Shown here one piece after another: positions 1 through 64,000 of a DNA stretch of 64,000 nucleotides. The notes under the pieces were generated by a model that did no database searches, had not been told where the DNA came from, and saw only the letters and a list, made by a program, of their open reading frames with translations. The translations under genes and the position numbers were made by a program. Location of the stretch: the NCBI RefSeq assembly GCF_024267655.1, contig NZ_CP100595.1:2170001-2234000 (forward strand), written 5' to 3'. Each line of letters opens with the position of its first letter. Position 1 is the first letter of the stretch. Source of the DNA: Arcobacter roscoffensis. GTDB taxonomy: Bacteria; Campylobacterota; Campylobacteria; Campylobacterales; Arcobacteraceae.

Positions 1-308
1 ATTTTTAAAATCTCTTCCATTGTTTCACCAGAGTCAACAATATCATCAACTACTAACACTCTTTTTGCATGAGATACATCTGGAATATTAAAAATATTAA
101 ATGTATCAAGCTTTAATTCACCTTCATAATGAATTGAATTTAAAGAGTATAAGTTTCTCATATCTAAAGCCTGAGCCATTAAATGAGAAAGTGTTAAGCC
201 ACCTCTTGCTACTGCAAGTAAAATATCTGGCTCGTAATCTCTACAACTATCTACTAACTTTTGAGTGTCCTCTTTGAACAGTTCATAACTATAATAAAGT
301 TTTTCCAA
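1..308 (-). CDS. Purine phosphoribosyltransferase (3' part outside the window)
   Basis: This gene encodes a type I phosphoribosyltransferase that probably salvages xanthine, guanine or hypoxanthine with PRPP in the cytoplasm. The visible 102 residues begin MEKLYYSYELF, carry the ARGGL loop near residue 30, and end with the PRPP-binding motif VLVVDDIVDSGET near residue 90. The start is a TTG at 308. It is preceded six bases upstream by AAGGA, which overlaps the stop codon of the permease gene just upstream, so the two are probably translationally coupled. Pairing with a purine permease supports a salvage role; whether the substrate is xanthine or hypoxanthine cannot be decided from this fragment. 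The C-terminus lies beyond base 1. Confidence 0.85.
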   Translation of the reverse strand, partial: MEKLYYSYELFKEDTQKLVDSCRDYEPDILLAVARGGLTLSHLMAQALDMRNLYSLNSIHYEGELKLDTFNIFNIPDVSHAKRVLVVDDIVDSGETMEEILK

Positions 309-317
309 AAAATATCC

Positions 318-1610
318 TTATAAAATAAATGCTAACGCACTAATAAATGTAATTACTAATATACCTAAATTAAGACTTTCAAACTCTTTCTTACCAATCT
401 TAATAATTGTATAAACTAAGAATCCAGCTGCAATACCATTTGTAATTGAAAAAGTTAAAGGCATTAAAATCACTATTAAAAATGCCCCTGCACTTGTAGC
501 TAAATCAGAATCTTCAAAATTAATCTTTCCAAGTTCAGTAAACATTAGAACACCAACTACAACCAATACAGGATAAATAGCATTTGCTGGAATTGATTTA
601 AATAAAGGCAACATAAATAAAGTTGCTACAAAAAACATAGCCGTAAATACAGCAGTAAGACCAGTTCTACCACCTTCTTCAACACCAGAAGCACTCTCAA
701 TAAATGCAGTAGTTGTAGAAACACCAATCATAGAACCAGCAGTAGTAGCAATAGCATCTGCTTCTAAAGTTTTTTGTAAAGACTTATCATCTTTATTATT
801 CTCTTGGAAAAGTTTTGCTCTAGTTCCAACTCCTGTTAATGTTCCAAGAGTATCAAACATATCTGTGATTAAAAAAGTAATAATAACAGGTAATAAAGAC
901 AAGCTTATTGCACTCATAATATCAAGTTTAAAGAAAATTGGCTCAATAGAAGCTGGTGCTGAAACAACAGCAGTAGGAAGCTCACCAAGACCAAAAGTCC
1001 ATGCTACAATAGATGTAATGGAAATAGATAAGATGAAAGCACCTTTTAATCTATATGCATAGAATAAGAAAGAAAGAATTAAACCTAATACTCCAAGAAG
1101 TACATTTGGATTAGAGAAGTCTCCAAGTGAAACTAATGTAGCTTCATTTGCACTTATCATGCCCATTTGCTTTAAACCAATAAAAGCAATAAATGATCCA
1201 ATACCTGCACTAATTGCTCTTCTTAAACTCATAGGGATAGATGTCATTATCCAAACTCTAAAGTTTGTTAATGACAAAATCACAAAGAGTAAACCTGATA
1301 AAAATACAATACCTAATGCTGTTTCCCATGGAAGTTTCATTCCTAATACTAATCCATAAGAGAAATACGCATTAAGTCCCATACCAACACTCATTGCAAT
1401 TGGAGTATTTGACCATAATCCAGAGAAAAGTGTAGCTAGAATTGTAATTAATGCAGTGGCAGTAACTACTGCATCCATTGGCAATCCTGCATCAGCTAAA
1501 ATAAAGCCATTTACAGGAACGATATACATCATTGTTAAAAATGTTGTAAAACCAGCAGAAAGTTCAGTACCTACTGTTGTATTATGCTCTTTTAGTTTAA
1601 AAAAGTTCAT
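318..1610 (-). CDS. NCS2/AzgA-family purine permease
   Basis: This is a 430-residue inner-membrane transporter of the AzgA/PbuG branch of the NCS2 family, which imports adenine, guanine, hypoxanthine or xanthine with protons or sodium. The protein is almost entirely hydrophobic, with about 12-14 membrane spans. It begins with the typical AzgA N-terminus (FFKLKEHNTTVGTELSAG, then a first span with the motif MYIVPVN). The segment around residues 240-265 (ITDMFDTLGTLTGVG) is the family's conserved substrate-site region. Length matches the family (about 430-450). It lies nine bases upstream of the phosphoribosyltransferase gene, so uptake and salvage are co-transcribed. The exact purine cannot be assigned from sequence alone. 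Confidence 0.9.
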   Translation of the reverse strand: MNFFKLKEHNTTVGTELSAGFTTFLTMMYIVPVNGFILADAGLPMDAVVTATALITILATLFSGLWSNTPIAMSVGMGLNAYFSYGLVLGMKLPWETALGIVFLSGLLFVILSLTNFRVWIMTSIPMSLRRAISAGIGSFIAFIGLKQMGMISANEATLVSLGDFSNPNVLLGVLGLILSFLFYAYRLKGAFILSISITSIVAWTFGLGELPTAVVSAPASIEPIFFKLDIMSAISLSLLPVIITFLITDMFDTLGTLTGVGTRAKLFQENNKDDKSLQKTLEADAIATTAGSMIGVSTTTAFIESASGVEEGGRTGLTAVFTAMFFVATLFMLPLFKSIPANAIYPVLVVVGVLMFTELGKINFEDSDLATSAGAFLIVILMPLTFSITNGIAAGFLVYTIIKIGKKEFESLNLGILVITFISALAFIL

Positions 1611-1641
1611 AAGCTTGTCCTTATTTATAAATTAAGGCGGA

Positions 1642-1647
1642 ATTATA
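1642..1647 (-). promoter_or_regulatory. Likely -10 element of the purine permease operon
   Basis: A perfect TATAAT on the minus strand lies 32 bases upstream of the permease ATG, giving a short leader of about 25 bases. No convincing -35 hexamer is visible, which is common for housekeeping promoters in Campylobacterota. The leader is too short to hold a purine riboswitch. Confidence 0.45.
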
Positions 1648-1784
1648 CTGAAATTTAAGTAAAACTTAATATAAAAAGATAGTTTTTATATATAAAAGTT
1701 GTAAAATATTAGTAAAATAGTATCTATTATGAAGTATTTTAAATAATAAACCTACAACTAATAATCTAAACCTTTATATAATTT

Positions 1785-2936
1785 TCAACCTGCCTTTAAA
1801 GAATCAAAAATTGTTAGAAAAATTGATCTCTTTTCTTTTTTAATTTCCTTTAAAATATTTGCTAAAATTTTTATTCCATCTTCGATTTCACCATAAGTAG
1901 AATTAGTAAAATTTAACCTGATTTCATTTGACTTTTTATTTAAGTAAAAAACTTCTGCAGGAACAATAGCAAGTTTTTGTTTTAGTGCAATATTAGCAAG
2001 ATTCATAGTATCACAATTTAATTTGCCATAAATAAACATTCCACCTTTTGGTCTTTCAAATTTAAAAGAAGGTATATATTTTACTAAACAATCAGCCATA
2101 AAATTCATCTTTTCTTGATAGTTAGCATTAATAAACTCAATATGCTCAAATAAGTTATTTCTATTTAAGTATTCATCAAAAATCATTTGATTTAATGTTG
2201 CTGTATGTAAATCAAGTGATTCCTTAATAAACAATAATTTATCGATTAAACTCTTCTTAGCTCTAATCCAACCTACTCTAAGTCCAGGTGCAACTATTTT
2301 AGAAAAAGAGCCTAAATGAAATGACTTTTCTACATTTTTAGATATAGGTGTTTTAAAATTATTCTCAAAATCTAAAAAAGTATATGCTCCATCTTCAATT
2401 AAGAAACTACAATTTTTATTTATCATTTTACTTAACACTTGTCGTTGAGTACAATTATAAGAACTAGTTGATGGATTTTGAAAATCACTTATTAAATATA
2501 AACAACTTTTATTATCTAATAAAGCATTTAAACTAGATATCTTTGAAAAAGAGTTTATCTTCTTATTTAAAACTCTAAAAGAAGCTAAAGCTCCTAAATA
2601 TGATGGTTCTTCTACAATAATTTTTGTATCAATAGCTTTTAAAATAATATCAAATGCCTGTTGACTACCACTTGTAATTAAAATCTCTTCTTCATTTGTA
2701 GGAAAATCTAATTTATCACAATAAAATGAAGCAATTTTTTTTCTTAAAGTTTCTAATCCATAAGATGATGAATACTGTAAGGACTTTGTGTTTTCTAAAG
2801 CTTTTACTGTAGCTTCTTGAATCTGTTTTTTTGGAAAAAGCTCTTCATTTGGTAAGCCACCTGCAAAAGAAATATAATCATCATCAATAACATCTAAAAT
2901 CTCACGAATATAAGATCTTTTAATTTTACTACTCAT
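1785..2936 (-). CDS. PLP-dependent class I/II aminotransferase (2-aminoadipate/MocR-like type)
   Basis: This 383-residue cytoplasmic enzyme is a fold-type I pyridoxal-phosphate aminotransferase close to LysN/2-aminoadipate and aromatic aminotransferases. The N-terminus carries FAGGLPNEELFP, typical of that branch. SGSQQAFD (about residue 90) binds the cofactor phosphate, DFQNPS and EDGAY are the expected substrate/cofactor motifs, and LGSFSKIVAPGLRVGWI contains the Schiff-base lysine (about residue 212). It resembles the catalytic half of MocR regulators but has no N-terminal helix-turn-helix. It is divergent from the AraC-type gene at 3044, which may regulate it. The substrate cannot be read from the sequence. 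Confidence 0.85.
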   Translation of the reverse strand: MSSKIKRSYIREILDVIDDDYISFAGGLPNEELFPKKQIQEATVKALENTKSLQYSSSYGLETLRKKIASFYCDKLDFPTNEEEILITSGSQQAFDIILKAIDTKIIVEEPSYLGALASFRVLNKKINSFSKISSLNALLDNKSCLYLISDFQNPSTSSYNCTQRQVLSKMINKNCSFLIEDGAYTFLDFENNFKTPISKNVEKSFHLGSFSKIVAPGLRVGWIRAKKSLIDKLLFIKESLDLHTATLNQMIFDEYLNRNNLFEHIEFINANYQEKMNFMADCLVKYIPSFKFERPKGGMFIYGKLNCDTMNLANIALKQKLAIVPAEVFYLNKKSNEIRLNFTNSTYGEIEDGIKILANILKEIKKEKRSIFLTIFDSLKAG

Positions 2937-2957
2937 TACTTCGCCTTTTTTATTTGT

Positions 2958-2963
2958 ATTATA
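2958..2963 (-). promoter_or_regulatory. Likely -10 element of the aminotransferase gene
   Basis: TATAAT on the minus strand lies 22 bases upstream of the aminotransferase ATG. The -35 region is only AT-rich. The ribosome binding site is AAGG about eight bases before the start. Confidence 0.45.
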
Positions 2964-2997
2964 GAAGATTTTATTTTTTTAATCTTTATTCTAGTTT

Positions 2998-3020
2998 GCA
3001 ATTTTTTTGTCTTAAATTGC
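2998..3020. promoter_or_regulatory. Inverted repeat in the divergent promoter region (possible operator)
   Basis: GCAATTT, nine spacer bases, then AAATTGC form a perfect 7-bp dyad between the divergent aminotransferase and AraC-type genes. It lies just upstream of the extended -10 of the regulator gene, where a repressor or activator would act. An operator role is inferred from position and symmetry only. Confidence 0.4.
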
Positions 3021-3030
3021 TATTTTTTTT

Positions 3031-3038
3031 GCTATACT
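3031..3038 (+). promoter_or_regulatory. Extended -10 promoter of the AraC-type gene, predicting a leaderless mRNA
   Basis: The bases from 3030 read TGCTATACT, a TGN-extended -10 element. The ATG of the regulator gene is at 3044, where transcription would be expected to start (six or seven bases after the -10). No Shine-Dalgarno sequence lies between. The simplest reading is a leaderless or nearly leaderless transcript. Confidence 0.45.
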
Positions 3039-3043
3039 AAAGT

Positions 3044-3904
3044 ATGAAAAAAGAAACAATACAAGACAGAGCCGACATAGTAAATAAGAGTCTTTCATAT
3101 ATGTATAAAAACATTGAATATGAAATCACATTAGATGACTTAGCAAAAATAAACCATGTATCAAAATTTCATTTTCACAGAATATTCAAAGAAGAAACAA
3201 GTGAGAATTTTTCAGAAGTCTTAACATCAATAAGACTACAAAAAGCTGCTAATTTACTAATATCTAATCAACACTCTACTATTACAGAGATTTCAAAACA
3301 ATGTGGATATAATTCACACTCATCTTTTATAAAAGCATTTAAAAATAGGTTTTTATATACTCCGAGTCAATGGAAAAATGGTTCCTTTGAAATGTATAGT
3401 GAAAAGTTAAATACAAAGAAATTAAAAGAAATTAAAACCCTAGATTATGAAATAAAAGTAAATGAAGAAGTTTATTGTGCATATATTAGGCATAAAGGTT
3501 ATGATAAAACTATAAAAAATACTTGGCAAAGACTAAGAGCACTTGCTTATCAAAATAATATAGAAAAATATGAAGAAATTGGACTACATCATGATAATCC
3601 TGCCATTACTCCACTTGATAAATGTAAATATATAGCAGCAATTACAATTAGTAAAAATCAAAAAATAAAATCAAATATATCAACTTTCATAATTCCAAAA
3701 TCTTTATGCGCAGTATTTAAACTAGATGGAAAATTTGGTGAGATTATTGATTTAATCAGATATATTCATCAAAATTGGATTTTAAATGAAGGAAAAGGTT
3801 ATGAAATTACAACACTTCCAATTTATATAAAATACATAAAAAACCATTTAATAGATAACACAGATTTTAAAATAGAAGTTAATATTCCAATAAAGGTTAT
3901 ATAA
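3044..3904 (+). CDS. AraC-family regulator with GyrI-like effector domain
   Basis: This 286-residue protein combines an N-terminal AraC-type double helix-turn-helix (about residues 8-110) with a C-terminal GyrI-like small-molecule-binding domain (about residues 130-285). The first HTH reads ITLDDLAKINHVSKFHFHRIFKEET. The second is the conserved ITEISKQCGYNSHSSFIKAFKNRF, followed by PSQW. This is the Rob/SoxS-with-GyrI architecture (HTH first), used for transcription factors that sense lipophilic or drug-like ligands. The ATG at 3044 is kept because the first HTH helix needs these residues. The stop codon shares one base with the start of the next gene. The ligand is unknown; the divergent aminotransferase is a candidate target. 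Confidence 0.88.
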   Translation: MKKETIQDRADIVNKSLSYMYKNIEYEITLDDLAKINHVSKFHFHRIFKEETSENFSEVLTSIRLQKAANLLISNQHSTITEISKQCGYNSHSSFIKAFKNRFLYTPSQWKNGSFEMYSEKLNTKKLKEIKTLDYEIKVNEEVYCAYIRHKGYDKTIKNTWQRLRALAYQNNIEKYEEIGLHHDNPAITPLDKCKYIAAITISKNQKIKSNISTFIIPKSLCAVFKLDGKFGEIIDLIRYIHQNWILNEGKGYEITTLPIYIKYIKNHLIDNTDFKIEVNIPIKVI

Positions 3905-4251
3905 TGACAAATAAACTAAAAACTTGTCTACTTTACACACTTCTAGGATTTACAATAGGTGGCTATGCAAACATAAAAGAACCTGATTATTATTCAAAAA
4001 AGGGTTATTGTATAGTAAACACTAGTAAGCAAAAAGCAATTGGTTTAAATAGATTTAAGACAGTAAAAGAGTTTAAAGAAAAATGTAACTCGAAAATGAT
4101 CTTTCATTTTGAAAAAGACGAATGTAGACTATTTACAATGAAAGATATGAAATTTGATATATACATAAAAGATAAAAAGTCAAATCAAAAATTTAAAATA
4201 AAAGAAGAAAAATTGATGTGTGGTAAAACAGTAATTGAATATGTAAAATAA
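3904..4251 (+). CDS. Small hypothetical protein, probably exported
   Basis: I do not recognise a family for this 115-residue protein. The first 24 residues (MTNKLKTCLLYTLLGFTIGGYAN) look like a signal peptide or membrane anchor: a positive start, then a hydrophobic stretch. The remainder is lysine-rich and contains three cysteines (in GYCIVN, EKCNSK and DECRLF) plus a fourth in LMCGKT, which would allow disulfides in the periplasm. Its start overlaps the stop of the AraC/GyrI gene in a TAATG junction, implying coupled translation. A role as a co-regulated periplasmic protein is inference from context. Confidence 0.7.
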   Translation: MTNKLKTCLLYTLLGFTIGGYANIKEPDYYSKKGYCIVNTSKQKAIGLNRFKTVKEFKEKCNSKMIFHFEKDECRLFTMKDMKFDIYIKDKKSNQKFKIKEEKLMCGKTVIEYVK

Positions 4252-4284
4252 AATAAAAAGAGGAGAAGAGGCTAGGGAGATAAA

Positions 4285-4311
4285 ATGGGGGGGGCTAAAA
4301 AATTCAGCTAA
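4285..4311 (+). other. Eight-G tract inside a tiny open frame
   Basis: A run of eight G residues (4287-4294) sits in an otherwise very AT-rich spacer. It lies inside an eight-codon frame that starts with ATG at 4285, five bases after an AGGGAG ribosome-binding-like sequence, and stops at 4311. Long poly-G tracts are the usual phase-variation elements of Campylobacter and Helicobacter, but here no obvious coding gene follows, so function is unknown. Confidence 0.5.
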
Positions 4312-4364
4312 AAAAAAAGCTTCTATCTAAAGGAACTTTAGAGAAGTTCAAATAGATAAAAGCT
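4310..4364 (-). terminator. Intrinsic terminator of the rRNA operon
   Basis: Arms 4318-4338 and 4344-4364 form a long stem (about 17 of 21 pairs) with a five-base loop, followed on the minus strand by a run of at least eight T residues. It lies directly downstream of 5S rRNA and is the expected end of the rRNA transcript. Confidence 0.8.
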
Positions 4365-4379
4365 TAATAAATATACTCA

Positions 4380-4499
4380 AGAGCTGGCAGCGGCCTACGT
4401 TTCCACAAGTGAAACCTGCAGTATTATCAGCGATGAAGTGCTTGACTTCCAGGTTCGGAATGGGGCTGGGTATTTCCACTTCTCTGTAACCACCAGCAA
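4380..4499 (-). rRNA. rrf: 5S ribosomal RNA
   Basis: On the minus strand this segment starts near TGCTGGTGGTTACAG and ends near GGCCGCTGCCAGCTC. It contains the conserved CCATTCCGAACCTGGAAG loop of bacterial 5S rRNA, and its length of about 118 bases is normal. It is flanked by an 8-bp inverted repeat (4372-4379 and 4502-4509) that would pair to form the processing stem around the precursor. The ends are estimated to within a few bases. Confidence 0.93.
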
Positions 4500-4645
4500 T
4501 ATGAGTATAAAAAGTTCTAAATAAACTCTTTATACTCACATTAGGTAATGAGTGTAAAGATAATGTTAAAGTCTTAATGAATGAAACAATTCACACATTT
4601 ATCAAGTATGCATATACTTAATAAGATAGTAAACCAAGAAATATA

Positions 4646-7558
<2,913 letters not shown>

Positions 7559-7898
7559 TTTTTTATGTTGATAAAGTAATTTACATTACTTCACCGTTTG
7601 AATAATTATTCCTTGGCTACTATCTTATTAAATATATTACTATATTCAATAAAAAAGTTGTGTTTTAAAAATTGTTTCTTATTTTAGTTCATATTTAAAC
7701 TTTCATTTAAATATTCGCTAGAAAAATTTTAAGACTTTAACATTATGTTTTTAAATATCATATCCTTTATTATCAAATAAAGAATGTTTAAAGATTATAA
7801 ATAATCTTTATAAACCGAATATAGAAAAGGTCGATATTCCCTTTTTTTACTAACTTTGTTAGTTTCTGAGATAAGAATCGAATCTTATCTCTTTCTCT
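7559..7898 (-). other. 16S-23S internal transcribed spacer without tRNA genes
   Basis: The 340-base spacer contains no tRNA-Ile or tRNA-Ala, the usual occupants. It holds the 5' arm of the 23S stalk (7609-7631), a hairpin with two 9-base arms (7789-7797 and 7802-7810), a boxA-like sequence on the minus strand (TAATCTTTAAACA, complement of 7785-7797) and the 3' arm of the 16S stalk (7807-7826). It also holds two perfect small hairpins: ACTAAC/GTTAGT at 7851-7865, and 9-base arms at 7868-7876 and 7883-7891. These fit precursor folding, antitermination and RNase III processing. Confidence 0.75.
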
Positions 7899-9416
<1,518 letters not shown>

Positions 9417-9633
9417 TGAAGTATTTGAAACTGACAATTTTTGTATTAAATTACAAAATTATCACTCAAAATGCTTTTTACTTTCGTAAAAAACTTAAAT
9501 AGACAAGAATTGTATTTCTTGTTTTTTATATCGTTTATTCTATATTCGGTTTATAAAAATTACTTCTTATTAACCTTCTGTTTTTAAAGATCATAATCTC
9601 TTTTAGAACTTCTTGTCGTTCCTCTGAAATTGG
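9417..9633 (-). other. rRNA operon leader
   Basis: About 216 bases lie between the predicted transcription start and 16S rRNA. They contain a boxA-like sequence (TGATCTTTAAAAA, complement of 9581-9593) resembling the antitermination boxA, the 5' arm of the 16S processing stalk (9538-9557), and a hairpin TTTTGTA/TACAAAA around 9438-9457. There is no open frame of interest. Confidence 0.6.
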
Positions 9634-9639
9634 ATGGGA

Positions 9640-9668
9640 ATTATAGACAAATATCTCTCGCTTGTCAA
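9640..9668 (-). promoter_or_regulatory. Consensus promoter of the rRNA operon
   Basis: On the minus strand TTGACA (complement of 9663-9668) and TATAAT (complement of 9640-9645) are separated by exactly 17 bases, a perfect sigma70 match. Upstream of -35 the sequence is A/T tracts that could act as an UP element. The discriminator is TCCCATCC, almost the same as that of the tRNA-Asn promoter at 10323-10351. Confidence 0.92.
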
Positions 9669-10015
9669 GCGATTTTTCTAAATTAAAGCTTAAATTTTGG
9701 AAATTATGGATTTTTGTATTGAAAAATCTATATTTTATTACCTTTTAGAGTTTATATTTTTTATTCTTTTTACCTTATTTGATTTTTACTATTCTTTTTT
9801 ACATAAATAGAAAAGAATTTCTTTTGTAAATTCACATTAGATGTGTAAAGTTTATAAAGTTAAGATACTAAGATTAGCTGACATACGACCAAAGTTTATT
9901 ATAGTAGGCATATATGAACTATTTAATGAAAAGTTATAATTGTTAATTTCTCATAATATTTTAATTTATTAATTGTTTACTGTGAAATATTATGTGATTG
10001 ATTAAATATATGAAG
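9669..10015. other. Intergenic AT-rich region between rRNA promoter and tRNA-Asn cluster
   Basis: I find no gene here. The part next to 9669 is the likely UP element of the rRNA promoter. Near the tRNA end, a 10-base inverted repeat (9952-9961 and 9985-9994) with a loop of about 23 bases lies downstream of the last tRNA and may contribute to ending its transcript, but it lacks a clear T-run. The rest is featureless AT-rich sequence. Confidence 0.4.
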
Positions 10016-10090
10016 TGGCTCCGGCACCTGGATTCGAACCAGGGACCAAATGATTAACAGTCATCTACTCTACCACTGAGCTATGCCGGA
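10016..10090 (-). tRNA. tRNA-Asn(GTT), copy 3 in transcription order
   Basis: The 75-base minus-strand sequence folds as a cloverleaf: acceptor TCCGGCA/TGCCGGA, D-arm with AGCTCAGTGGTAGAG, anticodon loop CTGTTAA giving GTT, and T-arm with GGTTCGAATCC. The CCA end is encoded (GCCA). It is base-for-base identical to the two copies at 10111 and 10219. Confidence 0.97.
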
Positions 10091-10110
10091 TTTTGAAGTT
10101 AATTTATAAA

Positions 10111-10185
10111 TGGCTCCGGCACCTGGATTCGAACCAGGGACCAAATGATTAACAGTCATCTACTCTACCACTGAGCTATGCCGGA
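10111..10185 (-). tRNA. tRNA-Asn(GTT), copy 2
   Basis: Identical to the neighbouring two tRNA-Asn genes, with the same GTT anticodon loop and encoded CCA. It is separated from copy 3 by 20 bases and from copy 1 by 33 bases of unrelated AT-rich spacer, so only the tRNA bodies are conserved. Confidence 0.97.
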
Positions 10186-10218
10186 ATCTATAAATTATGA
10201 TATGTTGTATTAAAAATA

Positions 10219-10293
10219 TGGCTCCGGCACCTGGATTCGAACCAGGGACCAAATGATTAACAGTCATCTACTCTACCACTGAGCTATGCCGGA
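10219..10293 (-). tRNA. tRNA-Asn(GTT), copy 1 (promoter-proximal)
   Basis: First of three identical tRNA-Asn genes read from one consensus promoter (10323-10351). The anticodon is GTT and the CCA is encoded. No other amino acid is represented in the cluster. Confidence 0.97.
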
Positions 10294-10322
10294 TTATTTA
10301 ACCATTTTTTTAATGGAGTGGA

Positions 10323-10351
10323 ATTATAGTAAAAAATATTTTCTTTGTCAA
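10323..10351 (-). promoter_or_regulatory. Consensus promoter of the tRNA-Asn cluster
   Basis: On the minus strand TTGACA (complement of 10346-10351) and TATAAT (complement of 10323-10328) are exactly 17 bases apart. The discriminator TCCACTCCAT resembles that of the rRNA promoter (TCCCATCCAAT). A 34-base A/T palindrome lies four bases upstream of the -35 hexamer and could serve as an UP element. Confidence 0.92.
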
Positions 10352-10354
10352 GGG

Positions 10355-10388
10355 AATTTTATAAAAATTTATAAATTTTTATAAAATT
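10355..10388. repeat. 34-bp perfect A/T palindrome
   Basis: The segment is its own reverse complement over all 34 bases, centred at 10371/10372, and consists only of A and T. It covers the last six codons of the radical SAM gene, including its stop codon, and ends three bases before the tRNA-Asn -35 hexamer. It could act as an UP element, a protein-binding dyad or a cruciform; there is no T-run after a loop, so it is not a classic terminator. Confidence 0.8.
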
Positions 10389-11286
10389 TAACTCCACTAC
10401 TATCGACAAGTGATATTTTACTATTTTTTACTAGTTCTTCAAGCTTATTCTTAGATTCCTCATCAAATAAGTTTTCAATATCTTCAATAGTAAGAGGTCT
10501 TCTTTTTAATGTTTGAACAATATCATCTTTTGAATATGAACCTAAAAGTTTAGGTCTATTTTTATATACTATGTTTACATTTATACCTTTAAAAATATTT
10601 GCAACTTTTTCTAAAGTTTTATATGATACAGGTTTAACTTTATACGCAGGTGGCCTATCAATAGTACCAATATCTACTCTTTTAGGGTTTATTTTTTTCA
10701 CAGCATTATATAATAAAGCAATTTCATCATCCTTATCATTTAAATCTTTAACAAAAAGAATTTCTAAAACAAAATCATTTTTTGTTTTTTGCGAAAAATC
10801 TATCATAGAAGGAACAATTTTATCTATTTCTATACTTTTATCAGTTCTATCAAGTTTTTTAAAACACTTCTCACTTACACAATCTAATGAAAGTTTTACT
10901 GTATCAATTTTAAGAAGAGTTTTAAAGGTATCTTCTTTATAAATTGTACTACCATTTGATAAAATAAGAGTTTTTGTATTATTTTTGATTTTATTAATTT
11001 CATCCACAAGTTCATCTAACTTAGGATAAAGTGTTGGTTCACCATTTGCAGTTAATGTAATAACATCGATTTTTTCATTTTTTAGAAAACTTTTTTTTAT
11101 TTCAGAGATTACTTCTTCAACACTTGGATACTCAGTCATTTTAGAAACTGTTTTAGCACCTTCTAATTCACAATATAAACAATCAAAGTTACACTGTTTT
11201 GATGAAGGAGAAAGATCTATCCCTAAAGATATACCAAATCTTCTTGAAGCGATTGGTCCAAAAGTTATTGAGTTTGAATAAGACAT
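10369..11286 (-). CDS. Radical SAM protein (COG0731-like Fe-S oxidoreductase)
   Basis: This 305-residue cytoplasmic protein has the radical SAM cluster motif CNFDCLYCE (C-x3-C-x2-C, about residues 33-41), preceded by FGPIASRRFGISLGIDLSP. That N-terminus is typical of the COG0731 group, related to wybutosine-type TYW1 enzymes. A GEP motif follows (TANGEPTLYP), as expected for SAM binding. The C-terminal third has a small winged-helix-like segment. The substrate is unknown. It lies 57 bases after hemE in the same direction, with a perfect hairpin between them, and its end overlaps the palindrome beside the tRNA promoter. Confidence 0.85.
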   Translation of the reverse strand: MSYSNSITFGPIASRRFGISLGIDLSPSSKQCNFDCLYCELEGAKTVSKMTEYPSVEEVISEIKKSFLKNEKIDVITLTANGEPTLYPKLDELVDEINKIKNNTKTLILSNGSTIYKEDTFKTLLKIDTVKLSLDCVSEKCFKKLDRTDKSIEIDKIVPSMIDFSQKTKNDFVLEILFVKDLNDKDDEIALLYNAVKKINPKRVDIGTIDRPPAYKVKPVSYKTLEKVANIFKGINVNIVYKNRPKLLGSYSKDDIVQTLKRRPLTIEDIENLFDEESKNKLEELVKNSKISLVDSSGVKFYKNL

Positions 11287-11301
11287 GATTTAAACTTTCT
11301 T

Positions 11302-11326
11302 TAATAAGTAGCAAAGCTACTTATTA
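11302..11326 (-). other. Intercistronic hairpin between hemE and the radical SAM gene
   Basis: Two perfect 11-base arms (TAATAAGTAGC and its complement) flank a three-base loop. On the minus strand no T-run follows, only AAAGAAAG, which serves as the ribosome binding site of the radical SAM gene. It may act as an mRNA-processing or stability element rather than a terminator. Confidence 0.6.
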
Positions 11327-11343
11327 GATAATTGAGATTTTAA

Positions 11344-12384
11344 TTAAGATTTTTTAGATACTCTTTGACACTCTTTAACAAAGTGAATAGCATTTTCAAC
11401 AGGAACATCTGGCAAAATACCATGTCCTAAGTTGAAAATATGTCCTTCACCTTGCATAGTCTCTTGAATTTTTTCTACACATTTAGTAGTCTCTTCTTTT
11501 GAGTAAAGTCTACAAGGTTCCATATTTCCTTGAAGAACATATTTATCACCTAACTTAGCTTTAGCCATAGCCATTGGAGTTCCCCAATCAATTCCTAATA
11601 CATCAAAGTTTCCATAAACTCCATCCATATTAATAAATGCAGAGATTCCTTTAGGGAACATTATTACTGGAATATGTGGATATTTCTCTTTAATGTATTC
11701 AGCAATTTCAACCATATACTTCCATGAGAATTCATCATATCTTCCAGGTTCAATTGCTGCAGCCCATGAATCAAAGATTTGAACAACATCTGCACCTGCT
11801 TGAATTTGTTTTTCTAGATATAATTTAACAATATCAGTTACTTTTCTTAAAATATTATGCAATAGTTCAGGATTTGAATACATCATTTTTTTACATAAAT
11901 TATAAGTCTTAGTCCCCTGCCCTTCAATCATGTAAGTTGCAAGAGTCCATGGAGCACCTGTAAAACCAATAAGTGCTTTATCTTCTGGTAACTTTTCTTT
12001 TAAAAGTTTGATTGTTTCATAAACATATGTTAATTTATTTGCAGCTTCTTCACCACAAATTAGTCTATCAACATCTTCTTGTGTTTCAATTGGGTCATGA
12101 AATACAGGACCTTGACCTTTAATAAACTCTAAATCCATTCCCATTTCATCTGGAATTACTAAAATATCACTAAATAAGATTGCAGCATCAACTCCAACAA
12201 TATCTAAAGGCTGAATAGTAACTTCACAAGCTTTTTCAGGGTTATGACATAAGTTTAAGAAGCTTCCTGCTTGTCCTCTTACTTCCATATACTCAGGAAG
12301 GTATCTTCCTGCTTGTCTCATCATCCATACAGGAGTGTAAGGAGTCTCTTTTCTAAAACACGCATCTACAAATATCTTTGACAT
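11344..12384 (-). CDS. hemE: Uroporphyrinogen decarboxylase
   Basis: HemE converts uroporphyrinogen III to coproporphyrinogen III by removing four carboxyl groups, a cytoplasmic step of heme synthesis. The 346-residue protein carries the signature [15 protein letters not shown] near the N-terminus (substrate-binding arginines) and [14 protein letters not shown] in the middle, both diagnostic. The frame extends nine codons further to a TTG at 12411. I prefer the ATG at 12384, which begins [15 protein letters not shown], because AAGG lies eight bases upstream and the extension would overlap the yqhA gene. It belongs to the gyrA-asd-yqhA-hemE run on the minus strand. Confidence 0.95.
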
Positions 12385-12397
12385 ATATTTACCTTTT

Positions 12398-12910
12398 TTA
12401 TTTTTTTCCAACTTTTCCTAAAAAGAAAAGTCCAAGAGCTAAAGCAGCTACGGCTAAAGCAAAATACAACATTTCTAAAGCACCATTATATTCCGTATGT
12501 AAAACTCTTTGAAAAAAGTTTACTACTAGAACCATAACAATAACTTTTGCTATTTTATCTTTTAACTGATCTAATGAAGTAATTGATAATATTTTTGAAT
12601 CATCTTGTGCTTGTTCATTATGATCAATAGGAGAGATAAAAAGTTCGTATATTCCAAAAGAAAAAATAAGCATAACTACTGCAATTAAATATAAATCAAC
12701 TGCACCAATTATACCGCTTACAATATCTTCATGGAAATTCTCTGGATGGGCATGAGTAATAATAGTATCAAATGCATATTTTGCAACAACAAATATATCC
12801 ATACTTGCAACTACAAATAATACTACAGCACCTAATAAGCCAAAAAGTACAGCGAAGATAACAAGAAATCTTGTTTTCCACATTGCACTTTCAAATAGCC
12901 TTTCAATCAT
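12398..12910 (-). CDS. YqhA/UPF0114 family membrane protein
   Basis: This 170-residue integral membrane protein begins [24 protein letters not shown], the characteristic start of the UPF0114 (YqhA) family. It has about four hydrophobic spans (roughly residues 15-38, 58-85, 105-120 and 140-165) and a family-typical cytoplasmic loop [10 protein letters not shown]. The function of the family is not established. Its ATG overlaps the last base of the asd stop codon, so translation is probably coupled, and it is followed 13 bases later by hemE. Confidence 0.85.
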
Positions 12911-13947
12911 TAAATATCGCTCTCCATTTCAATCCATTTTAAAGCAATTCTAACTGAGTTAGTAGCTGCACCTACTCTTACTTGGTCTGCAACATTGAAG
13001 AAATGAACTATATTTGGTGCATAAACATCTTTTCTTATTCTTCCTACATATGTCATATCTGTATCAGTTGATACAATTGGCATGGGGTATGCATTGTTAG
13101 CTAAATCATCTATAACTTCTACATTTTCAAAGTTTTCTAATGCATTTCTTACTTCATTTACATCTACATCTATATTTTCATCAAATGTAACTGTGATTGA
13201 TTCTGAGTGAGATCTTAAAACTGGAACTCTAACACAAGTAGCTGCTACTTGAACTTCTTTATGAAGAATTTTTTGAGTTTCATTTACCATTTTCATTTCT
13301 TCTTTTGTGAAATCATTTGGCTGCTGAACATCAATTTGAGGAATAACATTTAGTGCAATTTGATGTGCAAATGCATCTTTTTTGCTCTCATCTAACTTAA
13401 ATGCAAAAAAGTCTTGCATTTGAGTTACTAACTCTTCCATTCCTGCTTTTCCTGCACCTGAAACTGCTTGATATGTTGATACATCAACTCTTTTAATTCC
13501 ATATAATTCATCTAATGGTTTTAAAGATAATACCATTTGAATAGTTGAACAATTTGGATTAGCAATAATTCCTGTTTCTCTCCATAGTGCAATGTCTTCT
13601 GGATTTACTTCTGGAACTACTAATGGAACATTTGGAACCATTCTGAAGTGACTTGTATTATCAATAACAACCGCACCAGCTTCTACAGCATACTTTGCAA
13701 ACTTCTCTGAAATATTACCACCTGCACTAAAAAATGCAATATCTACTTCATTTTCTTCAAACGCAGTCTCAGTAAGTTCTAAAACAGTATACTCTTTATT
13801 TTTATACTCAATTTTTGAACCAGCACTTTTAGCACTCGCTAATGGAACAATATTATTAACTGGAAAGTCATAATCTGCCATTACTCTAAAAAGTTCTTCA
13901 CCTACTGCACCAGTTGCTCCTACAACTGCGACATTAAATTTTCTCAT
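12910..13947 (-). CDS. asd: Aspartate-semialdehyde dehydrogenase
   Basis: Asd reduces aspartyl phosphate to aspartate semialdehyde with NADPH in the route to lysine, diaminopimelate, threonine and methionine. The 345-residue protein has an N-terminal Rossmann start (VAVVGATGAVGEELFRVM) and the catalytic cysteine in NPNCSTIQM (about residue 131). It also has SGAGKAGMEEL, and a histidine region near HSESITV. Length is standard. The stop codon overlaps the yqhA start, and gyrA ends one base before its ATG, so these genes are probably read as one transcript. Confidence 0.96.
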   Translation of the reverse strand: MRKFNVAVVGATGAVGEELFRVMADYDFPVNNIVPLASAKSAGSKIEYKNKEYTVLELTETAFEENEVDIAFFSAGGNISEKFAKYAVEAGAVVIDNTSHFRMVPNVPLVVPEVNPEDIALWRETGIIANPNCSTIQMVLSLKPLDELYGIKRVDVSTYQAVSGAGKAGMEELVTQMQDFFAFKLDESKKDAFAHQIALNVIPQIDVQQPNDFTKEEMKMVNETQKILHKEVQVAATCVRVPVLRSHSESITVTFDENIDVDVNEVRNALENFENVEVIDDLANNAYPMPIVSTDTDMTYVGRIRKDVYAPNIVHFFNVADQVRVGAATNSVRIALKWIEMESDI

Positions 13948-13948
13948 A

Positions 13949-16528
13949 TTAATCTTCCTTTTTTTCTTCTAGATTGTCTTTTAATGATTGTGATTGTTGT
14001 TGACTTTTATCTTCAACTGCAATCTCTTCAATTATTTCTCCATCTTCATTGTATCTTATTACATTTCCGTTTTCATCAACTTCAATTTCTTCATCTTGTT
14101 TTGGACATTTTGCAATTGATACTACTTTATCACCTTTATCAACATTTACAATGATAACACCTGATGTATTTCTTCCTGCTTTTCTAATTGTTTGCATATC
14201 AACTCTAATCATCTTACCAATAGATGTTAAAGCCATTAAGTCCATACTTTCATCAACTAAAACTTCACCAATAACGCTTCCAGTTTTTTGTGATAATTTC
14301 ATTGATATAACACCAGAACCTGCTCTATTTGTAAGTCTGTACTCTTCTACAAGTGTTCTTTTTCCAATACCTTTTTCAGATACAGTTAATAACTCTTGCT
14401 CTACATTATCAATAACATCTGCATCAACTACATAATCAGTATCATGTTTAAACTTAATACCTCTTACACCTCTTGTTGATCTACCTTGTTCTCTTGTTTT
14501 ATCAATTTCAAATCTAATACATTGACCTAAACTTGTAAATATCATAATATATTCAGACTCAACATTTGTAATCTTTGCAGTTACAATTTCATCTAAATCA
14601 TCAAGAACAATTGCTCTTACACCATTTGATCTTATATTACTAAACTCTGATAATGATGTTCTTTTTACAATACCATTCTTAGTAAAGAATGCTAATGATT
14701 TAGATTCATCAAAGTCATCAGTTGGAATAATAGCCATGATTTTTTCATCAGGTCTTAAGTTAATTAAGTTAACAACTGCTTTACCTTTTGCAGTTCTACT
14801 TCCCTCAGGAATTCTATAAACTTTTAACCAATATAATTGCCCCATGTTTGTAACAAACATTAAAGTATCATGAGTATTTGAAACAAAGAACTTCTCAATA
14901 AAGTCATCATCATGAGTAGTAACAGCTACTTTACCTTTACCACCTCTTCTTTGTTTTTCATAAGACTTAATTGGAACTCTTTTTACATATCCATTGTGAG
15001 TAATAGTAACTACCATTGGCTCATTTGGAATTAAATCTTCCATATCGATTTCATCATATGAATCTTCGATTTCTGTTCTTCTTTCATCAGAATATTTGTC
15101 TTTAATTTCAATTAACTCTTCTTTGATAATTTCATTTAACTTATCTTCTGATTTTAAGATTGCTTCTAATTCTGCAATTAAAGCTAATAGCTCTTGATAT
15201 TCAGCTTCAAGCTTATCTCTTTGAAGACCTGTAAGTCTTCCTAATCTCATATCTAAAATAGCTTGAGATTGAATTGTTGAAAGTCCAAATCTATCTTGAA
15301 GCTTCTCTTTTGCTTCACCATCATTTGCAGATGATCTAATAATTTGAACAACTTCATCAATATTATCTAAAGCAATTTTTAAACCTTCTAAAATATGAGC
15401 TCTAGCTTTTGCTTTTTCTAAATCAAAGATTGTTCTTCTAATAATTACAGTTTTTCTATGAGCTAAGAAAATATTTAAAATTTGAGGTAAATTAAATACC
15501 TTTGGTTCTTTGTTATGAACGGCTAAAAGAATAATACCAAATGTAGTTTCCATTGGAGTAGATTTATAAAGGTTATTTAATACAATCTCACCCATAGCAT
15601 CTTTTTTAAGTTCAATAACAACTCTAATACCGTCTCTATCAGATTCATCTCTAACTTCTGAAATACCTTCAATTTGTTTATCTTTAGCAAGTGTAGCTAT
15701 TTGCTCAATAAGTCTTGATTTATTTACTTGATATGGTAGTTCATCTAAAACGATTACTTCTTTTTTACCTTTTGTTTCGATATGATGCTTAGCTCTTATC
15801 TTAACTCTTCCACGTCCTGTTTTATATGCATCAATAATTCCTCTTCTTCCAAAGATAGTACCACCTGTTGGAAAATCTGGACCTTGAATAAATTGCATTA
15901 AATCCTCAGCTGTTGATTCTGGATTGTCAATTGTATGTAAAACGGCATTTAATAATTCATTTAAATTATGCGGTGGAATTTTAGTAGCCATACCAACTGC
16001 AATACCCTCACTACCATTTAATAATAGTGTTGGAACTCTTGTAGGTAAAACAGTTGGTTCTTTTAATGTATCATCATAGTTTTGAGTATAATTAATAGTA
16101 TCTTTATCAATATCTCTTAAAACCTCTTCAGATATTTTAGTCATTCTAGCTTCTGTATATCTCATTGCTGCTGCGTTATCACCATCAATTGAACCGAAGT
16201 TACCTTGTCCATCAACTAAAGGAGCTCTCATTGAGAAATCTTGCGCCATTCTAACTAGTGCATCATAAACTGAGCTATCACCATGAGGGTGATACTTACC
16301 AATAACATCTCCAACGATTCTTGCAGATTTCTTATATGCAGACTTCGAAGAAATATTTAAATCATGCATCGCATATAAAATTCTTCTGTGAACTGGTTTT
16401 AATCCATCTTTTGCATCAGGTAGTGCTCTACCAATAATAACACTCATTGAATAATCTAAATATGAAGCTTTAACTGAATCTTCAATATTTATGTCAATAA
16501 TATCTTGGTTTTCAAAAAGGTTTTCCAT
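13949..16528 (-). CDS. gyrA: DNA gyrase subunit A
   Basis: GyrA is the DNA-cutting subunit of gyrase (with GyrB), which introduces negative supercoils. The 859-residue protein has the N-terminal breakage-reunion domain with the catalytic tyrosine in [11 protein letters not shown] (about residue 124). Its C-terminal beta-pinwheel includes the gyrase-specific GyrA-box (QRRGGKG, about residue 538), so this is GyrA rather than ParC. The quinolone-determining region reads [15 protein letters not shown], with Ser85, Ser86 and Asp89 at the positions equivalent to E. coli 83, 84 and 87. Ser85 and Asp89 are the sensitive-type residues. The start has AAAGG eight bases upstream. The end is an acidic tail. 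Confidence 0.97.
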
Positions 16529-16609
16529 AAAAAAAGGCCTTTGTAATATAAAATTTAGATATTTTATCCAAAGTGTGCTTAGGGCAAGTTGAGTAAGTTA
16601 TTTTTGAAG

Positions 16610-16638
16610 AAAAAGAGACCTAGTATAGTCTCTTTTTT
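16610..16638 (-). terminator. Intrinsic terminator after the DUF465 gene
   Basis: Arms AAAAGAGAC and GTCTCTTTT pair perfectly around an eight-base loop, followed by T-rich sequence on both strands. It ends the transcript of the DUF465 gene (stop at 16655) and separates it from gyrA. Confidence 0.8.
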
Positions 16639-16654
16639 GTTTAATAAAAGTTAT

Positions 16655-16873
16655 TTATGCTTTTTCACTTTTATATTTAATGATCATATTATAAACATCA
16701 TCTTTTAGTTTTAATTTCTCTTTTTTCTTTGCTTCAACATCAAATTGATCTGCATGACTTTTTTCCATTTCCATAATCTCTTCATCCAAATCATTATGTT
16801 TATCAAATAATTTGTGGAAATGTGCATCTTTTTGTTTTAACTCTGCGATTAGATCTCTATATTCATGAAACAT
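16655..16873 (-). CDS. YdcH/DUF465 family small protein
   Basis: The 72-residue protein begins MFHEYRDLIAELKQKDAHFHKLFDKHNDLDEEI, the recognisable DUF465 (YdcH) sequence. It is a short, charged, almost wholly helical protein that probably forms a helical hairpin or coiled coil. Its function is not established. The frame runs 13 codons further upstream to another ATG at 16912, but I chose 16873 because AGGA lies seven bases before it and family members start at this methionine. It is a single-gene unit with its own terminator. Confidence 0.85.
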   Translation of the reverse strand: MFHEYRDLIAELKQKDAHFHKLFDKHNDLDEEIMEMEKSHADQFDVEAKKKEKLKLKDDVYNMIIKYKSEKA

Positions 16874-16940
16874 TTTACATCCTATATATTGGTTTATAAA
16901 ATGATTATACACCCCTTGAACTTAAGAGAATTTAAATTTA

Positions 16941-17057
16941 TATTTTAAGTTCTGTAATCAGCATTAATCTTTACGTTTTCGTACGTACTGAAGTGACATC
17001 TAGTCACTTCAGAAGTTATTGTATTTTAAGTTCTGTAATCAGCATTAATCTTTACGT
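16941..17057. repeat. Duplicated argJ tail with an intervening hairpin
   Basis: A 36-base sequence at 17022-17057, which encodes the last residues of ArgJ (VKINADYRT and stop), recurs without mismatch at 16941-16976, 81 bases downstream. Between the copies is a perfect hairpin with 10-base arms (16988-16997 and 17003-17012) and a five-base loop. The outer copy is preceded by codons for EN where ArgJ has EY, so it looks like the end of a slightly different argJ allele. No T-run follows the hairpin on the minus strand. Confidence 0.8.
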
Positions 17058-18207
17058 ACTCATAACCTAAGTCACATCCATACGCTGTAAAACTATACTC
17101 CCCTACTCCTAAATCACAAATAACTTTAAACTTATCATTTCCTAGTACTTTTGCTGCTTTTGCTTCTTGTTCTTCATCAAAGCAAAGTTCACCTTTATCA
17201 TAAACTACAACATCATTATATGATATTACTAGTTTTTCTTCATCACTTATTACTTTTGATGCTCCTATTGTTGATGCAATTCTTCCAAAGTTTGGATCTT
17301 CTCCAAACAGTGCTGTTTTTACAAGTAATGAGTTTGATAATGCTTTTGCTGCTTTTTGTGCTTCTTCTTTTGAGGCTGCATTTCTAACTTCAAATGCAAC
17401 TGCTTTTTTAGCTCCCTCACCATCTGCTACCATTAACATCGCCATATCATGCATTACCAATCTTACAGCTTCAATAAATGCTTCTTTATCATAAGTATTT
17501 GATTTTTTATTTGCTAGAAGCATTACTGTATCATTTGTTGATGTATCTCCATCTACTGATATTGCATTAAATGTTGTTTCACTATTTACTTCTAATGCTT
17601 CTTTCATATCATTTAAAGGAACTGCTGCATCTGTACAAATAAAACAAAGCATAGTTGCTAGGTTTGGGTTTATCATCCCTGCACCTTTTGCTACAGCACC
17701 TATTTTAAACGAACTACCATCTTCAAGTTTTACTTCATACATACAACTTTTTTCATAAGCATCAGTTGTCATAATTGCTCTTGCTAGGTTCTCACCACTT
17801 TTAGCATTTAAGTCAAAAGAATTAGCACCTTTTACAATCTTATCAATTGGTAAAGGATTTCCTATTACTCCTGTACTACTCATAATTGGGTTTACTAAAT
17901 CAAAACTTAATGATGAAAAAATAGTATTTATATCTTCAATACCTTTTTTCCCAGTTAATGCATTTGCATTTTTTGAGTTAATAAGTACAAAGTTTGTTTT
18001 AAAACCTTCTTCATATTGTAAATAGTGTTTTAATGGTGCAGCTTGAAATCTGTTTTCTGTAAAAACTGCTTGAACATCGCAAGGTTCATTTGTATAAATA
18101 AAACCTAAATCATTATTGCCATTTGGTTTAAGTCCTGCACTTATTCCATCACAGTTAAAGCCATCTATTTGATCTATATGACCTTTTATTGGTAATATTG
18201 TAAACAT
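17026..18207 (-). CDS. argJ: Bifunctional ornithine acetyltransferase/N-acetylglutamate synthase
   Basis: ArgJ transfers acetyl from N-acetylornithine to glutamate, recycling the acetyl group in arginine synthesis; bifunctional forms can also use acetyl-CoA. The 393-residue precursor self-cleaves at a conserved threonine: here VAKGAGMINPNLATMLCFICTDA, with the nucleophile Thr at about residue 184. Other family motifs are SKNANALTG, MSSTGVIG and NAISVDGDTSTNDT. The start has AGAGGAT upstream inside the preceding channel gene, whose stop abuts the argJ ATG with no gap. The C-terminus is duplicated downstream (see the repeat at 16941-17057). Confidence 0.95.
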   Translation of the reverse strand: MFTILPIKGHIDQIDGFNCDGISAGLKPNGNNDLGFIYTNEPCDVQAVFTENRFQAAPLKHYLQYEEGFKTNFVLINSKNANALTGKKGIEDINTIFSSLSFDLVNPIMSSTGVIGNPLPIDKIVKGANSFDLNAKSGENLARAIMTTDAYEKSCMYEVKLEDGSSFKIGAVAKGAGMINPNLATMLCFICTDAAVPLNDMKEALEVNSETTFNAISVDGDTSTNDTVMLLANKKSNTYDKEAFIEAVRLVMHDMAMLMVADGEGAKKAVAFEVRNAASKEEAQKAAKALSNSLLVKTALFGEDPNFGRIASTIGASKVISDEEKLVISYNDVVVYDKGELCFDEEQEAKAAKVLGNDKFKVICDLGVGEYSFTAYGCDLGYEYVKINADYRT

Positions 18208-19329
18208 CTATATATCCTCTGGTTTCTCTTTTAAATTTATTATTCTTTTTGCTCTTGAAATACCTTTTTGTGAACCAACTAGCAGTAGTTTACAATTGGC
18301 ACTAATAAGTATAGTTCCCCTTGGCATTTGAATAAACTTACCTTTCTTCTCAGTAATACCTATAACTGAAACCTTTAGCCTATCTCTTAAATGCAAGTCT
18401 TTAATTTCTCTATTTACGACCCAAGACTCTTCTTTTACATATACTTCTTCCATATCAATAGGAGTGTCTCTTTTATATAAAAACTCATCAAGTACGTTTT
18501 CCATATCTGGTCTAATAGCCATTGCAGATACTCTTTTTGCCATTAAAGATGGAGTGGCAACAACTTTATCCGCTCCAAGTTTTTTAAGTCTAATTTTTTC
18601 ATTTTGTGTTTCTGCATTTGAAATGATTAAGAAAGGACTTCTTCCAAGCTCTTTTTCATAAAGCCTTACTGATGCAATTAAAGTAATATTGTCTGAAATA
18701 TTCTTTGATAAAGATATTGCACCTTTTGCAGAACTTAAGTGAGACTTTAAAAAAGCAACCTCTTTATAAGGTTCTTCTTTTACAAAATATGGATAGCCAT
18801 TCTCTTTGGCAATCTGTTCAATATCCTCACTTGGATCAACAACAACGAAAGGAATATGATTTTCCCTAAACTGTTTTGCTAACTGTGAAGTATACTCATT
18901 ATGATAGAAAATAACAAAATGTCTTCTAAGTCTTGCAATCTTATATAACATACTTCTTTCCTTATATAGGTCAAACAACCTTCCTTTAACAACAGTATCA
19001 ATTAAAACAGCAGTAGAAAGTGTAAATACTGCAAAACCAAATATAATAAGTGTAATAGTAAAAAATCTACCTGCAGGTGAAATAGGAGCAATTTCTCCAA
19101 ATCCAACAGTTGTAAATGTAATACCTGTTTGAAATATTGCGTCTAAAATTGAAAAGTCATCAATGATAATATATCCAAGTGTACCAATCATCATAATGAT
19201 TTGAACTAATACAAATGGTAATCTAAATGGTTTTAATTGTGAGTATATTAATGGATTTAAGTCGTATTCTGGTTTGACTGTTCGAATTTCCCAGCCAAGG
19301 GCTTTTTTGATTCTTCTAAAGATGCTCAT
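18208..19329 (-). CDS. Two-span potassium channel with degenerate RCK domain
   Basis: This 373-residue membrane protein has two transmembrane helices (about 38-58 and 88-112) around a pore helix and the selectivity filter TVGFGE (residues 74-79). A cytoplasmic TrkA-N/RCK-like region (from about 136) and a TrkA-C-like end (about 290-365) follow. It should be a tetrameric K+ channel. The filter is GFG rather than GYG, as in some prokaryotic channels. The first strand of the RCK fold reads HFVIFYHNEYTSQLA, lacking the GxGxxG nucleotide motif, so NAD binding is doubtful. It is joined directly to argJ and follows rpmB. Confidence 0.85.
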   Translation of the reverse strand: MSIFRRIKKALGWEIRTVKPEYDLNPLIYSQLKPFRLPFVLVQIIMMIGTLGYIIIDDFSILDAIFQTGITFTTVGFGEIAPISPAGRFFTITLIIFGFAVFTLSTAVLIDTVVKGRLFDLYKERSMLYKIARLRRHFVIFYHNEYTSQLAKQFRENHIPFVVVDPSEDIEQIAKENGYPYFVKEEPYKEVAFLKSHLSSAKGAISLSKNISDNITLIASVRLYEKELGRSPFLIISNAETQNEKIRLKKLGADKVVATPSLMAKRVSAMAIRPDMENVLDEFLYKRDTPIDMEEVYVKEESWVVNREIKDLHLRDRLKVSVIGITEKKGKFIQMPRGTILISANCKLLLVGSQKGISRAKRIINLKEKPEDI

Positions 19330-19352
19330 GAAAGCACTTTTCTAGTGCTCTC

Positions 19353-19541
19353 TTATGAGTGTTTTTTAAGAGTTCTTAACTCTTTAGCTGAGATTCTGAT
19401 TTTTTTAGTTGTACCATCTTCTAAAGTAACTCTAACAGTTCTTAAGTTTGGTAAAAATCTCTTTTTTGTTCTGTTTTTAGCGTGACTTACGTTGTTTCCA
19501 ACCATAGGTCCTTTTCCTGATATTGCACATCTTCTTGACAT
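19353..19541 (-). CDS. rpmB: 50S ribosomal protein L28
   Basis: The 62-residue basic protein begins [29 protein letters not shown], the canonical L28 start, and ends in the conserved [12 protein letters not shown] region. It is a component of the large ribosomal subunit near the E site. The ribosome binding site AAGGAAG is six bases before the ATG. It is preceded by the glycan locus and followed 23 bases later by the K+ channel gene. Length is normal for the family. Confidence 0.96.
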
Positions 19542-19591
19542 TTGTCTTCCTTATATAGTGAAAAATATTTGCGTATTTTATCCTATTAATC

Positions 19592-20473
19592 TTAAATCTT
19601 ATTTAAACTATCGATAATTTCATTTACTCTTTTTAAATTAATATCCAATGCAAACTTTTTGGCTAGTTTTCTATTATCTTTTTTAATTTTTTTCATTTCC
19701 TCTTTTTCCATAAGAACTGCATCTATTTTAAAAGATGCCGATCTATCATTTGGATTTTCCATAGTAGAGAAAACATCAATCAACTCACTAGCATGATTGT
19801 TTGCTGTTGTAAATACTACATTTTTACAATACATGGCTTTTAAAACATTTGAAGCAAAGTAGTTGTTATATGTAGGTAAGAAAAATATATCAGAAGCTAA
19901 AAAAAGCTCATCAATATTTTCATAATCTTCTACTAAAAGCAATTTTGATGAATAATTGAATTTTGATATTTGAAACTTCAAAGCATTTATCTGTCTTTTA
20001 TCTCCTGCTATTAGCCCTAAAACATTTTGTTCATTTAATGTAAATAAAGTTTCAATAAACTCTTTTACACCTGAATTCTTGAAGTTTTTAGCAGTAAATA
20101 AAATAATTCTTTTTTTTGAGTCTATATCTAAGGTATCACAAACCTTTTTCTTTATAAGTTTAGGTTTTTCATAGTTTATGTCTACACTTGGATAAATACA
20201 CTCAAGCTTTGATGACTCAAGATCAGGTATTGACCTAATAATTTCTTTTTTCAGACTTTTTGAATTAACAACAACTTTTTTAGAATGGAGTATTTCATCT
20301 TTACTTTTTTCATCTAAAGTTCCAGAATGAAAATATACATCTGAATACTCTTTATTGAAAAAAGATAGTTTTTTTAAAATTCCACTATTTTGAACTTCTG
20401 AAACATTATCTTGCTTTAATAAAGCCTCTATTAGATTGTTTTTAGTTTTATAAGATATTGATATTTGATTCAT
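19592..20473 (-). CDS. Glycosyltransferase family 4-like protein, short and degenerate
   Basis: This 293-residue protein is related to GT-B fold, family 4 glycosyltransferases. The segment VVVNSKSLKKEI followed by a PSVDINY motif and a strand RIILFTAKNFKNSG resembles the linker and first strand of the C-terminal Rossmann domain of that family. Typical GT4 enzymes are about 350-390 residues; most of the N-terminal domain is missing here. The usual E-x7-E sugar-nucleotide motif is replaced by TYNNYFASNVLKAM, lacking the first glutamate. Activity is therefore uncertain. It is the last gene of the glycan locus before rpmB. Confidence 0.65.
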   Translation of the reverse strand: MNQISISYKTKNNLIEALLKQDNVSEVQNSGILKKLSFFNKEYSDVYFHSGTLDEKSKDEILHSKKVVVNSKSLKKEIIRSIPDLESSKLECIYPSVDINYEKPKLIKKKVCDTLDIDSKKRIILFTAKNFKNSGVKEFIETLFTLNEQNVLGLIAGDKRQINALKFQISKFNYSSKLLLVEDYENIDELFLASDIFFLPTYNNYFASNVLKAMYCKNVVFTTANNHASELIDVFSTMENPNDRSASFKIDAVLMEKEEMKKIKKDNRKLAKKFALDINLKRVNEIIDSLNKI

Positions 20474-20487
20474 TTAAACTCTTTATT

Positions 20488-21219
20488 TTAATGATAAGCA
20501 TATATTGGACTATTTGTAATTTTTATATCACTTTTTAATTCTTGACCAAACTTATCAAAAACTCTATTAAAGTCTGTTAAGTCAATCTCTCTTTTTGAAC
20601 TAGACCAGATAATATCAAATTTCTCTTTCTTTTTTTCACAAGTTAAAACATATAAATCTTTTGACTTAGAAAATTTTACAAATTTTGAACTATTTAATTT
20701 ATCTTCGAAATTATTGATTATTTCTAAAGCTTTTTTTGAAAAAGTACTTTTATCAAGATATAAAAAATCAACCTTTCTTGAAGCATAAACTAAAAACATA
20801 TATCTTAATAAATTATTTAAACATTCTTCATTTAAACTTTTTTTATCAAAAATAAGTTTTATGTATAAGTTGTCATTTGTAATTCTTGAACTTAACATAG
20901 AAGAAGAGTAATACATGCTAATAAATTTGGAAAAATCATATAAACCATAAGATTTAGACTCAGGTGTTTTTTCTAAATCAACATAAATATTTACAAATGT
21001 TTTGTCATATAAAGGTGATTTTTTATCAAAAAAATATTTTATATCATCAAAAAAATTGTTTCTATCTTTTTGTGAATTTATTTCTAAGAGTTCTAAATTT
21101 TTTAGCTTATTTAAATTATCACTTAAAAAATCATCATAATTTTCTTTACTTCCTTTTAACAAGTATGCGAATAAAGTTAGCAGTGGATATATTAGGATTG
21201 AGTGTATTTTTGATTTCAT
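20488..21219 (-). CDS. Hypothetical protein in the glycan locus
   Basis: I do not recognise this 243-residue protein. It has a short hydrophobic N-terminal stretch (SILIYPLLTLFAYLL, about residues 7-21) that could be a membrane anchor. The rest is lysine- and aspartate-rich soluble sequence with predicted alternation of helix and strand. It lies between a family 2 glycosyltransferase (four bases upstream) and a GT4-like gene (14 bases downstream) in the same direction, which suggests a role in surface glycan assembly, for example sugar phosphorylation or modification. The segment DLYVLTCEKKKEKFDIIWSS might be a core strand pair, but no catalytic motif is evident. Confidence 0.55.
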   Translation of the reverse strand: MKSKIHSILIYPLLTLFAYLLKGSKENYDDFLSDNLNKLKNLELLEINSQKDRNNFFDDIKYFFDKKSPLYDKTFVNIYVDLEKTPESKSYGLYDFSKFISMYYSSSMLSSRITNDNLYIKLIFDKKSLNEECLNNLLRYMFLVYASRKVDFLYLDKSTFSKKALEIINNFEDKLNSSKFVKFSKSKDLYVLTCEKKKEKFDIIWSSSKREIDLTDFNRVFDKFGQELKSDIKITNSPIYAYH

Positions 21220-21223
21220 TGAT

Positions 21224-21967
21224 TTATCTCTTTTCTTCTAATTCATAAAGCTTAGATTCTTTTAAAAATGCATAATAAGCATTATTAGTAGAAGATATAA
21301 AACCTCTTCTTCCATTTAAAAAGTTTCTTTTTAATATATAAGATTTTATAAAAGCTAAAGGCATGACTAAAATAAGTTTGATTAAAGAAGATTTTTTGTT
21401 TTTATTATTTTTCTCTTTTGCTCTTAAAGATGAATAATTATTAATCTTTAAAAGATGTGTAGATAAATCGACTATTCCATAATCATAAATAAAACCTGAA
21501 GCATTTTTTATTTTTCCATCAATTTTTATTGATTCATGTACTAATTTATCTTCATAATTACCTTTTTCTTTTTTAAAAAATCTTACTCTTCTATTAAATT
21601 TAGATTTCTTATTATTAAATTTTCCTAAATACATACTTGAAATTTTTATATCTAATCCATCAATTTGATCTTGACTGATTGTATCTTGTATTTCTTTTTT
21701 TAATTCAATTGTAAGTTCCTCATCAGCGTCAAGGTTTAAAACCCATTTATTTGAACATAAATTTTTCGCATATTGTTTTTGTTTTGAGAATCCAAGCCAC
21801 TCTTGATGAAAAATTTTATTAGTATAATTTTTTGCTATTTCTAAAGTTTTATCTGTACTTCCACTATCAACAACAATTATTTCATCAAAATCTTTTACAC
21901 TTTCTAAAACTCTTTTGATATGTTTTTCTTCGTCTTTGCAAATTATATAAACAGAAGCTTTTATCAT
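21224..21967 (-). CDS. Family 2 glycosyltransferase, WaaE-like
   Basis: The 247-residue protein has the GT-A fold signature of family 2: VYIICKDEEKHIKRVLESVKDFDEIIVVDSGSTDKT at the N-terminus and NLDADEEL as the DxD-type metal-binding motif (about residues 79-84). It then has the SSMYLGK and GNYEDKLVHESI region seen in WaaE-type lipopolysaccharide core glucosyltransferases. It should add a sugar, probably glucose, to the lipooligosaccharide core on the cytoplasmic face. Its first codon overlaps the end of the deacetylase gene upstream by four bases, so translation is coupled. Confidence 0.85.
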   Translation of the reverse strand: MIKASVYIICKDEEKHIKRVLESVKDFDEIIVVDSGSTDKTLEIAKNYTNKIFHQEWLGFSKQKQYAKNLCSNKWVLNLDADEELTIELKKEIQDTISQDQIDGLDIKISSMYLGKFNNKKSKFNRRVRFFKKEKGNYEDKLVHESIKIDGKIKNASGFIYDYGIVDLSTHLLKINNYSSLRAKEKNNKNKKSSLIKLILVMPLAFIKSYILKRNFLNGRRGFISSTNNAYYAFLKESKLYELEEKR

Positions 21968-22752
21968 AATTTATTCCTAACTTTAAAAATTTTTAAAAGA
22001 AAATCAATAAAACTTTCAGTACCTAAAATACCTAATCTATTAATAGCAAAAACATCATCTGTTTTATCAAACAAACCTCTTTTTACAACAGTAGCATTTT
22101 TATAGCCTGCTTTTTTCACAATATTTATGATTCTATCATCAAATTTACCATAAGGATAAGCAAAAGCTTTACATTCAGTTTTTGTAAGCTCTTCGACTCT
22201 TTGTTTCGAAAGAAAGATTTCTTTTTCTAAATCTTCAAGCTTTTCAATTCTTAATAAATTTTTATGAGATAAAGTGTGAGAACCAAACTCTATTAAATTT
22301 GAAGATAACATATCTTTTATTTGATTTTCATCTAAAAGCTTTGATAAATAACTTGTATTATCTTTTTCCCAATGATTTTCATTTTGTAAAGGTACGAGAT
22401 AAATAGTTGCTTTAAAATTATACTTTTTTAATATAGGAAAAGCATTAATATAATTATCTTCAAAGCCATCATCAAAAGTAATTACAAAAGACTTTTCAGG
22501 AATACCACTTAAAGATGTTAGCTCTGAAATAGTATAGGAACTCCAAGCATTATCATAAAACCATTTCATTTGTTTATCAAAATCTTTTGTTTTAATTCTC
22601 CATTTATTATGTTTTTCATTTATCTTATGTTCACTAATACTATGGTACATCAAAATTCTAGCTTTATTTAAATTATGAGTTTTTCTCCACCAGTTATATC
22701 TTAAAGATAAACTTACAAAAAGTATTACGGTAATTATTATATAAGTAGTCAT
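21964..22752 (-). CDS. Membrane-anchored polysaccharide deacetylase B
   Basis: A NodB-homology (carbohydrate esterase 4) protein of 262 residues with an N-terminal membrane span (about 2-18). Motif 1 is ITFDDGFEDN (catalytic and metal Asp), motif 2 is FGSHTLSHKNL (H-x3-H zinc ligands), and motif 3 is FAYPYGKFD. It would remove acetyl from an N-acetylhexosamine in a surface glycan, giving a positively charged amine. It is a close relative of the deacetylase at 25766, and each sits beside a GT4 gene, suggesting duplication of a GT4-deacetylase pair. It is separated by two bases from the GT4 gene upstream. Confidence 0.85.
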   Translation of the reverse strand: MTTYIIITVILFVSLSLRYNWWRKTHNLNKARILMYHSISEHKINEKHNKWRIKTKDFDKQMKWFYDNAWSSYTISELTSLSGIPEKSFVITFDDGFEDNYINAFPILKKYNFKATIYLVPLQNENHWEKDNTSYLSKLLDENQIKDMLSSNLIEFGSHTLSHKNLLRIEKLEDLEKEIFLSKQRVEELTKTECKAFAYPYGKFDDRIINIVKKAGYKNATVVKRGLFDKTDDVFAINRLGILGTESFIDFLLKIFKVRNKL

Positions 22753-22754
22753 TA

Positions 22755-23744
22755 TTACACTTTTAATAAAGATTTATATGCATCCATATAATTACTTGCC
22801 ATTTTTTCAATAGAGAATTCATCTTTTCTGTCTTTTAATTTCTTAAATTCTTTTTCATAATCTGAATAGTTTTCATAAATTGATTTAATCTTTTTAGATA
22901 AATCTTCAACTGTATTATCAAAAACAAGTTTATCTCCTAACATTTCTTTATGATTTGCAATATCTGATGCAAGAAGAACCTTCGAATAAAATATCGCTTC
23001 AATTAAAGCTAAAGATAGGCCTTCTTCGATAGAAGAAATTACTTGTAAGTCACTATTATATATATAATCATGTACATTACCCACAAATCCTTTTAAGAAA
23101 ACTTTTTCCTCAAGATTTAATTCTTTTATTAACTTTTCTAACTCCTCTTTTTGTTCACCCTCACCTAAAATAGTAAGTTCATAATCAAAGTTCACTAAAG
23201 AAAGAGCTTTTATTAAGTTATCAAAACCTTTTACAGGAGCTAAGCGACCAACGGCAATAATTTTAAATTTATCAATTTTCTCAAAATCAACAGCTTCTTT
23301 AACAGGGATTCCATTTAAAATTGTGATATTTTTTTTTGCATTAGTATATAATCTTGTTTCATCAGAAACAGCTACTCCTAAATCAGCTAATGCAAATTTC
23401 TTTTTAATTACAGGATTATGTCGTGTTCCAACGATAGGTACATTATTATCAAGAAATATTTTTGCATTATGCATAATCTCAAGCTCTTTAGTATTATGTA
23501 CATGTATAATATCAGGATTAACATTTTTTATTATCTTTGCAATTGTATACAAAAATATTGGATTGTATCTATTCTTTTCAAAATCTATTTCAATTAGATT
23601 TATCTTATCATTTATATATGATTTAATTTCTTTGCTAGACAATAAAAAGATTTCATTTTCATTAGAAAATTCATTACATAAATCAACACAAACTTTTTCA
23701 GTCCCTGCAAACTGAACCCAATGTAGTGTATGTAATATTCTCAT
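22755..23744 (-). CDS. Family 4 glycosyltransferase
   Basis: A 329-residue GT-B fold enzyme. The N-terminal domain starts MRILHTLHWVQFAGTEKVCVDL (donor-loop motif GTEK) and has IIHVHN. The C-terminal domain carries IIAVGRLAPVKGFDNLI and the catalytic E-x7-E in SIEEGLSLALIEAIF (about residues 242-251). It resembles the GT4 at 24786 in overall length and in the RYNPxFLY segment, in keeping with a local duplication. Its start overlaps the gene upstream by four bases, and the deacetylase follows two bases later. The sugar and linkage are not predictable. Confidence 0.85.
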   Translation of the reverse strand: MRILHTLHWVQFAGTEKVCVDLCNEFSNENEIFLLSSKEIKSYINDKINLIEIDFEKNRYNPIFLYTIAKIIKNVNPDIIHVHNTKELEIMHNAKIFLDNNVPIVGTRHNPVIKKKFALADLGVAVSDETRLYTNAKKNITILNGIPVKEAVDFEKIDKFKIIAVGRLAPVKGFDNLIKALSLVNFDYELTILGEGEQKEELEKLIKELNLEEKVFLKGFVGNVHDYIYNSDLQVISSIEEGLSLALIEAIFYSKVLLASDIANHKEMLGDKLVFDNTVEDLSKKIKSIYENYSDYEKEFKKLKDRKDEFSIEKMASNYMDAYKSLLKV

Positions 23745-24802
23745 AAATTTTTTCCTTTTTTATATTTATATTCAGCCCATTCATAGCTATTGTGCTTTGA
23801 GCTATTAAATAAAACTTCTAGCATAAAATTTGTAACTCTTTTTGTATTAGCAATATCAAATGTCTTATTTTGACCATTTTGAGCAATTTCTAAATACCTC
23901 TCATTTTGTAAAGTTTTTTTTATCTTTTCAAAACAATCTTTGGGAGAATCAAAATATATTAAATCTTTTTCATCTTCATATAGCTTTTCAAAACCATTTA
24001 TTCTAGGAGAGAATGTACAAACCTTTGAACCTAAGAATTGTGCCATTCTATCAGAAGCTCCTAGCACCTTTTCTTGATTTACTTCATTTAAATGATCATC
24101 TCTATTAAAATTAATAGCAATTTTAGACTTAGCTATTTCCTTATGAAAATCATTTCCAAAAATAGCTGGCTTTCCTAAAGATGCGAAAACGTTCAGCCTT
24201 ATATCTTCCTTCTCACAAAACTCTTTTAGTAATAATGCAAATTTGGTTCTAACATCTTCTTTATAATCTCTTGCGATATATAATACGTCAGTTGTTTTCT
24301 CATAATTTAAACTTTTGTCAAAAGCTGGATCTGAGATGTTTGGGAAAAAAGAGAATATTGTGTCTGTATATTTTAAAGAAAGATTTTTTAATTCTTTCGC
24401 ATTTGCATAAAAAAAAGCATCCATACAATCTAATTTTTCAAAAAATTCTTTTTTTTCTTCTAAGTGATCAACATACCACTGTATTACTTTTATATTTGGA
24501 AGAGCTTTTTTAATAGTTTCTATAGTACTTTTAAAAATCTTTTCAGCTTTAGCTAAAACTAAAATATCAGCGTCTATATTTTTACATACCTCTAACAAAA
24601 ATAAATTCATCTTTTTCAAGCCGCTATCTTTAATCCCTAAGGTTCTGTTATTTCTTTCTATATCTCTATAACTAAAATTATAAACAAAATGTCCATTTTG
24701 AATAAAGCCATGACTTATTTTTCTCTCTAAACCATAAAAAAAGTTTCCATTGTCTTTTTCATTAAATATTCCACAGTGAACAATTTTAAGATGTTTTTTC
24801 AT
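23741..24802 (-). CDS. CgeB-like glycosyltransferase
   Basis: This 353-residue protein looks like the CgeB/Glyco_trans_1_2 group of GT-B proteins. It has an N-terminal half with ISHGFIQNGHFVYNFSYRD and DILVLAKAEKI, and a C-terminal half with KIAINFNRDD, GASDRMAQFLGSKVCTF and FEKLYEDEKDLIYFDSPKDCFEKI, a classic end for that family. It probably transfers a sugar in lipooligosaccharide synthesis. It overlaps both neighbouring GT4 genes (by 4 and 17 bases), so the three are co-translated. Confidence 0.7.
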   Translation of the reverse strand: MKKHLKIVHCGIFNEKDNGNFFYGLERKISHGFIQNGHFVYNFSYRDIERNNRTLGIKDSGLKKMNLFLLEVCKNIDADILVLAKAEKIFKSTIETIKKALPNIKVIQWYVDHLEEKKEFFEKLDCMDAFFYANAKELKNLSLKYTDTIFSFFPNISDPAFDKSLNYEKTTDVLYIARDYKEDVRTKFALLLKEFCEKEDIRLNVFASLGKPAIFGNDFHKEIAKSKIAINFNRDDHLNEVNQEKVLGASDRMAQFLGSKVCTFSPRINGFEKLYEDEKDLIYFDSPKDCFEKIKKTLQNERYLEIAQNGQNKTFDIANTKRVTNFMLEVLFNSSKHNSYEWAEYKYKKGKNL

Positions 24803-25769
24803 CTAATATACCTTTATAATACTTCATTAAACTATTTATATAATTTACTTTATCGAAACTTTTTTTAATCTTTTCATGTTTAATAGAAAAGTTCTTCTTT
24901 TCACTTTCAAAATTTATATATATATCATTTATCTTTTTAGGGAACTCTTCTATATTAAGCAAATAATCCTTGTCTAAAACTTCAACAATACCACCAACAG
25001 GAGTTGATATAATCACAGGACTATACAGTAAACCTTCCATTAATGTAATAGGTAAACCTTCACTTAAAGAAGAAATTAATTGAATATTAGAGTTTAATAA
25101 ATAACTAGGTATATTATCTTTAAAGCCAATCAATTTAATTTTGTCTTCTAAATTTTTACTTTTTATTAATTCATTAAGCTGAGACTTTTGAGTTCCTTCA
25201 CCAATAATATTAAGCTCAAAATCAAAATCTAATTTTGATAACTCATTTATTAAATTATCAAACCCTTTAATAGGATCAAGTCTTCCAACTGCTACCATTG
25301 TGAATTTTGAGTTTTGTTGTGAGTTTTGTTCTTTATAATCAAGTCCAAAATAAATAACTTTACTATTGTGAGTTATTGTTTTTGAAACTTTTTTGGAAAC
25401 ACTAATCACATTTTTAACTTTATTAAATATTTTACCTTTTCTACTATTATGTTTTGTTGCAATATGATTAAAGGAAATAAACTTACTCAAAACATAGCTT
25501 ATTTGAGTCGCCTTTGCACCATGAGTATGAACAATATCACAATCTTTGATATTTTCTATAATTTCAAGGTATAAAAAAGGATTATATCTTTTATCATGAG
25601 ATTTATATTCATAAACCTCTATTTTCTTATTAAGTTTATACTTAAATTCACAACCAAAAGGTACGATAAGTAAACAATCATTGGTTTTTACTAATTCATT
25701 TAATGTATCAACTACTATTTTTTCTATACCACCAAATTTTGAAGAGCAAGAAAAGTAACAAATTTTCAT
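24786..25769 (-). CDS. Family 4 glycosyltransferase
   Basis: A 327-residue GT-B enzyme. It begins MKICYFSCSSKFGGIEKIVVDTL, has HTHGAKAT in the N-terminal domain, and carries MVAVGRLDPIKGFDNLINEL and the E-x7-E motif in SLSEGLPITLMEGLL (about residues 234-243). The PVGG motif follows at STPVGGIVEVL. It overlaps the upstream deacetylase gene by four bases and the downstream CgeB-like gene by 17. It is similar in plan to the GT4 at 22755. The acceptor is unknown; context indicates a surface glycan. Confidence 0.85.
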   Translation of the reverse strand: MKICYFSCSSKFGGIEKIVVDTLNELVKTNDCLLIVPFGCEFKYKLNKKIEVYEYKSHDKRYNPFLYLEIIENIKDCDIVHTHGAKATQISYVLSKFISFNHIATKHNSRKGKIFNKVKNVISVSKKVSKTITHNSKVIYFGLDYKEQNSQQNSKFTMVAVGRLDPIKGFDNLINELSKLDFDFELNIIGEGTQKSQLNELIKSKNLEDKIKLIGFKDNIPSYLLNSNIQLISSLSEGLPITLMEGLLYSPVIISTPVGGIVEVLDKDYLLNIEEFPKKINDIYINFESEKKNFSIKHEKIKKSFDKVNYINSLMKYYKGILDEKTS

Positions 25770-26587
25770 CTTACTCTTCCTTTTTTTATTTTTAAGATAA
25801 ACGCTAAGATACCTTGTCTACCACTTATCATAATTCTAGGAATTTTATATTTTAAAAATAGTTTTTTATCATAAACTGAATTATAAGTTGTAGTTGCATT
25901 TGAATAGTTTAATTCTTCAACTAGACTCACATCCTTTTCATCATGAAAACCAAAAGGATAAGCAAATGAAGTACAACTAATTTTAAATAAGTCTTCTATT
26001 TGTTCTTTCGATTTTAAAAGTTGTTGTTTTTTTTCATTTATATTTGATTCAGGTAAATTTACATGATCTAAAGTATGTGAACCAATCTCAATTAATCCAC
26101 TTTTAATTAATTCTTCAATTTGTTTATTACTTAGCATTTTTTCATTATTCAATTCATCTGAACTTACTTTTAAATCTTTATCAGTTGCCCAATCTTTATT
26201 AAATCTATTCAAAACTATATAAATAGTTGCTTTAAAATCATATTTCTTTAATAATGGAAATGCATTAGTAAAATTATCTTCATAACCATCATCAAAAGTT
26301 ATAACTACAGCTTTTTCTGGAATTTCTTTCAAAGAAACTAATTCACTTAGTGTAAAGCTTTTGAAATTATTTTTTTTTAACCAAATTAGCTGTTTTTCAA
26401 ACTCTTCTGGTTTTACCCTTAACCTATTAAATTTAGATTGTTTTTTTGGTAAATGACTTGAAATCATATGATACATCAAAACTCTAGGATGAGAGTACGA
26501 AATATTTTTTTTCCACCATTTAAATCTAATAGAAAAAACCATAAAACAAATAAATACTAATATAAAGAGCCATAAATAAAGTTCCAC
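25766..26587 (-). CDS. Membrane-anchored polysaccharide deacetylase A
   Basis: The 273-residue protein has an N-terminal transmembrane helix (about residues 3-20), followed by the NodB/CE4 fold: VVITFDDGYEDNFTNAFPLL (catalytic Asp pair), EIGSHTLDHVNL (H-x3-H), and FAYPFGFHDE. It is the paralogue of the protein encoded at 21964; both start with a short anchor, a RxKWW/RYNWW basic patch and RVLMYHMIS or RILMYHSIS. The anchored orientation could place the active site in the periplasm or cytoplasm; this cannot be decided here. Its start shares one base with the end of the O-antigen-ligase-like gene. Confidence 0.85.
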   Translation of the reverse strand: MELYLWLFILVFICFMVFSIRFKWWKKNISYSHPRVLMYHMISSHLPKKQSKFNRLRVKPEEFEKQLIWLKKNNFKSFTLSELVSLKEIPEKAVVITFDDGYEDNFTNAFPLLKKYDFKATIYIVLNRFNKDWATDKDLKVSSDELNNEKMLSNKQIEELIKSGLIEIGSHTLDHVNLPESNINEKKQQLLKSKEQIEDLFKISCTSFAYPFGFHDEKDVSLVEELNYSNATTTYNSVYDKKLFLKYKIPRIMISGRQGILAFILKIKKGRVR

Positions 26588-27774
26588 TATTCTTCCTTAA
26601 ATTTTTTACTATAAATTAGAAAAACAAAAATTGTTAAAAAGCTTAATATTTCTTTTGTAAAAAAAGCTCCAAAATCAAATTGTGTAATAACTAAAAAATA
26701 AATTGAAACAGAAAGATAAAGACAATTCTTACTTTTAACTATTTCTTTTAAAATTATAAAAATAGTAAAAAAACAAAAGAAGAAGCCAATTAAGCCTGTA
26801 TATAATAATATTTCTAAAACCATGTTATGAGGGTCAGGAAATTTATTTAAATAAGTATTTGGTAAACTTGCCCAAGAATCTATACCGTATCCAATGATTG
26901 GATTTAACTTTATAAATTCAATAGTATGTAGCCAGATAGTAGTTCTATGACTTGAATATCCCTCAAGTAATTGAGAAAATCTCATTTGAAGAGAATCAGA
27001 AGAAAAATAAACTGCTAAAAGCAGCCCTATAAAACCAAATATATATAATATATGATTCATTTTTATTTCTCTGTAGTTAAATACCATCAATACAAATATA
27101 GATGCAAAACTAGCAACCCAAGAAGATCTTGAGAATGAAAATATCATAAGAAATGTAAATATAGAAAATAGTATAACTGCTACTTTTTTATTATACGTAA
27201 AAAGAATTGCACTTAAAACAACTCCCATCCCCATATGTAAGCCAAAAGAGTTTCTATTGTTTAAAGTACCATGAATACCAATTCCATTTAAAATAGAAGG
27301 GTTTAAAATCAGCTCATACAAACCTAATAAAGCTAAATAAGTTAATGAGCTATATACGAGAATTTTAACAAATTTTTCTTCGAAATACTTTTTTTTATAA
27401 AAATATGCTAAACAAACAAAAATCAAACCATATCTAATGACAAACATAAAAGTAGTATGCCATGACTTCTCACTTAAGTTTTCAGGATTGACTAAATTTG
27501 ATAATATCATTGAAAAAACAATTAAAAAAAATCCTATAGATAGGTATCTAACTTTTCTTAAGTTCTCTATTAAAATAGAGTAATCTTTATGTTTAAATAA
27601 AGAATAGATAAAGAAAAGTATAATCAAAGCCATAGAACCTTGGAAAATAGCATTTTTAAATGGTATTGACATTATCCAAAGTACTAATAAAATCTTAAAA
27701 ATGAAACTTTTATTTTTTTCAATTAATATTGTTTTAATAATATACTCCTTTATATACGTAAATAGTCTTTTCAA
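26587..27774 (-). CDS. O-antigen ligase-like (WaaL/Wzy) membrane protein
   Basis: A 395-residue polytopic protein with about ten to twelve spans and a large periplasmic loop holding WLHTIEFIKLNPIIGYGIDSWASLP, followed by PHNMVLEILLYTGLIG. This is the Wzy_C/O-antigen-ligase signature. It would join polysaccharide to the lipid A core, or polymerise repeat units, at the periplasmic face. The listed start is a TTG at 27774 that overlaps the upstream GT4 by 41 bases and has no clear ribosome binding site. An excellent AAGGAG (27745-27750) precedes an in-frame ATT at 27736-27738, which overlaps the GT4 stop codon. Either start is possible; the ATT would be a rare initiator. Confidence 0.8.
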   Translation of the reverse strand: MKRLFTYIKEYIIKTILIEKNKSFIFKILLVLWIMSIPFKNAIFQGSMALIILFFIYSLFKHKDYSILIENLRKVRYLSIGFFLIVFSMILSNLVNPENLSEKSWHTTFMFVIRYGLIFVCLAYFYKKKYFEEKFVKILVYSSLTYLALLGLYELILNPSILNGIGIHGTLNNRNSFGLHMGMGVVLSAILFTYNKKVAVILFSIFTFLMIFSFSRSSWVASFASIFVLMVFNYREIKMNHILYIFGFIGLLLAVYFSSDSLQMRFSQLLEGYSSHRTTIWLHTIEFIKLNPIIGYGIDSWASLPNTYLNKFPDPHNMVLEILLYTGLIGFFFCFFTIFIILKEIVKSKNCLYLSVSIYFLVITQFDFGAFFTKEILSFLTIFVFLIYSKKFKEE

Positions 27775-28831
27775 TCATATTTTCTAAAGAAAAGTTATTC
27801 TTTATATAATTTAAACCATCAAAGTTTAATTGTTCACATTTTATTATTTTTTTACTTAATTCTTTTACATCACCTATTTCAAAGAAAAACCCATTTTCAT
27901 TTTCTATTATTATATCTTTTACCCCACCATGATTTGTTGCAACTACTGGTGTATTTAAAGCTATTGCTTCTGCTACTGCTCTTCCGAAGCTTTCTGGTTT
28001 TTTTGAACTACTTACAACTACATCACTTATGTCATAAACTTCAGCTATTTTACTTTGACTTCCTGTAAAACTGATATTTTCTTTTAAATTCAATTCTTTT
28101 ATTAATTCTTTTAATGAGTTAAAATAGTCTTGTTTATCTTCTCTAACACCACCAACAATTATAGCTTTTATATTTTTTTTACTTTTTTTTACTTCAGAAA
28201 TTGCTTTTATAAATGTTTCATAATCTTTTAGTTGGGTAACTCTTCCTATAATTGACACTATAAATTTATCTTTTAAATCATGCTCTATTTTGAAGTTTTC
28301 AATAAAGTTCTTATCAAGGTTATTTTTATTAAAAAGTTTTGTATCTATACCTCTTGGTATCACAGTGATCATTTCATCTGACACTTTATAGTTAGATTGA
28401 ATATACTCTTTTATAGAATTACTTACACAAATCACATGATCTGCTTTTGTCATAATCGAGCTGTAAAAACCAACACTATTAAAACCATGAACAGTACTTA
28501 CTATTTTAGCTTTTAGATTTTTCTTTGCAAAATACACAAGCCATGCAGGTACTCTACTTCGCACATGAATAATATCAGGGTTTATATCTTTTAATATCTT
28601 TTTTAAAGAAGCGACTCTTGAAAGAAGTGTAAATATATTTTTACTGCAAACATCAAAAGTATAGTGTTTTCCACCATCAGTTTCTATTTGAGGTAGAAGT
28701 TTTCCTCCATTGCTTATTACAATAGATTCTATTCCTTTTTTTACATATTCTCTACTAGATTCAACTGTTCCTCTTTCAACTCCACCTTCATTTAACTCAG
28801 GTAAAACTTGAACTACCTTAAAATTTTCTAT
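27734..28831 (-). CDS. Family 4 glycosyltransferase with a non-canonical start codon
   Basis: A 365-residue GT4 enzyme if read from an ATA at 28831. The full N-terminal domain is present in frame: KVVQVLPELNEGGVERGTV, REYVKKGIESIVISNGG, and PDIIHVRSRVPAW. The C-terminal domain has VSIIGRVTQLKDYETFIKA and the E-x7-E motif in KPESFGRAVAEAIAL. The first ATG/GTG/TTG in the frame is a GTG at 28564, in the middle of the conserved HVRSR strand, and would delete about 89 conserved residues. A stop codon (TAG, 28852-28854) closes the frame upstream. The only near-cognate candidate is ATA at 28829-28831, one base after the stop of the ELM1-like gene. The acceptor is unknown. Confidence 0.85.
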   Translation of the reverse strand: MENFKVVQVLPELNEGGVERGTVESSREYVKKGIESIVISNGGKLLPQIETDGGKHYTFDVCSKNIFTLLSRVASLKKILKDINPDIIHVRSRVPAWLVYFAKKNLKAKIVSTVHGFNSVGFYSSIMTKADHVICVSNSIKEYIQSNYKVSDEMITVIPRGIDTKLFNKNNLDKNFIENFKIEHDLKDKFIVSIIGRVTQLKDYETFIKAISEVKKSKKNIKAIIVGGVREDKQDYFNSLKELIKELNLKENISFTGSQSKIAEVYDISDVVVSSSKKPESFGRAVAEAIALNTPVVATNHGGVKDIIIENENGFFFEIGDVKELSKKIIKCEQLNFDGLNYIKNNFSLENMIEKTIYVYKGVYY

Positions 28832-28832
28832 A

Positions 28833-29708
28833 TTAAATTTCCACTCTTTCTAAAAGTTTTTCAAAATCTACTTTTTTATTCATACTAGATACTTTTTCCA
28901 CAAGTCTATGATATTTTGTATTCTCTTTTTTAGATTTTAAATTTATTATATTTATTTTTGCATCTGTATTAGCTCGTGCTTCACTTAGCATTGATGTTGA
29001 ATCTTGTGTGATATATAATTCATCACAAACATTAATAAAATCATAAACAGGGTTTATTTCAGGTTCTCTTGAATATATAAGTTTATAATCAAACTCATAT
29101 TCATCTATCAATCCATCAACTTCAAAAGGTGTTCTTGCACTTGTAGTAATGTACTTTAAACTATTTGTACTTTCTTCAAATATTTTGTTTAACTCATCTC
29201 TTAAATCATCAACATCTAAAGTAAATACTGAATTGTTTCCACCTATTATTATACCAACAGCATTTTTTTCTTCATTTTTTTCTAAAATATTTTTAGCTTT
29301 GCTGTATGATAAATTTAAAGGTACTTCTAAAATATTGTCTAGTTTTGGAGCTTTATCATGTTCTTGAGCTATTATATAGTCAAAATTAACGTATTTGTAT
29401 CCTTTTGGAAGCATTAAAACTACTGATTTTTTATTTTGAGTTTTACTTATAAATTTATTAAAATAGTAAGTACTAGATCCAGTACTTACAACTGCATCAT
29501 AAAATTCATAGTAATATTTTCTATAATCTTCAAACAGTTCGTCAGTATAATGGTTTATTCTATCAAAAAAATAAGACATTGCTTTATGTAGTTTTGTTTT
29601 AAATTTTACTTCAACAATATCATAACTTATATTTTTTATTTTGCAAAAGGCAATTGACTGGTTTAAGTGACCTGGTTTACCATCACTTATTATTAAAATT
29701 CTTTTCAT
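28833..29708 (-). CDS. ELM1-family protein
   Basis: The 291-residue protein belongs to the family named after plant mitochondrial fission factor ELM1. It shows ILIISDGKPGHLNQSIAF at the N-terminus, a central GIIIGGNNSVFTLD strand-loop, TTSARTPFEVD, and ELYITQDSTSMLSEA near residue 235, which together form a GT-B-like fold. Bacterial members sit in lipopolysaccharide loci and are probably glycosyltransferases, though the function is not settled. It overlaps the acyltransferase gene upstream by 26 bases, and its stop lies one base before the presumed ATA start of the following GT4. Confidence 0.75.
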   Translation of the reverse strand: MKRILIISDGKPGHLNQSIAFCKIKNISYDIVEVKFKTKLHKAMSYFFDRINHYTDELFEDYRKYYYEFYDAVVSTGSSTYYFNKFISKTQNKKSVVLMLPKGYKYVNFDYIIAQEHDKAPKLDNILEVPLNLSYSKAKNILEKNEEKNAVGIIIGGNNSVFTLDVDDLRDELNKIFEESTNSLKYITTSARTPFEVDGLIDEYEFDYKLIYSREPEINPVYDFINVCDELYITQDSTSMLSEARANTDAKINIINLKSKKENTKYHRLVEKVSSMNKKVDFEKLLERVEI

Positions 29709-30591
29709 ATATCTCTCTATAGTGGCTTTTAAATCTTTTATGAGGCCAGAACCATTGTTTTTTATCTGAAAGTATTATATCAGATATTGCGTTAGCATGC
29801 AACTGACAAGAGGCCATTAAATCTTTTTCTTCATCATCAGTTTTAATTGGCTCTATAGGATTATATACTTTGATTGTGTAATTATAGTTCTCTTCATTAA
29901 AAATAGCTACAGGAACAACATAAGCATTAAATTTTCTAGCAAGTAGTGCAGATGTACTTGTTTGATAAGCCTTTTTACCCAAAAACTCAACTTCTGTACC
30001 GTCTTTTGAATTAATGTTTTGATCAATAATCAAAGATACAACTTCTTTTTTCATCAAAGCTTTTACTAGTTTTTTAACAGCCCCTGATCGAAAGATAATC
30101 TTTGCACCTGATTTTTCCCTAGCATTTACTATAAAATCATCCATTTCTTTAAAGTTAGATTGCCTAGCTACTTGATGAATAGATGTTACAAACTTATTTA
30201 AATAACAGCTAAGCATTTCCATGTTTCCATAGTGAGCTGATATTAAAATTATAGGCTTTTTTTCTTCTTTTAATTTAGTAAGAATTTCTTCATTTTCAAT
30301 TTTTACAGTTTTTTTAAGTTCCTCATCACTTGCATCAAGATTTTCAATTAGCGATTGAACCCATAAAACCATATTAAAGTAAGAGTACTTTTGAATTTCT
30401 TTTAACTCTTTTTCTTCAATTTTCCCATCAAATACTAAATCAAGATTAGTTTTTATAATTCTATTAGTATTTGAAGCAAATAAATAAGCTGTATTAGCAA
30501 TAAATTTGAAAAAACCTCTTCTTAATACTTTAGGGCTTTTTCTTAGTAAAAATACTAAGAAAAGAAATATCTGATAAATAAACTTTTTCAT
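29683..30591 (-). CDS. Lipid A biosynthesis acyltransferase (LpxL/HtrB family)
   Basis: A 302-residue membrane-associated enzyme that adds a secondary acyl chain to lipid A at the inner membrane. It has an N-terminal hydrophobic anchor (about residues 3-17) and the catalytic H-x4-E motif in ISAHYGNMEML (about residue 117). VARQSNFKEMDD and LIIDQN follow, as is typical of the LpxL/HtrB family, and the C-terminus has KQWFWPHKRFKSH. The position at the head of the glycan locus agrees with a role in making lipooligosaccharide. The acyl donor and site (LpxL or LpxM type) cannot be told from sequence alone. Confidence 0.9.
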   Translation of the reverse strand: MKKFIYQIFLFLVFLLRKSPKVLRRGFFKFIANTAYLFASNTNRIIKTNLDLVFDGKIEEKELKEIQKYSYFNMVLWVQSLIENLDASDEELKKTVKIENEEILTKLKEEKKPIILISAHYGNMEMLSCYLNKFVTSIHQVARQSNFKEMDDFIVNAREKSGAKIIFRSGAVKKLVKALMKKEVVSLIIDQNINSKDGTEVEFLGKKAYQTSTSALLARKFNAYVVPVAIFNEENYNYTIKVYNPIEPIKTDDEEKDLMASCQLHANAISDIILSDKKQWFWPHKRFKSHYREIYEKNFNNK

Positions 30592-32060
30592 TTATAATAA
30601 CTCTAAATTTAAACTCTTTGGTAACTCTAATTTATCAATATTTGAAGCAATCATAAATGATTTATTTTCTAATTTGATTTTTAAAGTCTCATCGTCTAAT
30701 TGATATTCTACATTTGGTCTTGATAAATCCTCATTAACAGCAAGATTTAAAGCAATCATAAATGACATCCATTTCATATCGGAAGTTTTAGGTAATAACT
30801 CTTTAAAAGTTTCCAAATCACTTTTACTTGGCAATGACTTTTTAGAATACTTAATTGTGTGAGCAATAATAACCCTTGAACTATGTTGAAAATCATAATT
30901 TAATCCATTTAGGATAAAATCAAAAGCATTATCATTTGACTTATAGAAGTTTAAAGAACTACCAATTGTATGAAGTTTAGAAGCGATTATTAAAAGTTGT
31001 CTAAACTTATCATCAAGTTTGTGAAGTGGCTTTAAAGCATCATAAATTTTAGCTGCATTTGAACCAAAATAAGCACTTTGTCTTTGATCAATTTGAAATC
31101 TATCTAATAAACTTCTCACACTTACATTATAGTTTGCTGGAAACTTATTCTTAGTAGATCTTAGTAAATCACAAAGATAAACACCTTCTCTAACACCTGC
31201 ACCTGATGTTATTACTTTTTTAATACTTAGCTCTTCTAAAATAGTTTTAAATATAAAAGTTCCCTCTTTTATAGTATCGAACCTATCTTTTTTAACACCT
31301 AAGTTTTTAAGATCTTTATTTGTTTTTGCATTTACAATTAAATCTAAATGATTAAGTTCATTTTCCACGCTGTATTTATAACCATGAATAATATCAAGTG
31401 GATATTCATTTTTTTGCATTATGATTTTTGATAATGCTCTAATGCTTCCACCAATACCAACAGCAACACTTGGAATATTTGTATTTAAATCAAAAAGCTC
31501 TTTTAAATTATCTAAGATATATTTTTTTGCACCTTTAATATCATTTTTATTAAAGTACAATTCTTTCATTCTAACTGTTCCAATATTTAATGAAATTGAT
31601 TTTAAAATCGCTCCATTTCGTACAAATGAAAATTCAGTAGAACCTCCACCAATATCAACAGTTACAAAATCATCATCATGTATTAAGTTTGATGCAGCAA
31701 TACCACCGTAAAAGGCTTCTTTTTCACCATCAATAACTTTTATATTTAAACCAAAATCATTTCTTATTCTAGTTATAAAAGTTTTTGCATTTGGAGCATC
31801 TCTTAATGCAGAAGTAGCAACACATATGATTTTTCTTGATTTTAATGAGTTAGATATATTTAAAAAAGATTTTAAAGACTCATAAGCTCTTTGCATAGGA
31901 ATTTCTTGAAGATTGCCACCGTTTTCGTAACAACCCTCCGAAATTTTAACTCTACTTTTAGTTTCATTGATTAGGTTAAAAGCAAATCTACTGCTTTTTT
32001 CCAATACAACCATACGCATTGAGTTAGACCCAATATCTATAATAGTTGTAATCTTTGCCA

Positions 32061-32061
<1 letters not shown>
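30592..32061 (-). CDS. Ppx/GppA family phosphatase
   Basis: This 489-residue cytoplasmic protein has the ASKHA-fold exopolyphosphatase/guanosine pentaphosphatase signature: TIIDIGSNSMRMVV at the N-terminus (phosphate 1 motif) and VTVDIGGGSTEFSF (phosphate 2, about residues 125-140). It also has VGIGGSIRAL and a C-terminal HD-like helical domain (about 310-489). It would hydrolyse polyphosphate or pppGpp and so modulate the stringent response. The stop is one base before the acyltransferase start; the ferredoxin gene overlaps its start by one base. Confidence 0.9.
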
Positions 32062-32354
<293 letters not shown>

Positions 32355-33110
32355 TTATAACCTATTATTGTTTATAATTTCTTTAATTAGCTCAACTTTT
32401 TGTTTATTTTTAGATATAAGCAAAAAATCTTCACTTTTATAAATATTTTGTTCGTTACAAATATATAAAGAAGCTGCAATATCAAACTCTCTAATTTGCC
32501 CTACAAACAATACAAAATCGTAGTTTTTTGAAAATGCTAAAGAAACAGCTGCTGCACCTAATGATCTAAATTTAATACTACTTTCTTGCAATTTTTGTGA
32601 AATTTTAGGGTACTTATAAGCACGCTCAAAAATCCCAAACTTATCAAAACCATCTCTTTTTAAAACTTTTTTACCTGTAATATTAAACTCTTTTATATCA
32701 AAATAAAAAGCTTTATATATTAAATTTCCTGTTGCTAAATTACATACAAAACCAGCAATTATTTCATCTTTATATTTTAAGGCCACAGAACTTCCATAGT
32801 ATTCTAAATTGGCACAGAAGTTATCACTTCCATCAATAGGGTCAATTATAATTGTGAAGTCTTTATTAAAATCTATGAAACCACACTCTTCGGAATAAAT
32901 GTTTCCAAATTTTTTTAGATATTTAATAAAAATTTCTTCTGCATATAAATCAATATTTAAGGAGTTGTCTCCTCCATAACCAATTGTATTAGAGTATTGT
33001 AAATCTTTTTCTTTTAAATTATAATGTAAGTAGTTGTATAGTTCTTTATTAGCTTCTATTACAGAGTTTATAAAGTTTTCTTTATAAGCTTCTGTAATAG
33101 TTTTATTCAT
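32355..33110 (-). CDS. Inositol monophosphatase family protein
   Basis: A 251-residue enzyme of the Mg2+-dependent FIG superfamily (inositol monophosphatase, CysQ, FBPase). The metal-binding motifs are IYSEECGFIDF (Glu) and IIDPIDGSDNF (D-x-I-D-G, about residues 92-102). Near the C-terminus, REFDIAASLYICNEQN is a changed version of the usual WDxAAG region, with phenylalanine in place of tryptophan. Substrate could be inositol phosphate, a sugar phosphate or PAP. Its start codon overlaps the gltD stop codon by one base, so it is probably translated from the glt transcript. Confidence 0.8.
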   Translation of the reverse strand: MNKTITEAYKENFINSVIEANKELYNYLHYNLKEKDLQYSNTIGYGGDNSLNIDLYAEEIFIKYLKKFGNIYSEECGFIDFNKDFTIIIDPIDGSDNFCANLEYYGSSVALKYKDEIIAGFVCNLATGNLIYKAFYFDIKEFNITGKKVLKRDGFDKFGIFERAYKYPKISQKLQESSIKFRSLGAAAVSLAFSKNYDFVLFVGQIREFDIAASLYICNEQNIYKSEDFLLISKNKQKVELIKEIINNNRL

Positions 33111-34483
33111 TATGAAAGTTTTTCTACGATAGCTTTTGCAGCTTCTCTACCATCAAGAGCAGCTGTTACAGCAAGGTGAGCACCTCTTTGGCAATCTCCA
33201 CCTGCATAAACCTTTTCATTTGAAGTTTGGTAATTAGTAGTCTCTACTCCACCCCATGAGTTAGTTTCAACATTTAACTCTTTTAAGAATTGTGGTTTTT
33301 CAGGAGAGAACCCTAATGCAAGAATCACTACATCTGCTTCTTCAAAGTATTCTGTACCTTCATTAATAACAACTCTTTGTCTTCCTGATTCATCAGGATC
33401 TGACATAGAAGTAGTTAATAACTCAATAGCAGTAACTTTATCACCTGTAATTTTTAAAGATTTAGGTGACACGTTAAATACATATTCAACACCCTCTTCT
33501 TTAGCATTTACAACTTCTTTTTTAGAACCAGGCATATTTACTTCATCTCTTCTATAAAGACATTTTACAGATTTAGCTTTTTCTCTTACTGATGTTCTAA
33601 CACAGTCCATAGCAGTATCTCCACCACCAATTACAACTACGTTTTTATCTTTTACATCAATAAAATCAACTTTTGTTCCTAAATTTCTTTTTTGAATTCC
33701 AGTTAAAAAGTCCATTGCTAAATGTACATTTGAAGCATCTTTTTCACCATCCATACCAGTGTATCTACCATCTTTTGCACCAGTACCAAGATAAATTGCA
33801 TCAAAGTTTTCTTCTAAATCTTTAACAGATACATCTTTTCCAACTTCACAATTTAAGTGAAGTTTCATACCTGCATCAATTAGCCAATTCATTCTTCTGT
33901 CAACTGTTGTTTTATCAAGTTTGAAGCCAGGGATTCCATACATTAATAATCCACCAGCTCTATCTTCTCTTTCGAACATTTCAACTTCATAACCTTTTCT
34001 TAAAAGGAAAGTAGCAGCAGAAATACCAGAAGGTCCAGAACCAACTACAGCTACTTTTTTATCTACTTTTTTATCAGTAAATTTAGGTTTTAATCCCTTT
34101 GCAAAAGCAGTTTCTGAAATATGAGTTTCAATTGCACCAATTGAAATAGCACCATGTCCAGTATTTAAAGAACAAGCACCCTCACAAAGTACATCTTGAG
34201 GACAAATTCTTCCTAAAATCTCTGGGAAAGGAGATGTTTCATTTGATAAAGCAAATGCTAAATCATGATTCTTAGTTGCTGTTTGTTTTAACCATGCAGG
34301 AATAAAGTTTCCTAATGGACATCCTGTATGACAGTATGGATCCCCACACTGCATACATCTATCAGATTGTTCTTTTGCTCTTTGTTTTCCAAATACTTCA
34401 TAGATTTCATTAAAATCTTTTAGTCTTTGAAGTACATCTCTTTTTTCAGGGTTAATTCTTTCAAATTTTGTAAAGTTTAACAT
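33110..34483 (-). CDS. gltD: Glutamate synthase small subunit
   Basis: GltD supplies electrons from NAD(P)H through FAD and [4Fe-4S] clusters to GltB for making glutamate from glutamine and 2-oxoglutarate. The 457-residue protein has the N-terminal cysteine clusters (CMQCGDPYCHTGCPLGN and CPQDVLCEGAC). It has an FAD Rossmann motif (VAVVGSGPSGISAATFL, about residue 146) and an NADPH Rossmann motif (VVVIGGGDTAMDCVRT). Length matches the family. It is followed without a gap by the inositol phosphatase and preceded by gltB with a five-base spacer. Confidence 0.96.
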   Translation of the reverse strand: MLNFTKFERINPEKRDVLQRLKDFNEIYEVFGKQRAKEQSDRCMQCGDPYCHTGCPLGNFIPAWLKQTATKNHDLAFALSNETSPFPEILGRICPQDVLCEGACSLNTGHGAISIGAIETHISETAFAKGLKPKFTDKKVDKKVAVVGSGPSGISAATFLLRKGYEVEMFEREDRAGGLLMYGIPGFKLDKTTVDRRMNWLIDAGMKLHLNCEVGKDVSVKDLEENFDAIYLGTGAKDGRYTGMDGEKDASNVHLAMDFLTGIQKRNLGTKVDFIDVKDKNVVVIGGGDTAMDCVRTSVREKAKSVKCLYRRDEVNMPGSKKEVVNAKEEGVEYVFNVSPKSLKITGDKVTAIELLTTSMSDPDESGRQRVVINEGTEYFEEADVVILALGFSPEKPQFLKELNVETNSWGGVETTNYQTSNEKVYAGGDCQRGAHLAVTAALDGREAAKAIVEKLS

Positions 34484-34488
34484 TTTTA

Positions 34489-37400
34489 TTAATCTCCCTT
34501 GTCCGGATCTAATGGTAATACTGTCATATTTTTAGGTTTTACCATCCAGAAGTTTCTAATTTCTGCTCTAAAGTTTCCTAAGATTTTCTCAGCAGCTTCA
34601 CTTTCAGTTTCATGTACATAATCTAAAAGTAATCTTTTTAAGTATAATCTTTCTCTTTCTGTATCATCTGTATCAATTCTAACAGCTTCAATTAACTCTT
34701 GGTTCATTTTATCAACAAATGTTTTTTCTGGATCATAAACAAATGATAAACCACCTGTCATACCAGCACCAAAGTTAATTCCTGTATTTCCAAGAATCAC
34801 TACAATACCACCTGTCATATATTCACAAGCATTATCACCAGTACCTTCAACTACAGCAACACATCCTGAGTTTCTAACACCAAATCTCTCACCTACAGCA
34901 GCTCTAACATAAAGTTTACCACCAGTAGCTCCATAAAGACATGTATTACCAGCACCTGCGAATTCTTGACCTTGGTGTGGAGGATTGATAATAATTTTAC
35001 CACCATTCATTCCCTTACCAACGTAATCATTAGCTGCACCAGTTAATGTTAAGTTCATACCTGTTGAAAGGAAAGCACCAAATGATTGACCTGCAATACC
35101 TGCTAAATTGATATTAATTGAGTTTTCAGGTAAACCTTTATCTCCATAATATCTTGCAATCTCACCTGAGATCAACGCACCAAATGATCTGTTTAAGTTA
35201 GAAATTTCAGTATTAACTTTCACAGGAGTATTTGGATTTTCAATAGTTCTATGAACTTTCTTTAATAGTTCTTTTTCATATTTATTATCATCAAATGGCT
35301 CATTTGATTCTTTTTGACAAGTATCAACACCATCAATTCTTCTTAAAATATTTTGGAAGTCAAATTTTTGTGCAAACTCATCATCAATAACTTTTAATAA
35401 ATCAGCTCTACCAACAATCTCTTCCATTGTTTTATATCCAAGTTCAGCAAGAATTTCTCTTACTTCTTCTGCAATATAAGTAAAGTAAGAAATAAGTCTT
35501 TCAACAGTACCTGTAAAGTGTCCTCTTAAATCTTCATCTTGAGTAGCAACACCAACAGAACATTTGTTTGTATGACAAATTCTTAAAATTTTACATCCAA
35601 GAAGTGTTAATGCAGCTGTACCAAATGCGTAAGATTCAGCACCTAATAAAGCTGCTTTTACAACATCAAGACCAGTTTTTAAACCACCATCAGTTTGTAC
35701 ATGAACAGAAGTTCTTAAGTTATTAGCTTTTAAGGCATTATGAGCTTCTGAAAGTCCCATTTCCCAAGCATTACCTGCATGTTTAATAGATGTTAATGGA
35801 GCAGCACCTGTACCACCATCTCCACCTGAAATAATAATCTTATCAGCATAAGCTTTTGCAACACCAGCTGCAATTGTTCCTACACCTACAGAAGATACTA
35901 ATTTAACTGTGATTTTTGCCATTGGATTAATTTGCTTTAAGTCAAAAATTAATTGAGCTAAATCTTCAATTGAATAAATATCATGATGTGGTGGTGGTGA
36001 AATTAGTGTAACACCAGGAACTGTATGTCTTAAAGTAGCAATAAGGTTTGTTACTTTATGTCCTGGTAATTGTCCACCTTCACCTGGTTTTGCACCTTGT
36101 GCAACTTTAATTTGTAATTCTTCTGCACTTCTTAAGTATCCAGGAGTTACACCAAATCTACCAGATGCAATTTGCTTAATCTTAGAGTTCTTTAGTGTAT
36201 TAAACCTTGCTGGATCTTCTCCACCCTCACCTGAGTTTGAAGAACCACCAATTGTATTCATAGCTTGTGCTAATGCTTCGTGAGCTTCTGGTGAAATAGA
36301 ACCACATGACATTGCAGCTGATGCAAATCTTTTGAAGATTTCTTCTTTAGATTCTACTTCATCAATAGAAATTGCTTTTCTATCAGAATTGAACTCTAAA
36401 AAGTCTCTAATAAATTTTTTATCTCTGTTTTGAACTAAACTTTTTAGCCCATCAAAATCAGTAATTTCTTCTTTTGAAGTTGCTGATTTATTATGCATAG
36501 CTCTTGTAGTAGCAGGACCATAATCATGATATTCACCACCATTTAAGTATTTGTAGAAACCACCTAAATCAAGTGGGAACATATGGTTATCATCATGGAA
36601 TGCATTTAAGTGAGATTTTTCAACTCTCTGCTCAATATCCTCATATCCAAGTCCAGCTAATTCAGAATATGCATCAGGGAAACAATCTGTAACGATTTCA
36701 TCTGATAATCCAATAGCATCAAATAATGAAGAGTTTCTATATGAAGCAACAGTAGAAATACCCATTTTAGACATGATTTTTAGTAGACCTGCATTTAAAG
36801 CTTTTTGAGTATTTTTAAGTAATCTTTGCATTTCATACTTAGAAACTTCTTGTCTTTCAAATAAAGCTACAGTAGTTGCATACATCATGTATGGATACAT
36901 AGCAGTTGCACCAAATCCTAACATTACAGCAGCCATATGTGGATCATAAACTTCCCCTGTTACAGGAACAATAGAAACACAGTGTCTAACTTTTGCTTTT
37001 AACAATGCTTGATTTACATAACCAACAGCCATTGCCATAGGAATTAGTTTACAACTATCATTAATATCTCTATCATCTAAAAATACAATAGAAACACCAT
37101 CTTCCTTAACTGCTTTTACAACATTTGAAGCTAAGGCTTGTAATGCTTCTCTTAAATCAGTTTTAAAAGTAGTTGAAAAAGTTTTGTTTTTGTAGTATTC
37201 ATCATATCTTGGAGAATTTTCATCACCAAATGAGAATAATACATCAAACTTTTCTTTCATTAAAATTGGACTTGCAACTTTAATTCTCTTTGCATCTTCT
37301 GGTTTTTCAACTAAAACATTTTGAACTTTACCAAATCCAGTCTCTAAAGACATTACAACTTTTTCTCTATATGGATCAATTGGAGGATTTGTTACTTGTG

Positions 37401-38928
37401 CAAATTTTTGCTTAAAGAAATCTGTAAAATTTCTATTTACTTTTGAGAAACATGCCATTGGTGTGTCATCACCCATAGAACCAACTGGTTCTTTACCTTC
37501 TTTAGCCATTGGTTCAATCATTTGATCAATTGCTTCATAAGTGATATTGAAATATTTTTGTTTCTTTTCTAAATCTTCTAATTTATAATCAGATGTATTT
37601 AAGAATGAATCTTCAATATACTCTTGTAAGTAATCCATATCATCATTTAACCATTTAGCATAGTGTTGTGATGATTTTAAGTAATTGTTAATATCTTCTT
37701 CTTTTAAGATTTTACCATGTTTAAGGTCAAGTCCAATCATTTGTCCTGATTGTAATCTTCCTCTTTCTAAAATATTGTCTTCATCAATCTTTAATGTACC
37801 ATATTCAGAAGTAATATATAATTTATCATCTTTTGTGATTACATATTTAGATGGTCTTAGACCATTTCTGTCAATTAAACATCCAATATGTCTACCATCA
37901 GTTAAAGATACTGCTGCTGGTCCATCCCAAGCTTCCATTGCAGTAGCTGTATACTCATAGAAAGCTCTTAAATCAGAATCCATATGAGGTGCATTTTGCC
38001 AAGGTGCAGGAACTAATGATCTTGCAGCTTTAAAAAAGTCAACACCATTTGCTAACATAAATTCAAACATATTATCTAAAGAAGCAGAATCTGATGACCC
38101 TTCTTGTAAAATAGGTAAAAGTCTTTTTATCTCTTCATCAGAGAATATTTCAGATTTAATTTTTTCTGATTTTACTTTTACATTAAATCTATTTGCTTCC
38201 ACTGAGTTAATCTCACCATTATGAGCAATGGCTCTAAATGGTTGTGCTAATCTCCATTGAGGTAATGTATTTGTAGAGAATCTTTGGTGAAATAATGAGA
38301 ATGAGATTTTAAAATCTTCATCTCTTAAATCAACATAAAACCTTTTGATATGCGTAGGCATAACAAGCCCTTTATACGCAATCACCGTAGATGAGAATGT
38401 AGGAATATAAAAATCTTTCTTATCTATTAGTTTGTGTTCACACTCTTTTCTTGTCATGTATAACATTGCATCAAATCTCTTTGATGACATTAAAGTATTT
38501 GGAGTAACAAATACTTGAATAATATGCGGTAATGTCTCTAAAGCTTGTTGTCCTAGTGCTTCAGTATCAACTGGAACATCTCTAGTTAACACAACTTTTA
38601 AGTCGTTTGTTTCACAGAACTCTTTAAAAGTATCTATGTCTTGTAAATCTTTTGTAAAAATCATAGCAACTGCGTATTTTTCAGGTAAATCAATACCATT
38701 TTGAGAAGCTATTTTTCTCATAAATTCATCTGGCATAGATAAAAGTAAACCTGAACCATCTCCAGTTTTACCATCGGCTGCCACTGCACCTCTGTGCATC
38801 ATTCTTTCTAGTGAAGTTATTGCATCTTCTAAATTCTTATGACTTGGTCTGTTCTTCATATCTGCAACAAGACCAAAACCACAGTTGTCTTTAAAAGAAG
38901 TTAGTAAGTCTAAATTACAACCCATCAT
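34489..38928 (-). CDS. gltB: Glutamate synthase large subunit
   Basis: The 1479-residue GltB has an N-terminal class II glutamine amidotransferase domain, a central domain, an FMN-binding synthase domain and a C-terminal beta-helix (GXGXG) domain. The mature enzyme should begin at Cys16 (DNCGFGLVADM), exposed by removal of a short propeptide. Synthase landmarks are SGEGGEDPARF, GAKPGEGGQLPG, SPPPHHDIYSIEDL and GGDGGTGAAPLTS; the three-cysteine cluster is in CKILRICHTNKCSVGVATQ. Two consecutive ATG codons follow AAAGGAAA, so either may start. Divergent from the TRAP operon at 39288. Confidence 0.97.
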   Translation of the reverse strand: MMGCNLDLLTSFKDNCGFGLVADMKNRPSHKNLEDAITSLERMMHRGAVAADGKTGDGSGLLLSMPDEFMRKIASQNGIDLPEKYAVAMIFTKDLQDIDTFKEFCETNDLKVVLTRDVPVDTEALGQQALETLPHIIQVFVTPNTLMSSKRFDAMLYMTRKECEHKLIDKKDFYIPTFSSTVIAYKGLVMPTHIKRFYVDLRDEDFKISFSLFHQRFSTNTLPQWRLAQPFRAIAHNGEINSVEANRFNVKVKSEKIKSEIFSDEEIKRLLPILQEGSSDSASLDNMFEFMLANGVDFFKAARSLVPAPWQNAPHMDSDLRAFYEYTATAMEAWDGPAAVSLTDGRHIGCLIDRNGLRPSKYVITKDDKLYITSEYGTLKIDEDNILERGRLQSGQMIGLDLKHGKILKEEDINNYLKSSQHYAKWLNDDMDYLQEYIEDSFLNTSDYKLEDLEKKQKYFNITYEAIDQMIEPMAKEGKEPVGSMGDDTPMACFSKVNRNFTDFFKQKFAQVTNPPIDPYREKVVMSLETGFGKVQNVLVEKPEDAKRIKVASPILMKEKFDVLFSFGDENSPRYDEYYKNKTFSTTFKTDLREALQALASNVVKAVKEDGVSIVFLDDRDINDSCKLIPMAMAVGYVNQALLKAKVRHCVSIVPVTGEVYDPHMAAVMLGFGATAMYPYMMYATTVALFERQEVSKYEMQRLLKNTQKALNAGLLKIMSKMGISTVASYRNSSLFDAIGLSDEIVTDCFPDAYSELAGLGYEDIEQRVEKSHLNAFHDDNHMFPLDLGGFYKYLNGGEYHDYGPATTRAMHNKSATSKEEITDFDGLKSLVQNRDKKFIRDFLEFNSDRKAISIDEVESKEEIFKRFASAAMSCGSISPEAHEALAQAMNTIGGSSNSGEGGEDPARFNTLKNSKIKQIASGRFGVTPGYLRSAEELQIKVAQGAKPGEGGQLPGHKVTNLIATLRHTVPGVTLISPPPHHDIYSIEDLAQLIFDLKQINPMAKITVKLVSSVGVGTIAAGVAKAYADKIIISGGDGGTGAAPLTSIKHAGNAWEMGLSEAHNALKANNLRTSVHVQTDGGLKTGLDVVKAALLGAESYAFGTAALTLLGCKILRICHTNKCSVGVATQDEDLRGHFTGTVERLISYFTYIAEEVREILAELGYKTMEEIVGRADLLKVIDDEFAQKFDFQNILRRIDGVDTCQKESNEPFDDNKYEKELLKKVHRTIENPNTPVKVNTEISNLNRSFGALISGEIARYYGDKGLPENSININLAGIAGQSFGAFLSTGMNLTLTGAANDYVGKGMNGGKIIINPPHQGQEFAGAGNTCLYGATGGKLYVRAAVGERFGVRNSGCVAVVEGTGDNACEYMTGGIVVILGNTGINFGAGMTGGLSFVYDPEKTFVDKMNQELIEAVRIDTDDTERERLYLKRLLLDYVHETESEAAEKILGNFRAEIRNFWMVKPKNMTVLPLDPDKGD

Positions 38929-39214
38929 TTTCCTTTATTTTAATCTTTTATATTCCTAAGAAAAGTGGGATATAGTACTCTAATATTGTTTAAAAAATGG
39001 TTAAGAAATATTTGACTTTAATTTCCACTTAAAAAAAGTGTCATTTTTAAGAGCATTGATAATATGGTGGCTAGAATAACTTTATGAAACTTTTTTGTGA
39101 CTTTTGTGCAACTTAGAAAACACTACTTTTTGTAGTACAAACTGTATTACTTATTTTAAACTTAATTACAAATTCTAATGTTATATAATAAGTAATAATA
39201 AGTTTTCAAATTTA

Positions 39215-39234
39215 CACAATTGTACATAATTGTG
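39215..39234. promoter_or_regulatory. Dyad operator upstream of the DctPQM operon
   Basis: CACAATT, six bases, AATTGTG: a perfect 7-bp inverted repeat. It lies 14 bases upstream of the -10 element (39249), so it overlaps the -35 position. This is the place for a repressor or activator site controlling the TRAP transporter. The cognate regulator is not identified. Confidence 0.55.
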
Positions 39235-39248
39235 ACATAAGTTTTTAC

Positions 39249-39254
39249 TATAAT
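39249..39254 (+). promoter_or_regulatory. -10 element of the DctPQM operon
   Basis: TATAAT lies 33 bases upstream of the dctP ATG, followed by an AAGGAG ribosome binding site seven bases before the start. No -35 hexamer of quality is present, consistent with an activated promoter. Confidence 0.55.
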
Positions 39255-39287
39255 TTTCTTATATCAAATTAATTAAGGAGAAATGAT

Positions 39288-40283
39288 ATGAAAAAATTAG
39301 TACTAGGAACTATTGCAGCAGCAATGCTTGCAACTTCAGGATTAGCAGCTGAGTATACTTTAAAGTTCTCACACGTAGTTAGCCCAAATACACCAAAGGG
39401 TAAAGCAGCAGATTTCTTTGAAAAGAGATTAGAAGAGTTATCAGGTGGTAAAATTGATGTTCAAGTTTACCCATCATCACAGTTATATAAGGATAATGCA
39501 GTATTAAAAGCATTAAGATTAAATTCTGTACAAATGGCAGCACCTTCATTTTCTAAATTTGGGAAAATTGTTCCAAACTTAGCAATATTTGACTTACCAT
39601 TCCTTTTCAAAGATATTGACCACTTACATAGAGTTCAAGATGGTGAAGTAGGACAAGCATTAAAAGATAAAGTTACAGCTAAAGGTATTGTTGCTTTAGA
39701 CTTCTGGGATAATGGATTTAAACAATTATCTTCATCAACTAAAGCTTTAATTGAGCCAAAAGATGCTGAGGGTCAAAAATTTAGAATTATGTCTTCAAAA
39801 GTATTAGAAGCACAATTTCATGCAGTAAATGCAAACCCACAAATGATGCCATTTTCTGAAGTTTACTCAGGATTACAACAAGGTGTTATTGATGGACAAG
39901 AAAATACAATTTCTAACATTTATACTAAAAAATTCCATGAAGTTCAAACTGACTTAACTATTTCTAACCACGGTTACTTAGGTTACTTAGTTGTAATGTC
40001 AAAAAGATTTTGGAAGTCTTTACCAGCTGATTTACAAGCAAATGTAAAACAAGCGATGAAAGAAGCTACAGCTAAAGAAAGACAATTCGCACAAGAGTTA
40101 AATGATTCTCAATTAGAAAAAATTAAAGAGTATGCAAAAAATACTGGAAAATTAAAAATCCATACTTTAACTGACGAGCAAAGAGAAGCTTGGAGAACTA
40201 AAGTAAGTAAAATTTATCCAGAATTCTACTCTGATAGAACTATTGGTGAAGATTTAATCAAAAAAACTATCGCTACAAAGTAG
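39288..40283 (+). CDS. dctP: TRAP transporter substrate-binding protein DctP
   Basis: This 331-residue periplasmic protein catches a carboxylate for the membrane subunits downstream. A signal peptide (MKKLVLGTIAAAMLATSGLAA, cleavage about residue 21) is followed by the DctP fold: TLKFSHVVSPNTPKGKAADFF at the N-terminus, KFRIMSSKVLEAQFHAVNANPQMMPFSEVYSGLQQGVIDGQEN with the conserved substrate arginine (about 165) and the QxGVIDGQEN hinge motif, and LGYLVVMSKRFWK. The Dct type suggests C4-dicarboxylates such as succinate, fumarate or malate. First gene of a three-gene operon. Confidence 0.92.
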   Translation: MKKLVLGTIAAAMLATSGLAAEYTLKFSHVVSPNTPKGKAADFFEKRLEELSGGKIDVQVYPSSQLYKDNAVLKALRLNSVQMAAPSFSKFGKIVPNLAIFDLPFLFKDIDHLHRVQDGEVGQALKDKVTAKGIVALDFWDNGFKQLSSSTKALIEPKDAEGQKFRIMSSKVLEAQFHAVNANPQMMPFSEVYSGLQQGVIDGQENTISNIYTKKFHEVQTDLTISNHGYLGYLVVMSKRFWKSLPADLQANVKQAMKEATAKERQFAQELNDSQLEKIKEYAKNTGKLKIHTLTDEQREAWRTKVSKIYPEFYSDRTIGEDLIKKTIATK

Positions 40284-40289
40284 TAAATT

Positions 40290-40907
40290 ATGTTTAGTTT
40301 TATAAGTAAAATTATAGGCTTCATAAATCAAACAATAGCAGCATTCGGTATAACAGCCGGTGTTGCTATTGCTTTTACTAATGTTGTTGCAAGATATGTA
40401 TTTGACGCATCATTAGTATGGGCAACGGAGCTTACAATCTTTTTATTCTTATGGAGTATATTTTTTGCAGCTGCTTATTGTTTCAAAAAAGATGCACATA
40501 TTGCTGTTACTGTAGTATTAGATATTGTTCCAACTAAAATTGCAAAGCCAATGTTATTAATATCACATATAATAACATTTTTCTTTTTGGCTGCAGTTTC
40601 TTATTATGGATATGAATATTTATTATTAGTGGCAGATTTAGATGAAAGATCTATTGATTTATGGGATATGCCTATGTGGATAGTGTATTTAGTTATACCT
40701 ATTTCATTTGCATTTGGTGCATACAGAGTTGGTGAGAAGATTGTACATATTATCAAAACTCCTCATGACAAAGTAGTACCTGAAAGTGAAGCTGAAATGG
40801 TTTTAGCTGAATTAGGTGTTAAGCATGATGATAACTCAAACAAACATGTAAAAGAGTTAAATGACATGGTTAAAGAAGTAGAGAAGAAAACAGGAGGAAT
40901 GTTATAA
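40290..40907 (+). CDS. dctQ: TRAP transporter small permease DctQ
   Basis: A 205-residue membrane protein with four predicted spans, containing the DctQ landmarks ARYVFDASLVWATELTIFLFLW and KKDAHIAVTVVLD. It joins DctM to bring substrate across the inner membrane. It has an unusual C-terminal cytoplasmic tail of about 45 charged residues (VPESEAEMVLAELG to the end) compared with the short tail of most DctQ proteins. The ATG follows dctP by six bases, and its stop codon overlaps the start of dctM by one base. Confidence 0.9.
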   Translation: MFSFISKIIGFINQTIAAFGITAGVAIAFTNVVARYVFDASLVWATELTIFLFLWSIFFAAAYCFKKDAHIAVTVVLDIVPTKIAKPMLLISHIITFFFLAAVSYYGYEYLLLVADLDERSIDLWDMPMWIVYLVIPISFAFGAYRVGEKIVHIIKTPHDKVVPESEAEMVLAELGVKHDDNSNKHVKELNDMVKEVEKKTGGML

Positions 40908-42190
40908 TGAGTGTAAGTGTATTATTTGGTATATTTTTCTTCCTTGTAATTCTTGGAGCTCCTATTGCTATTTGTTTAGGTGTAGCAACGTTTACAACAT
41001 TAATGTTATTTACGCATATTTCACCTATAGAAATTTCAGCAATGATGTTTGAAAAAGTTGAGCATTACTCACTTATGGCAATTCCGATGTTTATCCTTGC
41101 AGGTAACTTATTGTCTAAAGGGTCAGCTGCTACAAGAATTATTGAATTTGCAAAAGCTTGTGTAGGTCACTTACCTGGTGGTCTTCCAATTTCAGCTATT
41201 TTTGCATCAATTATTTTTGCAGCTGTATCAGGTAGTTCTCCTGCAACTGTTGTTGCTATTGGTTCTATTATGTTTGGTGCTATTATGCAAGCTGGTTATC
41301 CTAAAAGATATGCGGTTGGTACTATTGCCACTGCTGGTTCATTAGGGATTTTAATTCCACCATCAATTGTACTTATCGTATATGGTGTTACAGCAGAAGT
41401 TTCTATTGGTAAACTGTTTATGGCAGGTGTTGTTCCAGGTTTAATGCTTGGTATTATGATGATGGTTGTAACTTATATTGGTGCAGTTAGACTTGGATTT
41501 AAAAGAACTGAGCCAGCTCCATTAAGAGTAAGACTTCAAAAGATGAAAGATGCAGCATGGGGATTAATGACAATTGTTATTGTTATTGGTGGTATCTATG
41601 GTGGTATCTTTACACCAACTGAAGCTGCAGCTGTTGCTTGTGTATGGGCTTTTGTTGTTTCTGTATTTATTTACAAAGATATCAAAATCACACAATTATG
41701 GACAACTGCTTTAGAGTCAGCAAAAACAACTGCAATGATTATGTTTATTATTGCAAATGCTATGTTATTTGCTCACTTCTTAACAATTGAGAATATTCCT
41801 CAAGGAATTACAAATGCCTTAATTGAAGCAAATGTTGACAAATATATGTTCTTATTAATGGTAAATATTTTATTAATCTTAGCTGGTTCATTTATGGAAC
41901 CAAGTGCGATTATTATGATTATGGTTCCATTATTACTTCCAGTTGCTGTTGCACTTGGAATTGATCCAATTCACTTCGGTATTGTAATTACTATCAATAT
42001 GGAGCTTGGTATGGTGTCTCCACCTGTTGGTCTGAATTTATTTGTAACATCAGGTTTAACAGGTATGAGTATCAAAGATGTTATTGTTGCGGCATTCCCT
42101 TGGACAATGACTATCTTAGCAGGATTATTAATCACTACATATATTCCAGAAGTAGCCCTTTGGTTACCAAATCTAATGTATGGTGGATGA
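40907..42190 (+). CDS. dctM: TRAP transporter large permease DctM
   Basis: The 427-residue integral membrane protein forms the sodium-driven translocation channel. Landmarks are MAIPMFILAGNLLSKG, SGSSPATVVAIGSIM, AGSLGILIPPSIVLIVYGV and TPTEAAAVACVWAF, with about 11-12 spans. Its last seven codons and the following hairpin are repeated at 44232-44306 on the far side of a 2-kb integrative element, so the present C-terminus is either original or was rebuilt by the element. The protein sequence runs to NLMYGG without obvious damage. Confidence 0.93.
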   Translation: MSVSVLFGIFFFLVILGAPIAICLGVATFTTLMLFTHISPIEISAMMFEKVEHYSLMAIPMFILAGNLLSKGSAATRIIEFAKACVGHLPGGLPISAIFASIIFAAVSGSSPATVVAIGSIMFGAIMQAGYPKRYAVGTIATAGSLGILIPPSIVLIVYGVTAEVSIGKLFMAGVVPGLMLGIMMMVVTYIGAVRLGFKRTEPAPLRVRLQKMKDAAWGLMTIVIVIGGIYGGIFTPTEAAAVACVWAFVVSVFIYKDIKITQLWTTALESAKTTAMIMFIIANAMLFAHFLTIENIPQGITNALIEANVDKYMFLLMVNILLILAGSFMEPSAIIMIMVPLLLPVAVALGIDPIHFGIVITINMELGMVSPPVGLNLFVTSGLTGMSIKDVIVAAFPWTMTILAGLLITTYIPEVALWLPNLMYGG

Positions 42191-42246
42191 TAAAATCTAC
42201 AAAAATTATTAACTTACGGTTTTATGGGATCTTTTCCCATAAAATC
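42171..42246 (+). repeat. Left attachment-site copy (attL)
   Basis: Includes the last codons and stop of dctM (TGA at 42188-42190) and a 10-bp hairpin TTTTATGGGA/TCCCATAAAA with loop TCTTT (42220-42244). Repeated at 44232-44306. Confidence 0.75.
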
Positions 42247-42362
42247 AAATCTACTAACAAAGAACTATTGGAATAATTCGATTATATTTTTTCATTTTTT
42301 GTTCAAATAAAAAAATTGCACATAAACTGCACAATTTTAAATATTAAATACATACATTATAA

Positions 42363-43109
42363 TTACAATAAGTTTATATTTTTTCCTAAATAGTCATAAT
42401 CAATATTGTCAAAAGTAAATGTAGACTGCGAAGAAGATAATATTTTTGTAATAAGATGTGGATTTTGTTTTCCTTTATGAAAAAATATAATCCCTGCATG
42501 ATATTTATTTTCGAGATCACTTATTCCCATAATTAATCCATACATATATTCGTCTTTTATATTTTTTCTCTCTAATTGGATTGTAATAAAACTATCCTTT
42601 GTCCGCTCATCTATACAATCAAGCTTTATTGCATTACCAACAATAATAACTTTACCCTTTTCTAGTTCTGGTGAAACACTTGGCGTCCTATCTAATTCAA
42701 AAGTTAAATTATTATTTATTTTAATTTTATAATATATAATTGAATCATCATCTATAGACTTACTAGCTGCCTTTTGACCACAAACATTCCATTCTCCACA
42801 CATTGAATTTAGTGTCTTTAACTCTTCTCTACTTAATGTAGCATATTTTCTAATGTATTCTTCAAGCTCATACTCATCTAAAAACTTTAATGAGAATAAC
42901 TCTTCTATAGTTAAAAAGTTATGTTTTTTAATAAAATATTCTATCAATCTATTTTTATGTTTTATTGGAACTTTCCCATCTTTTCGATACTTTCCGAAAT
43001 TAGTTATGGATGTTCCACCATTTAAACCTAAAATATCCTTTGCAAAAGTATCATATTTATATGAATAAACCTTAATTATAAATCTAAAAATATCAGCCTC
43101 TGTTAACAT
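42363..43109 (-). CDS. Hypothetical protein, possible phage-type repressor
   Basis: I do not recognise a named family for this 248-residue protein. Residues 1-65 are helical with a helix-turn-helix-like region (DTFAKDILGLNGGTSITNFGKYRKDGKVP) ending in HKNRLIEYF, as often seen in phage CI-type DNA-binding domains. Residues 110-248 are mainly beta-strand-like, with ITIQLERKN and YMYGLIMGISD, so an effector or oligomerisation domain is possible. The start is supported by AAAGGA eight bases upstream. It reads away from the integrase fragment toward attL. A role as element repressor is inferred from position; no peptidase motif was found. Confidence 0.55.
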   Translation of the reverse strand: MLTEADIFRFIIKVYSYKYDTFAKDILGLNGGTSITNFGKYRKDGKVPIKHKNRLIEYFIKKHNFLTIEELFSLKFLDEYELEEYIRKYATLSREELKTLNSMCGEWNVCGQKAASKSIDDDSIIYYKIKINNNLTFELDRTPSVSPELEKGKVIIVGNAIKLDCIDERTKDSFITIQLERKNIKDEYMYGLIMGISDLENKYHAGIIFFHKGKQNPHLITKILSSSQSTFTFDNIDYDYLGKNINLL

Positions 43110-43244
43110 ACTATATCCTTTCTTTTAATATATTATAATATAAATATTATTCATTTATTATCATCTTAAATTAAAACAACTCTCTTTACAGAAGCTAAAA
43201 TATAATTTAAAATATGCCTAATTAACTAACTAAAGGTCTAATAT

Positions 43245-43727
43245 ATGAAAGTAATTGAAATCGAATGTCCTTACTGTACAAAAGAAAATGAAAACTGCTC
43301 ACACTGTAATAATTTTAAAAAAAGAATAGCACTAATTGATAATAAACATACTTGGTTACTACAAATACAAAAAGTAAATTGTGAATTTTGTGATGAAGGA
43401 AAAGTAGAAAATACAAGTTATATTTATAAAAAAACAATATTTACTAAAAAAAATTATAGAATTAAAAATGAGTCTTATAATAATTGTATCAGATGTTTTG
43501 GAATAGGATTTAGACTGAAGAAAATTACACAGTACTTATGTCCAGAATGTGAAGGTGTTGGTTCTATTTTATTTTATAAAGAAAAAAAACCATTTTTACC
43601 GTTTTTTAAAATCAGAGAATATGAAGAATATGAGAATTGTAAGAAATGTAAAGGAAATAAATACATAGAAAAATATAGTAGCGAGTTTTATATAGGAACT
43701 AATGATAAAACATTTGTATTAAATTAA
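43245..43727 (+). CDS. Cysteine-rich protein with DnaJ-like zinc-finger repeats
   Basis: A 160-residue protein with six C-x2-C pairs: CPYC and CSHC at the N-terminus, then CEFCDEGK, CIRCFGIGF, CPECEGVGS and CKKCKGNKY. The last four are close to the C-x2-C-x-G-x-G repeats of the DnaJ zinc-binding region, but there is no J-domain and no C-terminal chaperone domain. It could bind two zinc ions. The ribosome binding site AAAGG is nine bases before the ATG, and a TATAAT lies about 40 bases further upstream. It lies inside the integrative element, and its stop codon lies at the broken start of the integrase fragment. Function unknown. Confidence 0.7.
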   Translation: MKVIEIECPYCTKENENCSHCNNFKKRIALIDNKHTWLLQIQKVNCEFCDEGKVENTSYIYKKTIFTKKNYRIKNESYNNCIRCFGIGFRLKKITQYLCPECEGVGSILFYKEKKPFLPFFKIREYEEYENCKKCKGNKYIEKYSSEFYIGTNDKTFVLN

Positions 43728-44118
43728 GTTACCACTCCAAATTCATATTAAAAGAGCCATTAGACATGGAAAAGAAAGTACCACTAAAACACAAAATTCT
43801 AATAGAGTTATTGATATGCTACCACTTGTTGAAGAAGCATTAAATAGACAAAAAAGCTTTACGTACATTAATGACAGTTATATATTTTTAAATCAAAATA
43901 AAAAGGCTTTTAAGTCTGCTCAATCAATAAGTAAAGGTTTTTGGAAAAATGTCTTAAGGTTTTGTGGATTAGATTATAGAGTTCTATATCAAACAAGACA
44001 TACTTTTGCAACACTAATGATTTCCAAAGGGGAAGATATTGTTTGGGTATCAAAAATGTTAGGTCATACAAATGTAAGGATTACATTAGAAACATATACA
44101 AAGTACATAACAAATTAG
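43723..44118 (+). pseudogene. Tyrosine recombinase (integrase) fragment, N-terminally truncated
   Basis: The frame opens at a stop codon (43720) and reads LPLQIHIKRAIRHGKES into the catalytic domain: NSNRVIDMLPLVEEAL, then YQTRHTFATLMISKGEDIVWVSKMLGHTNV and the nucleophile region TLETYTKYI. The box II region (RHTFAT), the MLGHTN histidine and the final tyrosine are present, but the arm-binding domain, the core-binding domain and the first catalytic arginine are missing. An ATG at 43816 would allow a 100-residue product. The fragment adjoins the right attachment copy, as expected for an integrase, and is probably inactive. Confidence 0.85.
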
Positions 44119-44125
44119 AAAAAAG

Positions 44126-44231
44126 AAAGAGCATCTTTCTTAAAAGACTTTAAGGAAAAAAACTGCACACACTAATTTAAAACTTTTAAGAACTTCCTAA
44201 ATTTAGAAGTTTTAAGAAGTATATCTACCAT
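44126..44231. other. Hairpins between integrase remnant and attR
   Basis: AAGAAAGA/TCTTTCTT with a three-base loop (44126-44144) follows the integrase fragment. A longer imperfect inverted repeat around 44181-44221 lies next to the right attachment copy. Neither has a T-run. They may be end-of-gene hairpins or part of the recombination site. Confidence 0.4.
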
Positions 44232-44306
44232 ATCTAATGTATGGTGGATGATAAAATCTACAAAAATTATTACTTACGGTTTTATGGGAGATATTCCCAT
44301 AAAATC
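44232..44306 (+). repeat. Right attachment-site copy (attR)
   Basis: Second copy of the dctM 3' end with the same hairpin stem and a different loop (GATAT, 44290-44294). One base is missing relative to the left copy after the first 41 bases. The following ~140 bases up to 44445 are AT-rich, without a gene, and must contain the promoter of the kinase gene at 44446; I see no clear hexamers. Confidence 0.75.
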
Positions 44307-44445
44307 GAACTACCTAAAATATTTCACTTCTCTTTTTAATTTTTACTCTTATAGTTATAGACATAACAAATAGATAAATAAACTTTAATTATAAAACAGA
44401 TAATATTAATAAACAAAATAAATAATTTTTATATTAGGCTAAAAC

Positions 44446-46245
44446 ATGAAGTTTACCAATGCTTTTTTCAATATCTTTAAAAACACCTTCTTAAGAAACA
44501 TCTTTATATTTACGCTATTACTTTTAGTCCTAATCCCAACTTTACTTTTCAATACAATAAATGAAAATTTTCAAAAAGAGATGTTTTATAACATCAAAGA
44601 TGATGCAAAAAGAGTTGCGAAACATATAAAAGCAGAGCATCTAGATGCCCATAAAGAAAAGTTTTTAAAAAGTATAAATGTTGTTGTTGAGGACTTTAAT
44701 ATCTATAAATTGAGATACTTTGATAAAAATGGATATATTAAAGCTTCAACTGTAAAAAAAGAAATAGGTACAAAGTCTTCAAGTAAACCTTTTTATGAAA
44801 TAGTAAGCAAAGGAAATATCTATCATAAAGTAGTTCAAAAAGGAATGAAAGCAGAAGATGGAAAGATTATTTCACAAGATGTAGTTGAAATATATATACC
44901 ATTTATGGAAAAAAATAAGTTTACAGGTTCAATAGAACTTTATTATAACATCACTTCTAAACTTAATAATTTTGAAAAAATTCAATTAAAAATGCTATCA
45001 CTTCAAATTATAATACTTATAATAATATTTGCTATTTTAATTATCATCATGTACAAAGCAAGTATAAATGAACTTGAAAGAGATGAAAAAGAAAAAGAAC
45101 TTCTAAAACAAAAAGAACTTGCAAATAAAGCAAGTCAATCAAAATCAGACTTTCTAGCAAATATGTCACATGAACTTAGAACCCCTTTAAATGCCATAAT
45201 AGGTTTCAACCAGATACTTTTAGATGAAGAGAAAGATAAAGATAAAAAAAAGAAACTATCCATCATAAATACTAGTTCAAAAACCTTACTTCAATTAATA
45301 CATGATATTTTAGATATTAGTAAAATCGAAATAGGAAAAATAGAATTAAACAATATAGAATTTAACTTTAAAGAAGAAATAAAAAATATCTGTGAAGGTT
45401 TTAGTTACCAACTATCCCAGAAAAATATAGATTTTAAACTAGATATTGATGAAAAAATTCCAGAAACTATTATTACAGATAGCCTTAGAATAAAACAAAT
45501 ATTTTTAAATCTAATGAGTAATGCAATTAAATTTACACCTAAGAATAAAAGCATACAAGTAAATATCACTTATGATTTAAAAAAGTCACAAATTACTATA
45601 AATGTTTTAGATGAAGGTATAGGTATAGAAAAAAGTAAACTTGATTTAATATTTGAAAAATTCACCCAAGAAGATAGTAGTACAACTAGACTTTATGGAG
45701 GTACTGGACTTGGCTTACCAATTAGTAAATCACTTGCAAATATCATGCAAGGAGATTTAACTGTAGAAAGTCAAAAAGGTGTAGGCAGTACTTTTAGTTT
45801 CTATTTTCCAATAAGCTTATCAAATAAAAATAAAGTAGAAAAGAGTGAGAAAAAAGAAGGAGAAATAAATAAAACTAATGAAAAAATAAATATTTTACTA
45901 GCAGAAGACAATAAAATAAATCAAATACTTTTCTTAGAGATTTTAAAAGACTCAAATATTGACATAATCATAGCAAATAATGGACTTGAAGCCTTAGAAT
46001 ATTATAAATCAAAAGAGTTTGATTTAATTTTTATGGATGATAAAATGCCTCAAATGGATGGAAAAGAAACAATTGAAAAGATAAATAAACTAGGAAACCA
46101 TCCTCCTATTATAGCCTTTACAGCAAATGCTCTTAGTTCTGATAAAGAAGAGTTTTTCAAACTTGGAGTTGTTGACTTTTTAAGTAAGCCTGTTGAAACA
46201 CAACTTTTAAAAGAACTTATTGTCAAACATACTAAAAAGCAATAA
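44446..46245 (+). CDS. Hybrid sensor histidine kinase
   Basis: A 599-residue inner-membrane sensor. Transmembrane helices at about 18-36 and 186-205 enclose a periplasmic sensing region of about 150 residues. HisKA follows with the phospho-accepting histidine in MSHELRTPLNAI (about residue 242), then the HATPase region with N, G1 (LDEGIGI) and G2 (YGGTGLGLPIS) boxes. A C-terminal receiver domain (from about 478) has the acidic pair AEDN, phospho-Asp in FMDDKMPQMDG and lysine in FLSKPV. It is an orphan here, lying between the integrative element and a convergent exporter gene. The signal is unknown. AGG lies seven bases before the start. Confidence 0.9.
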   Translation: MKFTNAFFNIFKNTFLRNIFIFTLLLLVLIPTLLFNTINENFQKEMFYNIKDDAKRVAKHIKAEHLDAHKEKFLKSINVVVEDFNIYKLRYFDKNGYIKASTVKKEIGTKSSSKPFYEIVSKGNIYHKVVQKGMKAEDGKIISQDVVEIYIPFMEKNKFTGSIELYYNITSKLNNFEKIQLKMLSLQIIILIIIFAILIIIMYKASINELERDEKEKELLKQKELANKASQSKSDFLANMSHELRTPLNAIIGFNQILLDEEKDKDKKKKLSIINTSSKTLLQLIHDILDISKIEIGKIELNNIEFNFKEEIKNICEGFSYQLSQKNIDFKLDIDEKIPETIITDSLRIKQIFLNLMSNAIKFTPKNKSIQVNITYDLKKSQITINVLDEGIGIEKSKLDLIFEKFTQEDSSTTRLYGGTGLGLPISKSLANIMQGDLTVESQKGVGSTFSFYFPISLSNKNKVEKSEKKEGEINKTNEKINILLAEDNKINQILFLEILKDSNIDIIIANNGLEALEYYKSKEFDLIFMDDKMPQMDGKETIEKINKLGNHPPIIAFTANALSSDKEEFFKLGVVDFLSKPVETQLLKELIVKHTKKQ

Positions 46246-46268
46246 AATAAAAGCTTCTCTATTTTATT
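46241..46268. terminator. Bidirectional terminator between kinase and exporter genes
   Basis: AATAAAATA and TATTTTATT pair perfectly around a 10-base loop, with T-runs on either side. It covers the stop codon of the kinase and the end of the convergent exporter gene. Confidence 0.7.
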
Positions 46269-47224
46269 TTTACTAATAAAAAAAGACCTAAAATTGTTAT
46301 AAGAATACCTACTATTCCTAAAGCATTTGGGAATACTGCATTTAAGAAAATAATCTCACCAATAAGTGCAAAAAAAACATCCCCTGATTGTGTAGAGTCT
46401 ATTAAAACAAGTTTATTATTCGTATTACATAATGAACGTGCGTATAAAAAAAGTGATGTAGCTATGATTCCAGATAATATTGTTATTAGAGCTACATTTA
46501 TATATTGATCATACGTAGGTATACCAGAGTCTGTTGAAAAATAAAGAAAAATCCAAAAAGGAGCACTTCCTAAAGTAAGTAAAAAAATCTTTGCAAAACT
46601 ATTTTTTATAATAAGAATATCACAATTATTTTTTATTCTTTTTTCTTTTTCTTCCCATACCATTTGATTTCCAACAGGAAAAGAAAAAGATGCTATAAGA
46701 ACAGGTACAAAACCTAGTAATAAAAGGTCAATATTACTCATATCAAAATGACTTATATTAACTAAAGTAACTCCAATAAAAATCATTGCTGTAATTGCCC
46801 ATACAGATTTAGATAACTTTTTACCAAAAAATAAAAGAACAAATAATGAAGCTATGATAGTAAACTGAAAAGTAGTGGCAATAACCCATGCGGGGGAATA
46901 GTAAGAAGCATAGCAAATTAAAGAATAAAAAAAACCAAAACCTATAGTTCCAGCAGTAGTCCAAAAAACAAAGTTTTTAATATATTCATCAATAACTAGT
47001 TTAAAGTAAGAAAAGCCCTTAAATGATATAAATCCAACAGCTAAAAAAATAATAGTAAATAAAAATCTTAAAAAAGCAGACCAAAACCAATGTCCACCAT
47101 CTAAAGAAATAGCACGGTTTATCAAAAATGTTGCAGTAAAAAATAAAGCAGCTATTATTCCTATTAAAAATATATAATAAGAACTATTTTCAAATCTCTG
47201 CAAAAATAATTTAAGTTTATTCAA
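46259..47224 (-). CDS. Drug/metabolite transporter of the EmrE-like DMT superfamily
   Basis: A 321-residue membrane protein with ten predicted spans, related to the multidrug resistance efflux (PF13536-type) group of the DMT superfamily. Recognisable segments are ATFLINRAISLDGGHWFWSAFLRF and FFYSLICYASYYSPAWVIATTFQ near the N-terminus, plus VLIASFSFPVGNQMVWEEKEKR in the centre. Exported substrate is unknown. It is a single-gene unit transcribed toward the kinase gene and sharing its terminator; the start lies about 60 bases from the terminator of the amine operon. Confidence 0.75.
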   Translation of the reverse strand: MNKLKLFLQRFENSSYYIFLIGIIAALFFTATFLINRAISLDGGHWFWSAFLRFLFTIIFLAVGFISFKGFSYFKLVIDEYIKNFVFWTTAGTIGFGFFYSLICYASYYSPAWVIATTFQFTIIASLFVLLFFGKKLSKSVWAITAMIFIGVTLVNISHFDMSNIDLLLLGFVPVLIASFSFPVGNQMVWEEKEKRIKNNCDILIIKNSFAKIFLLTLGSAPFWIFLYFSTDSGIPTYDQYINVALITILSGIIATSLFLYARSLCNTNNKLVLIDSTQSGDVFFALIGEIIFLNAVFPNALGIVGILITILGLFLLVKIK

Positions 47225-47243
47225 TAGTATTCCTCAAGATATA

Positions 47244-47275
47244 AAAAGAGAAAGTTTTAAAAACCTTTCTCTTTT
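47244..47275 (-). terminator. Intrinsic terminator of the amine catabolic operon
   Basis: AAAAGAGAAAG and CTTTCTCTTTT pair perfectly around a 10-base loop; on the minus strand the second arm ends in a T-run (TTTTTAT). It lies 10 bases after the aldehyde dehydrogenase stop codon. Confidence 0.85.
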
Positions 47276-47285
47276 ATGGATAAGA

Positions 47286-48677
47286 TTATAATGATGGTGA
47301 TTTAATAACCATCATTTTTTGATTTTGCATTTCATTCATAGAATCAGGAATTCCACCTAATCCAAGTCCTGAAGTTTTAGCTCCACCAAATGGCATCCAA
47401 TCAACTCTAAATGCTGTATGGTCATTTACCATTACAGTAGTACCATTTAATCTTTTAACTGCTTTTAAAGCTGTATCAATATTTTTTGTAAATACTGCTG
47501 CTTGGAATGAAACATCTAAAGCATTTGCTCTACTGATTGCTTCATCAATATTTGAATAAGAGTAAATAACTACAACTGGTCCAAATACTTCTTTAGTAGA
47601 AACTAAAGCATCATCAGAAGGATTTAAAATTACCGTTGGTTCATAACAAGAATCAGAAATTCTCTTACCACCAATTAAAATTTTTCCACCTTTTTCAAGC
47701 GATTCATTAACCCATTCTTCAACTCTGTTTACTTCATCATTATTAATTAATGGACCAACTTCAGTTTTAGGGTCTAATTGATCACCTACAACTAATTTAG
47801 AAGCATAGTCAGTTAATTTTGAAGCTACTTCATCAACAATTGATTCATGTACATAAACTCTTTGTACTGATACACAAACTTGACCAGCATGGTAGAAACC
47901 ACCTTTTCCTAAGTCTGGAATCATAGCATCGATATTGGCATCAGGCTCAACAATAACAGGTGCAACTCCACCATGCTCTAGTGCAGATCTAGTTCCTGGG
48001 CTTGACTTAGAGTTTAAGTACCAACCAACAGGTCCTGAACCAATAAATGTAAAGAATGCAGTTTTTTCACTTGTAACTAATAACTCTCCACCTTGTCTAT
48101 CACAAACAACAGCTTGTGCCCAACCATCAGGAAGACCAGCTTCTTTTAGTAATTCTACTAATTTAACTGCTGACATTGGAGTTTGAGTTGCAGGTCTAAT
48201 AATCACTGGACATCCAACTGCAAGTGCTGGAATTACTTGGTGAACTGCTAAGTTAAATGGGTGATTAAATGCTGAAATTGCAGCAACTACACCAATAGGT
48301 TCTTTCATAGTATAAGCCATTCTATTTGCACTTGATGCAGTATGACCCATAGCAATTTCTTGACCTTCTTGCACTGCTAATTGCTCAATTGCAATTTTTA
48401 CACCATTGATAGCTCTTTGTATTTCTACTTTAGAATCCATATATGGTTTACCACCTTCACTAGCACAAAGAATAGTTAATTCTTCTACTTGTGAACTCAT
48501 TATGTCCATTAGGTTTTCTAAGATTTCAATTCTCTTATATTTTGGAAGCCAGTTATCAACATCTAAAAACTTTTCATATGCAACATCAATTGCTTTTTCT
48601 ACACCTTCTATACTTGTAAAAGGTACTTCTCCAACTACTTTCCCATCAAATGGTGATGTAACTTTAATTGTACTCAT
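47286..48677 (-). CDS. NAD(P)-dependent aldehyde dehydrogenase
   Basis: A 463-residue cytoplasmic member of the aldehyde dehydrogenase superfamily. It has the NAD-binding motif FIGSGPVGWYL, the general base Glu in SALEHGGVAPVIV (about residue 232) and the catalytic cysteine in HAGQVCVSVQRVYVH (about residue 268). The end has PFGGAKTSGLG. The LEHGG replaces the usual LELGG. In the operon with a class III aminotransferase it probably oxidises the semialdehyde formed from an omega-amino acid, such as succinate semialdehyde or sulfoacetaldehyde. The exact substrate cannot be decided. It is the last gene of the operon. Confidence 0.88.
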   Translation of the reverse strand: MSTIKVTSPFDGKVVGEVPFTSIEGVEKAIDVAYEKFLDVDNWLPKYKRIEILENLMDIMSSQVEELTILCASEGGKPYMDSKVEIQRAINGVKIAIEQLAVQEGQEIAMGHTASSANRMAYTMKEPIGVVAAISAFNHPFNLAVHQVIPALAVGCPVIIRPATQTPMSAVKLVELLKEAGLPDGWAQAVVCDRQGGELLVTSEKTAFFTFIGSGPVGWYLNSKSSPGTRSALEHGGVAPVIVEPDANIDAMIPDLGKGGFYHAGQVCVSVQRVYVHESIVDEVASKLTDYASKLVVGDQLDPKTEVGPLINNDEVNRVEEWVNESLEKGGKILIGGKRISDSCYEPTVILNPSDDALVSTKEVFGPVVVIYSYSNIDEAISRANALDVSFQAAVFTKNIDTALKAVKRLNGTTVMVNDHTAFRVDWMPFGGAKTSGLGLGGIPDSMNEMQNQKMMVIKSPSL

Positions 48678-48700
48678 ACTATTATTTATCCTTTCAATTT

Positions 48701-49138
48701 TTAATTATAATCTGTTAATCTAATAACAAACACTGAACATGCAGCATGTCTAATAACACGCTCTGAAGTACTACTAATAAAATAACTTCCAAAACCTGGT
48801 TTTGTTGCCATCATAACTATTGCATCTGCATTTATCCTTCTTGCTTCTTCAAGAATTTCTCTATGTGCAGACCCATCTCTAATATTAAAAGATAGTTTAT
48901 CTTTTGGTAAATCATGTTTTTCAGTAATATTCTTCAACTCAACAAAAGCATCATGGTTATAATGCTTTTCATTTTCATCATCTAATATTGCATACGCAGA
49001 GCCATGGGCTCTATTTTCATTAACATATAATAAAGAAAGACTTCCATCTTTATCTAAAACTTCTAATGCACCTGTAAAAAGTTTTTCATGATTTTCTTTA
49101 TAATCTAAATGCAATGGCACTAATATATTCTTAAACAT
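48701..49138 (-). CDS. Universal stress protein (UspA family)
   Basis: A 145-residue UspA domain protein. It starts with NILVPLHLDYKE (Asp/Lys region) and carries ARRINADAIVMMATKPGFGSYFISSTSERVIRHAACSVFVI. The family's ATP motif G-x2-G-x9-G-S/T is represented by TKPGFGSYFISST. It follows the TRAP dctM gene by 12 bases. In the ectoine TRAP system TeaABC, the neighbouring UspA protein TeaD modulates transport; a similar function here is inferred from that precedent. Confidence 0.88.
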   Translation of the reverse strand: MFKNILVPLHLDYKENHEKLFTGALEVLDKDGSLSLLYVNENRAHGSAYAILDDENEKHYNHDAFVELKNITEKHDLPKDKLSFNIRDGSAHREILEEARRINADAIVMMATKPGFGSYFISSTSERVIRHAACSVFVIRLTDYN

Positions 49139-49150
49139 CTATTATCTCCT

Positions 49151-50476
49151 CTAACCCATGACTTTATTAGGTAACCAAAGAACAATCTCTGGGAATGACA
49201 TACAAATAATAAGAACTGTTAAATTCACTAAAATAAATGGCGTTACAGATTTATAAATTTCACCCATACTTACATCTGTTGGTGCTATTCCTTTTAAATA
49301 AAATAATGCGAAACCATAAGGAGGTGTTTGTACAGCAATTAAAATATTAATAATCATTAAAACACCAAACCAAATTGGATCATAACCTAAAGATACAGCA
49401 ATTGGAGTAAATAGTGGCGCACACATTAATACAATAATAAACTCATCAATAATAAATCCTAAAAACAACATGATAAGCTGGAACATAAGAATAATCATAA
49501 TAGGTGGTAAGTCAAGACCATTTGTAAAATCAGCAATCATACCTTGAATACCCATTAATAAATGAAAATTACTAAAAACAGAAGCACCTAAAATAATCCA
49601 CATAGCAACACTTACTAATATAGCTGTTTGCATACCAACTTTTTGGAACATATCAGCTTTAAACTTTTTAAAGAAAATTGCAAGTAAAATAGCTCCGGCT
49701 ACTCCTAAAGCTCCTGATTCTGTTGGTGTTGCAATACCGCTAATAATACTTCCAAGTACTATAAAAATAAGCCCAATTGATAAAAAACCATCTCTAAATA
49801 CTTTTAGTTTTTCTTTACCTTCAAGTTTTGGTACACCTGGGTTACTTTCACTTAATAATGGAGCATTTTCAGGTTTAAGTTTAGAGCTAATTACAATATA
49901 TGCAATAAGTAATATAATTGTTATAATAGCAGGAACCATTGCTCCAAGGAACATTCTTCCCACAGAATTTTGAGTAGAAGCTGCAAACATAATCATTGGA
50001 ATACTAGGTGGAATTAAAATACCTAAAGCTCCACCAGCCATGATTGTACCAAGAGCTAACCTTCTGTTATATCCAGCATCAAGCATTGGTTTTAAAGCAA
50101 TACTACCAGAACTCATAATTCCAGCTCCAATAATACCAACCATTGCACCAATCATAGAACAAATAAATACAACACTAATTGCAAGAGAACCTCTAATTTT
50201 ACCAATTAGTAATTGACTTGCTTTAAACATTGCATCACCTATACCTGAATGAGTTAATAATTGCCCCATATAAATATAAAGTGGAATAGCTAATAAAATA
50301 AAACTAAAAAATGTAGCTTCTACCGTAGTTGGAATTACATTAAAAATTCCATCACCCCATGTGAAATAACCTACCATCATTGCAATTCCACCTAAGGCTA
50401 AACCAACAGGAGAACCTAATGCAAAGAATATTAGGATACAAAATAATAAAACTACTGTTAATAACTCAACACCCAT
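49151..50476 (-). CDS. dctM: TRAP transporter large permease DctM (second system)
   Basis: A 441-residue membrane protein with about 12 spans. It has IPLYIYMGQLLTHSGIGDAM, ICSMIGAMVGIIGAGIMSSG, AGGALGILIPPSIPMIMFA and ATPTESGALGVAGAIL, all characteristic of DctM. It is distinct from the dctM at 40907 (different central loops, longer C-terminus). Its start overlaps the last base of dctQ. Together with DctQ and DctP it should import the substrate of the aminotransferase in this operon. The stop lies 12 bases before the Usp gene. Confidence 0.92.
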   Translation of the reverse strand: MGVELLTVVLLFCILIFFALGSPVGLALGGIAMMVGYFTWGDGIFNVIPTTVEATFFSFILLAIPLYIYMGQLLTHSGIGDAMFKASQLLIGKIRGSLAISVVFICSMIGAMVGIIGAGIMSSGSIALKPMLDAGYNRRLALGTIMAGGALGILIPPSIPMIMFAASTQNSVGRMFLGAMVPAIITIILLIAYIVISSKLKPENAPLLSESNPGVPKLEGKEKLKVFRDGFLSIGLIFIVLGSIISGIATPTESGALGVAGAILLAIFFKKFKADMFQKVGMQTAILVSVAMWIILGASVFSNFHLLMGIQGMIADFTNGLDLPPIMIILMFQLIMLFLGFIIDEFIIVLMCAPLFTPIAVSLGYDPIWFGVLMIINILIAVQTPPYGFALFYLKGIAPTDVSMGEIYKSVTPFILVNLTVLIICMSFPEIVLWLPNKVMG

Positions 50477-51009
50477 TATTTAGACTCCTTTTCAATTAAT
50501 GGTAAACCCGTAAATAAATGATAAACTTCAGAAATAATATCTCTTACTAATTGCAATATAAATAGCGAACTAGCAATACATAACATAATCCAAAAGTGCC
50601 ACATAACAGGAGCCCATTCACTTTGTCTTCTATAGTCAAACTCTAAAGCTTCTTCAAATTTAACTAATCCCATTTTAAAAACAATAATTAAAAAGAATAC
50701 ACCTAAAGAAAATGAGATAATATTGAAAATATTTTTAACTTTAGGAGAAACTGATATATAAAGAATATCTACATTAATATGAGATCTTTTTTGTTGAGCA
50801 TAAGCCCCTCCTAAAGCCGCAATATAACCAAATAGGAATAGAGACAAGTCATATGCCCAAACTGTTGGAGCATCAAATAGGTATCTAGCCACTACTTCAT
50901 AAACGACAATGAAAGCAAGAATGGGCATCAAAAATGATGCCCCTTTACCTAACCACATAACAATTTTATCAACTGTTTTGCAAAATATTTGTAGGAATTT
51001 TTTAAACAT
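50476..51009 (-). CDS. dctQ: TRAP transporter small permease DctQ (second system)
   Basis: The 177-residue protein has four spans and the motifs VARYLFDAPTVWAYDLSLFLFGY and QKRSHINVDILYI, typical of DctQ. Unlike the first system it has no extended cytoplasmic tail. It lies between the binding-protein and dctM genes, with a 24-base gap upstream and a one-base overlap downstream. Confidence 0.9.
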   Translation of the reverse strand: MFKKFLQIFCKTVDKIVMWLGKGASFLMPILAFIVVYEVVARYLFDAPTVWAYDLSLFLFGYIAALGGAYAQQKRSHINVDILYISVSPKVKNIFNIISFSLGVFFLIIVFKMGLVKFEEALEFDYRRQSEWAPVMWHFWIMLCIASSLFILQLVRDIISEVYHLFTGLPLIEKESK

Positions 51010-51033
51010 AGTTAAAACCTGTTTTTAACCCGA

Positions 51034-52056
51034 CTATTTATTTTCTGATTTTTTTAATACATCAATTAACTGTTTGCTGTATTTGTCTTTTGATGAATAC
51101 TCATCCCATAATCCAGCACCTGCTTGTGCCCATGCTTTAATATCAGCATCTGATGGCAGTGGAGACCATTTTAAACCTTTAGCTTCCATTTGAGCTACGG
51201 CTTCTGATTCCCATTTTTTAGACATTGTTAATTGAGCTTTTGCATGTGCTACAGTTGCTTGGTAAACACCTTTTTTAGCTGCATCACTTAGTTTATTCCA
51301 AGCTGATCTATTAACAACAATTGGTAAAACTTGAGCACCAGCTAAAGGTAATTTATACATATATTTTGCAACTTCAACGTGATTTCCATCTCTGTGGTCA
51401 ATCATATTTGAACCAATTGAACCATCAATAACACCTGTTGCTAAACTTGTATAGATTTCACTCCACGCTAATGAAACAGGAGAAGCACCTAAGTTTCTTA
51501 AGAACTTACCATATGCACCTGGAGCTCTAATTTTTAAACCTTGGAAATCAGCTACTGATTCAATTGGTTTTTTAGTAATAATATATACTGGTGGTTGAAT
51601 GTAAGGCTCTAACCATACTAAACCTTGAGAACCGTATGCTTTTTTAAGAATCTTGTCCCATCCATCTTCGTGGAAAAGTTTATGTAATTTATCAGTATCT
51701 GCTGTACCACCTGGTAAACCAATTTCTACAACACCTGCTGGTAACTCACCTGCATGCATAGATTGAAATGGAGCTGCCATAGTAATTAAACCTGATTTTG
51801 TAGCACCTAATAATCCAGAAGTTCCAACACCCTCACCTGAGAATAATACTTGTACTTTAACTTCACCATTTGTATTTTTTTCAATATCCTTAGCTAATTG
51901 TTGATATAAATCACCAAATGCCGTACCTCTACCATAAAGGTTCGAGAACCTCCAGTTTTGAGCTGCTGATGCAGTATCAACAAAAGCCATAACACCTAAT
52001 AATGCAACAATAGATGTTGACATTAAACTTTTTTTCATTTTTGAAAACAGTTTCAT
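51034..52056 (-). CDS. dctP: TRAP transporter substrate-binding protein DctP (second system)
   Basis: A 340-residue periplasmic protein with a long signal peptide (to about residue 32, DTASAA). The mature part has NWRFSNLYGRGTAFGDLYQQL, LKIRAPGAYGKFLRNLGASPVSLAWSEIYTSLATGVIDGSIGSN (the conserved Arg and the hinge motif) and PIVVNRSAWNKL. The pocket-lining segment differs clearly from the DctP at 39288, so a different ligand is likely, consistent with uptake of an amine acid such as GABA or taurine. The ribosome binding site is AAGGAG about seven bases before the ATG. Confidence 0.9.
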   Translation of the reverse strand: MKLFSKMKKSLMSTSIVALLGVMAFVDTASAAQNWRFSNLYGRGTAFGDLYQQLAKDIEKNTNGEVKVQVLFSGEGVGTSGLLGATKSGLITMAAPFQSMHAGELPAGVVEIGLPGGTADTDKLHKLFHEDGWDKILKKAYGSQGLVWLEPYIQPPVYIITKKPIESVADFQGLKIRAPGAYGKFLRNLGASPVSLAWSEIYTSLATGVIDGSIGSNMIDHRDGNHVEVAKYMYKLPLAGAQVLPIVVNRSAWNKLSDAAKKGVYQATVAHAKAQLTMSKKWESEAVAQMEAKGLKWSPLPSDADIKAWAQAGAGLWDEYSSKDKYSKQLIDVLKKSENK

Positions 52057-52151
52057 AATCTTTCTCCTTAGTTTATTTTCTGTAATTTAACCCTCAATAG
52101 GCTGACAGTTCTTCTTTCTTTAAAAATTTATATCCCCCTATATCAGTTAAA

Positions 52152-53438
52152 TTAATTTTGTACTAAACTTTCAAATAGTTCAGTAAATTTGTCTAATCCT
52201 TCATTAGCTATGTCATCACTAATAGTTAAAGCAGGTAAAAATCTAATTACATTGCTATTAAATCCACAAGCTAATAAGATTAATCCATATTCAGCTGCTT
52301 TAGCAGTAATTGCTTTTGTAAGTTCTGCATTTGCATCTTCAGGATTACCATCTTTCATAAGTTCTAAGGCAATCATTGCACCTTGATTTCTTACATCAGA
52401 AATTAATGCTGGGTATTTTGCTTTTAGTTCATTTAATCTTGTATTGAAAATTTCACCAATTTGATTAGATCTATTAATTAAATCTTCTTCTTCAATAATC
52501 TCTAATACAGCTAATGCAGCAGCACAAGCTACAGGTGAACCACCATAAGTTCCACCTAATCCACCAGGAATTGGTGAGTCCATAATTTCAGATTTACCTA
52601 CAACAGCAGCAATTGGATAACCACCTGCAATACCTTTAGCCATAGTCATTAAATCTGGTTCAATTCCTGAGTACTCAGTATTAAACATTTTTCCTGTTCT
52701 TGCAAAACCAGTTTGAATTTCATCTAAAATTAAACAAATACCATGCTCATCACAAATAGCTCTTAGCTCTTGTAATAACTCTTTTGGTGTTTGGTAGAAT
52801 CCACCTTCACCTTGAATTGGCTCAACAATAATAGCTGCTGTATCAGTAGGTAAAATATCAACTTTAAAAAGGTTTTTAAGTGCTTTTAATGAATCTTGAA
52901 CTGTAGTTCCATTAATACTTGTTGGATATGGTAAGTGATAAATCTCACCTGGGAATGGTCCAAATTCATGTTTATAAGGAGCAATTTTTCCAGTAAGTCC
53001 CATTGTTAAATTTGTTCTACCATGAAAACCACCGTTAAATGCAATTACACCTCTTCTTTTAGTGTGAGCTCTAGCAATTTTTACACAGTTTTCTACAGCT
53101 TCTGCACCAGTAGTTACAAAAATAGCTTTTTTATCAGATTCTCCAGGAGCAATTTTTGTTAACTTTTCTGCTAACTCAACTGCAACTTCATATGGATTAA
53201 CCATAACGCATGTATGACTGAATTTTTCAACCTGTGATTTAACAGCTTCAATAATTTTTGGATGACTATGTCCAGTATTACATACAGCAATACCTGTACC
53301 AAAATCAATAAATCTATTACCTTCAACATCCCATAATTCAGCATTCTTTGCTTCTTTTACATAGATTGGATAAGCATTTCCTTGCCCTCTAGCAATTACT
53401 TTAACTTTTCTTTCTTGTAGATCTTTATTATTACCCAT
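52152..53438 (-). CDS. gabT: Class III omega-aminotransferase (GABA/taurine type)
   Basis: A 428-residue PLP enzyme resembling 4-aminobutyrate aminotransferase (GabT/PuuE). Key motifs: FVTTGAEAVENCVKIAR (phosphate binding), GGFHGRTNLTMGLTG, IVEPIQGEGGFYQTP, CLILDEIQTGFARTG (Asp bound to the pyridine nitrogen), and MTMAKGIAGGYP with the Schiff-base lysine (about residue 267). It would move an amino group from a terminal-amine substrate to a keto acid, giving a semialdehyde. First gene of the operon, transcribed before the TRAP genes. GABA is the best guess; taurine, beta-alanine or related amines remain possible. Confidence 0.88.
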   Translation of the reverse strand: MGNNKDLQERKVKVIARGQGNAYPIYVKEAKNAELWDVEGNRFIDFGTGIAVCNTGHSHPKIIEAVKSQVEKFSHTCVMVNPYEVAVELAEKLTKIAPGESDKKAIFVTTGAEAVENCVKIARAHTKRRGVIAFNGGFHGRTNLTMGLTGKIAPYKHEFGPFPGEIYHLPYPTSINGTTVQDSLKALKNLFKVDILPTDTAAIIVEPIQGEGGFYQTPKELLQELRAICDEHGICLILDEIQTGFARTGKMFNTEYSGIEPDLMTMAKGIAGGYPIAAVVGKSEIMDSPIPGGLGGTYGGSPVACAAALAVLEIIEEEDLINRSNQIGEIFNTRLNELKAKYPALISDVRNQGAMIALELMKDGNPEDANAELTKAITAKAAEYGLILLACGFNSNVIRFLPALTISDDIANEGLDKFTELFESLVQN

Positions 53439-53708
53439 TCTCTCACCTTTTATAAATTTATTAATTGTGCTTGTTTATTAATTCGACACTTGATGCTTAT
53501 TGTCACAAGACAAGCACCTGTTTTACCCAAGCTTTTTTATCTAAAATATTACATATGTATTTACCTCAAAAGAGGCTTGATTGATGTTCTATTAAAGAAT
53601 TCCTACATGAATAAAGTAGATAAGATAATTATTGCGGAAAAGAGTAGTCAAAAAGTGACCATTTTGATGTTTTTTAGAAGTTATTATTTGTATAAACCAT
53701 TTATTGGT
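53439..53708. other. Intergenic region upstream of gabT
   Basis: About 270 bases that must hold the gabT promoter. On the minus strand a perfect 8-base inverted repeat GTGCTTGT/ACAAGCAC (53466-53473 and 53510-53517) would fold in the leader just upstream of the AAGGTGAG ribosome binding site, with an inner stem (TGCTTattGTC/GACaAGCA) as an alternative. A second perfect hairpin lies at 53690-53714. I found no clear -10/-35 pair. The plus-strand 96-codon frame here looks spurious. Confidence 0.45.
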
Positions 53709-53719
53709 TTATACTTTTT
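53690..53719 (+). terminator. Hairpin with T-run at the end of the NADH dehydrogenase gene
   Basis: GTATAAACCA and TGGTTTATAC form a perfect 10-bp stem with a five-base loop, followed on the plus strand by TTTTT. It overlaps the stop codon of the minus-strand gene at 53709. The T-run faces the plus strand, so it may end an unrecognised plus-strand RNA or act weakly in both directions. Confidence 0.5.
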
Positions 53720-54917
53720 GAAGTTTTTTAAGCCTTTGGTACCCAGTCTTAATAAGCTTAAGAAGAGGCTTTCTATATGAATGGAATACATATTTTTTAA
53801 TCTCATAAGCTATTTTCCCTTTAACTGTAAACATGCCCTTTATATCTCCTGCGGCATACTCACCACCTAAAGCTATTAATATGCCATCAAGTTTTGGTTT
53901 GCATTTTTTTAATTCTTTATTTTGTATATGTCTTAGTACATTTGTTCCTGCATTTGTTCCCGATATTCTAGCTATGGTTACATTTGGAGGCATCATTTCT
54001 TCATTTTCATTTTTTATCTGAGCTAAATCCCCTATTGCAAATATATTTTCATACTCTTTTGTTTGCATATATTCATTTACTACAATCTGTCCTCTTGAGT
54101 TTTTTGTAAGATCCTCTAATCCTGACATTTTTACAGCTTCTATTCCTCCTGTAAAAATCAAAAAGGAGTTATTAATCTTAGTTCCATTTGATAAATAAGC
54201 ATAACCATCTTCTAGTTTTGTTAGCTTTGTATTTGTTATCACATTTATCCCTAATGATTTTAATCTTTTATGGGATATATTTATTAGCTTTTGACTTAAT
54301 CCAGGTAATATTGATACAGAACTACTTACTAATGATATTTTCAAATTGTCACAAGAGAAGTTTCCTCTTTTAAAAAACTTCCTCGCATTATATGCCATCT
54401 CAGCAGCTATTTCAACTCCTGATAATCCAGCTCCAACAACTACAATATGTGTATCATTACACTGTTTTGCCTCATCTCTAATTTTTTCAAATAATTGATT
54501 CTCGAAACTTTGTTTAAAATACATTGCCCATTGTAACTTCTTTATATCATGGGCATTATTTAAGCCTTCAATACTATTTGGGAAAAAGGTTCTTGTTCCT
54601 GCTGCTAATATCAAGTAGTCATAATCAACTAACTCTTTTTCTTCTGTGTGAATAACTTTTTCTTTGATATCTATATTTCTTACAGTTAAATTTCTATATT
54701 CTAAGTAATTATGTTTTAAACCTAAACATAAAGTTGTTAAGTCTATAGTTACATCTGCGATGTTTGATTTATTTGCTATTAAATCATATACTTCAGGTTG
54801 AAGATTATGATATGTATTTCTATCTATTAGGGTGATTTTTATGTTTTTATTTTTTACTAGCTCTCTTAGGGCATATATTCCTCCATATCCCCCTCCTATT
54901 ATTACTACTCTTTTCAT
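53709..54917 (-). CDS. Type II NADH:quinone oxidoreductase (NDH-2-like)
   Basis: A 402-residue flavoprotein of the NDH-2/FAD-dependent pyridine nucleotide-disulfide oxidoreductase group. It has the FAD Rossmann motif RVVIIGGGYGGIYALREL (residues 3-20) and VDYDYLILAAGTRTFFPN. The NADH Rossmann motif is IVVVGAGLSGVEIAAEMAY (about residue 157), and YENIFAIGDLAQ binds FAD. It passes electrons from NADH to quinone at the membrane surface without pumping protons; the basic C-terminus may help bind membrane. It is followed by a hairpin and preceded by the DUF5718-like gene 26 bases away. Confidence 0.85.
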   Translation of the reverse strand: MKRVVIIGGGYGGIYALRELVKNKNIKITLIDRNTYHNLQPEVYDLIANKSNIADVTIDLTTLCLGLKHNYLEYRNLTVRNIDIKEKVIHTEEKELVDYDYLILAAGTRTFFPNSIEGLNNAHDIKKLQWAMYFKQSFENQLFEKIRDEAKQCNDTHIVVVGAGLSGVEIAAEMAYNARKFFKRGNFSCDNLKISLVSSSVSILPGLSQKLINISHKRLKSLGINVITNTKLTKLEDGYAYLSNGTKINNSFLIFTGGIEAVKMSGLEDLTKNSRGQIVVNEYMQTKEYENIFAIGDLAQIKNENEEMMPPNVTIARISGTNAGTNVLRHIQNKELKKCKPKLDGILIALGGEYAAGDIKGMFTVKGKIAYEIKKYVFHSYRKPLLKLIKTGYQRLKKLQKV

Positions 54918-54943
54918 ATATGCTTTTTTATTCCCTTTCTATT

Positions 54944-55777
54944 TTATCTAATAACTTGGTGTAACTTAGAACACTCTTGTAGAGGTTTTTCATCTGAATT
55001 AACATTGTTAAGAATAGCTTGGTGACTATTTATATGAGCATTATAAACATATATAAATAACTCGTCCCCTTTTTGCAAAAAGTTGTTCTTTCCAAATTCA
55101 CAGTATGATGTAGCTCCTGCTGCTATTATCATTCCTTTTGCATCTTTTGCATCTTTCATAAATTGAGTAAGCTCTTCTAAAGGACCACAATCTTTTTGTG
55201 TATTAAACTTCTTAAGCATCCAATCTTTTAATTGCATAAAAAAGTAACTATATGAATTAATAGCAGAGATTGTTCCATAATTATGTATTTTCCCATCTCT
55301 TTTAATAAATGATGAGATATGGTATTTATTTAAAATTCCCTCTTCAGTGAAGTTGTCAATTTTGATAAAATCTTTTGAGATACCTTTTGTAGCAGTCCCC
55401 CAATTTTTTTTCACACTTAATTTTTCACCATTTTGAACCCTTAAAGAACAATCATTAAATGCAGAAAAATATTTAGGAATAATATCTACAACCTTATTAT
55501 CTTCATAAACAAAATCACATATTAAAGCAACTTCTGGTTCTGCTTGAATTTTGTCTTCTTCTCTTCCATGTGTTAAGATAATTTCATTAGAAATTGGATA
55601 AGTACCCAAAAAAGATTCATGCCCTTTTATATAAAATGGGAACAATCCTTTTGGTTCATTTTCTTCTTCTGTTTTAATTATAGAAAACTCATCTGCCTCA
55701 CCTGCTTCACCTAAATGATTTGCAAAATTTCCTGCAACTGCAAAACCTAAATAATCTTTTAAATCTTCTATTAACAT
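54944..55777 (-). CDS. DUF5718-like protein
   Basis: A 277-residue protein that I assign tentatively to the DUF5718 family. The central region EPEVALICDFVYEDNKVVDIIPKYFSAFNDCSLR resembles the beta-rich core of fumarylacetoacetate-hydrolase-like proteins (metal-binding Glu followed by a substrate loop), but the usual metal triad is not complete in what I can see. Other segments: GNFANHLGEAGEADEF and PLEELTQFMKDAKDAKGMIIAAGATSYCEFGKNNFLQKGD. The function is unknown. It lies 20 bases after the FMN-binding glutamate-synthase-like gene in the same direction, so the two may work together. Confidence 0.55.
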   Translation of the reverse strand: MLIEDLKDYLGFAVAGNFANHLGEAGEADEFSIIKTEEENEPKGLFPFYIKGHESFLGTYPISNEIILTHGREEDKIQAEPEVALICDFVYEDNKVVDIIPKYFSAFNDCSLRVQNGEKLSVKKNWGTATKGISKDFIKIDNFTEEGILNKYHISSFIKRDGKIHNYGTISAINSYSYFFMQLKDWMLKKFNTQKDCGPLEELTQFMKDAKDAKGMIIAAGATSYCEFGKNNFLQKGDELFIYVYNAHINSHQAILNNVNSDEKPLQECSKLHQVIR

Positions 55778-55797
55778 ACCCCAGTCCTATTCTATTT

Positions 55798-57516
55798 TTA
55801 GTTAATTGAACTTGTAGTATTATCTTTATTAAATACTCTTCTTTCAAATACACTCTCAATATCATCATGAATAATTGAGTTTTTATCTAAAAATATTAGT
55901 TTTTCCTTATCTAATTCATTAATATTTTTAAGCCCCATAACTGCTAATAAACTTTTCATACTTTTTAAAATATTATTATGATAATTTTTTACGTAGCTTG
56001 CGTGTTTTTTTACAAAATAGTGCTTTCTTTTTTTAATATCTTGAGTAGCTAACCCAACTGGACACTGATGTTTTCCAGAACCTGAACAAAATCTAGCTCT
56101 AATACATCCTGCACTCATCATAAAACCACGTGCAATTTGAATAAAATCAGCTCCCATACATAATGTTATTACAACATCATCAGGAGTAAGGATTTTTCCA
56201 CTTGCTGATATTTTTACTTTTTCTCTAACACCATGTTCTTTAAGTACTTTATCTACTAAATATATAGCATCTCTAATTTCCATACCTATTCTTTCCATCA
56301 TGTCTAAAGGAGCTGTAGCACTTCCACCGCTTCCACCATCAATTGCAATATAATCAGGATAAGGTAAATTAAGTTCTACTCTTCTTTTTATCTCTTTAGC
56401 CAAAGGTAAGATATTGTCATAATCAGATATTACAATTTTAATTCCAACAGGTTTATCAGAGGCTTCTTGTAATACTCCAATAAAGTCAAATAATTCTTCT
56501 ATGCTATTTGCATAAGGGAATCTATTGGGAGAGAAAGCATCCTTATGTGCTTCAATATTTCTATAATAAGCTATTGAAGGAGTTACTTTATCTGCAATTA
56601 GTTTTCCACCTGTTTGTTTTGCACCTTGTGCTAACTTTATTTCTGTCATTCTACAAAATGTCATCTGCTTTTTATATCGCTCTAAATCAAACTTACCATC
56701 TTTTGTTCTAACTCCATATAAACCTGAACTTATCTGTAAAATAATATCTGCCATATCATCAGGAACTTCACTTGGAAAATCCTCTAAAGAGGCATTCCAA
56801 TTTGGTCTATAAAAACAGTTTTTTTCTTGATTAAAAACATAGGTATCAGAAGTTAAACTCTTTTTAAATAACATCTTTCTATACATCTCTATTGCAACGG
56901 GTACATTAAATAAAGTTTTTGCTAATTTGAATGCTTTCAATTGAAAACTTGAACCTTTAACCTCATCCATATAACTAGTATTATATTTAGTATGAGTTAC
57001 AAAAAAGTTAGAAGTTAAACCACCCTCACCTGAGTTAATTGGGAACTGTCCTTCTTGTGCTCCAAAAACAAAAGCTCTTGTACCCTCAGGAGAAATAGAA
57101 CCATCACTCATAGGTGCTCTACAAAGAATAGACTTTGAAAGAAAAGGCTTTTGTCTTTCTTGTCCGAAAAGTACCGAGAAGTCATTTTCAACTTCATCAT
57201 CATTTAATACAATGTTTTTATGCTTTAGCATTAGTTTTGGTTTTAACATTGGTTGAGAAGGAGAAAAGGAAGCATAATTTATTCTATCTCTTGAAGCACT
57301 ATAAACCCAATCTAGTTTGTCCATAGATTCATAAAATTTTTCATCACCAAAATATTGTCTAAAAGGTTCTCTAAATTCTTGAAAAACGAATCTTAATCTT
57401 CCAATAATTGGATAATTAACTAAAATCTGATATTTTCTTTGTACATATTTATCGTGAATATACCATAGTGCGATTATTAAAGTAAAAACCAAAAGTACAA
57501 TAATCCATGTTTGCAT
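55798..57516 (-). CDS. FMN-binding glutamate synthase-like membrane protein
   Basis: A 572-residue protein with one N-terminal transmembrane helix (about 3-19) and a GltB-type FMN domain. Landmarks are PINSGEGGLTSNFF (about residue 160), KLAQGAKQTGGKLIADKV, AIDGGSGGSATAPL, and the cysteine cluster region CIRARFCSGSGKHQCPVGLATQ. The amidotransferase and beta-helix domains of GltB are absent. Such proteins (archaeal-type GltB2 group) are membrane-anchored flavoproteins whose physiological role is not established. Start supported by AGGA nine bases before the ATG. Together with gltBD at 33110-38928, the window encodes two glutamate-synthase-type flavoproteins. Confidence 0.8.
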   Translation of the reverse strand: MQTWIIVLLVFTLIIALWYIHDKYVQRKYQILVNYPIIGRLRFVFQEFREPFRQYFGDEKFYESMDKLDWVYSASRDRINYASFSPSQPMLKPKLMLKHKNIVLNDDEVENDFSVLFGQERQKPFLSKSILCRAPMSDGSISPEGTRAFVFGAQEGQFPINSGEGGLTSNFFVTHTKYNTSYMDEVKGSSFQLKAFKLAKTLFNVPVAIEMYRKMLFKKSLTSDTYVFNQEKNCFYRPNWNASLEDFPSEVPDDMADIILQISSGLYGVRTKDGKFDLERYKKQMTFCRMTEIKLAQGAKQTGGKLIADKVTPSIAYYRNIEAHKDAFSPNRFPYANSIEELFDFIGVLQEASDKPVGIKIVISDYDNILPLAKEIKRRVELNLPYPDYIAIDGGSGGSATAPLDMMERIGMEIRDAIYLVDKVLKEHGVREKVKISASGKILTPDDVVITLCMGADFIQIARGFMMSAGCIRARFCSGSGKHQCPVGLATQDIKKRKHYFVKKHASYVKNYHNNILKSMKSLLAVMGLKNINELDKEKLIFLDKNSIIHDDIESVFERRVFNKDNTTSSIN

Positions 57517-57559
57517 TTGTGTTCCTATAAATTTATTTTAATTTAAAATGATAAATTAG

Positions 57560-57624
57560 AAAGCAGGCAAAATAAGGAGTGACTATGTTTTTTTTGGAAT
57601 ATAAAAGAGTCTAATACCTGCTTT
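57560..57624. repeat. Long-armed inverted repeat around a small ORF
   Basis: AAAGCAGG (57560-57567) and CCTGCTTT (57617-57624) are perfect complements 49 bases apart. On the plus strand the loop contains AAGGAG (57574-57579), then a nine-codon open frame starting with ATG at 57585 and ending at 57614 (MFFLEYKRV). The ribosome binding site and spacing are good. The structure resembles a leader peptide or a small RNA but no plus-strand gene follows. Confidence 0.4.
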
Positions 57625-57735
57625 ACTAATGGTTAAAATACTAGTAATAATTACCACATGGAAGCTTATGGTGTAATGTTTAATTATTTAATTTGATGTT
57701 TTACTAATATTTGTAGTCGTATTATTGCTTAAAAT

Positions 57736-57768
57736 AGTAGTTAAAAAGTAACTACTATCTTTTTTTTA
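57736..57768 (+). terminator. Hairpin with T8 tract overlapping the end of the sensor kinase gene
   Basis: AGTAGTTA and TAACTACT pair perfectly around a five-base loop, followed on the plus strand by ATCTTTTTTTT. It overlaps the stop codon (57755-57757) of the minus-strand kinase. On the minus strand the extended 10-bp stem is followed only by TTTAAG, so it is stronger in the plus direction. Confidence 0.55.
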
Positions 57769-60241
57769 GTTTAGAGATAGGAATATAGATAGTAAATTGT
57801 ACACCATCTTTTATATTTTTAACTTTTAACTCCCCTCTCATATTTTGTTCTATAATGATTTTACTCATATATAAACCTAAACCTGTACCATTAAAACTAT
57901 CTTTTGTTGTAAAGTAAGGTTCAAATATTTTATCAAGAAGAGATTCGTTAATTCCACCTGCATTATCTGAAATCAATATTTTGATATGAGTTTCAACTTG
58001 TTTTGTAAGTATTCTAATTAAGGGGTTTTCAACTTGATTATCTAAAAAAGCATCTTTTGAATTCTTTATAATATTTAATAAAACTTGTGATAATTCACTT
58101 TCAAAACCATAAATTGTAATATCTTTAGACAATTGCTTATCAATTTTTATACTATGACTTTTAAAACTATCATCAATAAGAAAAATAGTTTGATTAATAG
58201 TATCGTTTATAGAGAATAGATGTTTTTCCTTATTGGGTTTAAAAAAGTTTCTAAAATCTTCAATAGTTGTAGACATCTTTTCAGTAAGAGCATTACTTAA
58301 AACTCTTTGGTTTTCAATATAGTCTTTATCTAATTTACCAAGTGAATATCTTAAATGTATATTTTGAATTATTGTACTTAAAGCACTTAATGGTTGTCTC
58401 CATTGATGGGCAATCATACTTATCATTTCACCCATTTCTGCTAGTTTTGACTGCTGAATCAAAAGCTGTTCTTGTCTTTTTCTATTATTGATTTCTTCTT
58501 TTATTCTACTATCTAAGGTGTCATTTAAGTTTTCAAGTTCTTGGGTTTTAAACTTTAATTCTTTATTTGAAAGTTCTAATTCCTGTGTTCTAATTTGTAC
58601 TTTTTTTTCCAAAGTACTATTTAGCATTTCTATTTCATCTTTAACTCTTGTTAGTTTTTTAATATATCTTCTTTGTAACATATATGTATATAAAATCACT
58701 AATAAGATAAAAACGAAAAAAGCAGTAACTTTCCAAAAAAGTTCATAATCAAAAACTTTTTCATATTTTACAGAAACCCAATCATTCATTATTTTTTGAG
58801 TTGTTTGTTCACTTATTGAAGAGACTAATTTATTGAAAATATTTAGAAGTATTAAATCATCATTTCTAACTCCAACAGATAATTTCCATTCATCATCAAA
58901 TTTTCCAGAGATTTGTAAACTTCCATAAAACTCTTCTTGAAAAGCATACGCAACATTTAGATGTGTTGTTACTTGTCCAAAGAGTTCTCCTCTTTCAACT
59001 TTTTCTAAACCATTACGTAAATGTTCTTGATTAATTATTTCAATATTAGGGTAGTTTTTTCTGATTATTTCATTATAAGCAAAATCTTTTTGTATTCCTA
59101 TTTTCTTATCTTTCAAAGTTTTTAAATCACTTATAAAAGTAACTGTTCTTTTTGTAACTAGAACCAAAGGAGCTGTAATATATGGCTTTGTAAAATTCAT
59201 ATATTCTCTTCTTTTCTCAGTATCCATAACTAAAGCTAAGATATCACAATTTCTTTTTTTTACGTAGTCTAAAGACTGAGTCCAGTTTTGAGACTCTATT
59301 AAATCAAAAGGAATCCCCAACTTTTTTTGAAAATCCTTCATATAATCAGCAGCAATACCAACATGTTTATGATTTTGAATCTTCTCAAAAGGCATCCAAT
59401 CTGGATCCACACACATATTTATACTTTTTTTCTTTTCTAGATATGCTAGCTCTTCTTTTGTAAGTTTTAAAGGTAATTTAGCTAAATCTTTTAAAAACCA
59501 TTTATCAAAAATCTCTTTTTCTTCTTTTATAGTAATTGAGTTTAAACCTTTTTCTATAATTGAATATAGTTCAGGTTTCTTTTTATTAGTAAACAAATAC
59601 AAGTTTGAAGGCTCAAAGCTAATTAAAGGCATAGCCTTTAATCCAATTGTTAAGTTCTCTTCTAAGAATCTTTGAATAATAATAGGAGAAGCTATTATTC
59701 CAGATACAGAACCTTCAAGAAGTTTTTCAACTGATTCTCGCATATCATTAGTTTCTAATATAGTAATATCAGGATGTTTTTTTCTTATATTTTCAATACT
59801 TCCTGGTTGGTTTATAATTGCTACTTTTTTGTTTTTTATATCATCAAAAGTTTCAATGCTATTATTATCTTGTTTTACAAATAATATTCTATTTACCTGT
59901 AAGATTTCAGAAGAGTAACTTCCAAATTTGCTTTTTGCATTTGAATTATTTACTAAAGGAATTAAATCAATTTCTCCATTTTCAAAAGCAAATTCTATAT
60001 TACCTTGATTAACATCTACTGTTCTTGTTTTTATTTGATATTTTTTTATAATCAACTCTAAAATATCATTTGCAAAGCCGTCTTTTTGATATTCTTTATT
60101 TAAATAGCTTAGTGGATATAAATCAGTAATTCCAACTTTTACAGTATTGTTTTTTATCCACTCTTTTTCTTTTTGAGTTAAAACAGATGTATCTGCGTAT
60201 AAAAAACTAAAAACTAAAAATATAAATACAATAAATTTCAA
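57755..60241 (-). CDS. Sensor histidine kinase with two periplasmic binding-protein domains
   Basis: An 828-residue sensor: a signal peptide (to about residue 16), two tandem SBP_bac_3 domains in the periplasm (about 30-245 and 268-490), one transmembrane helix (about 505-527), and a long coiled coil. HisKA follows with histidine in MIAHQWRQPLSALS (about residue 620), then HATPase with ILISDNAGGINE and SFNGTGLGLYMSK. The QWRQP box is typical of Campylobacterota kinases. The SBP domains suggest detection of an amino acid or similar small solute. Its stop lies in the hairpin at 57736, and it follows the receiver-kinase gene at 60267 by 25 bases, so both are likely co-transcribed. Confidence 0.88.
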   Translation of the reverse strand: MKFIVFIFLVFSFLYADTSVLTQKEKEWIKNNTVKVGITDLYPLSYLNKEYQKDGFANDILELIIKKYQIKTRTVDVNQGNIEFAFENGEIDLIPLVNNSNAKSKFGSYSSEILQVNRILFVKQDNNSIETFDDIKNKKVAIINQPGSIENIRKKHPDITILETNDMRESVEKLLEGSVSGIIASPIIIQRFLEENLTIGLKAMPLISFEPSNLYLFTNKKKPELYSIIEKGLNSITIKEEKEIFDKWFLKDLAKLPLKLTKEELAYLEKKKSINMCVDPDWMPFEKIQNHKHVGIAADYMKDFQKKLGIPFDLIESQNWTQSLDYVKKRNCDILALVMDTEKRREYMNFTKPYITAPLVLVTKRTVTFISDLKTLKDKKIGIQKDFAYNEIIRKNYPNIEIINQEHLRNGLEKVERGELFGQVTTHLNVAYAFQEEFYGSLQISGKFDDEWKLSVGVRNDDLILLNIFNKLVSSISEQTTQKIMNDWVSVKYEKVFDYELFWKVTAFFVFILLVILYTYMLQRRYIKKLTRVKDEIEMLNSTLEKKVQIRTQELELSNKELKFKTQELENLNDTLDSRIKEEINNRKRQEQLLIQQSKLAEMGEMISMIAHQWRQPLSALSTIIQNIHLRYSLGKLDKDYIENQRVLSNALTEKMSTTIEDFRNFFKPNKEKHLFSINDTINQTIFLIDDSFKSHSIKIDKQLSKDITIYGFESELSQVLLNIIKNSKDAFLDNQVENPLIRILTKQVETHIKILISDNAGGINESLLDKIFEPYFTTKDSFNGTGLGLYMSKIIIEQNMRGELKVKNIKDGVQFTIYIPISKLKKR

Positions 60242-60266
60242 ATACTAACTCCCATATTTTTTATAA

Positions 60267-61457
60267 TTATACTAATGTATTTAAAACTATTGTAAAACAA
60301 GCACCCTCAGTAGTATTACTTACCAATAGTTTACCCTTGTGATTATTTTCAACAATAACTTTAGACATATAAAGACCAATACCTGTACCATTTTTCTCTT
60401 TTTTTGTTGAAAAATATGGTTCAAAAATAAGACTCATATTCTCTTTATCAATTCCACCACCATTATCTTTTATCTCTATTTTTACACTATCTTCTATATC
60501 TTCAGTAATTATTTTAATTTCTCTATTTGATTGTTTTTCTAAGAGTTTTTCTTGAGCATTTTTTAATATATTTATAAATACATGTGCCATTTCATTTTCA
60601 TAAATATTCACATCACTTTTACTTTTAAAGTCAAAGTTTATATTAATATCATTTGTTTGAAAATCTTTATTTATCATCTTTATACTATTTTTTATAGTAT
60701 TTTCAATTTTTGTTTTAGTTATTATTTTGTCTGATTTAAAGAAGTTTCTAAAATCATCAATTGTATTAGTTAAATTTTGTACATAGCCCTCAATGTCATC
60801 TAATTTTTTATTAAAAAACTCTGTTTGCTCAAATCTTCCCTCTTTTGTTTCTAAATCATATTTTCCAGATAGTAACTTATTTTTTAGATTAAAAGAAACT
60901 GTTCCAATTGACGCCAAAGGCTGTCTCCATTGATGAGCTATCATAGCTATCATTTCACCCATTGCTGCAAATCTTGACTGAACTTCCATAAGTTTTTGTT
61001 TCTTTTCAATCTCTTGAATTGCCAGTTCTAACTCTTGATTTTTTTTTCTTAGTTTGTCTTTTAAAACCTTTGATTCCATTGCTTTTATCAATGTATCTTT
61101 TAATTTGTAAATATCAATAGGTTTTAAAACATAAGCATTTATATTTAATTCTATAGATTTCATAAGAAAGTTTGTTTCTTGATGTGCAGTAGTAATAATA
61201 ACAGGTATTTCTTTGTTAATTTCTCTAATACTTTTAATCATATCAATACCATTTAGTTTAGGCATTTTTATATCTGTCAAAACTAAATCGATTTTATCTT
61301 GCATTAACCTATATGTAGATAGACCATCTTCACCATTTTGAGCACAAATCACATTTATATCAAAAAGTTCAAGAGTTTCAGTGGTTCCTTCTTGAAGCAA
61401 AGACTCATCTTCCACATAAAGTACTGTAATATTTTTTAGAACTTCTTCCCCAATCAT
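60267..61457 (-). CDS. Receiver-histidine kinase hybrid
   Basis: A 396-residue cytoplasmic protein with an N-terminal receiver domain (about 8-125; phospho-Asp in LVLTDIKMPKLNG, Lys in YVLKPIDI). A coiled-coil linker and a HisKA/HATPase kinase follow, with histidine in MIAHQWRQPLASIG (about residue 177) and G2 in EKNGTGIGLYMSK. It has no transmembrane segment, so it could relay phosphoryl groups from the membrane sensor encoded downstream at 57755. Start supported by AGAGAAG five bases upstream. It is divergent from the response regulator at 61636 with 178 bases between. Confidence 0.88.
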   Translation of the reverse strand: MIGEEVLKNITVLYVEDESLLQEGTTETLELFDINVICAQNGEDGLSTYRLMQDKIDLVLTDIKMPKLNGIDMIKSIREINKEIPVIITTAHQETNFLMKSIELNINAYVLKPIDIYKLKDTLIKAMESKVLKDKLRKKNQELELAIQEIEKKQKLMEVQSRFAAMGEMIAMIAHQWRQPLASIGTVSFNLKNKLLSGKYDLETKEGRFEQTEFFNKKLDDIEGYVQNLTNTIDDFRNFFKSDKIITKTKIENTIKNSIKMINKDFQTNDININFDFKSKSDVNIYENEMAHVFINILKNAQEKLLEKQSNREIKIITEDIEDSVKIEIKDNGGGIDKENMSLIFEPYFSTKKEKNGTGIGLYMSKVIVENNHKGKLLVSNTTEGACFTIVLNTLV

Positions 61458-61635
61458 AACTTCTCTTTTATCTTTTTTTTATTATATCTGAAAACAATAG
61501 TCAAATAATAGCTAAACAACTTTCAAATAGACTAATATATAAACACACTAAATTATAGTTTTACTTATACTATAAGAAACAAAATGATAATATCGTTTTA
61601 TAAAAAATAGATGACTTTGTTTTAGGAAAATATTA
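61458..61635. promoter_or_regulatory. Divergent promoter region of the signalling cluster
   Basis: It separates the receiver-kinase from the response regulator. It contains an inverted repeat TATAGT/ACTATA (61555-61575) that could bind the response regulator, and AGGA nine bases before the regulator ATG. Both promoters must lie here but no clear consensus is present. Confidence 0.4.
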
Positions 61636-62367
61636 ATGGATTATGGTTTATTAAAAAAATATACTAAAGATTTTAATGTTCTTTTTGTAGAAGATGATGT
61701 TGATTTTAGAAAAGAGTTTTCAGAATTGCTTCTTGACATATTTCCCAATGTTACTACAGCAGAAGATGGACTTGATGGTTTAGATAAATATCAAGAGTAC
61801 TATAAAAACAACAACAAATACTTTGACTTAGTCATTTCAGATATAAAAATGCCAAAACTAGATGGTGTAGAATTAATTGATTCTATATATAAAATAAAAG
61901 AAGATCAAATTGTAATTATTCTCTCAGCTAGAAATGAGTTCAATTACTTATTGCCTTTAGTTAATTTAGGTATTCATCAGTTTTTTACCAAACCTATAGA
62001 TTACTCAACTTTTTTAGAAGATATATTTAAACTATCTAATCAAATGTATCATAATAAATCAAATAATAAAAAAAATACAATTGCAATCAATGAAGAACTA
62101 GAATGGGATAAGGATAGGAAATTATTAGCTAGAAATAATGAAACAATTAAACTTACAAAAAATGAACATCGTTTTGTAGAAACTATACTTAATAACAATG
62201 GCAAAGTATGTACTGTTGAAAACCTTATAAATGTTATTTGGAATGATGATTTTGAAGTTGATGCAGATATTAGCCATCTAAAAAGTTTGATTTATAGATT
62301 AAGAAAAAAAGTACCAGATTTACACATAAAAAACATATATGGAATGGGTTATATTCATGATAATTGA
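61636..62367 (+). CDS. OmpR-family response regulator
   Basis: A 243-residue two-domain regulator. The receiver domain (about 14-130) has VLFVEDDVDFRKEF (acidic pair), phospho-Asp in LVISDIKMPKLDG and lysine in FFTKPID. A linker and a winged-helix DNA-binding domain (about 150-240) follow, with IKLTKNEHRFVETILNNNGKVCTVENLINVIW and the recognition helix region DADISHLKSLIYRLRKKV and GMGYI. It is probably the output of the two kinases on the opposite strand. AGGA lies nine bases upstream of the ATG. The stop is followed 17 bases later by the phage-type polymerase. Confidence 0.9.
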   Translation: MDYGLLKKYTKDFNVLFVEDDVDFRKEFSELLLDIFPNVTTAEDGLDGLDKYQEYYKNNNKYFDLVISDIKMPKLDGVELIDSIYKIKEDQIVIILSARNEFNYLLPLVNLGIHQFFTKPIDYSTFLEDIFKLSNQMYHNKSNNKKNTIAINEELEWDKDRKLLARNNETIKLTKNEHRFVETILNNNGKVCTVENLINVIWNDDFEVDADISHLKSLIYRLRKKVPDLHIKNIYGMGYIHDN

Positions 62368-62384
62368 TTGCTAATACTTAATAA

Positions 62385-64000
62385 ATGAAATACTACATAT
62401 ATGACCTAGAGACCTTTCCAAATATCTTTACTTGTGTTATGCAAAATGCTCAAACAAAAGAGCTTAGAGTTTTTGAGTTAAGCATAAGACAAAATGACTT
62501 AGCAAAACTTCTCAAAACTCTGCAATGGCTAAGTAAAACAGATAAAATATTAGTGGGATATAATAATCTAAACTTTGATTACGCAGTACTTCAATATCTC
62601 TATAAAAATGCTAATAACTATGACCTAAATGAGCTTATTTATAAAACATTTCTTTTTGCTGATGAATTGATAAAAAATAATACTATTTATAAAGAAGATA
62701 AAAACTCTATACTTCTAAAGCAACTTGACCTTATGAAAATACATAACTTTGATTATAAAGCAACAAGAGTTAGTCTAAAGGTTTTAGAAGTAAATATGTG
62801 TATGGATTCTATTGAGGATTTAAACTTCACTATTGGAGAGAATCTAAAAACAGATGAATTTGATAATCTAATCAAATACAACAAACATGATGTTGAAGCA
62901 ACACTACTTTTTTTTAATCACTCTTTAGAATCTATCGAATTTAGAGAAAGTTTAAGTTCAAAATATAATGAGTATATGCTTAATTATAGCGATACAAAAA
63001 TAGGAAAAAGATACTTTATTAGAAACCTAGAAGAAAAACTTGGAAAAGATATATGTTATATAAATGGAAAACCAAGACAAACTGTAAGAAACTTCCTTAA
63101 TTTTGGTGAGATTATATTTGATTATGTGAAGTTTGAAAGCTTTGAGTTTCAAGCTCTTTTAAAATATCTAAAAAAACAGTATACAAACGATATGTCAAAA
63201 GTCTTTTCAAGTATCAAAAAAGAAGATTTAGAAGAACTATCTTCATTTTGTAATCTAAATGCAAAAAATGAAGCTTCTTCTTTGCACCTAAACTATAAAG
63301 GCTTTTCTTTTTACTTTGGTACTGGTGGGCTTCATGGAAGTGTTGAGGGTAAGTTTTATGACCAAAGTGATGAGTATCTTATCATTGATGTAGATGTTGC
63401 TAGTTATTACCCATCTATTGTGATACAAAATAGACTCTATCCTGAACATCTTGGGGCTGAGTTTGTGGATATATATAAAGAGATAAGGGATATGAGATTT
63501 TCATACAAAAAAGGAACTTCTCAAAACAAGATGCTAAAACTAGCCCTAAACTCAGCATATGGGGATACAAATAACCAGTTTAGTCCATTTTATGACTATA
63601 AAATGACTCTAAGTATCACCCTAAACGGTCAACTTATGCTTTGTATGCTTGCTGAAAAACTTATGAGTATAGACTCTGTTTCACTTATTCAAGCAAATAC
63701 AGATGGTCTTACTTTTAAAATAGATAAAAAAGATAAAACCTTATATGAGAATATTTCTAAAAACTGGCAAGAGTTTACAGGTCTAGAACTAGAAGAAGCA
63801 ATATACAAAAAACTATGGATTAGAGATGTAAATAACTACATAGCCCTAAAAGAAAATGGTGAAGCAAAAAAAATAGGTGCTTATAAATATGAACTAGCTT
63901 GGAATCAAAATCACTCATGCCTAGTAGTACAAAAAGCAGTAGAAGCACATCTTTTAAAAGGTATCTCAATAGAAGAGTTTATCCATAATCACAGAAATAA
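62385..64000 (+). CDS. Family B DNA polymerase, phage type (3' end outside the window)
   Basis: The frame stays open for 538 codons to the window edge. An N-terminal 3'-5' exonuclease has YDLET (D7, E9), GYNNLNFDYAV (D65) and YNKHDVEAT (Y165, D169). The polymerase part has motif A in IDVDVASYYPSI (D337), motif B K-x3-NS-x-YG (385-393) and motif C NTDG (438-441). The first position of the usual DTD is asparagine. This is the layout of phage or mobile-element DNA polymerases rather than the chromosomal replicase. The leucine codons favour CTA and CTT more than in most core genes here, which may reflect transfer. ATG follows the regulator by 17 bases, with no clear ribosome binding site. Confidence 0.85.
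   Translation, partial: MKYYIYDLETFPNIFTCVMQNAQTKELRVFELSIRQNDLAKLLKTLQWLSKTDKILVGYNNLNFDYAVLQYLYKNANNYDLNELIYKTFLFADELIKNNTIYKEDKNSILLKQLDLMKIHNFDYKATRVSLKVLEVNMCMDSIEDLNFTIGENLKTDEFDNLIKYNKHDVEATLLFFNHSLESIEFRESLSSKYNEYMLNYSDTKIGKRYFIRNLEEKLGKDICYINGKPRQTVRNFLNFGEIIFDYVKFESFEFQALLKYLKKQYTNDMSKVFSSIKKEDLEELSSFCNLNAKNEASSLHLNYKGFSFYFGTGGLHGSVEGKFYDQSDEYLIIDVDVASYYPSIVIQNRLYPEHLGAEFVDIYKEIRDMRFSYKKGTSQNKMLKLALNSAYGDTNNQFSPFYDYKMTLSITLNGQLMLCMLAEKLMSIDSVSLIQANTDGLTFKIDKKDKTLYENISKNWQEFTGLELEEAIYKKLWIRDVNNYIALKENGEAKKIGAYKYELAWNQNHSCLVVQKAVEAHLLKGISIEEFIHNHRN

Follow-up and report, generated by a model that had tools for sequence, protein, structure and literature searches.

The window analyzed here is a stretch of 64,000 nucleotides from Arcobacter roscoffensis (contig NZ_CP100595.1, positions 2,170,001 to 2,234,000), and it contains, on its minus strand, a gene for a GT4-family glycosyltransferase that has no standard start codon. 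Read from an ATA codon at 28,831–28,829, the gene spans positions 27,734–28,831 and encodes 365 amino acids. Directly upstream on the same strand lies an ELM1-like gene (Pfam Mito_fiss_Elm1; 28,833–29,708), its presumed partner in translational coupling. The TAA stop codon of the ELM1-like gene (28,835–28,833) is separated from the ATA by a single base at 28,832 (UAA U AUA in the message), and the glycosyltransferase frame is +1 relative to that of ELM1. The junction on the minus strand reads ...TTAGAAAGAGTGGAAATT TAA T ATA GAA AAT TTT AAG GTA GTT CAA.... The frame is bounded upstream by an in-frame TAG at 28,854–28,852, from which it continues as AAA GAG TGG AAA TTT AAT ATA GAA AAT TTT AAG GTA GTT CAA. 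Between this TAG and a GTG at 28,564–28,562, located within the conserved HVRSR strand, there is no ATG, GTG or TTG, and the ATA is the only AUN codon of the start region. The window also contains an rRNA operon (5S, 23S and 16S) on the minus strand at 4382–10,293, with three consecutive tRNA genes of equal score at 10,019–10,293.

A Pfam search with a 366-codon query covering the frame matched both domains of a GT-B enzyme, Glyco_transf_4 at residues 17–166 and Glycos_transf_1 at residues 182–337 (E-values of 6e-30 and 2e-37). The E-x7-E motif of the GT4 C-terminal domain was recognized by eye in the translation as ESFGRAVAE. The frame runs through 365 codons without a frameshift or stop and, judged by its sequence, the gene is intact. 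The open reading frame listing nevertheless begins this gene at GTG 28,564, giving a product of 276 rather than 365 amino acids, and the Glyco_transf_4 match starts within the stretch lost in this way. The preliminary description had pointed out the gap between the TAG and the GTG, the ATA one base past the upstream stop with a purine-rich GAAAGAG about 12 bases ahead of it, and the 89 residues that ordinary gene calling would lose; all of these held, coordinates included, when the frame was re-read.

Orthologs of the glycosyltransferase, 57–75% identical and aligned from K5, were found in 24 of the 104 family genomes (the window genome included), among them named Poseidonibacter, Aliarcobacter and Arcobacter genomes, and in some other Campylobacterales. 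A search of a plasmid collection with the locus gave no match. In about 36 related loci, a start codon is found exactly one codon ahead of a K/R-V/I-VQ sequence. The codon before the K/R/T is ATG in practically all orthologs, with TTG in L002/L050 and L004, and GTG in L058. Every ortholog examined has a standard start, whereas the gene in the window has lost every standard start codon, a change private to that genome. A normal ATG in the relatives, considered in the preliminary description as a possibility at the same point as the ATA, is indeed present, but it is located one codon before the K and aligns with the TTT at 28,822–28,820, three codons downstream of the ATA. Thus, the ATA does not mark where the ancestral gene started, and the junction has been rearranged relative to that of the relatives.

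The ELM1-like gene directly precedes the glycosyltransferase gene, with an overlap or a gap of a few bases, in L041/L054, L043, L057 and L058 and in the more distant L008, L009 and L049, as it does in the window. In relatives with this gene order, the glycosyltransferase start likewise abuts the ELM1 stop or comes close to it. Most other relatives have a TviB-like nucleotide sugar dehydrogenase between the two genes (551.6 bits, under the TviB family cutoff of 592 and over the nucleotide sugar dehydrogenase cutoff). No such gene is present at the corresponding point in the window (28,832), elsewhere in the window, or in the 800 kb of the genome that were searched. We considered the possibility that deletion of the TviB-like gene had removed the start codon, but there is no recognizable remnant and the more distant relatives also lack the gene, so that the change may have gone in either direction.

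The GAAAGAG (28,844–28,850), located 12 bases before the ATA, is part of an imperfect Shine–Dalgarno site, GAAAG.G.GG, that pairs with the 16S rRNA tail CCUCCUUUC. The tail as read from the genome is GGATCACCTCCTTTC. The duplex formed by the 20 bases before the ATA was computed at −6.4 kcal/mol, including the mismatches and with a long spacing to the ATA. This value equals or beats those of 75% of 226 genes with an ATG start (median −4.9), and 4.5% of ATA codons picked at random reached it.

Across 864 kb of the window genome (G000), with about 690 conserved frames, only a handful lacked a standard start. One of these encodes an AEC-type permease (PF03547; G000:C1:81,323). In 30 Arcobacteraceae genomes (loci L184–L213), the homologous start codon, taken as the codon before (E/D/Q)AL(I/V)SVAT, was ATC in 17, ATA in 10, ATT in two and ATG in one; it is ATC in both G004 and G068. 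The non-AUG codon mostly follows AAAGGA or TAGGA, close upstream in-frame stops are present in many genomes, and no later start is conserved. A histidine kinase gene (G000:C1:105,185) has an ATA six bases behind GAGGAG, and the related loci (L214–L243) display the pattern GAGGAG-N6-ATA or ATC (or AUU). The codon two before this start is TAG in 10 of 30 genomes and, in 15 of 30, a TTG that immediately adjoins the Shine–Dalgarno sequence, and in about half of the genomes the N-terminus is without any standard start. The gene overlaps the end of a response regulator (RGVGYRF), which may impose part of the conservation, and the AUA and AUC of the kinase therefore count for less than those of the permease.

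The sole sensible start of an EamA transporter gene (G000:C1:419,689; L164 from 19,689) is an ATT in the arrangement AAAGGA-N6-ATT. Among the relatives, G068 has a GmhB-like gene with the same arrangement, and G004 has a radical SAM gene that is likewise without a standard start. Standard starts are available for infC, encoding IF3, in the window genome, so that no infC-type autoregulation is implied. A methyltransferase-like gene on the minus strand (L147 14,584; G000:C1:74,584) has no standard start across 80 conserved codons, and duplex computation found no convincing Shine–Dalgarno site upstream of it.

The glycosyltransferase is probably translated from the AUA at 28,831–28,829 by ribosomes that re-initiate after terminating on the ELM1-like gene. 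Ribosomes finishing at the UAA at 28,835–28,833 would re-initiate one base downstream, assisted by the purine-rich site inside the end of ELM1, and the initiator tRNA would pair with two of the three positions of the AUA. The product would begin fMet-ENFKVVQ.... The ancestral start, one codon before the K, would have become TTT in the window lineage after the rearrangement of the junction, and expression was presumably lowered, not abolished. We infer both the use of the AUA and its coupling to ELM1; what the sequences show directly is that every standard start is gone, that the orphan N-terminus is conserved, that the ELM1 stop adjoins the ATA, that the assembly is of good quality, and that further genes of the family have AUA, AUC or AUU behind a ribosome site and no standard start. 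The preliminary description had offered AUA initiation, re-initiation or frameshifting from the ELM1-like gene, and a miscalled base. An AUA coupled to the ELM1 stop is now the best supported of these, since genes elsewhere in this genome and in the family also seem to start at AUA, AUC or AUU, while frameshifting found no support and a miscall is disfavored. Weighing against the AUA are the mismatches and the long spacing of the Shine–Dalgarno duplex, as well as the poor performance of AUU in E. coli, at about 0.3% of AUG according to a passage of PMC10666635 that cites Hecht 2017.

The main rival explanation is that the change at the junction simply removed the start, leaving a gene that is nearly silent, or a young pseudogene whose frame is still open. 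The codon homologous to the start is TTT where the relatives retain a standard start, the change is private, and elsewhere the genome shows one or more apparent lesions, including a TAA codon in an ABC binding protein gene described below. Against such a loss, the orphan N-terminus is well conserved. Upstream of GTG 28,564, the 86 codons have an identity of 0.738 to 22 relatives, compared to 0.732 for the rest of the protein (0.763 and 0.773 for pairs of relatives at similar distance), and 39 of the 40 columns that are invariant in the relatives are kept. There is no sign in the alignment of translation having long shifted to the internal GTG. The nearest relatives, however, are only about 75% identical, and at this distance a start lost only recently would not have led to visible decay. 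The uninterrupted frame and the presence of a usable AUA adjoining the ELM1 stop also argue for an active gene, and we consider loss of the start unlikely.

Faulty sequencing or assembly could conceal a standard start at the junction: the ATA and the homologous TTT are each one base removed from a standard start, and the relatives have one. The assembly is a single contig of 3,154,193 bases, and we set 864 kb of it against 1.2 Mb from G004 and 0.4 Mb from G068, discarding before counting the antisense shadows that made up the bulk of the raw matches. The comparison with G004 (499 orthologs, 167,000 codons) yielded no frameshifts and one nonsense codon, at about 483.25 kb of G000:C1. That with G068 (174 orthologs) yielded one doubtful stop and one doubtful frameshift, the latter as two duplicate matches in a short frame close to the rRNA operon. 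The nonsense codon against G004, an in-frame TAA, interrupts the gene of an amino-acid ABC binding protein that is otherwise 90% identical to its G004 counterpart (L168, around G000:C1:483,250, minus strand), and reflects either a pseudogene or a rare sequence error. Because frameshifts and nonsense codons are nearly absent, a miscall is disfavored, and it appears improbable that an error should have fallen precisely on this start codon. Furthermore, the closest counterpart, L043, reads TAA TAT ATG AGA GTT GTT CAA where the window reads TAA TATAGAAAATTTTAAG GTA GTT CAA, a difference of about seven extra bases in the window. One miscalled base cannot turn the former junction into the latter, although one base could still create a standard start. 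The other genes of this genome that similarly lack a standard start also speak against an error, which we regard as less probable than a genuine loss of the start.

Translation of a shortened protein from GTG 28,564, the first standard start and the one chosen by a mechanical caller, is very unlikely. The GTG is inside a conserved strand, its use would cut away roughly half of the Rossmann domain at the N-terminus, and the 86 conserved upstream codons would be left unexplained. Slightly harder still to credit is a +1 ribosomal frameshift near the ELM1 stop, producing an ELM1–GT4 fusion. Hardly any gap separates the two genes, and their relative frames are appropriate, but inspection by eye revealed no recognized shift site at the junction, and the related loci encode separate ELM1 and GT4 proteins with their own starts, with no fusion among them. 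Equally remote is initiation at TTT 28,822, in spite of its homology to the start of the relatives, or at another non-AUN codon such as AAG 28,819, as UUU and AAG support initiation very poorly and the duplex at the TTT is weaker, at −3.3 kcal/mol.

Initiation of the glycosyltransferase at AUA is a further case of a known phenomenon. The E. coli genes infC and pcnB start at AUU and, like the gene described here, are real genes with a start other than AUG, GUG or UUG; their starts are conserved, whereas the AUA is found only in the window genome. AUA is also the start codon of infC, ccpN and citZ in S. aureus, where AUA reporters reach roughly 10–30% of AUG (PMC13009471). These genes share with the glycosyltransferase an AUA as the sole start of an intact, conserved gene, and the AUA of citZ is likewise a lineage-private change, in NCTC 8325 strains (PMC13009471). 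Conservation of a nonstandard start among relatives is thus typical of such genes but not a requirement. In contrast, ribosome profiling and reporter assays back the S. aureus starts, and an extended Shine–Dalgarno sequence precedes infC and ccpN (PMC13009471), whereas the AUA of the glycosyltransferase is a candidate start with an imperfect site that touches the upstream stop. Taken together with these S. aureus genes, the family genes without a standard start make AUA initiation of the glycosyltransferase credible. Termination–reinitiation operates at short intergenic distances, and the one-base gap between the ELM1 stop and the AUA falls in this range (PMC10666635). The arrangement resembles the trpBA type (PMC10666635) in that the two genes form an operon-like pair, with the start one base past the stop of the first, but the re-initiated codon would be AUA instead of AUG, GUG or UUG, and the coupling is putative.

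Common gene callers accept only ATG, GTG and TTG, and genes of this kind are therefore truncated, assigned a wrong start or marked as pseudogenes. Under standard calling, the glycosyltransferase, a real enzyme, would be short of about half its first domain. It is possible, if somewhat short of probable, that the Arcobacteraceae keep a lasting set of genes with AUA, AUC or AUU starts, comprising the AEC-type permease (family-wide), the histidine kinase, the EamA transporter, the GmhB-like phosphatase and the glycosyltransferase of the window, and accounting for at least roughly half a percent of the conserved genes. Such a set might be maintained by start-codon proofreading laxer than that of E. 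coli. If these starts are common, the annotation of all genomes of the family is affected, and the Arcobacteraceae would offer a natural setting in which to study the strictness of bacterial start-codon proofreading. No relevant description of such starts in Campylobacter or Arcobacter emerged from a literature search and, as far as this limited search extends, the conserved AUC, AUA or AUU start of the permease has not been described. The permease start provides a direct test case; it is more interesting than the glycosyltransferase itself and merits its own study.
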